Shown piece after piece: positions 1-36,888 of a stretch of DNA of 36,888 nt; the stretch's first letter is position 1, and each line of letters starts with the position of its first letter. The DNA comes from an uncultured Bacilli bacterium. Lineage in GTDB: Bacteria > Bacillota_I > Bacilli_A > RF39 > UBA660. The stretch is from assembly GCA_947625215.1 (NCBI GenBank), contig CANQNL010000006.1:1-36888 (forward strand). Reading direction: 5' to 3'. The notes beneath the pieces were generated by a model. The model did not search any database. It worked only from the letters and a program-made list of their open reading frames with translations, and was not told the DNA's origin. The position numbers and the translations under genes were made by a program.

Positions 1-39
1 ATAATATACTTAGAGTAAACTAGGTAAGGAGAAAAATGT
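1..39 (+). promoter_or_regulatory. Leader of first TasA-like gene, -10 cut by window edge
   Basis: The window opens with ATAAT, the tail of a probable TATAAT -10 box, followed by a leader nearly identical to the one at 35330-35369. Both carry AGTAAAC exactly 14 bases after the first T of the -10 and then CTAGGTAAGGAGAAAAATGT before the start codon. AAGGAG is the ribosome binding site. An ATG at 36 lies four bases before the true start at 40, in another frame. The -35 region, and any G-tract like the one at 35320-35329, lies outside the window. Confidence 0.7.
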
Positions 40-1365
40 ATGAGCGAAAGACAAAAAAGAAATATAATAATAGGAACACTTTGCGGAGTACTATTATTAA
101 TGGCTGTAGGGTATGCAGCATTTAATACACTTTTAACTATAAATGGAACAACAAGTATAACTAGTAACTGGGATATAAAGATAACTAATATTACTAGTAA
201 AGGTATAATAGGAAAAGCATCTGATGAAGAATCACAGGTAGTAGATGACCTATCAGCTACCTTTAAAGCAAATTTAGTATCACCAGGAGATTCTATAACC
301 TATGATATAACTGTCGAAAATAAAGGAAATATAAATGCTGAGTTAAGTAGTATAAGTATGAGTGAAAACACTAATGACAGTATAAAAATAGAAACAAGTG
401 GGATAACCGATGGGGATAAACTAAATGCCGGTAGTACGGCAACCTTAAGTGTAAAAATCACATATAGTGATGAAGTAACAAAGCAACCTGATAATTTAAA
501 AGCTGAAGTAACTATAACTTTAAATTATGTAGAAGAAGGAATGAAAAAAGATGCAACAGCTCCAGAAGTATCAGTAACATCAGTAACTTCTGGCTGCAGT
601 GCAACATCAATTAATTATACAATAACCGAAAAAGATTCAACTGTTGATACGGTTAATATATATTACAAAAAAACAAATGATGGTGCGTGGACTTCAGTGG
701 GAACAGGAAGTTGTAAATCAGGTGAATGTAATTATTCATATAATTTAAGTGTATCAGATAATGATTCAAGGGAATGGAAAGTAGAAGCTATAAATTCAGA
801 TGGTCTAATAGGAAGCGGAAGTAAAGAGGCATCTTATTCTTGTTATACTGGTTGTTTTGTAGCCGGAACTCTAGTACCAACACCAAATGGATATAAAAAG
901 ATAGAAGATTTACATTTAGGAGATAAAGTATATTCATATAATTTAAATACACAAAAATTAGAAGAAAAAGAAATATTAAAAGAATATTCACAAGGTACAG
1001 GAAAGTTAGTAACAATAAATTATGAAAAAATAAATAAAATACAATATGCCCCAGCATATAGAAAAAACAATATAGGAAATTATTATAATAGGGCATCAGA
1101 ATCTGAAAATAAAACAGAAATTAAAAGTACATTAATTCATCCATATTATGTCATAAATAAAGGATGGACAAAGGCAAAAGACTTAAAAGTAGGAGATAGA
1201 ATATTAACAATAGATGGAAATGAAGCAGTAATAACAAGGATAGATATTAATGCAGTAGCAGACACCGAAGTATATAATTTCTTAATTGAAGATAATCACG
1301 ATTTCTATGTTGGTATTGATGGATTACTTGTTCATAATAGTATTACTGGTGGCAACGATAAGTAA
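40..1365 (+). CDS. TasA/SipW-type surface protein with C-terminal intein-like Hint domain
   Basis: This 441-residue exported protein has a basic N-terminus and a hydrophobic segment (residues 8-29, ending GYAAFNT) like SipW-dependent signal peptides of TasA/camelysin proteins. A TasA-like beta domain follows (about 45-165), with the phrases LVSPGDSITYDITVENKGN and LNYVEEG. Residues 172-268 form a Cys-containing Ig-like domain. From Cys272 (CFVAGTLV) to His432-Asn433 there is a complete Hint fold: nucleophilic Cys1, a TxxH block (Thr364, His367), and a terminal HN followed by Ser434. Only eight residues follow (SITGGNDK). Known Hint domains splice or self-cleave, so release of the tail, ligation, or attachment of the N-terminal part to a nucleophile are all possible; which occurs is unknown. 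The domain is usually followed by a toxin or extein and here is not. The next gene, a paralogue, lies 39 bases downstream with no terminator between, so they are probably co-transcribed. Confidence 0.85.
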   Translation: MSERQKRNIIIGTLCGVLLLMAVGYAAFNTLLTINGTTSITSNWDIKITNITSKGIIGKASDEESQVVDDLSATFKANLVSPGDSITYDITVENKGNINAELSSISMSENTNDSIKIETSGITDGDKLNAGSTATLSVKITYSDEVTKQPDNLKAEVTITLNYVEEGMKKDATAPEVSVTSVTSGCSATSINYTITEKDSTVDTVNIYYKKTNDGAWTSVGTGSCKSGECNYSYNLSVSDNDSREWKVEAINSDGLIGSGSKEASYSCYTGCFVAGTLVPTPNGYKKIEDLHLGDKVYSYNLNTQKLEEKEILKEYSQGTGKLVTINYEKINKIQYAPAYRKNNIGNYYNRASESENKTEIKSTLIHPYYVINKGWTKAKDLKVGDRILTIDGNEAVITRIDINAVADTEVYNFLIEDNHDFYVGIDGLLVHNSITGGNDK

Positions 1366-1404
1366 TAAAAAATAGTAAAATTAAACTCAGAAAGGAAGTA
1401 TTAT

Positions 1405-2430
1405 ATGAGCGAAAAGAAAAAAAGAAATATAATAATATGTACGTTATGCGGAGTACTATTATTAATGACTGTAGGGTATGCGGCATTTAATACACTTTTA
1501 ACGATTAATGGAACAACAAGTATAACAAGTAACTGGGATATAAAGATAACTGGAATTACTAGTAAAGGTATAGTAGGAAAAGCTTCTGATGAACAGTCCC
1601 AAGTAGTAGATGACTTAAAAGCTACTTTTAAAGCCAATTTGGTAAGCCCAGGAGATTCAATAACTTATGATATAACAGTCGAAAATAAAGGAAATATAAA
1701 TGCCCAGTTAGATAGTATTGATGTTAGTGAAAACACCAATGAAAATATAAAAATAGAAACATCGGGAATAAATGAAGGAGATACTTTAAATCCTAGTAGC
1801 TTAGCCACCTTAAGTGTAAAAGTAACATATAGTGATGATGTAACAACGCAGCCTGATAATCTAGAAACAGAGGTAACTATAACCTTAAATTATGTTCAGG
1901 AAGGGATGAGAACACCATTTCCTGAAACAATTGATTTTGATACTGTATCAACAACTAATTCAATAACCGTAACAGCAACAAAAGTAGGTGGAGCCACTTA
2001 TGAATTTAAAAAAGATGGTGATGCTTATGTAAGTAATGGTAAAAATAATGTGTACACATTTAATGAAATAACCCATAATACTTCTCATAACATTCAGGTT
2101 AAAGTAACAAAGGGAGATCAAATTTTAGAATCCGATATAAAATCGGCAAGAACTAATTTACTTGAAAATACTACAGGGTGTTCATTTGGAAATTTAATTG
2201 GAAAAGCTATATTTCCAGAGGGATGTTCTACTGGCTGGGTTTGCAGTTTATCTTATGATGCCGGTGCTGCTGGTGGGTTATGTAATGCGAGTTGTAGAGG
2301 CGGAGAGTGCTCTTGTTCGGTAAATATACAAGGGGAAGACCATAAAGTTGAAACAACTATATCAGATGGATTTAATAAGGTAACTAATGAATGTCATTCG
2401 AGTAACAGTGACCCAGATCTTACGAGCTAG
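1405..2430 (+). CDS. TasA/SipW-type surface protein with Cys-rich C-terminus
   Basis: This 341-residue paralogue of the gene at 40 shares an almost identical first 167 residues: signal segment, LTINGTTSITSNWDIKIT and the LVSPGDSITYDITVENKGN block. The similarity holds at the DNA level, which suggests recent duplication or gene conversion. After LNYVQEGM it diverges into an Fn3-like stretch (about 172-252) and a Cys-rich Ig-like domain (255-335) whose SCRGGEC phrase matches SCKSGEC in the upstream paralogue, so the two share a second, more diverged domain. There is no Hint domain. The ribosome binding site is AAAGGAAG. The protein is probably extracellular or wall-associated, perhaps fibre-forming as TasA is; that role is inferred from the family. 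A terminator follows directly. Confidence 0.82.
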   Translation: MSEKKKRNIIICTLCGVLLLMTVGYAAFNTLLTINGTTSITSNWDIKITGITSKGIVGKASDEQSQVVDDLKATFKANLVSPGDSITYDITVENKGNINAQLDSIDVSENTNENIKIETSGINEGDTLNPSSLATLSVKVTYSDDVTTQPDNLETEVTITLNYVQEGMRTPFPETIDFDTVSTTNSITVTATKVGGATYEFKKDGDAYVSNGKNNVYTFNEITHNTSHNIQVKVTKGDQILESDIKSARTNLLENTTGCSFGNLIGKAIFPEGCSTGWVCSLSYDAGAAGGLCNASCRGGECSCSVNIQGEDHKVETTISDGFNKVTNECHSSNSDPDLTS

Positions 2431-2439
2431 TGCGTATAG

Positions 2440-2463
2440 AAAGAATCTAAATGGTTCTTTTTT
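2440..2463 (+). terminator. Intrinsic terminator after the tandem TasA-like genes
   Basis: AAAGAATC (2440-2447) pairs with GGTTCTTT (2453-2460) around a five-base loop and runs into a T tract. Confidence 0.75.
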
Positions 2464-2514
2464 ACTTTTTATTTAAGATTAGTTCTTTTATTCATTATTT
2501 TATTTTTAATTATC

Positions 2515-2543
2515 TTGTTTTAGGTTAAAACTTATTGTATAAT
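2515..2543 (+). promoter_or_regulatory. Promoter of prepilin-like propeller gene
   Basis: TTGTTT (2515-2520), a 17-base spacer and TATAAT (2538-2543) lie 23 bases before the start codon. Confidence 0.65.
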
Positions 2544-2566
2544 AATATATGATAGGAGGGGCCAAT

Positions 2567-3406
2567 ATGAAGAAAAATGGATTTTTAAGTTCTGCTTTAT
2601 TATATGGTATGTTAGCCCTATTTTTAATTGTTATAACAAGTACCTTAGCTGTACTTGGTACTCGTAAATTAGCAATGGATAAATTAAAAGAAAAAGCTCT
2701 TAATGGTAGTGAAGTAATTAGTAATATTATTGATGCTAATGGAGTGATTACAGATTTATCTCTCGCAACTTCTTCATCAGGCGAAATAGCTTATATGTAT
2801 TCTTTTGGTAATCAAATATACATTAGTAAGGGAAATAAAATGATATCAGCTCCAAGTTCAATAAAATCTGCAGATATCGATTTTCGACCTACAGGCGAAA
2901 TAGCTGTAATGTATGCTTATGAAGATCAAATAAGATTTGATAGTGAAGTTATTACCCCTAATGATGTTGTTAAATCTTTATCAATGGACATTGATAGTTC
3001 TGGAACAGAAAATTATATGTATGCATCTGGAAGTAAAATATATATGCATACTTATGGTGCTTCTGGCGCTAGTGTAAATGCTGTTGGAACAGTTGGTAAT
3101 TTATCTATGGCAATATCTTCTTCAAACAATGTCCAATATTTCTATTCATATGGTAATAACTTACATATAAGTGATGGAACCGTTATTAATGCTGCTGGTG
3201 ATATTACAGATTTAGATGTCGCAATGGGTGGTGGCAATACTATTTATTATATTTATTCCTGTGGTAACACAGTATATATGAGTAATGGAACCGTAATGAC
3301 TGCTCCAAGTGAAGTTGGCTCAGTAGCAATAACTGCTGATGCTGTTGGTAATTTAACTTATATGTATTCAGTTGGCGATAAAATATATACTAATATGAGT
3401 TCATAA
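2567..3406 (+). CDS. Prepilin-like membrane-anchored protein with six propeller-type repeats
   Basis: The start is the ATG at 2567, behind GGAGGGG; an in-frame ATG at 2549 lies inside the promoter/SD region. The 279-residue protein begins MKKNGFLSSALLYGMLALFL, a K-N-G-F junction and hydrophobic helix reminiscent of class III (prepilin) signals but without the Glu5 of classical pilins. A short linker (LGTRKLAMDKLKEKAL) leads to six imperfect repeats of about 37-42 residues from about residue 50 to the end. Each contains a core like YMYSxGxxIYxSxG and often ends in APS. The spacing suggests a small beta-propeller or solenoid displayed outside the cell. I do not recognise a named family and assign no function. 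There is no terminator before the T-box promoter immediately downstream. Confidence 0.75.
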   Translation: MKKNGFLSSALLYGMLALFLIVITSTLAVLGTRKLAMDKLKEKALNGSEVISNIIDANGVITDLSLATSSSGEIAYMYSFGNQIYISKGNKMISAPSSIKSADIDFRPTGEIAVMYAYEDQIRFDSEVITPNDVVKSLSMDIDSSGTENYMYASGSKIYMHTYGASGASVNAVGTVGNLSMAISSSNNVQYFYSYGNNLHISDGTVINAAGDITDLDVAMGGGNTIYYIYSCGNTVYMSNGTVMTAPSEVGSVAITADAVGNLTYMYSVGDKIYTNMSS

Positions 3407-3411
3407 ATTTC

Positions 3412-3439
3412 TTGACAACAAATTAAAATATAGTATAAT
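3412..3439 (+). promoter_or_regulatory. Promoter of the valine T-box leader
   Basis: A perfect TTGACA (3412-3417), a 16-base spacer and a perfect TATAAT (3434-3439) begin six bases after the preceding stop codon. Confidence 0.85.
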
Positions 3440-3445
3440 TAATTT

Positions 3446-3676
3446 TAATGGCAATGAACAAGAGGAGTAAAATAACTAGTAATTATTAGAGAAGGAAAAT
3501 CATCGGCTGAAAGTTTTCCTTAATGAAGATTATTTGAAGGTAGCTTGGAAGCTAAATATTTGAAACAAGAGTAAAATATTTCGTATCACTGGCGTTAACA
3601 GTTTTAAGGTAAGTTCAACTTACAAATTAAGGTGGTACCACGTTTAAAACGTCCTTATATTATAAGGATGTTTTTT
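3446..3676 (+). promoter_or_regulatory. T-box riboswitch, valine-specific (GUA specifier)
   Basis: This is a classical T-box leader. The base of Stem I is CAAG (before AGGAGTA) paired with CTTG near 3545. The S-turn strand AGTA faces GAAG, followed by GTA at 3540-3542 in the specifier position. The AAATAA/TTATTT helix, an AGAGA motif and GGCTGAAAG lie above. The conserved antiterminator sequence GGTGGTACCACG is at 3631-3642. The terminator ACGTCCTTAT (3649-3658) pairs with ATAAGGATGT (3662-3671) and runs into T6. The GUA codon fits valS, which lies downstream but is now separated by a TnpB element. T-boxes bind uncharged tRNA at the specifier and the antiterminator bulge, allowing read-through when the amino acid is scarce. 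Confidence 0.93.
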
Positions 3677-3721
3677 ATATATAAGGAAAGTGCGTTTTTT
3701 AAAGAAAATAATAAAAATCTG

Positions 3722-3751
3722 TTGCCTAAATACCCAAACATATGCTACACT
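3722..3751 (+). promoter_or_regulatory. Candidate tnpB promoter
   Basis: TTGCCT (3722-3727), an 18-base spacer and TACACT (3746-3751) with an extended TG lie upstream of a G-rich ribosome binding site, AAGGTGGGGGG. Expression of tnpB may therefore not depend wholly on T-box read-through. Confidence 0.4.
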
Positions 3752-3777
3752 TGAATTAACAAGGTGGGGGGATAATT

Positions 3778-4923
3778 ATGTATAAAGCTTATGTATTTAG
3801 GATGTATCCTAATGATAAACAAAAACAAAAAATTAATCAAAGTATTGGTAATTCAAGATTTGTATATAATCATTTTTTAAATCAAAAAATAGAAGATTAT
3901 AAAAATACTAAGCAAACAAAAACGTGTTTTGAACAAATAAAAGAATTACCACTTCTTTATAAAGAATATCCATTTCTTAAAGAGGGCGATAGCTGTTCTT
4001 TAAGAAATAGTTTATTTAATTTAGATGATTCATATAAAAGATTTTTTAATAAGCAAAATAGATATCCTAGATTTAAAAAGAAGGGTATAAATGATAGTTA
4101 TAAAACTAATAACATCAAAAGTAGTTATAAAGGTAATAATTATGAATCAATAAAGTTAGATTTAGTAAATAAAGTAATAACTTTACCAAAATTAAAAGAA
4201 ATAAAAATCAGAGGTTATCGAAATTTAAAAAAAATAATTGGTAATATAAAATCAGCAACCATAAAAAAGGAAGCAGGGAAATATTATGTAAGCGTTTTAA
4301 TCGAAGAAGAATGTATAAAACCAGTATTTATACCAAACTTTATAGTAGGGATCGATTTAGGAATAAAAGACACCATTATAACTTCATATAATGAGAAAAT
4401 TGAAAACAAATTTAAAAAAGAAAATATCAAAAAAAGAATAAAAGGACTTTCAAGAGCATTAGCTAGAGCTAAAGCAGGAAGTAAAAATAGATATAAAATA
4501 AAGATAAAACTCAAAAGATGTTATCAAAAATTAAGAAATATGAGAAAATATTTAATCCACGATATAACAAATAAATTAACAAATGAAAATGACATTATAA
4601 TCACAGAAGATTTAGACATCAAAAAAATGTATAAAAACCATCAAATAGCCAAATTGTTAACAGATATTCCCATAGGGAATTTACTTAAAACACTAGAATA
4701 TAAATGTGAGCTAAAAAACAAAAAATTAATCAAAATAGATAGATACTATCCAAGTAGTCAGATATGTAGTAGATGTAATTATCAAAATAAGGAGATAAAA
4801 GATTTAAGTATAAGAAAGTGGGAATGTCCAAAATGTCATACAATACACGATAGAGATTATAATGCCGCTGAGAATATATTATTTGAAGGATTAAAACAAT
4901 ATATGAGAACAATAAACGTTTAA
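3778..4923 (+). CDS. tnpB: TnpB RNA-guided nuclease (IS200/IS605 OrfB family)
   Basis: At 381 residues this is a full-length TnpB. The N-terminal helix-turn-helix/WED-type region begins YKAYVFRMYPNDKQ and includes GNSRFVYNHFL and RYPRFKKKG. The split RuvC domain keeps all three acidic residues: Asp193 in VGIDLG, Glu277 in ITEDL and Asp360 in HDRDYNAAENI. A zinc ribbon lies between the last two (Cys330, Cys333, Cys350, Cys353). The nuclease therefore looks intact. Characterised TnpB proteins use an RNA from the element's right end to cut DNA next to a short target-adjacent motif, favouring retention of the element. It sits in the valS leader, so read-through transcription from the T-box promoter also crosses it. 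Confidence 0.93.
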   Translation: MYKAYVFRMYPNDKQKQKINQSIGNSRFVYNHFLNQKIEDYKNTKQTKTCFEQIKELPLLYKEYPFLKEGDSCSLRNSLFNLDDSYKRFFNKQNRYPRFKKKGINDSYKTNNIKSSYKGNNYESIKLDLVNKVITLPKLKEIKIRGYRNLKKIIGNIKSATIKKEAGKYYVSVLIEEECIKPVFIPNFIVGIDLGIKDTIITSYNEKIENKFKKENIKKRIKGLSRALARAKAGSKNRYKIKIKLKRCYQKLRNMRKYLIHDITNKLTNENDIIITEDLDIKKMYKNHQIAKLLTDIPIGNLLKTLEYKCELKNKKLIKIDRYYPSSQICSRCNYQNKEIKDLSIRKWECPKCHTIHDRDYNAAENILFEGLKQYMRTINV

Positions 4924-5040
4924 TAACCAATAAATTTTTGACTAAAAAATAGAGGTACGGTGGCGACCATCGGAAATTGGTCTATGGAGAGCAGTAGTTT
5001 CGGTGAAGTAGAAATGCCTTACTGTGAAGTAAGGCAAGCC
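4924..5040 (+). ncRNA. Putative omegaRNA (right-end RNA) of the TnpB element
   Basis: The stretch from the tnpB stop codon to about 5040 is more GC-rich and structured than its surroundings. It includes GACCA (4965-4969) pairing with TGGTC, and a perfect seven-base hairpin GCCTTAC/GTAAGGC (5016-5035) near the proposed end. TnpB omegaRNAs characteristically run from the tnpB 3' end to the right end, with the guide copied from the flanking DNA. Here the guide would begin near 5041 in the A/T-rich valS leader. A reading frame without stops crosses this region into valS, but its residues do not resemble any ValS N-terminus. The 5' boundary may lie inside tnpB. Confidence 0.6.
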
Positions 5041-5082
5041 AAAATTTATTTTGGTTTTGTTCTTTTAGAGAGGATGAAAAAT

Positions 5083-7599
5083 ATGCTAGATAAAAAATAT
5101 AACCATATTAAAGTTGAAGAAGGTAAATATGAAAATTGGAAAAAAAGAGGATATTTTGAAAGTGGTGATACATCATTAAAACCATATTCTATTGTTATCC
5201 CACCACCAAATGTTACCGGCAAGTTACATTTAGGTCACGCTTGGGATACAACACTTCAAGATATTTTAATTAGATATAAAAAATTAGAGGGATATGATGC
5301 ATTATGGCTTCCAGGAATGGATCACGCAGGAATTGCCACTCAGTCTAAAGTTGATAAACGCCTTCGCGATGAAGGAATAAATCCGCGCGAGATGGATAGA
5401 GAAGAATGGCTTAAAGCAGCCTGGAGTTGGAAAGAAGAATATGCCAATAGTATTCATCAGCAGTGGGCTAAAATGGGACTTGCCCTAGATTATACCAAAG
5501 AAAGATTTACCTTAGATGAGGGCCTTTCTAATGCTGTAAAACACGTTTTTGTTACTTTATACAATAAAGGGTTAATTTATAGAGGTGAACGTATTATTAA
5601 CTGGGATCCAGTTCAAATGACAGCATTATCAAATGAAGAAGTTATTTATAGTGATGAAAAAGGAGCTTTTTATCATTTAAAATATTTTATTGAAGGAACT
5701 GATGAATATTTAGATGTTGCTACAACAAGACCAGAGACATTATTTGGAGATACTGCAGTGGCTGTAAATCCTGATGATGAAAGATATAAAAAATATATTG
5801 GTAAAAATGCCGTTTTACCAGTTTTAGGAAAACTTATTCCAATTATTGCCGATGAGCACGCCGATATGGAAAAAGGAACTGGTGTTGTTAAAATAACTCC
5901 AGCCCACGATCCTAATGACTTTGAAGTTGGCGAAAGACATAATTTAGAAAAAATTATCATTATGAACAAAGATGCAACAATGAATGAAAAATGCGGAAAA
6001 TATGCCGGATTAAATCGTTACGACTGCCGTGAGCAGCTAATCAAAGATTTAAAAGAAGAGGGCATACTAATCGATATTGAAGAAATTGTTCATTCAGTTG
6101 GACATTCAGAAAGAAGCCATACGGCCATTGAACCATATCTTTCAAGACAATGGTTTGTTAAAATGCGCCCATTAGCCGATAGAGTTTTAGAAGTACAAAA
6201 TATCAAAGAAGAAAAAGTTAATTTCATTCCTGCGCGTTATGAAAAAACAATGAGACATTGGATGGAAATAACTTATGATTGGTGTATTTCAAGACAACTA
6301 TGGTGGGGACATAGAATCCCTGCTTGGTATAAGGGTGACGAAGTATATGTCGGTGTAGAAGCTCCTAAAGAAGATGGCTGGGTTCAAGATGAGGATGTAT
6401 TAGATACTTGGTTTTCATCAGCCCTTTGGCCTTTTAGTACAATGGGATGGCCAGAAAATACACAACTTATGGAGAGATATTATCCAAATAGTGTTTTAGT
6501 AACTGGGTATGATATAATTCCGTTTTGGGTCAATAGAATGGTTTTTCAAGGTTTAGAGTTCACTAATAAAAGACCATTTAAAGACTGTTTAATTCACGGG
6601 TTAATCAGAGATAAAGAAGGTAGGAAATTTAGTAAGTCATTAGGCAACGGAATCGATCCTATGGATGTTATCGATGAATATGGAGCTGACTCTTTAAGAT
6701 TTTATTTATCAACAACCGCATCAGCAGGAACAGATATTAGATTTGATATGGATAAAATTAAATCAACTTGGAATTTTATAAATAAATTATGGAACGCTTC
6801 AAGATATGTTTTAATGAATACTGAAAATTATAACGAAACATTTGAAAATTTAACTATTTATGATAAATGGATTTTAAATAAATTAAATGAAACGATCAAA
6901 GCGGTTAAGAAAAATATGGATAAATATGAATTTAATATTGTCGGTTCTACTTTATATGCCTTTATTTGGAATGATTTTTGTGACTGGTATATTGAGTTAT
7001 CTAAAATAAATATGAATGACACATCAAAAACAATTTTAGTATATGTCCTTAAAGCAATTCTAAAAATGCTTCATCCATTTATGCCGTTTGTAACTGAAGA
7101 GATTTATACAAAACTAACCGATGAAGAATCAATTATGCTTTCTAGATATCCAGAAGTAAATAAAGATTTTAATTTCAATGAAGCTAAAGATATGGAAGAT
7201 TTAATAGAACTTATTAAAAAAATAAGAAAATTTAAATTAGAAAATAATGTTAAAGATATAGCTTTAGAATATGAAAATAAAATTTTAAAAAGTAATAATG
7301 ATATATTAGATAAACTATTAAAATTAACTTCAAAAGATGGTAAAAATGATAAGATGATATTTAATTTCCAAAATGATGAAATTAAATTATATTATGATAA
7401 TAGTTCTAACAAAGAATTAGAACTTGAAAAATTAATGCAGGAAAAAGTAAGGTTAGAAGCCTCAATACCAAGAAGAGAAAAATTATTAGCTAATGAAAAT
7501 TACGTTAATAAAGCGCCAAAAGAAATAGTTAATGCGGAAAGAGAAACACTTGCCAAGGAAAAGAAAGAATTAGAAGATTTATTAAGTAAACTTGGATAA
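5083..7599 (+). CDS. valS: Valyl-tRNA synthetase
   Basis: The class I synthetase that charges tRNA-Val. I chose the ATG at 5083 (838 residues, [21 protein letters not shown]), nine bases behind AGAGAGG. The in-frame extension further upstream reads through the TnpB element's right end and is not ValS-like. The catalytic HIGH-type motif is HLGH (His49-His52) within [15 protein letters not shown], and the KMSKS loop is KFSKS (515-519). The connective editing domain includes [15 protein letters not shown] and [19 protein letters not shown]. The C-terminus has the usual anticodon-binding domain and a coiled-coil arm (about 775-838). The valine T-box at 3446-3676 is its natural leader; the TnpB element now separates them by about 1.4 kb. 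Confidence 0.97.
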
Positions 7600-7619
7600 A
7601 ATATGATAAATAAAAATCA

Positions 7620-7652
7620 TTGCATTTTTACATTAAATATGATATATTTAAT
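7620..7652 (+). promoter_or_regulatory. Pilin-like gene promoter with overlapping palindrome
   Basis: TTGCAT (7620-7625), 17 bases and TATATT (7643-7648). A perfect nine-base inverted repeat with a three-base centre (ATTAAATAT at 7632-7640, ATATTTAAT at 7644-7652) covers the spacer and the -10. It could be an operator, though AT richness makes chance palindromes likelier. Confidence 0.5.
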
Positions 7653-7682
7653 ATAGTATCTAGAATAAGGAGAGGATAGTAT

Positions 7683-8111
7683 ATGAAAAAGAATGGTTTT
7701 ACTTTAATTGAATTATTAGCAGTTATCATCATTTTAGCAATTATTGCATTAATTACTACACCAATTATTTTAAATGTTGTTAATAAAGCAAGACTTGATG
7801 CCGCTAAAGATAAAGCTTGGGGAACAATAGATGCCGTTAGAATGGCATTCGCTGAAGCTCAGGCCGATCCTGAATGGGCACCATCATTTCCAATTAGTGT
7901 CAATTTTGAAGGTAATGGCGGTTCAATAGGGGAAGATCATAAAGTTAGAATGAGTGGTCAAAGACCAAAAGCAGGAACCGTTTCTATTAATGAAGATGGA
8001 ACATTAACTTGTACAAATTTGCAATATGATAGTTATTGCTGTACGACAGAAGATGGTAATACTATGGACTGTAAGACAACTAGTACAGGTCAGTGCAAGG
8101 ATGCAAAATAA
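7683..8111 (+). CDS. Type IV pilin-like/pseudopilin protein
   Basis: This 142-residue protein begins MKKNGFTLIELLAVIIILAI, a textbook class III prepilin signal: short basic leader, Gly-Phe cleavage site, Glu at +5 and a hydrophobic helix. The family is cleaved and N-methylated by prepilin peptidase and assembled into pili or competence pseudopili. The C-terminal part ends in a Cys-rich segment (TCTNLQYDSYCCTTEDG) that may form disulfides. The phrase GQRPKAGTVSINEDGT matches GKKPDAGQVILVENGE in the next gene, so the two are paralogues. No pilus ATPase, platform protein or peptidase is in the window. The start follows GGAGAGG, and a terminator follows the stop. Confidence 0.88.
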   Translation: MKKNGFTLIELLAVIIILAIIALITTPIILNVVNKARLDAAKDKAWGTIDAVRMAFAEAQADPEWAPSFPISVNFEGNGGSIGEDHKVRMSGQRPKAGTVSINEDGTLTCTNLQYDSYCCTTEDGNTMDCKTTSTGQCKDAK

Positions 8112-8134
8112 AAGTAGAGAAATCTACTTTTTTC
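8111..8134 (+). terminator. Intrinsic terminator after pilin-like gene
   Basis: AAAGTAGA (8111-8118) pairs perfectly with TCTACTTT (8123-8130) around a four-base loop and runs into T residues. Confidence 0.85.
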
Positions 8135-8144
8135 TTGCCCGCAA

Positions 8145-8173
8145 TTGTAAAATATAGTTAAATATGTTATTAT
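8145..8173 (+). promoter_or_regulatory. Promoter of second pseudopilin-like gene
   Basis: TTGTAA (8145-8150), 17 bases and TATTAT (8168-8173), with an extended -10 TG at 8165-8166. Confidence 0.65.
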
Positions 8174-8195
8174 ATTAAAGAAAGGTAGAATAAAT

Positions 8196-8624
8196 ATGGG
8201 GAACGATGGCAGAACAATATGGGAAACAGTTATTATTTTTGTTTTAATAGGTGTCGCTATTGTTTTTATTACGCCCATTATACAAAAAATTGCCTTTGAT
8301 TCACAGCTATCAACTGCTAAAACTAGTGCCGAAGATTTAATGAAACAATTATCAGTAACCTATGAAGAATATAGTTTATCTCGTGAAGTATTTTTACCTT
8401 TTATGTTAGAATTTAATGAAAATGGAACTTTTGATTTATATGAACAAACTACTAAAGTGGCGAATAACCAGTTACTAGAACACGGTAAAAAACCCGATGC
8501 TGGTCAGGTTATTTTAGTTGAAAATGGCGAAACAATAATCAAAAATTTAGTGTACGGACAAATAATTTGTAATAAAGAAGCTAATAAGCAAGTAGAATGT
8601 TATAGAGAGAAGCAGCAAAAATAA
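8196..8624 (+). CDS. Degenerate pseudopilin-like membrane protein
   Basis: This 142-residue protein has exactly the length of its upstream neighbour and a parallel layout: a hydrophobic N-terminal helix (about 10-28) and a small soluble domain ending with a Cys-containing segment. Aligned to a prepilin signal, its N-terminus reads G-R-T-I-W-E, so the Glu at +5 is kept but the residue after the presumed cleavage Gly is Arg rather than Phe. The leader is only five residues and acidic (MGNDG) where pilins are basic. It could be a minor pseudopilin initiating or capping a fibre, or a membrane protein that has lost processing. It has its own extended -10 promoter and terminator. Confidence 0.7.
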   Translation: MGNDGRTIWETVIIFVLIGVAIVFITPIIQKIAFDSQLSTAKTSAEDLMKQLSVTYEEYSLSREVFLPFMLEFNENGTFDLYEQTTKVANNQLLEHGKKPDAGQVILVENGETIIKNLVYGQIICNKEANKQVECYREKQQK

Positions 8625-8637
8625 GCTGTTTTTCTTT
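8610..8637 (+). terminator. Intrinsic terminator overlapping the stop codon
   Basis: AAGCAGC (8610-8616) pairs with GCTGTTT (8625-8631); the stop codon of the pseudopilin-like gene lies in the loop, and T-rich sequence follows. Confidence 0.7.
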
Positions 8638-8654
8638 ATTCATTTTTAAATGCG

Positions 8655-8663
8655 TGTTATAAT
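8655..8663 (+). promoter_or_regulatory. Extended -10 promoter of lepA
   Basis: TGT followed by a perfect TATAAT (8658-8663), with no good -35 hexamer. The predicted transcript start near 8670 leaves ten bases or fewer before the first plausible start codons. Confidence 0.6.
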
Positions 8664-8679
8664 TATGTTGGTGAAAAAT

Positions 8680-10473
8680 ATGAAACAAGAAAACATAAGA
8701 AATTTTTCCATCATTGCCCATATTGATCACGGTAAAAGTACAATCGCAGACCGAATTTTAGAACTTACAGGATCAATTACCGAAAGAGAGATGCAAAGTC
8801 AACTTTTAGATAATATGGATTTAGAAAGGGAACGCGGAATTACAATAAAATTAAATGCCGTTCAACTCGAGTATGGAAAATATATTCTTCATTTAATTGA
8901 TACCCCAGGTCACGTTGATTTTTCATATGAAGTATCACGTAGTCTAGCAGCCTGTGAGGGCGCTATTTTAGTTGTCGATGCCGCCCAAGGAATTGAAGCT
9001 CAAACTCTCGCAAATGTGTATTTAGCTATGGAAAATGATTTAACGATAATTCCTGTAATTAATAAAATCGATCTTCCAAATGCTGATATTCCAAAAGTAA
9101 AACAGGAACTTATCGATACCTTTGGTTTTAGTGATGATGAGATTATTTTAACAAGCGCTAAAACGGGGGAAGGTATTAAAAAACTGGTAGATACTATTAT
9201 TGAAAAAGTTCCCGCACCAACAGGCAATATTAATGGAAAATTAAAAGCATTAGTCTTTGATAGCCATTTTGATCCATATAAAGGAGTTATTGCCTTAGTT
9301 AGAGTGGTAGATGGCAAACTTAAAGTTAAAGATAAAATAAAAATGATGGCAACAGGCGCTACCCACGAAGCAATAGAACTTGGAGTATATACTCCAAAAG
9401 AAAAACAAAAAGATTCTTTAGTTGCGGGAGAAGTTGGCTATATAAGTGGAAGTATTAAAAGTGTTCGTGATATTAAAGTAGGTGATACTATTACTTTAGA
9501 AAGTGATCCTGCTACTATAAGTCTTCCAGGCTATAAACCAATGAAAAGAGTTGTTTTTTGTGGACTTTATCCGCTTGAATCAAACAAATTTGAAGATTTA
9601 AGAGAAGCTTTAGACAAATTAAAATTAAATGATGCAGCTTTAGATTTTGAGCCAGAAACTTCTAAAGCTTTAGGCTTTGGATTTAGATGTGGTTTTCTTG
9701 GATTACTTCATATGGAAATAACCTTGGAAAGAATTAAAAGAGAATTTGGTATTGAATTAATTGCCACCAGCCCATCAGTTGTTTATAAAGTAACTAAAAC
9801 TGATAAAACTTTAATTGATGTTGATAATCCAGTCAAAATGCCTGAAAGACAAAAAATAGATAAAATTGAAGAACCATATATTAAAACCAATATTTTTGTT
9901 CCTAGTGATTATATCGGTCCAGTTATGGAATTGTGTCAAAATAAACGTGGAAGCTATATTAATATGGATTACTTAGATAAAACAAGAGTAAATATTCACT
10001 ATGAGATTCCTTTGTCAGAAATTGTGTATGATTTTTTTGATAAATTAAAGGGTGTGACGAGAGGATATGCTTCTTTGGATTATGATTTAGTTGGATATAA
10101 ACCAAGTGATTTGGTTAAAATGGATATTTTATTAAATGGGGAAATAGTCGATGCTTTAAGTATTATTGTACATAAAGATTTTGCTTATAAAAGAGGTAAA
10201 ATGATAGTTGAAGCTTTAAGAAAACAAATTCCAAGGCAAATGTTTGAAGTTCCAATTCAAGCAGTTATTGGTTCTAAAGTTATTGCCCGAGCTGATATTA
10301 AAGCAATGCGCAAAAATGTTCTCGCAAAATGTTATGGTGGGGACGTTTCCAGAAAAAGAAAACTTTTAGAAAAACAAAAAGAAGGAAAGAAAAAAATGAA
10401 AATGGTTGGAAGTGTCGAAGTTCCGCAAGAAGCCTTTTTAGCAGTTCTTAGTATGGATGAAGTTAATGATTAA
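8680..10473 (+). CDS. lepA: Elongation factor 4 (LepA), ribosome back-translocase GTPase
   Basis: A translational GTPase that binds ribosomes and is thought to promote back-translocation or ribosome maturation. I take the ATG at 8680 (597 residues, [20 protein letters not shown]); a GTG at 8671 would add three residues. In-frame ATGs at 8650 and 8665 lie before or within the -10 and so cannot start translation from this promoter. GTPase motifs are [22 protein letters not shown] and NKIDLPNAD. The family's C-terminal domain is present ([20 protein letters not shown], followed by [16 protein letters not shown]). Length matches the usual 600. It overlaps the start of hemW by eight bases, so the two are translationally linked. 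Confidence 0.96.
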
Positions 10474-11530
10474 AGCCGTATACATCCATATACCTTTTTG
10501 TACATCTATTTGTTCATATTGTGATTTTTGTAAAGTTATAAAAAATGAAAATTGGATAGATAATTATTTATCTATTTTGGAAAAAGAAATTAAAGAAGGC
10601 TATAAAGGAGAAAAAATTAAAACCTTATATATTGGTGGTGGTACGCCTAGTGCTTTAAGTTTAAAACAATTAAAAAAACTTTTTTCAATTTTAAGTATTT
10701 TTAAACTAGATAATAATGCTGAGATAACTTTAGAATGTAATGTTGAAGATTTAACCAAAGAAAAATTAGAGTTTTTAAAAACCAAAATAAATCGGTTAAG
10801 TATTGGCGTGCAAACATTTAACGAAAAATTAATAAAAATTTTGGGAAGAAAAAAGCCAAATAAAGATAAGATTAAACTAGCTTTAAAATATTTTAATAAT
10901 ATAAATGTTGATTTAATGTATGGCTTTAATGAAGAAACTTTTTCAATTTTAAAAGAAGATATAGAAACTCTTTTAGATTTAAAAATTCCACATATTTCAA
11001 CATATAATCTTATATTGGAAAAACATACTAAACTATATATAGATGGATATAAAATAGAAGATGAGACCGATGAAAATGAAAATTATATAAATAAAAAATT
11101 AGAAGAAAATGGTTATATTCACTATGAAATAAGTAATTATGCTAAAGAAGGATATGAATCTAAACATAATTTAACCTATTGGAATAACGAAAATTATTAT
11201 GGCTTTGGATTAGGGGCAGCTGGTTATATTTATAATGTAAGATATGAAAATGTGACTAATTTAAGTAGTTATTTAAATGGTAAATTTATATCAGAAAAAC
11301 ATATTTTAGATGAAAAAGAGACGGTTCAAAATGAATTTATTTTAGGTCTAAGAAAATTAAAAGGCATTAATAAAAAAATATTTAAAGACAAATATAATAT
11401 TGATATTTTATCTTTAGATACTGTCAAAAAATTACTTAATGATGGTAAATTAGTTGATGATGGTAATAATATTTTTATAAATCCAAAATATTTATATTTA
11501 TCAAATGAAATACTTATAAATTTTATTTAA
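10466..11530 (+). CDS. hemW: HemW-type radical SAM protein (heme chaperone family)
   Basis: A coproporphyrinogen-III-oxidase-like radical SAM protein of the HemW group, thought to bind and deliver heme rather than oxidise coproporphyrinogen. The start is the ATG at 10466, overlapping the lepA stop; an earlier ATG at 10457 lies deeper inside lepA. The 354-residue protein has the CxxxCxxC cluster motif in [13 protein letters not shown], the SAM-binding phrase [10 protein letters not shown], and [15 protein letters not shown] and GAAGYIYN as in HemW. The lepA-hemW pair is common in Firmicutes, often near hrcA-grpE-dnaK-dnaJ as here. No heme biosynthesis gene is in the window. Confidence 0.9.
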
Positions 11531-11564
11531 ATTTTAAAAAGTATATAAAAGATGTCTTTGTAAT

Positions 11565-11592
11565 AAAGGATAATTAATTTTATCCTTTTTAT
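11565..11592 (+). terminator. Intrinsic terminator after hemW
   Basis: AAAGGATAA (11565-11573) pairs perfectly with TTATCCTTT (11580-11588) around a six-base loop, followed by Ts. Confidence 0.85.
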
Positions 11593-11598
11593 TTATAG

Positions 11599-11627
11599 TT
11601 GATATTAATTTATTATAATGTTATACT
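11599..11627 (+). promoter_or_regulatory. Promoter of thyA-folA-tmk
   Basis: TTGATA (11599-11604), 17 bases and TATACT (11622-11627) with an extended -10 TG at 11619-11620. Confidence 0.65.
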
Positions 11628-11654
11628 TATTATGAAATAGTCAGGGGGGATAAA

Positions 11655-12557
11655 ATGACTAAATGGGATAAAGAATATTTAGGGTTATGTAAAAGAATAT
11701 TGAATGAGGGAATAGAAGTTGAAAATAGAACAGGCATCAATACAATAAAAGTGCCATCACATTCACTTCATTTTGATTTTGAAGAAGAGTTTCCCGTACT
11801 TACAACTAAACAACTTTTTTTTAGAAATGCGGTTTTAGAAATGCTTTGGATTTATCAGGCTAAAAGCAATGATGTTAGATGGTTAAAAGAAAGAAATGTC
11901 CACATCTGGGATAAATGGGAAATTGACGAAAATGGTCTATGGAAGGCAAATCAACTAGTGCTTCAAAAAGATGGAACTTTTAAAAAAATGGAGGTTACTA
12001 AAGAATTCGGAAAAGAATATGCCCATACAATAGGAACTGCATATGGCTATATTGTAAATAAATTTAAATTAACCGATAAATTAATTGATAGTTTAACTAA
12101 TAATCAAAATGATCGCAGAAGAGTAGTTAGTTTGTGGCAAGATGACTATTTAGATACAGCGGTTTTACCATCTTGTGTTTGGTCAAGTGAATGGGATGTT
12201 ACAGATGGCAAATTAAACGCCCTTGTTCATCAGCGTAGTTGTGATGTGCCACTAGGTCTTCCTTTTAATATTACGCAGTATGCAGTATTATTACATATGC
12301 TGGCGCAAGTTACTGGGCTTAAGCCTGGAACTTTAGATTGGAGTATTAAAGATGCGCATATTTATGTTAATCAAATCGAAGGCATTAAAGAGCAAATCAA
12401 AAGAGGAGAAGAACTTGAAGATTTAGAGGCTCCAGAATTATGGTTAAATCCAGAAGTAAAAAATTTTTACGATTTTGATAATTCAAAGGAATGCAAAGAT
12501 GTTAAAGTGTTAAACTACAAACATCACGGAAAAATTAATTTTCCGCTTGCGCAGTAG
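11655..12557 (+). CDS. thyA: Thymidylate synthase (ThyA)
   Basis: Converts dUMP to dTMP using methylene-tetrahydrofolate, releasing dihydrofolate. The 300-residue protein carries the N-terminal RTGINTIKVPSHSLHFDF region, the arginine cluster DRRRVV that binds phosphate, the catalytic Cys in LPSCVWS and the conserved QRSCDVPLGLPFNITQYAVLLHMLAQ and DAHIYVNQ segments. The strong ribosome binding site is AGGGGGG. It leads a compact operon: folA, which recycles the dihydrofolate, begins 10 bases after its stop, and tmk then phosphorylates dTMP. No flavin-dependent ThyX is seen. Confidence 0.97.
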   Translation: MTKWDKEYLGLCKRILNEGIEVENRTGINTIKVPSHSLHFDFEEEFPVLTTKQLFFRNAVLEMLWIYQAKSNDVRWLKERNVHIWDKWEIDENGLWKANQLVLQKDGTFKKMEVTKEFGKEYAHTIGTAYGYIVNKFKLTDKLIDSLTNNQNDRRRVVSLWQDDYLDTAVLPSCVWSSEWDVTDGKLNALVHQRSCDVPLGLPFNITQYAVLLHMLAQVTGLKPGTLDWSIKDAHIYVNQIEGIKEQIKRGEELEDLEAPELWLNPEVKNFYDFDNSKECKDVKVLNYKHHGKINFPLAQ

Positions 12558-12567
12558 GAGTTATAAT

Positions 12568-13071
12568 ATGAGATTATCACTAATTGCTGCTGTTGGTAAA
12601 AATAATGAACTTGGCAAAAATAATGATTTAATTTGGAAATTAAAAGGCGATATGCAGTTTTTTAGAGAAATGACAAAAGGCCATTTAATTATTATGGGAA
12701 GAAAAACTTTTGAATCATTACCTAAACTTTTACCAGGAAGAAAACATTTGGTTTTAACTAGAGGTCAAATAGTTTTCCCAAAGGAAGTTACAGTATTTCA
12801 TAGTAGAGAAGAATTTTTAAAAACTTATGAAAATACTGATGAAGAAATTTTTGATATTGGTGGCGCTAGTATTTATAAAGAACTTTTAGATTATGCTTCT
12901 TTACTTTATTTAACAGAAATTAATGCTACCGATAAAGATGCCACTGTTTATTTTCCAAATTTTGATAAAAATAATTTTGATAGAGAAGAACTTGCTTATA
13001 AACAGGATGAAGAAACCGGTATTCAGTATAAGCACGTTTTATATAAGAGGAAAAACTATGACAAAGGGTAA
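12568..13071 (+). CDS. folA: Dihydrofolate reductase
   Basis: Reduces dihydrofolate to tetrahydrofolate with NADPH, restoring the cofactor spent by ThyA. The start is the ATG at 12568 after TAGGAG; an in-frame ATG at 12547 lies inside thyA. The 167-residue protein shows LIAAVGKNNELGKNNDLIWKL (with Asp27-type acid in LKGDMQFF), the NADPH-binding GRKTFESLP and GRKHLVLTR, and FDIGGASIYKELL. Length is typical of bacterial DHFR. Its end overlaps tmk by 14 bases. Confidence 0.96.
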   Translation: MRLSLIAAVGKNNELGKNNDLIWKLKGDMQFFREMTKGHLIIMGRKTFESLPKLLPGRKHLVLTRGQIVFPKEVTVFHSREEFLKTYENTDEEIFDIGGASIYKELLDYASLLYLTEINATDKDATVYFPNFDKNNFDREELAYKQDEETGIQYKHVLYKRKNYDKG

Positions 13072-13762
13072 ATTAATTGTAATTGAAGGAACCGATTGTT
13101 CGGGTAAAGAGACACAAACTAAATTATTAATTGAAAGATTAAGAAAAGAAAATATTAAAGTTCAAAACTTTAGCTTTCCAAATTATGATTCCCCAACTGG
13201 AAAAATAATTGGTGGCGCCTATCTTGGAAAACCAACTATAGGTGAAAGTTATTTTAAAGAAAATGCTACTAATGTTGATCCAAAAGTAGCAGCTCTTTAT
13301 TATGCAGCTGATCGTAAATATAATATTGAATATATATTAGATTTACTTGAAAAAGAAAACAATGTCATTTTAGATAGATATATTTATTCTAATATGGCTC
13401 ATCAAGGCGGTAAAATAAAAGATAAAAAAGCTAGATTTGAAATGTATAGATGGCTTGAAAAATTAGAATTTGATTTAATGGAACTTCCAAAACCTGATAT
13501 TGCCATTTTTCTTCATATGCCAACAGATAAAGCAACAATATTAAAAAAGGACCGAAAAGAACTTCCTGACGCTCACGAAAGAGATATTAATCATTTAAAA
13601 CACGCCGAGAAGGCCTATATAGAAATTTCTGAAAGGTATAACTTTAAAACTATTGAATGTGCTTATGAAAATATAAGAGCTATAAATGATATTAATGATG
13701 AAATCTATGATTTTGTTAAAGGCAAATTACAAAATACAAAAACTAAAATCAAAAAGAAATAG
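13058..13762 (+). CDS. tmk: Thymidylate kinase
   Basis: Phosphorylates dTMP to dTDP, the third step of the operon. The start is the ATG at 13058 behind AAGAGGAAAA, overlapping the folA end; translation from 12923 would run far into folA in another frame. The 234-residue protein has the P-loop IEGTDCSGKETQ, where most TMKs have DGSGK(T/S), the dTMP-binding SFPNYDSPTG segment, DRYIYSNMAHQG, and a LID region with KKDRKELPDAHERD. The tail is lysine-rich. The insert around GGAYLGKPTIGESYF resembles the longer, eukaryote-like TMK subfamily seen in some low-GC bacteria; I infer the same enzymatic role. Confidence 0.93.
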   Translation: MTKGKLIVIEGTDCSGKETQTKLLIERLRKENIKVQNFSFPNYDSPTGKIIGGAYLGKPTIGESYFKENATNVDPKVAALYYAADRKYNIEYILDLLEKENNVILDRYIYSNMAHQGGKIKDKKARFEMYRWLEKLEFDLMELPKPDIAIFLHMPTDKATILKKDRKELPDAHERDINHLKHAEKAYIEISERYNFKTIECAYENIRAINDINDEIYDFVKGKLQNTKTKIKKK

Positions 13763-13785
13763 AAGATAATCCTTCTATTTTTGTT
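13757..13785 (+). terminator. Intrinsic terminator after tmk
   Basis: AAATAGAAG (13757-13765) pairs perfectly with CTTCTATTT (13772-13780) around a six-base loop; a T-rich tail follows. The stem overlaps the stop codon. Confidence 0.85.
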
Positions 13786-13873
13786 TACAAAAAATAATAT
13801 TATAACTTTTAAAATGTGACAAAAGTCTTATTTTATAAAGGATAAAATCAAAAGTGTATACAAATTTATTTTT

Positions 13874-13900
13874 TTAGCATTCTATTATTGACAGTGCTAA
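13874..13900 (+). promoter_or_regulatory. CIRCE operator 1 (HrcA binding site)
   Basis: TTAGCATTC, nine bases, CAGTGCTAA: a close match to the CIRCE consensus TTAGCACTC-N9-GAGTGCTAA with one change in each arm. It covers the -35 box of the heat-shock operon promoter. Confidence 0.85.
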
Positions 13901-13916
13901 CATATAATGTTATAAT
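13888..13916 (+). promoter_or_regulatory. hrcA operon promoter
   Basis: A perfect TTGACA (13888-13893), a 17-base spacer and a perfect TATAAT (13911-13916) between and overlapping two CIRCE elements. Confidence 0.9.
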
Positions 13917-13919
13917 GTA

Positions 13920-13946
13920 GTAGCAGTCCTAGATTTGGAGTGCTAA
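13920..13946 (+). promoter_or_regulatory. CIRCE operator 2 (HrcA binding site)
   Basis: GTAGCAGTC, nine bases, GAGTGCTAA: the right arm is perfect and the left arm carries two changes. It covers the predicted transcription start and the 5' leader, so it may also act at the RNA level. Confidence 0.85.
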
Positions 13947-13961
13947 GAAGAAGGCGATGTA

Positions 13962-14957
13962 ATGATAACTGAAAGACAAAAGCAATTACTTAAATTAATT
14001 GTTGAAGATTATATTAAAACCGTAAGACCAGTTGGCTCAAAAGCTTTATGTGATATTATGAACTGTTCAAGTGCAACTATTCGAAATGAAATGGCAGCTT
14101 TAGAAGAACTAGGATATTTAGAAAAAACTCATACCTCATCTGGTAGAGTACCTAGTGATAAGGGATATCGTTATTATGTTGATAATATAATGGAAGCTAA
14201 AGAATTAACTGGTGAAGATATGTTAAAATTACAAACCATCTTTAAAAACAACTCCTTAGTTTTAAGTGATGCCATTGAAAAAAGTATGGAAATCGTTTCA
14301 GAACTTACTAATTATACGGCTGTAGTTTTGGGTAGTGCCTCTGAAAGTAATAGAGTAGCTAAAATTGAGGTTGTTCCAATTGGAATAAATAAAATGACAG
14401 CTATTGTCATAACTGATCAAGGTCACGTTGAAAATAGAAATATAACAACTCCTGAAAATGTATCACAATCAGAAATAAAACAAACAGTAGATATTATAAA
14501 CAGATTAATCGTTGGAACACCACTTTCAGAAGTAAGTAAGGCATTAGAATTCGAAGTAAAACCAATTATTAGTAAATATGTAAAACAACACGAAGCTTTA
14601 TATAATGCTTTTTATAACGCCTTTAGTGATTTTGGCAGTCCTGATATTAAAGTCTCAGGTCAGGCTAAATTACTTGATTCACCAGAATTTAATGATATTA
14701 AAAAAATCCGCTCAATTTTAAATAAATTTGAAGATGGTGATTTAATCAAAAATATCAAAGCTGATGAAGATGGAGTAAAAGTATATATTGGTAGTGAAAA
14801 TATGATAGATGATGATATTTCCGTTATAAAAACATATTATACCAATAATGGAGTAGAAGGAACGATAGCTTTAATTGGTCCTAAACGAATGGAATATGGA
14901 AGAGCTGAAGCATTACTTAACTATATCAAAGAAAATATAGGAAAGATGAATGGGTGA
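13962..14957 (+). CDS. hrcA: Heat-inducible transcription repressor HrcA
   Basis: Repressor of class I heat-shock genes that binds CIRCE, with GroEL as its usual co-factor. The 331-residue protein starts MITERQKQLLKLIVEDYIKT, has a winged-helix DNA-binding domain (VGSKALCDIMNCSSATIRNEMAALEELGYLEKTHTSSGRVPSDKGYRYYVD) and a GAF-like central domain. Two CIRCE sites flank its own promoter, so it should autoregulate. It ends in TGA, showing that TGA is a stop in this genome. grpE begins seven bases downstream. No groES-groEL is in the window. Confidence 0.97.
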   Translation: MITERQKQLLKLIVEDYIKTVRPVGSKALCDIMNCSSATIRNEMAALEELGYLEKTHTSSGRVPSDKGYRYYVDNIMEAKELTGEDMLKLQTIFKNNSLVLSDAIEKSMEIVSELTNYTAVVLGSASESNRVAKIEVVPIGINKMTAIVITDQGHVENRNITTPENVSQSEIKQTVDIINRLIVGTPLSEVSKALEFEVKPIISKYVKQHEALYNAFYNAFSDFGSPDIKVSGQAKLLDSPEFNDIKKIRSILNKFEDGDLIKNIKADEDGVKVYIGSENMIDDDISVIKTYYTNNGVEGTIALIGPKRMEYGRAEALLNYIKENIGKMNG

Positions 14958-14964
14958 GTGAAAG

Positions 14965-15501
14965 ATGACAAAAGAAAAAAAAGAAACAAAAAAAGAGACA
15001 AAAGAAAAACTAAAAGAAAAAATCAAAGAAAAAATTGAAGAAAAAGAACGTGAATGTGATTGTCACGAAAAAAGAATAAAAGAACTTGAAGAAGCTTTGC
15101 TTAGAAAAGAGGCTGACTTAGTTAATTATCGTAAACGAAAAGATGAGGAAGTAGCTAAAATGCTTACTTATTCTAATGAAGATATTGCCAAAGATTTACT
15201 TCCAATCGTTGATAATTTTGAAAGAGCTATTAGTCTAGATGATGACAATTTAGAAGACGAACTTTCAAAATTCTTAGAAGGATTTAAAATGATTTATTGC
15301 CATTTAACTGATGTTTTAAATAAATTTGAAATTAAAGCTATAGATGGTAATAAAAAGCCATTTGATCCTAATTATCATCAAGCTGTACTTACTGAAAAAG
15401 TAGAAGGTATGGAACCTGGGATGGTAATTGAAGTTTTACAAAAAGGTTATTTACTTAAAGATAGAGTAATAAGAGTCGCTATGGTAAAGGTTAGCGAATA
15501 A
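14965..15501 (+). CDS. grpE: Nucleotide exchange factor GrpE
   Basis: Releases ADP from DnaK in the Hsp70 cycle. The 178-residue protein has a very Lys/Glu-rich N-terminus (residues 1-30), the long dimerising helix (ERECDCHEKRIKELEEALLRKEADLVNYRKRKDEEV) and the C-terminal beta domain with FDPNYHQAVLTEKVEGMEPGMVIEVLQKGYLLKDRVIR, matching the GrpE signature. The two Cys residues at the start of the helix (CDC) are unusual but harmless to the fold as far as can be seen. It lies between hrcA and dnaK in the same operon. Confidence 0.96.
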   Translation: MTKEKKETKKETKEKLKEKIKEKIEEKERECDCHEKRIKELEEALLRKEADLVNYRKRKDEEVAKMLTYSNEDIAKDLLPIVDNFERAISLDDDNLEDELSKFLEGFKMIYCHLTDVLNKFEIKAIDGNKKPFDPNYHQAVLTEKVEGMEPGMVIEVLQKGYLLKDRVIRVAMVKVSE

Positions 15502-15513
15502 GGAAAGGAATGA

Positions 15514-17338
<1,825 letters not shown>

Positions 17339-17340
<2 letters not shown>

Positions 17341-17363
17341 GTTCTAGGTGACTAGAACTTTCT
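17339..17363 (+). terminator. Intercistronic hairpin after dnaK
   Basis: AAGTTCTAG (17339-17347) and CTAGAACTT (17352-17360) form a perfect nine-base stem with a GTGA loop, followed by only a short pyrimidine run (TCTCG). It may be a partial terminator or a processing/stability element lowering dnaJ relative to dnaK. Confidence 0.5.
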
Positions 17364-17379
17364 CGTTAGGAGAATAAAG

Positions 17380-17481
17380 ATGACCGAAAAAACTAAAGAT
17401 CAAATTGAAAAGCAGTATAAGTGGGATTTAAGGACCATATATAAAAACAAGAAAAAGTTTTTAAAAGAATTGCTAAAATAG
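17380..17481 (+). pseudogene. 33-codon remnant resembling the N-terminus of oligoendopeptidase F (PepF)
   Basis: A short frame with a good ribosome binding site (TTAGGAG) starts at the ATG at 17380 and encodes 33 residues ending at TAG. The middle, KQYKWDLRTIYKNKKKF, closely resembles the conserved start of PepF-type M3B metallopeptidases, whose consensus runs roughly KYKWDLTDIYKNxxxF. The rest of that roughly 600-residue enzyme, including the HEXGH zinc site, is absent; dnaJ starts 13 bases later. I read this as a decayed pepF reduced to its first 33 codons by deletion. Since the frame and ribosome binding site are intact, a retained small basic protein cannot be excluded. The PepF resemblance rests on recall of the family, not on a search. 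Confidence 0.55.
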
Positions 17482-17493
17482 GTGGTGAGATTT

Positions 17494-18621
17494 ATGAATA
17501 AAAAAGATTATTATGAAGTTTTAGGTGTTTCTAAAGATGCATCGCAAGATGAAATCAAAAGTGCATTTAGAAAACTTGCAAAAAAATATCATCCTGATGT
17601 TTCTAAAGAACCTGATGCTGAAGAAAAATTTAAAGAAGCTCAAGAGGCTTATGCTGTTTTATCAGATGAAAGTAAAAGGAAACAATATGATCAATTTGGT
17701 CATACAGCCTTTGACAATAATGGTGCCGGCGGCTATGACTTTAGTGGTTTTGATTTTTCAGATATCATAAGAGAAGCCTTTGGTGGTAGCTTTGAAGGTG
17801 GCTTTGGGGGAACTGATTTTTCAGATTTCGGATTTGGTTTTGGTAGCAAGGCCAATAGACCAACTAAAGGTAGAGATAAAATTGTTAGAATGGATCTAGA
17901 TTTTGAAGAAGCTGTTTATGGAACCAAAAAAGAAATAACTTTAACCTTAAATGATACTTGTGATGAGTGTCACGGCGAGGGCGGTTTTGATATAAATACT
18001 TGTGATGAGTGTCACGGTTCCGGAACGATCACCGCTCAAAAACAAACAATTTTCGGCGCTTTTATGACAAAAACAGTTTGTAATAAATGTGGTGGTAAAG
18101 GAGAAATTTATACAAAAGAATGTCGAAAGTGTCACGGACTAGGGACAGTTAAAGCAAAGAAAAACATCGAAGTAAAAGTACCTGCTGGGGTAGATACTGG
18201 TGTTCAACTTCGCATAAAAGAAAAAGGCGAGGCTGGTCAAAATGGTGGGCCTAATGGTGACATTTATTTAGAGTTTTATGTAAATGACCATCCAATTTTC
18301 CAAAGAGAGGGTAGTGATATTTACTTAGAACTTCCAATTACGGTAGCTGAAGCGGCCTTAGGTTGTAAGAAAAAAGTACCAACGCTTTATGGAAATATTA
18401 CTTTAACTATTCCAGCAGGAAGTGAAAGTGGGGATAAACATCGCGTTCGTGGCAAAGGAATAGAAAATGTTAATTCATATGGCAAAGGTGATATGTATAT
18501 TATATTAAAAGTAAAAACACCACAAAAATTATCTAGAGATCAGAAAAGATTATTTGAACAATTAGCTAAAACAGGTCTTGATGATGACCGAGAATTTAAT
18601 AAAATAAAGGAATATTTATAA
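17494..18621 (+). CDS. dnaJ: Chaperone DnaJ (Hsp40)
   Basis: Co-chaperone that stimulates DnaK ATP hydrolysis and delivers substrates. The start is the ATG at 17494 ([17 protein letters not shown]) behind TAGGTGGTGAG; the GTG at 17482 is part of that signal. The 375-residue protein has the J domain with HPD (KKYHPDV), a Gly/Phe region ([16 protein letters not shown]), four zinc CxxCxGxG repeats ([32 protein letters not shown]) and both C-terminal beta domains. Full-length DnaJ. A terminator ends the operon. Confidence 0.98.
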
Positions 18622-18645
18622 GTCTCAATTTGTTGAGGCTTTTTT
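18621..18645 (+). terminator. Intrinsic terminator of the heat-shock operon
   Basis: AGTCTCAA (18621-18628) pairs with TTGAGGCT (18633-18640) around a four-base loop, then a T tract. Confidence 0.85.
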
Positions 18646-18679
18646 CTTTAAAAAATATTATTTTAAGAGATCAGAATTA

Positions 18680-18708
18680 TTGACTTTTTAGATAATATTT
18701 AGTATTAT
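18680..18708 (+). promoter_or_regulatory. Promoter of the lipoprotein gene
   Basis: TTGACT (18680-18685), 17 bases and TATTAT (18703-18708). Confidence 0.7.
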
Positions 18709-18735
18709 TAGATAAGAATAGAAGGAGTATGTAAA

Positions 18736-20208
18736 ATGAAAAAAGGGATTAAGTTATTATGTGTTTTATCTGCTATTTTAATGATGACAGGATGTGCGAA
18801 AATAAACACGACAATGACCATAAACGATGATAAAAGTATGAAATTATCAATCGTTGAAGCCGTAAATGAGGCTTTATATGATAATTCTGATGAGGAAATT
18901 TTTAGCGAAGAAGATTTAAGCAAAGCTGAAAAGCAAGGTTTCAAATATGAAGAATATGCGGAAGACGATATGCTTGGTTATACTTTTACTAAATCTATCG
19001 GAAACATTGATAGTATAAGTAAAGATGGAGAAGTAATCGGAGATTTAGGAGTAATAACAGGAAAAGACCGTGATAAATATTTATTTAGTGTAAAAAAAGG
19101 AATTTTCAAAAATACTTATACCGCTAAATTAATTTCATCTGATGTTGATTACGCTAATGAACAAGCCGATAAAAATGAAACAGAAGCGTTAGATGAAACA
19201 GAAGAAATAGATAACGGTGAAAATGTAGCTACTAACACTACTAATGGTGCGCAAGCACAAAATGGGAATGCTAATGCTACAGATGGCATCCAAGCGCAGA
19301 ATGCAAATACTGCTAATACTACAGACGGAGCCCAAGCGCAGAATGCAAATGCTGCAACTGGAACTCAAACGCCAAATGCTAATGCAGCCGGCGGAGATCA
19401 AACACAAAACACAACTACCAATACACAAACTACGACAACTCCAACAGTAAATACCGAAGGAGTAACTACCCAAGCTGGGACTAGTAGTGAGATAAATCCT
19501 ATTGTTAATTCTGACTCAGCTTTAGAAGATGAAGAAAGTTTATTAGATGGGGATTTAACTGATTTATTAAAAGATTTTAATATGACATTTACAGTTAATC
19601 TTCCATATGCGGCTATAAGCAATAATGCTACATCAGTTGAAAATAATGGAAAAACTTTGGTTTGGGATTTATTAAAATTTGAAGAAGATAATATGCAATT
19701 TCAATTTGAATTATTTAATATGACAAATATTTATATTGCCGGTGGCGTTGGAGCTTTATTATTACTTATATTCATTATTTTAATTATTAGATCAATAGCT
19801 AAAAAACATAAAAAAGCAAACAGCACAGATGATACTTCAAAGACAGGGGTTCCAGAAATAACACCGACAGCACCAGCACCAGGACCAGTTAATTTCATTG
19901 ATGTTGAAAATCAAACAGCAGTAGCACCTACACAACCTGCACCAGCTGAAAATGCTAATGCAAATACAGGCGTGCCAGAGTTTAATATGCCAAATATACC
20001 AAACCCAGCACCAATGCCTGAAGCACCAGGACCAATCGAACCTGTTGGGGTTCCAAATCCAGTGCCTACTGAACCAGCACCAGGAGTTAATCCAGCGGGT
20101 ACAGTTGAAGCTCCAGCACCTTTACAGATGCCAGGGGCACCAGCACCTAGCGTTCCTCCAACGGATGCATTTAATAATTTACCAAACACTAATCAAAATG
20201 GACAGTAA
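18736..20208 (+). CDS. LppM-like lipoprotein with low-complexity stalk, TM segment and Pro-rich tail
   Basis: This 490-residue protein starts with a lipoprotein signal ending MMTGC (lipid-accepting Cys20). Residues 21-135 and about 270-330 resemble halves of an LppM/DUF3153-like domain (CAKINTTMTINDDKSMKLSI; MTFTVNLPYAAISNNATSVENNGKTLVWDL), interrupted by a low-complexity Asn/Gln/Thr/Ala region (about 155-260). A hydrophobic segment at about 331-352 (AGGVGALLLLIFIILIIRS) followed by basic residues (KKHKK) is a stop-transfer helix. The last 130 residues are Pro/Ala/Asn-rich (repeated PAPGP, PEAPGP, PAPGV) and would be cytoplasmic. The protein would thus be anchored twice, by lipid outside and by a helix. 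Function unknown; the tail may be a protein-binding linker. Confidence 0.8.
   Translation: MKKGIKLLCVLSAILMMTGCAKINTTMTINDDKSMKLSIVEAVNEALYDNSDEEIFSEEDLSKAEKQGFKYEEYAEDDMLGYTFTKSIGNIDSISKDGEVIGDLGVITGKDRDKYLFSVKKGIFKNTYTAKLISSDVDYANEQADKNETEALDETEEIDNGENVATNTTNGAQAQNGNANATDGIQAQNANTANTTDGAQAQNANAATGTQTPNANAAGGDQTQNTTTNTQTTTTPTVNTEGVTTQAGTSSEINPIVNSDSALEDEESLLDGDLTDLLKDFNMTFTVNLPYAAISNNATSVENNGKTLVWDLLKFEEDNMQFQFELFNMTNIYIAGGVGALLLLIFIILIIRSIAKKHKKANSTDDTSKTGVPEITPTAPAPGPVNFIDVENQTAVAPTQPAPAENANANTGVPEFNMPNIPNPAPMPEAPGPIEPVGVPNPVPTEPAPGVNPAGTVEAPAPLQMPGAPAPSVPPTDAFNNLPNTNQNGQ
19240..19410 (+). repeat. Tandem low-complexity repeat inside the lipoprotein gene
   Basis: About four degenerate units of 10-14 codons are built on the theme TDGxQAQNANA (TNGAQAQNGNANA, TDGIQAQNANTANT, TDGAQAQNANAAT, GTQTPNANAAG). 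They are likely variable in copy number and form a flexible extracellular stalk. Confidence 0.7.
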
Positions 20209-20230
20209 GAAGACTTAGGTCTTCTTTTCT
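20207..20230 (+). terminator. Intrinsic terminator after the lipoprotein gene
   Basis: AAGAAGAC (20207-20214) pairs perfectly with GTCTTCTT (20219-20226) around a four-base loop, then T-rich sequence. Confidence 0.8.
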
Positions 20231-20263
20231 ATATGAAGAATTAAAAAAAGTTTTAATTCATAC

Positions 20264-20292
20264 TTGCAGGGAAAGCATATATATATTATAAT
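20264..20292 (+). promoter_or_regulatory. Promoter of frr
   Basis: TTGCAG (20264-20269), 17 bases and a perfect TATAAT (20287-20292). It occupies the region where an N-terminal extension of frr could otherwise be read. Confidence 0.75.
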
Positions 20293-20314
20293 GATAATAG
20301 AGAGGAAGATGACA

Positions 20315-20860
20315 ATGGACGAAATTTTATCAGAAACTGAAAGAAAGATGGAAGCAGCTATTGAAAATATGGAAAAAAGATTTGCAAACGTTAGAGCTGG
20401 AAGAGCTAATCCAGCAATTTTAGATGGAATTGTTGTGTCATATTACGGAACAGATACTCCATTAAAGTCATTAGCGACGATATCTATTCCTGAAGCTAGA
20501 CAATTAATTATAAAACCATTTGACAAAAGTGCTACAGCAGAAATTGAAAGAGCTATTTTTGAAGCCAATATTGGACTTACACCAAATAACCTTGGTGATC
20601 ATATAGTTTTAAATATTCCTGCTCTTACTGAAGAAACTAGGAAAGACTATGTAAAACAGGTAAAACAGATTGCTGAAGAAGGAAAAATAGCTTTAAGAAA
20701 TGTAAGACAAGACGCTAATAACGATGTTAAAAAATTAGAAGATATTACCGAAGATGACAAAAAAGATGCTTCTTTAGATATTCAGGAATTAATAAATAAA
20801 TATAATAAAAAAATTGATGAATTATTAAAAATTAAAGAAGATGAGTTATTACAAGTATAA
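20315..20860 (+). CDS. frr: Ribosome recycling factor
   Basis: Splits post-termination ribosomes together with EF-G. I take the ATG at 20315 (181 residues, MDEILSETERKMEAAIENM), with AGAGAGGAA upstream; an ATG at 20309 is too close to that signal, and earlier ATGs fall in or before the promoter. Family hallmarks: RAGRANPAILDGIVVSYYG, TPLKSLATISIPEARQL, FDKSATAEIERAI and RDYVKQ-type (RKDYVKQVKQIAEEGKIALRNVRQDAN). The usual partner pyrH is not upstream. The AI-2E permease begins 13 bases after its stop. Confidence 0.96.
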   Translation: MDEILSETERKMEAAIENMEKRFANVRAGRANPAILDGIVVSYYGTDTPLKSLATISIPEARQLIIKPFDKSATAEIERAIFEANIGLTPNNLGDHIVLNIPALTEETRKDYVKQVKQIAEEGKIALRNVRQDANNDVKKLEDITEDDKKDASLDIQELINKYNKKIDELLKIKEDELLQV

Positions 20861-20873
20861 GGAGATGATATAG

Positions 20874-22097
20874 ATGCTGGGAAGAAAAAAATCAAGTGCT
20901 GAAATAGATAAGCAAAAAGTAAATGAAGCAGTAGAACGAGCATCAAAAGTTTTAACGGCCACGTATTTTCTTTTACTCGCTGCTGGAATATATCTTATAG
21001 TTCTATTATTTAAAGAAACAAATATTTTAAGTTTTTTATGGACAGTACTTAAGATAGTAGCACCATTATTCATTGGAATAATTATTGCTTGGCTATTTAA
21101 TCCCTTTATTGACTGGCTTCAAGAGAAAAAAGTTAAACGAACAATAGGAGCTATAATAACTTATTTAATAGTCTTCTTTATTATATTTTTAGTTCTTGCG
21201 GCACTTATTCCATTACTTGCTGATCAAATAAGTGAATTTGCTAAGATAGCTCCTGATGTGTTTGAATCAATTAAAAATTGGTTTTTAGGACTATTTGATC
21301 ATTTAAATAACATTCAATCTATAGATGCTGAGGAGATAAAGAAAGAATTTTTTGCCAGATTTAATGAATTTGCTGTTGGCGTTACAAAAGAACTTCCAAC
21401 TACATTAATAAATATTATTTCAAAATTTTTCTCAGGAATGGGAACATTTGTCGTTGGCTTGATTATCGGATTTTTCTTATTAATTAGTTTTGATTCAAAA
21501 TCATCATTAGTTAATTTTCTTCCAATGCGATTAAGAGCAACTAGTATGGATTTAATTAATAATATTAATGATTCACTTAGAAAATATGTCCGTGGTGCGG
21601 TAATTGATTGCTCAGTAATCTTTATTATTACTTCACTTGGTTTATGGCTAATTGGTTTAAAAGCTCCTGCTTTATTTGGATTCTTCTGCGGACTTACTAA
21701 TATTATTCCATATGCAGGTCCATATATAGGTGGAGCTCCTGCTGTAATAGTTGGATTTACTCAAAGTCCGACGATTGGTTTTCTTACTTTATTAGTAATT
21801 GCGCTTATTCAGCTTTTAGAAGGAAATTTCTTACAACCAGTGATAATGTCAAAAACGACAAAATTACATCCAGTAACGATTATGTTAGGATTATTGGTAT
21901 TTGGCTATTTCTTTGGAATAATTGGAATGCTTATTTCAACACCAGTTCTTGCGGTTGGAAAAACAATAATACAGTTCTATGATCGTAAATATGGAATTTT
22001 CTCAAAAAATATCGATGATGAATTATTTGCTGAAGATGAGTCCAATATAGAAATAGAATTAAACAAGATAAATAAAAACGATAAAAAAGAAAAGTAG
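20874..22097 (+). CDS. AI-2E family transporter (PerM/YdiK/YtvI type)
   Basis: This 407-residue polytopic membrane protein has about seven to eight hydrophobic helices: three early (about 25-50, 55-80, 85-115), a soluble insert with short amphipathic helices (115-185), and several late ones including GLIIGFFLLIS, ALFGFFCGLTNIIPYAGPYIGGAPAVIVG and GLLVFGYFFGIIGMLISTPVLAV. The PYxGPxIGGxPA motif is characteristic of the AI-2E exporter family. Some members export autoinducer-2 or act as Na+/H+ antiporters, so the substrate is open here. Its last codons form the 5' strand of the alanine T-box stem I. Confidence 0.88.
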   Translation: MLGRKKSSAEIDKQKVNEAVERASKVLTATYFLLLAAGIYLIVLLFKETNILSFLWTVLKIVAPLFIGIIIAWLFNPFIDWLQEKKVKRTIGAIITYLIVFFIIFLVLAALIPLLADQISEFAKIAPDVFESIKNWFLGLFDHLNNIQSIDAEEIKKEFFARFNEFAVGVTKELPTTLINIISKFFSGMGTFVVGLIIGFFLLISFDSKSSLVNFLPMRLRATSMDLINNINDSLRKYVRGAVIDCSVIFIITSLGLWLIGLKAPALFGFFCGLTNIIPYAGPYIGGAPAVIVGFTQSPTIGFLTLLVIALIQLLEGNFLQPVIMSKTTKLHPVTIMLGLLVFGYFFGIIGMLISTPVLAVGKTIIQFYDRKYGIFSKNIDDELFAEDESNIEIELNKINKNDKKEK

Positions 22098-22268
22098 GTT
22101 AATTAAAATTTTTATAGAGAGTTAGTGTATGGTGGAAACTAATAAAATAAATTAACTGAAAGCTCACTTTTAGTGAAGTGTAAACACTTCCGGGTAAAAC
22201 CGTTATCTAAATTAAGAAATAAAAAGGATGGTACCACGCTTAGGCGTTCCTTGGGACATCCTTTTTCT
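22091..22268 (+). promoter_or_regulatory. T-box riboswitch, alanine-specific (GCU specifier)
   Basis: Stem I opens inside the preceding gene: AAAAG/CTTTT closes the base, the S-turn strand AGTA is at 22093-22096 across the TAG stop codon, and GTTAATT/AATTAAC forms the next helix. The opposing strand reads GAAA then GCT (22162-22164), the same GAA-N-codon layout as in the valine T-box. AGAGAG, GGTGGAAAC, the stem III phrase CGGGTAAAACCG and the T-box core GGATGGTACCACG (22227-22239) follow. The terminator is AAAAAGGATG (22221-22230) with CATCCTTTTT (22257-22266). It precedes a kinase-like gene and alaS. I see no promoter between the permease gene and the T-box. Confidence 0.92.
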
Positions 22269-22291
22269 TATATTATCAAAGGAGAAGGTAT

Positions 22292-22843
22292 ATGAAAGAT
22301 TCAAAAATATTTTTATTAGGTGGTAAGGCACGTAGTGGCAAAGATACAGTTGCTAAATTTATTAAAAATCATTATGAAAATGAAAATAAAAAAGTCGTAA
22401 TATTTGGTTTTTCCGATTATATTAAAGATTATGCAATGAAAGTAAGTGACTGGGATGGTAGTGATGAGACTAAACCACGTGAACTACTCCAAATGCTTGG
22501 AACTGATATAATTAGAAAAAATATCGATGAAAACTTTTTTATAAACCGCGTATGTGATGATATAACTGTTTACAAATATTTTTTTGATGTTATAATAATA
22601 TCCGGTGCACGTTATCCGAATGAATTAGATATGCCAAAAAGTAAATTTGATAATGTGTATTCCCTTGAGGTGGAAAGACCTAATTTTGAAAATAATTTAA
22701 CAGCCAAAGAGAAAAAACACGCAACTGAAACGTCATTAGATAATTATAATAAATATGATTATAAAATAATAAATGATACTGATTTAGATACTTTAAAAAC
22801 AAAAGTAGAGAAAATCATAGAAGAGGTGGAAAATGGACATTAA
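22292..22843 (+). CDS. Deoxynucleoside-monophosphate-kinase-like P-loop protein
   Basis: This 183-residue protein has an N-terminal Walker A motif (FLLGGKARSGKDT, residues 6-18), followed by DYIKDYAMKVSDWDG, LLQMLGTD, and a second strand VIIISGARYPNELD. The arrangement resembles the phage-type dNMP kinase/AAA family (COG0237-like fold). The likely reaction is phosphate transfer to a nucleotide or coenzyme precursor; the substrate cannot be told. RBS AAAGGAG. It shares the alanine T-box with alaS and overlaps the alaS start by 11 bases, so the two are translationally coupled, which is odd for a kinase of this type. Confidence 0.7.
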   Translation: MKDSKIFLLGGKARSGKDTVAKFIKNHYENENKKVVIFGFSDYIKDYAMKVSDWDGSDETKPRELLQMLGTDIIRKNIDENFFINRVCDDITVYKYFFDVIIISGARYPNELDMPKSKFDNVYSLEVERPNFENNLTAKEKKHATETSLDNYNKYDYKIINDTDLDTLKTKVEKIIEEVENGH

Positions 22844-24590
22844 AGATACCTATATAAAATTTTTTGAAAATAAAGGACATAAATACATTCCTAGTAGTGG
22901 GGTAATTCCTGAAAATGATCCAACAAGTTTATTTACAACGGCAGGAATGCAGCCACTTGTTCCTTATCTTATGGGAGCTAAACATCCAGAGGGAACTAGG
23001 CTTGTCGATGTTCAAAAATGTTTTAGAACTAATGATTTAGATGCTATAGGTGATAAATGCCATCATACATTTTTTGAAATGTTAGGAAACTGGTCATTAG
23101 GAGATTATTTTAAAAAAGAATCAATTACTTGGAGTTTAGAACTTTTAACTAAAAAGTTTAATATTGATATCAATAAATTAGCCGTTACGGTTTTTGAAGG
23201 TGAAAAAAATATTCCAAGAGATGATGAATCAGCTTCAGTATGGAAAAGCCTAGGTATAAGTGAAGATAGAATTAGTTATCTAGACCGAAGCAATAACTTT
23301 TGGATTGCCGGAAATAGTGGTCCTTGTGGACCTGATACCGAAATTTTTTATTGGACTTCTGATGAACCGGTACCTAAAAAACACGATCCTAATGATGAAA
23401 GATGGGTAGAGATTTGGAATAATGTTTTTATGCAATATTATATGGATGAAAAAGGAAATATCAGTCCACTTTCACAAAAAAATGTTGACACTGGTATGGG
23501 TGTTGAAAGGATAACTGCTGTTTTAGAAAAAAAAGACGATAACTATAAAACTTCTATTTGGAAAGATATAATTAGTCAAATTGAAGAAGTATCTCATAAA
23601 TCTTATGATGATCCTAAATATACAAAAGCTATGCGAATAATTGCTGACCATATTAGAGCTATAGTTATGATTAGTGGTGATGATGCTAAAATAAAGCCTT
23701 CTAATACAGATCAGGGGTATATTTTAAGAAGGTTAATTAGACGTACTATTAGATATGCTAAAAAATTAGAAATTGATATTAATAGTGATTGGGATATAAA
23801 GTTAGCTTCAATGATTATTGATAAGTATGCTAAATATTATAATGAACTTATTCGTAATAGAGAAACTATACTTGAAGTATTAAAAACTGAAAAAACTAAA
23901 TTTAATCGTACTTTAGAAAAAGGTCTTAGAGAATTTGAAAAAATAACCAGACATTTAGATGAGGATATGATAAATAAAGATTTAGTTTTTAGATTATATG
24001 ATACTTATGGTTTTCCAATTGAACTTACAGAGGAACTTGCTTTAGAAAATAATTTAAAAGTTGATACCGAAGGCTTTAAACAAAAATTTAAAGAGCATCA
24101 GGAAAAATCAAGAACTGCTTCTGCGGGTAAATTCAAAGGTGGTTTAGCTGGTGATGGTGTTATTGAAACCAAGTATCACACTGCAACTCATTTATTAAAT
24201 GCCGCTTTAAAAGAAGTTATAAATAAAGATGTTCACCAAATGGGTAGTAATATTACGGCCGAGAGAATGCGTTTTGATTTCTCTTGTGATCATAAACTTA
24301 CTGATGAAGAAAAAATGAAAGTCGAAGCATTAGTTAATAAATGGATAGAAGAAAAAATAGATGTTACTAATGAAATAATGAGTAAAGAAGAAGCATTAAA
24401 ATCAGGTGCTGAATGTATGTTTATTGAAAAGTATCCTGATGAAGTAACAGTATATTCTATCGGAAATATTTCTAAAGAATTATGTGGTGGACCGCACGTT
24501 AAAAATACAGGTGAACTAGGACATTTTAAAATAAAAAAAGAAGAAGCTAGTAGTGCTGGTGTAAGAAGAATTAAAGCCATTTTAGAATAA
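22833..24590 (+). CDS. alaS: Alanyl-tRNA synthetase, short form without C-Ala domain
   Basis: Class II synthetase charging tRNA-Ala. Catalytic motifs: FTTAGMQPLVPYL, the motif 2 region DVQKCFRTNDLDAIGDKCHHTFFEMLGNWSLGDYF, and motif 3 GMGVERITAVL. The tRNA-recognition helical domain follows (RIIADHIRAIVMISGDDAKIKPSNTDQGYILRRLIRR). The editing domain is complete, with zinc ligands His449, His453, Cys551 and His555. The protein stops at residue 585, right after the SSAGVRRIKAIL strand, so the roughly 290-residue oligomerisation/C-Ala module of usual 870-residue AlaS is absent. A terminator overlaps the stop, so the short end is not a local frameshift with the remainder downstream. RBS AAGAGGTGG. 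Confidence 0.95.
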   Translation: MDIKDTYIKFFENKGHKYIPSSGVIPENDPTSLFTTAGMQPLVPYLMGAKHPEGTRLVDVQKCFRTNDLDAIGDKCHHTFFEMLGNWSLGDYFKKESITWSLELLTKKFNIDINKLAVTVFEGEKNIPRDDESASVWKSLGISEDRISYLDRSNNFWIAGNSGPCGPDTEIFYWTSDEPVPKKHDPNDERWVEIWNNVFMQYYMDEKGNISPLSQKNVDTGMGVERITAVLEKKDDNYKTSIWKDIISQIEEVSHKSYDDPKYTKAMRIIADHIRAIVMISGDDAKIKPSNTDQGYILRRLIRRTIRYAKKLEIDINSDWDIKLASMIIDKYAKYYNELIRNRETILEVLKTEKTKFNRTLEKGLREFEKITRHLDEDMINKDLVFRLYDTYGFPIELTEELALENNLKVDTEGFKQKFKEHQEKSRTASAGKFKGGLAGDGVIETKYHTATHLLNAALKEVINKDVHQMGSNITAERMRFDFSCDHKLTDEEKMKVEALVNKWIEEKIDVTNEIMSKEEALKSGAECMFIEKYPDEVTVYSIGNISKELCGGPHVKNTGELGHFKIKKEEASSAGVRRIKAILE

Positions 24591-24615
24591 GAATATTTCA
24601 TAATATTCTTTTTCT
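24589..24615 (+). terminator. Intrinsic terminator after alaS
   Basis: AAGAATATT (24589-24597) pairs perfectly with AATATTCTT (24602-24610) around TCAT, followed by Ts. The accessory island begins beyond it. Confidence 0.85.
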
Positions 24616-24733
24616 ATGTAATTTTATAAAAGTGTTGATTTTACTAATAATCTAGAGGTGGCGATGGTCAAAGTGTAACAAATATTAAGTATAACAATTA
24701 AAGCCTAAAAATAATAAGAAATGGAGAAATGTT

Positions 24734-25084
24734 ATGAATATTAGTTACACTAAGCAAGGTGATTATTTATTACCTAATTTAATAGTAAAGAATAAAAAAC
24801 AATATATTATAGGAAAATATGGATTATTAAGACTAGAATATATTAAAAAATATAAACTTGGATTATATTTTGATTTACTTGTTAATAATACTTTAAATGA
24901 ATATCTACATGATATAGATACTACTATTATGGAGAAGGTGCAGAAGTTAATTAAAGAACTATCTGAAAAAGATAATATAAATGAGGAACTAAAACAAAAT
25001 AATCAATTATTATGGGTAAGTAAAATGAATAATATAAAAAATATAGCAGAAGAAATAATTCTAAAGGAGTATATCTATGTGTGA
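24734..25084 (+). CDS. tnpV: TnpV family transposon-associated protein
   Basis: This 116-residue protein matches the pattern of TnpV from Tn4451/Tn4453-type mobilisable elements and related conjugative elements: ISYTKQGDYLLPNL at the start, IGKYGLLRLEYIKKYK, a Leu-rich middle with HDIDTTIMEKVQKLIKEL, and the C-terminal VSKMNNIKNIAEEIILKEYIY. Its role is not established in the family. No large serine recombinase (TnpX) or mobilisation gene accompanies it here, so it is probably a relic. It ends in TGA, overlapping the next start by eight bases. Confidence 0.82.
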   Translation: MNISYTKQGDYLLPNLIVKNKKQYIIGKYGLLRLEYIKKYKLGLYFDLLVNNTLNEYLHDIDTTIMEKVQKLIKELSEKDNINEELKQNNQLLWVSKMNNIKNIAEEIILKEYIYV

Positions 25085-25328
25085 TATAACGGAAGAAGAA
25101 TATGAAAAAATATACTTACCAGTTAGTATTAATTTTAATAATTATTTAAAAGAATTTATTATTCCTTATGTAGTAGCATTTTATATAGCAGATAGTTTCT
25201 ATAAAAAGGTATTGTCTAAAGCACCATTTTATAATCATATTAATTCTGCAATAGATGTATTTAATGTAAGATGTGATATAGATAAATTAATACCATCCTA
25301 TAAAAAAGATATTAAGAATAAAATATAA
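25077..25328 (+). CDS. Small protein of unknown function
   Basis: An 83-residue frame (MCDITEEEYEKIYLPVSINF) starts eight bases before the tnpV stop, behind AAAGGAG, so it is likely translated. It is rich in Tyr, Ile and Lys with an aromatic, moderately hydrophobic middle (EFIIPYVVAFYIADSFYKK), perhaps a helix that packs in a soluble protein rather than a membrane span. I do not recognise a family. Its coupling to tnpV suggests an element-borne gene. Confidence 0.55.
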   Translation: MCDITEEEYEKIYLPVSINFNNYLKEFIIPYVVAFYIADSFYKKVLSKAPFYNHINSAIDVFNVRCDIDKLIPSYKKDIKNKI

Positions 25329-25381
25329 TTTAAAAATAGTAAATTATAATCCAATGATATTAAAAAAAATTTATTAAAAAT

Positions 25382-25420
25382 AAAACACTATCTAACATTC
25401 ATTTGTTAAATAGTGTTTTT
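25382..25420. terminator. Bidirectional terminator between convergent genes
   Basis: AACACTATCTAAC and GTTAAATAGTGTT form a long stem with one mismatch and an eight-base loop (25397-25404). It is flanked by A-rich sequence on the left and T-rich on the right, so it can act for the + strand gene at 25077 and for the minus-strand gene at 25473. Confidence 0.7.
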
Positions 25421-25472
25421 ATGTTTTTAAATTCATATTAACTATTCCTATCTATAATTATAGTTTATAAAA

Positions 25473-25619
25473 TTATAAACATATTTTTTTTGCTTGCTCA
25501 TTTGCATAAGCTTCAAATCCAGCTTGAAAAGGATTTTTATAATCTTGTTGAACGAGTGCTAAATCATTGCCAAATTTATATGCACTAATACATTTCCATA
25601 GTATCATTGTTAAATTCAT
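25473..25619 (-). CDS. 48-residue unknown protein on the minus strand
   Basis: On the minus strand an ATG (25619-25617) follows a strong AGAAGGAG (25636-25629) by nine bases and opens a 48-codon frame starting MNLTMILWKCISAYKFGNDL and ending QAKKICL. The strong ribosome binding site, a consensus promoter further upstream (25754-25782) and a convergent terminator downstream make it a credible gene despite its length. I do not recognise it. The N-terminus is amphipathic and the second half polar. It sits back to back with the restriction-modification gene, so regulatory or anti-restriction roles are conceivable but unsupported. Confidence 0.55.
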   Translation of the reverse strand: MNLTMILWKCISAYKFGNDLALVQQDYKNPFQAGFEAYANEQAKKICL

Positions 25620-25640
25620 TTATTTCATCTCCTTCTAAAT

Positions 25641-25671
25641 ACAAAAATCATCATATACAAATATGATGATT
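25641..25671 (-). terminator. Terminator hairpin in the leader of the minus-strand small gene
   Basis: Read on the minus strand, AATCATCATAT (25671-25661) pairs perfectly with ATATGATGATT (25656-25646) around a four-base loop and runs into TTTTTG. It lies directly before the AGAAGGAG of the 48-codon gene, i.e. between promoter and gene, as in an attenuator. A 27-codon frame (25718-25635) overlaps it and ends at the ribosome binding site, but has no convincing ribosome binding site of its own. Confidence 0.65.
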
Positions 25672-25753
25672 GGGGACAAAATAGAAATATAAAAATTAAG
25701 TAAATTGTCTCCTTTCATTTAATATTTGTACACTTATCCTTGTACTTATAGAA

Positions 25754-25782
25754 AGTATATTACCGAATGTTAAGCTTGTCAA
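25754..25782 (-). promoter_or_regulatory. Minus-strand promoter of the small gene
   Basis: On the minus strand: a perfect TTGACA (25782-25777), a 17-base spacer and TATACT (25759-25754). The transcript would carry a leader of about 128 bases before the 48-codon gene. Confidence 0.75.
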
Positions 25783-25822
25783 AATACTATTTTGGAGTGA
25801 ATTTATTGTCTGGCCAGCACTG

Positions 25823-25850
25823 AATTTGTACTCCCGTACGAAATTTTTTT
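25823..25850 (+). terminator. Terminator-like hairpin upstream of the RM gene
   Basis: AATTTGTAC (25823-25831) pairs with GTACGAAATT (25836-25845) with one bulged G and loop TCCC, then a run of Ts. A second perfect hairpin, GGGTTTA/TAAACCC, follows at 25853-25870. They may shield the RM gene from upstream transcription or be element-end structures. Confidence 0.5.
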
Positions 25851-25920
25851 GTGGGTTTACTCCTAAACCCTAAAAAATGTTTAAAAAATTTGCTAGGCTA
25901 TTTTCTTTTTTTAGAATGTG

Positions 25921-25929
25921 TGTTAGAAT
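25921..25929 (+). promoter_or_regulatory. Candidate extended -10 promoter of the RM gene
   Basis: TGT followed by TAGAAT (25924-25929), 19 bases before the chosen start; no good -35. It overlaps the in-frame extension, supporting the downstream start. Confidence 0.4.
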
Positions 25930-25948
25930 TATTGTAGTAGGTGATAAA

Positions 25949-28900
25949 ATGGATTTAATTGAAAAATTAAAAAAAATTGGATTTATATATGAAGATGGAA
26001 AAGTGGAATGGCTTTCATTAACTGTTAATAACTATAAATTGGGTGTTAATTTAGAGGATAAAAAAATAAATTATGGTAATAAAATAGCAGTTAATAGGAA
26101 TGAAGCATTAAATGCTAATATTCCAGAAAATATAGTTAGATTAGAATGTATTGCTCGTCTTTTGAGGCAAGGTTATAAGCCAGAAAAAATAGAATTGGAA
26201 AAAACATATAAATTGGGACACAAATATAAGGGTTATGCAGATATAGTTCTCTACAAAAATAATAAAACTTATATGATTATTGAATGTAAAAGAGATTTAA
26301 AAGAATTAGAAAAAGAAAAAAATCAAATGCTTGATGATGGTGGCCAATTATTTTCATATTATCAGCAGGATAAGTCAGCTGAGATACTAGTTTTATATAC
26401 ATCAAATTTTGAAATTCTAGATTTATATTCTAATTTAATAATATTTACAGAAGACAATTATAAAGATACATTAACAATGGGAGAAATATATGCTAGATGG
26501 AATAAACAATTTGATAGTACAAGGATTTTTGCACAGGAATTTTTACCTTATAATATATCTAGCAAACCATTATCATATAGAGATTTGGAAGATTTAAACG
26601 AAAGAGATAGTAAAATAATCTTTAATCAATTTCAGGAGATTTTAAGACATAATGTTGTTTCGGATAAACCTAATGCATTTAACAAAATGATGAATTTGTT
26701 TTTATGTAAAATAGTTGATGAATTTGAAGACACTAAACAAATTTTGGACTTTCAATGGTTAGAATCTGACGATGAAGAATCATTTATGACAAGACTAAAT
26801 GATTTGTATAAAAAAGGTATGAAAATATATTTTCATAAAGATTTGATAGATTATACAAAAGATGATATTTTTAAGGTAGCAGGGAATGATCCGGAATTAC
26901 TAAAAATGTTTAATGATTTAAGGCTTAAAAAAAATAACGAGTTTGCATTTAAAGAAGTATTTGATAATAAAACATTTATTGAGAATACATTAATAGTTAA
27001 GGAAATTGTAATGCTTTTACAAAACAAAAGAATCAGGTACTCATATAAGCAACAGTTTTTAGGAGACTTTTTTGAATTGCTTTTAAATACAAGTTTGAAG
27101 CAAGAAGCTGGACAATTTTTTACTCCTATTCCAATCGTAAGATTTATATTAAAATCTTTACCTATATATGAAATTATTACTAATAAAATAAACAATGGTG
27201 ATAATAAATTTTTACCTTATACAATTGATTATGCAGTTGGGACTGGACATTTTTTAACTGAATCAATGGATTGGTATGACTTTATAATTAGGAATAATTT
27301 ATTAGATCAAAACATTATGAATAGAGTTCAAAGAGAACAATATCAAATGTGGCAAAATTCTGATACACAATATCAATGGGCAAATGAATACATATATGGT
27401 ATAGAAAAAGATTATAGACTGATTAAGAGTGCTAAAGTAAGTTGTTTTCTAAATGGAGACGGAGATGCTGTTATTATCAATGGAGATGGGTTAGATAATT
27501 TTAAGACAAGTATCGATTATAAGGGAAAATTAAAGTATTCTAACCCAAATGACAGCAAAATGAATGAACAATTTGATGTATTAATTGCAAACCCTCCGTA
27601 TTCTGTTAATTCATTTAAAAATTATTTGAGAGATGCTAAAACATCATTTGAATTATTTGATAAAATAACAGAGAATAGCTCTGAAATTGAATGTTTATTT
27701 ATTGAACGTGCATATCAATTATTAAAAACTGGCGGTGTTGCAGGAATTATTCTTCCATCAAGTATATTATCTAATGGAAAAATTTATACTTATACAAGAA
27801 ATATTCTTTTAAAACATTTTGATATAATATCAATTGTTTCATTGGGTGATTGTACATTTATGGAAACTGGGACAAATACTATTATATTGTTTTTAAGAAA
27901 AAAAGATAATTCTATTTATATTAATATAAATAATAAGGTAAAAGAATTATTAAATTCTCCAAAAATTACCGATATTACAATAAATGGAGTTGATCATTGT
28001 ATATCAAAATATTTAAAGGATGTTTATAATGATATTTTCTCTTTGCAAGATTATGACTTATTTTTAAAACAACCAGAGAAAGTAGACAATATTATTTCAA
28101 AACAGTATTTAAAAAAATATAAAAAGGAAGATGTTATACGATATGAAGTTGAAAAACTATGCATTTATTTAATATCTATAGGTCAAAAAGTGGTTATCGC
28201 AAATACTGGTGATTCTAAAGATGAACAAGTTAATTTCTTGGGATATTCATTTAGTAAAAGAAGAAAATATGAAGGTATGCACAAAAGATTAGATGAGAAT
28301 GGTAATTTGGTTACTAAATTGTATAACGAAATGAATATAAATGATTCTACTAAATTAAATAGTTATATATATAATAATTTTAATGATAATGATTTTGAAA
28401 TAGATAGCGATTTAAATGAGAATGTTGATTTGTATAATTTGAAGGATATTATAGAATTCGAACCTATTGGTGATGAATTTATTTGTAAAATTTCCACTAC
28501 GCCAATTGATAAATTTAAAATTAATTCTCAATATGAAGTTAAACCACTAGGAACCCTTTTAATTAAAGAACCGATTGGAGGGTCAACTCCTTCAAAAGAA
28601 AATACCTCGTATTGGAATAGTAGCGATATTTCTTGGGTTACATTGGAAGATTTTGAAAATGATTTATATATAACTAGTTCTAAAAAATTTGTTTCTAATC
28701 AAGCATTAGAAGATAAAAAGATAAGAATTATTCCTAAAAACTCTGTATTGATGAGTTGTACTGCAACTTTAGGAAAAGTTAAAATAAATTCTATTGAATG
28801 TGCAACTAATCAACAAATAAATGCTTTAGTATGTGATGAAGAACAAATTATTCCTGAATTTTTGGCATACTATCTCTCATCTAATAATTCTCATTTACAT

Positions 28901-29686
28901 TATTTAACTAATAATCTTGGTGTAAAACATATTAATCTTTCGTTGCTTAAAAGGTTACAAGTTATTGTACCACCATTGGATATTCAAAGAAAAATTCTTA
29001 AAACTATAGAGGTAGATAAATCTAAAATTACTGATATATCAGAAAAAGTTAATACTCATAGGTTAAATATAATTAAAACTATTAACCAAAATTTATCTGG
29101 AAAATATGAAAATTTGGAGGATTTATGTATTGATAATGGAATTAAAATTGGTGGGACCCCAGCATCATATGAATATAAATATTATCACAATGGTGAAAAT
29201 CTATGGGTTAAAATTTCTGATATGGTAGGAGATAAAATATATGACACAGCAAAGAAAATAAATGATTTAGGTGTAAAAAATTCTAATGTTAAGCTTATAA
29301 AAAAAGGATCTCCGCTTATATCGTTTAAACTGACAATTGGAAAAACTGCAATTGCTGGTAAAGATCTTTATACAAATGAGGCGATTATGGCCTTAGAACC
29401 TATAAATGATATAGATAATAGATTTTTATTCTATTTATTTAAATATAATTTTGTTGATATGAGTGCAGATCAAAAAGCCTTTGGCAAATCATTAAATCTA
29501 CCTTTATTAAAGAAACTTAAAATTCCATATATATATGATGATGATATAAAAATTCAATTGATTGATTATATATCGAATGAGGAAGACTTATTAAATAAGG
29601 CTAATATAGAGATTACTAAATTATCCGAAAATATTCAAAGCAAGTTTGAAGAAGAATTAAAAAAACCAACAAGTAATAATATTTAA
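25949..29686 (+). CDS. Single-chain restriction-methyltransferase-specificity protein (Type IIG/BcgI-like or HsdRMS fusion)
   Basis: I take the ATG at 25949 behind TAGGTGATAAA (1245 residues). Residues about 60-160 form a Type I HsdR-N-like PD-(D/E)xK nuclease: Glu66, Asp98 (KGYADIVLY) and Glu112-Cys-Lys114. No helicase motor follows. Residues about 350-700 are an N6-adenine methyltransferase of HsdM type: QEAGQFFTPIPIVRFIL, the SAM-binding motif DYAVGTGHF (427-434) and NPPY (548-551). The C-terminal half carries two HsdS-like target recognition domains (about 855-1050 and 1050-1235) with helical spacers (VPPLDIQRKILKTIEVD). Two TRDs imply a bipartite target. The gene lies alone in an accessory island, so protection and cutting would come from one polypeptide. 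All visible catalytic motifs look intact. Confidence 0.9.
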   Translation: MDLIEKLKKIGFIYEDGKVEWLSLTVNNYKLGVNLEDKKINYGNKIAVNRNEALNANIPENIVRLECIARLLRQGYKPEKIELEKTYKLGHKYKGYADIVLYKNNKTYMIIECKRDLKELEKEKNQMLDDGGQLFSYYQQDKSAEILVLYTSNFEILDLYSNLIIFTEDNYKDTLTMGEIYARWNKQFDSTRIFAQEFLPYNISSKPLSYRDLEDLNERDSKIIFNQFQEILRHNVVSDKPNAFNKMMNLFLCKIVDEFEDTKQILDFQWLESDDEESFMTRLNDLYKKGMKIYFHKDLIDYTKDDIFKVAGNDPELLKMFNDLRLKKNNEFAFKEVFDNKTFIENTLIVKEIVMLLQNKRIRYSYKQQFLGDFFELLLNTSLKQEAGQFFTPIPIVRFILKSLPIYEIITNKINNGDNKFLPYTIDYAVGTGHFLTESMDWYDFIIRNNLLDQNIMNRVQREQYQMWQNSDTQYQWANEYIYGIEKDYRLIKSAKVSCFLNGDGDAVIINGDGLDNFKTSIDYKGKLKYSNPNDSKMNEQFDVLIANPPYSVNSFKNYLRDAKTSFELFDKITENSSEIECLFIERAYQLLKTGGVAGIILPSSILSNGKIYTYTRNILLKHFDIISIVSLGDCTFMETGTNTIILFLRKKDNSIYININNKVKELLNSPKITDITINGVDHCISKYLKDVYNDIFSLQDYDLFLKQPEKVDNIISKQYLKKYKKEDVIRYEVEKLCIYLISIGQKVVIANTGDSKDEQVNFLGYSFSKRRKYEGMHKRLDENGNLVTKLYNEMNINDSTKLNSYIYNNFNDNDFEIDSDLNENVDLYNLKDIIEFEPIGDEFICKISTTPIDKFKINSQYEVKPLGTLLIKEPIGGSTPSKENTSYWNSSDISWVTLEDFENDLYITSSKKFVSNQALEDKKIRIIPKNSVLMSCTATLGKVKINSIECATNQQINALVCDEEQIIPEFLAYYLSSNNSHLHYLTNNLGVKHINLSLLKRLQVIVPPLDIQRKILKTIEVDKSKITDISEKVNTHRLNIIKTINQNLSGKYENLEDLCIDNGIKIGGTPASYEYKYYHNGENLWVKISDMVGDKIYDTAKKINDLGVKNSNVKLIKKGSPLISFKLTIGKTAIAGKDLYTNEAIMALEPINDIDNRFLFYLFKYNFVDMSADQKAFGKSLNLPLLKKLKIPYIYDDDIKIQLIDYISNEEDLLNKANIEITKLSENIQSKFEEELKKPTSNNI

Positions 29687-29694
29687 TTAAATAC

Positions 29695-30461
29695 TTTATA
29701 AGTGTTGTCGATATAGTCAGTGTTATTTCAGAAAGTAATAATCCACAAACATACTGGAGAGTGCTTAAAAAGAGACTTCAAGATGAAGGAAATGAACTGG
29801 TCACAAATTGTGACCAGTTGAAATTGAAAGCTAGTGATGGTAAATATTGTTTAACTGACGTTATTGATATTGAAAATATGTTTAGAATTATCGAATCAAT
29901 TTCTAGTAAGAATGCGGACCAATTAAACAATGGTTAGCAAAATTAGGTAGTGAAAGAATAGATGAAACATTTGATCCTTCGCTAGCAGCACAAAGAGCGA
30001 TAGACTTATATAGATCCAAAGGTTATGATGAAAAATGGATTGCAAAAAGAATTAAAGGTATTCAAGATAGAAAACAACTTACTGATGTATGGAAAGATGG
30101 TGGAATTACTGAATCAAAAGAATATGCAATTCTAACAAATGAAATTTATAAAGAATGGTCTGGTATGACTGCAAAAGAGTATAAATCATTTAAAGGTCTT
30201 AGAAAAGAATCTCTAAGGGATAATATGTCTGATGTTGAAGTTGCACTTGCAGATTTAGGAGAAATAGCAACTAGAGAAATTGCCAAAAAGAAAAATCCAC
30301 AGGGTTTAAATGAAAATGTTGAAGTAGCAAGACGTGGTGGCAAAATTGCTGGCAATGCAAGAAAAGACTTAGAACACGAAATAGGTGAGAGTGTTGTTAC
30401 TAGTAATAATGCATTAAACTACGAATATGTAGATAAAAAAGAAATTGAAATGAAAAATTAA
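29695..30461 (+). pseudogene. Bro-N family phage antirepressor, truncated and frameshifted
   Basis: Conceptual translation from 29695 reads FISVVDIVSVISES, then TYWRVLKKRLQDEGNE and TDVIDIENMFRIIESISS, and stops at a TAG near 29938. In the next frame it resumes as KQWLAKLGSERIDE and continues through KGYDEKWIAKRIKGIQDRKQL, EYAILTNEIYKEWSGMT and GLRKESLRDNMSD to the end at 30461. Together these match the Bro-N domain proteins (prophage antirepressor, COG3617). One T appears lost in the run at about 29928-29932 (CAATTAAACAATGG where CAATTTAAACAATGG would restore the frame). The first 30 or so residues are missing, cut off where the RM gene ends. The open 98-codon tail from 30165 is the end of this broken gene, not a separate protein. 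Confidence 0.82.
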
Positions 30462-30493
30462 TTACTCTCTAGCGTAATAATTTCTAAAAAATA

Positions 30494-30523
30494 AAAGTTA
30501 TTACGCCTAACCGTAATAACTTT
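30494..30523. terminator. Perfect hairpin after the Bro-N pseudogene
   Basis: AAAGTTATTACG (30494-30505) and CGTAATAACTTT (30512-30523) form a perfect 12-base stem with a six-base loop. A further copy of the arm, GCGTAATAATTT, lies just upstream near 30473. T-rich sequence follows on the minus strand and A-rich sequence on the plus strand, so it may terminate mainly minus-strand transcripts or mark an element end. Confidence 0.55.
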
Positions 30524-30608
30524 AAAATCGGGATTAGTTACACATTGACTATCGGCAGGTCTTAACATAATGTATATATTAAACTAAATAAAATAAATTA
30601 TATAGAAT

Positions 30609-30634
30609 AAAATCACTTTCAATAGTGATTTTTT
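30609..30634 (+). terminator. Intrinsic terminator upstream of dacA
   Basis: AAAATCACT (30609-30617) pairs with AGTGATTTT (30624-30632) around a six-base loop, then Ts. Upstream, TTGACT near 30544 with weak -10 candidates could drive a short transcript ending here. It probably insulates dacA from the island. Confidence 0.7.
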
Positions 30635-30679
30635 GTATATAAAATATTTAAAAACATATTTTTAAATAGAGGTGGTAGT

Positions 30680-31840
30680 GTGAAAAAGCTTTTGGTAGTT
30701 CTAGTATTAAGTACATTATTAATTTTTCCAAATAAAGGAGTAAAAGCTGAAGAATTAAAATTAGCAGAAAGTGCTAAATCAGCTATTCTTATTGAAGCTA
30801 GTACTGGAAAAGTTTTATTTGAAAAAGATGCTGATGAAAAATTAGTACCAGCTAGTATGACGAAAATGATGAGTATGCTTTTAATAATTGAAAGTATTGA
30901 AAATGGTGTTTTAAAATGGGATCAAGAAATTACTGTTAGCGAAAATGCTTCAAGTATGGGTGGAAGCCAGATTTTGTTAGAAACTGGCGAAAAGATGAGC
31001 GTTGAAGATTTATTTAAAGGCGTTGCTATAGCAAGTGGAAATGATGCTGTTGTAGCTTTAGGTGAAGCTATTGCCGGAACAGAACAGGGTTTTGTCGATA
31101 TGATGAATAAAAAAGCTAAAGAACTTAATTTAAAAAATACAAATTTTAAAACTCCTCACGGATTAGATGCAGCTAATCACTACTCAAGTGCTAGAGATAT
31201 GTCTATTATTGCAAGAGAACTAGTAAAACACGAAAAAGTATTAGAATATACATCAGTTTATGAAGATTATTTAAGAGAAAATACAGATAGAAAAATTTGG
31301 CTAGTAAATACTAATAGATTAGTTAGATTTTATGATGGGGTAGATGGGTTAAAAACAGGTTATACTGAAGAAGCTGGATACTGTTTAACCGCAACAGCTA
31401 AAAAAGATGGTATGCGAATAATTGCCGTTGTTATGGGAGAACCTGATAGTAAAACCAGAAATAAAGAAGTAAGTGAAATGTTAGATTATTCATTTGCTCA
31501 GTATAAATTAGAAACCCTAATTGATAAAAATTCATCTATTGGCAAATATGAAATAGCAAAAGCCAAAGAAAAATATATTGATGTAGTTCCTAAAGAAGAT
31601 GCCACAATTTTAAAAAAGAAAAGTGAAAAAACAGGTAATTCTAATTACGAAGTAAAATTAAATAGTCTAACCGCCCCTATTAAAAAAGGTGATGTTGTCG
31701 GAAAACTTAAAATAAAAGAAAATGGCAAATATTTAAGAACCATAGATCTTACAATAAATAAAACGATTAAAAAGGCTAGTATTTTTGAATTATATTTAAG
31801 ATATTTAAAAGATATTTTTACAGGAGATATTACAATATAG
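30680..31840 (+). CDS. dacA: D-alanyl-D-alanine carboxypeptidase (PBP5/DacA family)
   Basis: Low-molecular-weight penicillin-binding protein trimming the terminal D-Ala of peptidoglycan stem peptides. It starts at a GTG (30680) behind AGAGGTGG. The 386-residue protein has a signal peptide (1-23, cut near VKA-EE), the serine peptidase motifs SMTK (Ser59-Lys62), SGN (119-121) and KTG (225-227), then a PBP5-type C-terminal beta domain (about 270-350). The end (ISKASIFELYLRYLKDIF-like, about 362-382) is an amphipathic helix suited to membrane attachment. Presence of this enzyme shows that the organism makes a peptidoglycan wall. Confidence 0.95.
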   Translation: MKKLLVVLVLSTLLIFPNKGVKAEELKLAESAKSAILIEASTGKVLFEKDADEKLVPASMTKMMSMLLIIESIENGVLKWDQEITVSENASSMGGSQILLETGEKMSVEDLFKGVAIASGNDAVVALGEAIAGTEQGFVDMMNKKAKELNLKNTNFKTPHGLDAANHYSSARDMSIIARELVKHEKVLEYTSVYEDYLRENTDRKIWLVNTNRLVRFYDGVDGLKTGYTEEAGYCLTATAKKDGMRIIAVVMGEPDSKTRNKEVSEMLDYSFAQYKLETLIDKNSSIGKYEIAKAKEKYIDVVPKEDATILKKKSEKTGNSNYEVKLNSLTAPIKKGDVVGKLKIKENGKYLRTIDLTINKTIKKASIFELYLRYLKDIFTGDITI

Positions 31841-31868
31841 ATATAGTAGAAGAAACTACTATATTTTT
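31841..31868 (+). terminator. Intrinsic terminator after dacA (first)
   Basis: ATATAGTAG (31841-31849) pairs perfectly with CTACTATAT (31856-31864) around a six-base loop, then Ts. Confidence 0.85.
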
Positions 31869-31878
31869 CATTTTAAAG

Positions 31879-31903
31879 AGAAGCAGTACAGTTGCTTCTT
31901 TTA
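31879..31903 (+). terminator. Second tandem terminator after dacA
   Basis: AGAAGCA (31879-31885) pairs with TGCTTCT (31893-31899) followed by Ts; a backup to the preceding terminator. Confidence 0.7.
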
Positions 31904-31912
31904 TAAAAAATG

Positions 31913-31921
31913 TGTTATTAT
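31913..31921 (+). promoter_or_regulatory. Extended -10 promoter of yqeG-yqeH
   Basis: TGT followed by TATTAT (31916-31921), the same core as before the gene at 8196. TATACT at 31921-31926 is an alternative -10. Confidence 0.5.
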
Positions 31922-31943
31922 ATACTTGATGAGGAGGGATAAA

Positions 31944-32465
31944 ATGGAAAAGTATTTACCAAATATTTACCAAAAGAGTATTTATACCCTTGATTATACA
32001 AAGTTATTAAGTAAAGGGATAAAATGCATCTTATTTGATTTAGATAATACAATTGCTCCTTCTCATATAAATGAAGTAACTGAAAAAACTAAAGAATTAA
32101 TAATAAGCCTAAAACAAAAAGGTTTTAAAGTTTGGATTTTTTCAAATAGTCCTAAAAAAAGAGTAGAAAATTTTAAAAATTTATTAGGCATCGATGGCAT
32201 ATATTTTGCTTGTAAACCACTTCAAAAAAAATTAAAAAAATTTGTTAAAAATTCTGAATTTCAATTAAATGAAATTGCTTTGGTCGGGGACCAATTACTT
32301 ACCGATGTTGCAGTCGGTAATAAAGTTGGCATAACTACAGTTTTAGTAAATCCGGTATCTACTAAAGACCATTTAGTTACCAAATTTCTTCGTTTTTTCG
32401 AAAACCAAAAAATGAAAAAATTAGAAAAGAAAAAATTATTTAACAAAGGAGAATACTATGACTAA
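31944..32465 (+). CDS. yqeG: YqeG family HAD phosphatase
   Basis: A HAD-superfamily IIIA phosphatase related to phosphatidylglycerophosphate phosphatases (GEP4/YqeG). The start is the ATG at 31944 behind GAGGAGGGA; an in-frame ATG at 31926 lies within the -10/SD region. The 173-residue protein has motif I FDLDNTIAP, motif II IFSNS, the lysine in CKPLQKK, and motif IV VGDQLLTDVAVGN. In Firmicutes yqeG is followed by yqeH, as here with an eight-base overlap. Confidence 0.92.
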   Translation: MEKYLPNIYQKSIYTLDYTKLLSKGIKCILFDLDNTIAPSHINEVTEKTKELIISLKQKGFKVWIFSNSPKKRVENFKNLLGIDGIYFACKPLQKKLKKFVKNSEFQLNEIALVGDQLLTDVAVGNKVGITTVLVNPVSTKDHLVTKFLRFFENQKMKKLEKKKLFNKGEYYD

Positions 32466-33435
32466 ATGTAAAGGATGCGGAGCAGTTTTACAAAATACCG
32501 ATGAAAATGAATTAGGATATACTAAAGATTTAAATAAAGAGCTATGTGAAAGATGTTTTAGAATCAGAAATTATAATGATTATAAATTTGTAAATAAAGA
32601 TAGCGAATACTATTTAAATATTTTAAAGAAAATAGAAAAGACAAATGATTTAGTAATTTTAGTTACCGATTTTTTAAATACTGATAGTTTAAAAGACCTC
32701 AAAATAAAAAATCCAGTTTTACTAGCACTTTCTAAACGCGATTTAATTCCAAGAAATTTAGACGAAAATAAATTGCTTTCTAAAATTAATACTAATTTAA
32801 ATATTTTAGATAAACTGGTCGTTGGAAGTAAAAATAATTATAATTTAGATTTGTTGTTTTCCAAAATCAATAAATATAAAAAAAGTAAGGATGTTTACGT
32901 TATTGGTTATACCAATGCCGGTAAAAGCACCCTTATAAATAAAATAATTAAAAATTATGGGGAAAATAAAACCGAAATTACAACAAGTATTTTACCTTCA
33001 ACAACTTTAGATTTAATAAATATAAAAATAAATAAAGAATTAAATATTATTGATACTCCAGGCCTCTTAGATAAAGGAAGTATTATTTTAACTGCTGATA
33101 GTATAGTTTTAAATAAAATATTACCCAAAAAAGAAATTAAACCAATAGTTATTCAAATAAAAATAAATCAAATAATTATTGTAGAAAATATTTTAAGATT
33201 AGATGTAACTAAAGGAACAAATTTAATCTTTTATATGTCTAATGATTTAAAAATTGAAAGGTTTTATAAAGAAACGGATAAACTCAAAAACTTACCCGTT
33301 AAACATTTAGATATAAAAAAAGAATCAGATATTGTTATTAAAGGCTTAGGTTTTATTAAAGTGACTAACCAAGCTAAAGCTGATTTATATATCGATAATA
33401 AAATAAATGTAAATGTAAGAGCGTCAATTATTTAG
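32458..33435 (+). CDS. yqeH: YqeH circularly permuted GTPase, ribosome biogenesis
   Basis: A GTPase needed for 30S subunit assembly in Bacillus. The 325-residue protein has an N-terminal zinc finger (CKGCG near the start and CERCF near residue 30), then the permuted order of G motifs: G4 as LALSKRDLIP first, G1 as IGYTNAGKSTLIN, and G3 as IDTPG. The C-terminal RNA-binding domain follows. It is somewhat shorter than the 366-residue Bacillus protein. The G4 motif has SKRD rather than NKxD, as is common in this family. Confidence 0.93.
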   Translation: MTKCKGCGAVLQNTDENELGYTKDLNKELCERCFRIRNYNDYKFVNKDSEYYLNILKKIEKTNDLVILVTDFLNTDSLKDLKIKNPVLLALSKRDLIPRNLDENKLLSKINTNLNILDKLVVGSKNNYNLDLLFSKINKYKKSKDVYVIGYTNAGKSTLINKIIKNYGENKTEITTSILPSTTLDLINIKINKELNIIDTPGLLDKGSIILTADSIVLNKILPKKEIKPIVIQIKINQIIIVENILRLDVTKGTNLIFYMSNDLKIERFYKETDKLKNLPVKHLDIKKESDIVIKGLGFIKVTNQAKADLYIDNKINVNVRASII

Positions 33436-33443
33436 CGCTTTTT
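33417..33443 (+). terminator. Intrinsic terminator after yqeH
   Basis: AAGAGCG (33417-33423) pairs with CGCTTTTT (33436-33443) with one G-T pair; the stop codon lies in the loop. Confidence 0.65.
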
Positions 33444-33489
33444 CTTTACTAAATTCAAGCTTTGTGATAACATTATAGTAGGTGAGAAT

Positions 33490-35262
33490 ATGTTAGGGAC
33501 GATAATTGGAACAGAAGAAGATACAATATTAGTAAAACTTAATATTAATTTAAATGAATTTCAAAACTTAGTTAACCTTCACGTCATTATGGAAGATGAT
33601 GGAGTAATGATAGTTGGAGAAATTACAGATATTAAAGATGGTATAGCATATATCAATCTTTTAGGTGAGATAATAAATGATAAGTTTGTCTTTGGTGTTA
33701 TTAGAAAACCATCATTTAGTTCAACAGTAAAACTAATTTCTAAAGAAAAAATTCCAATGGTTATTAGTGTTGATGATTATCAGGAGAAAAAAGATTTATA
33801 TATTGGAACAAGCCCATTATATGAAGGAGTTAAAATAGGCCTTAATATCAATGATTTCTTTTCAAATCATTTTGCAATTTTCGGTTCAACTGGCTCTGGT
33901 AAATCTTGGGGAGTTGCTAATTTAATTCAAAGTATTTTTAGAAAACAAAGTACAGTCGCTTATAGGGCTAGTATATTTATTTTTGATGCTTATGGTGAAT
34001 ATCACGCCGCTTTTAAAGAAATAAATAAAATGGTTCCTGAAGTATCATTTAAAGCCTATACGACCAATACTAAATTTAGTGATTCTGAAATTTTAAAAAT
34101 TCCATTATGGTTACTTGGAATTGATGATTTGGCATTACTTTTAAATGCTGAAAAGCCAACTCAACTTCCAATTATTGAAAAAGCTTTAAAACTTGTAAAC
34201 GTCTTTGCCAGAGATGAAGGTGCCGTTATTAAACAAAAAAATAGTATTATTGCTCACGCAATTTTAGATATTTTATCAAGTGGTAGACCATCATCTCAAA
34301 TAAGAGACCAAATATTTTCAATTTTATCGACCTATAGAACTAAAGATTTAAATTTAGAGACTCAAATATATCAACCAGGATATGTTAGATCACTAAAACA
34401 ATGTTTATTAATTGATGCTAGCGGAAAAATCCGTGAAATTGAATTGATAACAAAATTTATTCAATCATTTGTCGATGATACCATACCGCTTACAATGCCA
34501 GATGGAACATTCAAATATGGCCTTGAAGATTTACGTTTAGCTTTAGATTTTGCATTAATTTCTGAAGGAACTTTAAATAGTGAAAAAGTTTATGATGAAG
34601 CGAATGTATTAAAGATAAGATTACAAACATTAATCAATAGTGATTATGCTGTATATTTTGATTATCCAGAATATATTGGTGTTGATGAATATATCAAAAA
34701 TTTATTAATTGTAGCTAATGGAAGAAAAGCCCAAATTATTAACTTCAATATTAACTATGTTGATGATAGATTTGCTAAAACACTAACTAAAATTTATTCT
34801 AGATTATTATTTGAATATTCTAAGAATTTGGATAAACGTGCCTCATTACCATTCCATATTGTTTTAGAAGAAGCACATAGATATGTTCAAAACGATAATG
34901 ATGTTAATTTAATTGGTTATAATATTTTTGATAGAATTACCAAAGAGGGAAGAAAATATGGGGTTATGTTAGGACTTATTTCTCAAAGACCATCTGATTT
35001 ATCAGAAACTGCTATTTCGCAGTGTAGTAACTTTTTAATTTTTAAAATGATCCATCCAAGAGACGTTACATATATAAGAGAAATGGTACCAAATATTACA
35101 AATGAAATCGTTAAAAGATTAAGAGTATTGCAACCAGGTAACTGTGTAGCCTTTGGTAACGCTTTCCAAGTTCCTGTGTTAATTAAATTAGATAAACCAT
35201 CACCACCACCATCAAGTAGTAGTTGTGATATTAGTGAAAACTGGTTTATTGATAGGAAATAG
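33490..35262 (+). CDS. HerA-like (DUF87) hexameric ATPase
   Basis: This 590-residue ATPase belongs to the HerA/FtsK superfamily. The N-terminal 110 residues resemble the HAS-barrel (MLGTIIGTEEDTILVKLN, GEITDIKDGIAYINLLGEI). Walker A is GSTGSGKS (132-139), Walker B IVLEEAHR (457-464), and LGLISQRPSDLS followed by SQCSNFLIFKMIHPRD gives sensor and arginine-finger regions. HerA proteins form DNA-translocating hexamers, in archaea with NurA in end resection and in bacteria sometimes with a nuclease or SIR2 partner in defence. No NurA, DUF4297 or SIR2 gene adjoins it; it stands alone between terminators. RBS GGTGAG. Confidence 0.88.
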   Translation: MLGTIIGTEEDTILVKLNINLNEFQNLVNLHVIMEDDGVMIVGEITDIKDGIAYINLLGEIINDKFVFGVIRKPSFSSTVKLISKEKIPMVISVDDYQEKKDLYIGTSPLYEGVKIGLNINDFFSNHFAIFGSTGSGKSWGVANLIQSIFRKQSTVAYRASIFIFDAYGEYHAAFKEINKMVPEVSFKAYTTNTKFSDSEILKIPLWLLGIDDLALLLNAEKPTQLPIIEKALKLVNVFARDEGAVIKQKNSIIAHAILDILSSGRPSSQIRDQIFSILSTYRTKDLNLETQIYQPGYVRSLKQCLLIDASGKIREIELITKFIQSFVDDTIPLTMPDGTFKYGLEDLRLALDFALISEGTLNSEKVYDEANVLKIRLQTLINSDYAVYFDYPEYIGVDEYIKNLLIVANGRKAQIINFNINYVDDRFAKTLTKIYSRLLFEYSKNLDKRASLPFHIVLEEAHRYVQNDNDVNLIGYNIFDRITKEGRKYGVMLGLISQRPSDLSETAISQCSNFLIFKMIHPRDVTYIREMVPNITNEIVKRLRVLQPGNCVAFGNAFQVPVLIKLDKPSPPPSSSSCDISENWFIDRK

Positions 35263-35284
35263 TAAAAACTATTTCTTTTTTTGT
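35256..35284 (+). terminator. Intrinsic terminator after the HerA-like gene
   Basis: GAAATAG (35256-35262) pairs with CTATTTC (35269-35275) around a six-base loop and runs into T7. Confidence 0.85.
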
Positions 35285-35303
35285 AAAAAATGCCCGAAAA
35301 TAC

Positions 35304-35335
35304 TTGCCAAAAACCTGGTGGGGGGGGGGTATAAT
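35304..35335 (+). promoter_or_regulatory. Promoter with G10 tract between -35 and -10 (putative phase switch)
   Basis: TTGCCA (35304-35309) and a perfect TATAAT (35330-35335) are separated by 20 bases, the last ten of which are an unbroken run of G (35320-35329) abutting the -10. The usual spacer is 17, so a tract of seven Gs would restore it. Homopolymers at this position change length by slippage and switch promoters on and off in several bacteria. In such AT-rich DNA a G10 run is very unlikely by chance. The leader downstream matches positions 1-39. Confidence 0.8.
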
Positions 35336-35369
35336 GTTTATATAGTAAACTAGGTAAGGAGAAAAATGT

Positions 35370-36767
35370 ATGAGTGAACGCAGAAAAAGAAATATAGTAA
35401 TATGTACGTTATGCGGCGTACTACTATTAATGACTGTAGGCTATGCCGCATTTAATACACTTTTAACTATAAATGGAACAACATCAATTAGTAGTAACTG
35501 GGATATAAGAATAACTGGAATTACTAGTGAAGATATAGTAGGTGGTGCCTCAGATGCCGAATCAAGTGTAGTAGATAATTTAACGGCAAATTTTAAGGCA
35601 AATCTAGTATCACCAGGAGACAGTATAACTTATTATGTGACAGTAGAAAATAAAGGAAATATAAATGCTGAACTTGCCGGAATAAAAATGAGTAAAAATG
35701 ATAATTCTGCTATAACATTTGAAACAAGTGGTTTAACAACAGGAGATGCATTAAATGCAGGGGATAAAGCTGTATTAAAAATAAAAGTAACATATAATTC
35801 AAATATAACCAAACAACCCGATAATTTAGAAGCAAATTTAACAGTAACATTAAACTATGTACAAGAAGGACATAAAAGCGAATGGAAACCAGAAGGAAGT
35901 AAAACCATAGAAGAATTAAAAGAACTGGTAACAACAGAAGGAGATGGATTATATGAAGATACATATGAACCAGGAAGATATATTTATAGAGGAGCAGCTC
36001 CTGATAATTATATAACCTTTAACAATGAACAGTGGCGAATAATAGCAGTAGAAACTGACGACACTTTGAAAATTGTTCGCGCTATAACTCTTGAAGAAAG
36101 GCCTTTTGATAGTCAAAATGCTAGGACTGATGGCTATTGTTCATATGCATATCGTGATGGTGAACATTTAGGCTGTAATGTCTGGGCAATTACTGATAAT
36201 TACGACAATCATTCCAGTTCAACTGGTGGTACAAAAGGACCAGTAACTAAAGATTCAGAGATAAAAACATATTTAAATACAACATATTATAATTCAATCG
36301 TTGCCAATAAAGAAGCTATTGAATATCATAATTTTTATTATGGTAGTGTCTATGATAAAGCTGAAAATGAAACTGAAGTTGTTAATGAAGAAAAAAAATA
36401 TGCTACTAAGAGTTATATAGGACTAATTAATACAAGTGATTTTTTGAAAACTAATACTAATACAGAATATTGCGGAAAAAATCCACACAATCCTTGGGCA
36501 AATTTTGCTTCTAATAATTGCGTTTCTACTGGTTGGATGCATAGAGTTTCCATTACTGGCTCGTGGTCTTATACTTTAAATCCAAATTTTAGTAATGGCT
36601 ATACGGTAACTAGTGGTGCTGTCCAAACATTTCGTATGAATGGTTATTTTCAACCACAATATCCCAAAAACGTCTATTCTATCGTACCTGCTCTTTATTT
36701 AAAATCGGATATATTATTGTCAGGGGATGGTACCCAAGAGAATCCATATACAATCGAAAATTATTAA
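35370..36767 (+). CDS. TasA/SipW-type surface protein with DUF6273-like C-terminal domain
   Basis: The third paralogue (465 residues) shares the first 167 residues with the genes at 40 and 1405 (signal segment, LLTINGTTSI, SNWDIRITGIT, LVSPGDSITYYVTVENKGN, LNYVQEG). It then carries a roughly 295-residue domain with WRIIAVETDDTLKIVRAIT, IKTYLNTTYYNSI, YIGLINTSDFL, NPWANF and the end VPALYLKSDILLSGDGTQENPYTI, which resembles the DUF6273 domain of Firmicutes surface proteins. An ATG at 35366 lies in another frame and stops after three codons. The start at 35370 is eight bases from AAGGAG. Expression probably varies with the G tract upstream. The shared head may dock each variant in the same fibre or wall site. 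Confidence 0.85.
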   Translation: MSERRKRNIVICTLCGVLLLMTVGYAAFNTLLTINGTTSISSNWDIRITGITSEDIVGGASDAESSVVDNLTANFKANLVSPGDSITYYVTVENKGNINAELAGIKMSKNDNSAITFETSGLTTGDALNAGDKAVLKIKVTYNSNITKQPDNLEANLTVTLNYVQEGHKSEWKPEGSKTIEELKELVTTEGDGLYEDTYEPGRYIYRGAAPDNYITFNNEQWRIIAVETDDTLKIVRAITLEERPFDSQNARTDGYCSYAYRDGEHLGCNVWAITDNYDNHSSSTGGTKGPVTKDSEIKTYLNTTYYNSIVANKEAIEYHNFYYGSVYDKAENETEVVNEEKKYATKSYIGLINTSDFLKTNTNTEYCGKNPHNPWANFASNNCVSTGWMHRVSITGSWSYTLNPNFSNGYTVTSGAVQTFRMNGYFQPQYPKNVYSIVPALYLKSDILLSGDGTQENPYTIENY

Positions 36768-36787
36768 AGTTTTAAAATTTATAAAAA

Positions 36788-36820
36788 ACCAAAATTGTCT
36801 AAGCAAATTTGGTTTTTTTA
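36788..36820 (+). terminator. Intrinsic terminator after the third TasA-like gene
   Basis: ACCAAAATTG (36788-36797) pairs with CAAATTTGGT (36804-36813) with one A-A mismatch around TCTAAG, then T residues. Confidence 0.8.
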
Positions 36821-36822
36821 TT

Positions 36823-36888
36823 TATAAGGAAAGTGCGTTTTGAAAAAAGTAGGAAAAAATAGCAAAAAAAATACCCCATTGGAAAAAG
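36823..36888 (+). mobile_element. Probable left end of a second TnpB-type element, cut by window edge
   Basis: TATAAGGAAAGTGCGTTTT (36823-36841) is identical to 3680-3698. The following A-rich bases include AAATACCC (near 36872), as does the first copy near 3728. Both copies follow the T tract of an intrinsic terminator directly. No gene is visible in the remaining 47 bases. Confidence 0.5.

Follow-up and report, generated by a model that had tools for sequence, protein, structure and literature searches.

A promoter cassette in which a run of Gs makes up much of the distance between the -35 element and an adjoining TATAAT box stands in at least 35 copies in the draft genome of an uncultured member of the Bacilli, and every readable gene behind it (31 of 31) belongs to one family of predicted secreted proteins, whose N-terminal domain we call TasA-like on the weak scores given below. 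We consider it probable that these promoters undergo spacer-length phase variation of the porA/fetA/tp0126 type, acting on a sigma-70-type promoter and repeated throughout a surface-protein family. Slipped-strand mispairing within the G tract would alter the -35/-10 distance, and the altered distance would in turn affect how the gene for a secreted TasA-like surface protein is transcribed, with a single cassette (GAAAATACTTGCCAAAAACCT-Gn-TATAAT and a short conserved leader) driving the whole set of paralogs. If each tract slips independently, then many combinations of surface proteins would be represented among the cells of a population; host immunity, phages or adhesion might be the selective reason. 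The window, i.e. the whole stretch of 36,888 nucleotides that was analysed, is contig C6 of this 1.2-Mb draft genome, which comprises 73 contigs.

A poly-G promoter in many copies

Direct reading of the window promoter (Table 1) agrees with the earlier note, which had described TTGCCA, a 20-base spacer ending in ten Gs and an adjoining TATAAT. The spacer (35310-35329) consists of AAAACCTGGT followed by G10, and a detail absent from that description is that the tract is interrupted, reading G2-T-G10 when compared with the paralogs. Most of the latter have AAAACCT followed by Gn, without the T; hence, the 20 bases of the window spacer are what a tract of 13 Gs would give, with the third G replaced by a T. 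The -10 box is followed by GTTTATATAGTAAACTAGGTAAGGAGAAAAATGT and then by the ATG at 35370, and the transcript of this gene is probably monocistronic. At the left edge of the window lies the remnant of a second such promoter, whose G tract would sit just outside the contig.

The G10 tract is the sole run of G or C longer than six in the window (29% GC), in which about 0.001 runs of ten or more would be expected at this composition, and the G8 count of the window was unmatched in 100 dinucleotide shuffles. Across the genome G8-TATAAT occurs 29 times and the reversed pattern 0 times, which excludes chance at this scale. Lowering the limit to tracts of at least G6 joined to TATAAT gives 35 promoters. 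Conversely, 37 of the 40 G7+ runs of the genome lie in this promoter context, five of these being truncated at a contig end ahead of the -10, and three lie elsewhere. The architecture claimed for a switch in the promoter of a surface gene stands; where the earlier note saw one such promoter, there are at least 35. The exact window promoter has no other carrier among the genome contigs and viral contigs searched. One paralog (G000:C3:46863) combines an intact G12 promoter with a TAG stop at codon 13.

An invertible promoter was considered and rejected: the inverted repeats around the window promoter amount to one AT-rich 14-nt flanking pair, and the similarity between paralogs is at background upstream of about -30.

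Table 1. Features of the window promoter, its gene and the related genes at the left end of the window
Feature	Position	Strand	Remarks
-35 element TTGCCA	35304-35309	+	within the family-conserved block GAAAATACTTGCCAAAAACCT; direct reading
Fixed spacer part AAAACCTGGT	35310-35319	+	T at 35319 breaks the G tract (G2-T-G10)
G10 tract	35320-35329	+	predicted slippage site setting the -35/-10 distance; paralog tracts 6-17
-10 element TATAAT	35330-35335	+	abuts the tract in nearly all 35 family promoters (extra A in one)
Ribosome-binding site AAGGAG	35356-35361	+	in the short leader conserved among paralogs
465-aa secreted modular protein (predicted)	35370-36767	+	signal/TM helix, TasA-like beta-sandwich (about 46-165), DUF6273-like C-terminal module
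Intrinsic terminator, hairpin and T run	36783-36819	+	sequence and fold, z = -2.06
Right half of a second promoter of this class	1-39	+	contig begins inside the -10 (ATAATATACTTAGAGTAAACTAGGTAAGGAG...); assigned by its identity to leaders elsewhere in the family
Paralog sharing the N-terminal domain, with a HINT domain at the C-terminus	40-1365	+	73% identity over 167 aa
Paralog that follows 40-1365 as the second gene	1405-2430	+	without a G tract of its own

Spacer length within the genome and across species

The tracts in the genome range from 6 to 17 Gs and the spacers from 13 to 24 bases, the latter being distributed as 13 (three promoters), 16 (three), 17 (two), 18 (eight), 19 (ten), 20 (five) and 24 (one); tracts of 6, 7, 9, 14 and 17 Gs occur in otherwise conserved promoters. 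The GAAAATACTTGCCAAAAACCT block is found in most of these 32 family promoters and the leader is likewise conserved, with pairwise identity at the TTG positions of 0.69-0.93 versus 0.29-0.39 farther upstream. More than about 30 bases upstream of the tract the similarity is no longer above background, so the promoters lack long flanking repeats. In the relative G042, loci with 39-64 identical upstream bases, and unrelated DNA beyond these, carry 11, 12 or 13 Gs. Conserved cassette flanks with differing numbers of Gs point to the tract as the fastest-changing element of the cassette. To this extent the proposal of a phase-variable tract is borne out, in that its length differs strongly between paralogs with conserved flanks; slippage at each locus is predicted.

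It is rather improbable that surface variation is mainly achieved by recombination between paralogs sharing a promoter and N-terminus and differing at the C-terminus, with the tract a by-product of the spread of the cassette. The N-terminal parts are often 52-75% identical, the C-terminal modules are of varying types (DUF6273-like, HINT, Cys-rich) and the above G042 cassettes have been placed in unrelated DNA, all of which fits such recombination; however, it leaves aside that cassettes with identical flanks differ in their number of Gs, that the tract is also seen in species with other -35 and prefix sequences, and that long repeats around the promoters are lacking. Recombination and tract slippage could also act together. 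That the length differences stem from sequencing or assembly error is hardly credible: the assembly is a draft in which several contigs end in or beside tracts, and individual tract lengths, including the G10 of the window, could be off by one or more, but the range of 6-17 far exceeds plus or minus 1, and species-specific means that compensate for the prefix length (see below) cannot be explained in this way.

The earlier note further took 17 bases to be optimal, the window copy to be perhaps in a low or off state and the loss of three Gs to be what would turn it on. Ordinary TTGACA-N-TATAAT promoters do peak at 17 (18 of 40 sites, with 16 in eight, 18 in five, 20 in two, 21 in three and 22 in four), but the claim is doubtful. 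Spacers of 16-18 are seen in 13 of the 32 poly-G promoters as against 31 of the 40 ordinary ones (Fisher p = 0.002), across nine species the poly-G spacers cluster around 18-20, and 11 of the 12 promoters of a distant lineage have 19. There are two readings of this: at any given time most poly-G copies may be off, or the best length for a G-rich spacer may be 18-19. The compensation of prefix length by tract length and the distant array with its spacing of 19, both described below, favour the latter, and with a G tract in the spacer the working optimum may accordingly lie at about 18-19. In light of this evidence for a longer optimum, we do not endorse the loss of three Gs as the step that turns the gene on. 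With its spacer of 20, the window copy would be off the optimum by one to three bases, according to the reading, and by one or two if the optimum is 18-19.

Within the genus, G8-TATAAT is present in 11 of 44 genomes and the reversed pattern in 0 of 44. In these relatives too the tract touches the -10, the -35 and non-G prefix differ by species (e.g., CTTGCCAAAACCA, CTTGAAATTTTGAT, ATTGACAAAGTA and CTTGCAAATATGCT), and the genes behind the tracts mostly have short leaders and code for N-terminally hydrophobic secreted proteins of the GYAAF type. Comparison of related genomes, a check suggested in the earlier note, reveals that what the species have in common is the spacing and not the length of the tract. 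In the nine species with at least two promoters, which share ancestry, and with the last TTG upstream taken as the -35, a shorter non-G prefix goes with a longer G run (Spearman rho -0.96), and the variance of the total spacing is 3.4 versus 6.0 when permuted (0 of 5000 as low). This compensation is what selection on distance predicts and hence argues that the total -35/-10 spacing is under constraint. It also bears on the idea that the tract is a regulator site, as proposed for opc, with its length tuning binding and not spacing: such a site would fit the conservation of GAAAATACTTGCCAAAAACCT upstream of the tract within the family, but the conservation of total spacing and not of the -35 or prefix across species points to the -35/-10 distance, and makes this idea very improbable.

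In the wider class, G9-TATAAT occurs in only 12 of 247 sampled genomes, mostly as one or two copies. CTTG-N7-14-G9-TATAAT is present in at least 117 stretches from named genomes, many of them drafts of gut Bacilli and Clostridia; among the stretches listed, the downstream proteins often have hydrophobic N-termini, and the single-copy matches may be due to chance. Certain uncultured Bacilli (L209, L275, L285, L292, L300 and L311) carry another secreted family (AATIISSINVGYNNESSKLVADNVQDAIDEV) as a tandem array. Here G9 is nearly invariant, and one promoter keeps the spacer of 19 though its G run is interrupted by an A. The near-constant G9 and spacer in the 12 copies of this array raise the possibility that some poly-G promoters are fixed. 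Elsewhere, a G14 TATAAT promoter precedes a type IV pilin-like gene (L177, G042:C31) and a G16 TATAAT promoter precedes an unrelated secreted protein (L052, G022:C62); hence, promoters of this type are not exclusive to one family.

These comparisons lend some weight to the view of the G tract as a structural promoter element under stabilising selection, wherein G-tract DNA has a geometry unlike that of mixed DNA, a G-rich spacer of 18-20 bp is the proper one, and length differences are near-neutral and bring about no switching. The centring on 18-20 in nine species, the retention of 19 in the distant array even with a broken tract, and the selection on one spacing implied by the compensation are all in line with it. 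Nevertheless, spacers from 13 to 24 bases cannot all suit a sigma-70 promoter equally, a long spacer needs no pure homopolymer, and in the genome studied here the tract is restricted to surface-protein genes. We accordingly regard a purely structural role as unlikely and favour phase variation through spacer length.

Loss of mismatch repair was considered as a driver of slippage and rejected, as other species with poly-G promoters have MutS and the genome of the window (G000) has MutL. MutS had no match in G000 and matches above the cut-off in 40 of 44 genus genomes; since G000 also lacks a Tad-type ATPase found a short way behind mutS in three relatives, this absence may be an assembly gap. 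Both MutS and MutL are found in most genus genomes, so slippage is not generally unrepaired in this group.

The secreted family behind the tracts

The N-terminal hydrophobic helix and GYAAF motif of the window protein, along with a SipW-type peptidase in the genome, uphold the earlier assignment of the gene product as secreted or surface-located, with localisation being predicted. Its N-terminal 167 residues match 68 places in the genome (the start is recoverable in 56, and 47 are complete), and the N-terminal domain is present in more than 50 copies. The best PDB match of this domain is the TasA fibre 8aur (probability 0.97, with weak scores of E 2.8e-3 and TM 0.32), closely followed by the archaeal filaments 7pnb and 7ueg, and it is by these weak scores that we term it TasA-like. 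At the sequence level, the window protein had no match to the Peptidase_M73 and TasA models, 8 of 46 paralogs matched PF12389 (E <= 0.01) and one TIGR04090, and a PDB sequence search yielded chance-level matches only. A search of viral contigs for the family recovered a single distant relative of the C-terminal part. The intein-like, self-processing HINT domain occurs at or near the end of 5 of 46 paralogs, including the window gene at 40-1365, L072, L076 and L063.

The SipW-type signal peptidase is a match to TIGR02228 above the cut-off at C8:15652; in the region C8:15652-24200 (L157, L073) it is joined to an N-terminal membrane part. Adjoining it are ten short TasA/camelysin-like paralogs, all without G tracts, which along with the peptidase are perhaps the part of the system that stays constant. 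In TasA, a phenylalanine stands two residues past the SipW cleavage site (PMC10269814). The family motif, GYA|AF, would likewise place a phenylalanine two residues after the likely cleavage site. In this residue, the SipW-type peptidase and the weakly scoring N-terminal fold match, the family resembles Bacillus TasA and camelysin and the archaeal donor-strand filaments, whereas it differs from them in that the domain, multiplied as it is, bears large variable C-terminal modules. We infer that the family might function as a coat, adhesin or filament.

Known systems and a possible combinatorial coat

Homopolymer promoters with a measured effect are known from porA, fetA, tp0126 and the tpr genes (PMC7864442, PMC5320596). 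In Neisseria porA and fetA, a poly-G or poly-C in the spacer sets the -35/-10 distance, and with it transcription and the surface protein (PMC5320596, PMC7864442), a chain that is predicted for the present promoters; N. gonorrhoeae NCCP11945 has three transcriptional switches in total (PMC5320596), as against at least 35 homologous ones in the present case, in another phylum and with another protein family. In Treponema pallidum, the poly-G of tp0126 lies between the -35 and -10, and activity is best at 17 nt (PMC7864442). The tp0126 and tpr genes share with the present set the poly-G in surface-gene promoters, some of them paralogous, but the paralogs are few and their products are outer-membrane proteins, whereas those described here are putatively SipW-dependent; in tprL, moreover, the tract overlaps the -10 and leaves the spacing unchanged. 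In scale, the set is comparable to vlhA of Mycoplasma gallisepticum, a large surface family in which every gene carries a variable repeat of its own at its promoter (PMC6258824). It differs in that the repeats are GAA trinucleotides some 40 nt ahead of the transcription start, with 12 being regarded as the one active repeat number, and in that the products are lipoproteins. A vlhA-type GAA-repeat switch was rejected for the window, which contains no (GAA)5.

The mechanism, then, is already known, while its scale, clade and target family appear to be new, as does the combination of one poly-G spacer cassette with dozens of TasA-like paralogs in uncultured Bacilli. The lineage comprises small-genome Bacilli from gut metagenomes, and among the open-access literature we found no paper on phase variation in it. 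If true, this would be among the largest sets of promoter-spacer switches known to us, and would explain the surface heterogeneity of these organisms as well as the assembly breaks in their genomes. Since one promoter is available in dozens of naturally differing lengths, the spacing rule for G tracts also becomes directly testable.

As a tentative extension, the system might be a combinatorial coat, in which the independently slipping promoters, at least 35 in number, would govern interchangeable and possibly filament-forming TasA-like subunits with a common exported domain and different C-terminal modules, while the tract-free short paralogs by the SipW-type peptidase would provide a constant scaffold and the G-tract optimum would perhaps be 18-19.

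Among the other genes of the window, the ORF at 22833-24590 resembles alanyl-tRNA synthetase, with a length of only 585 aa and a C-terminal part that is seemingly absent. The ORF at 25877-29686 (1269 aa) resembles, on a tentative reading, a fused type I restriction-modification protein with a methylase and a specificity part.
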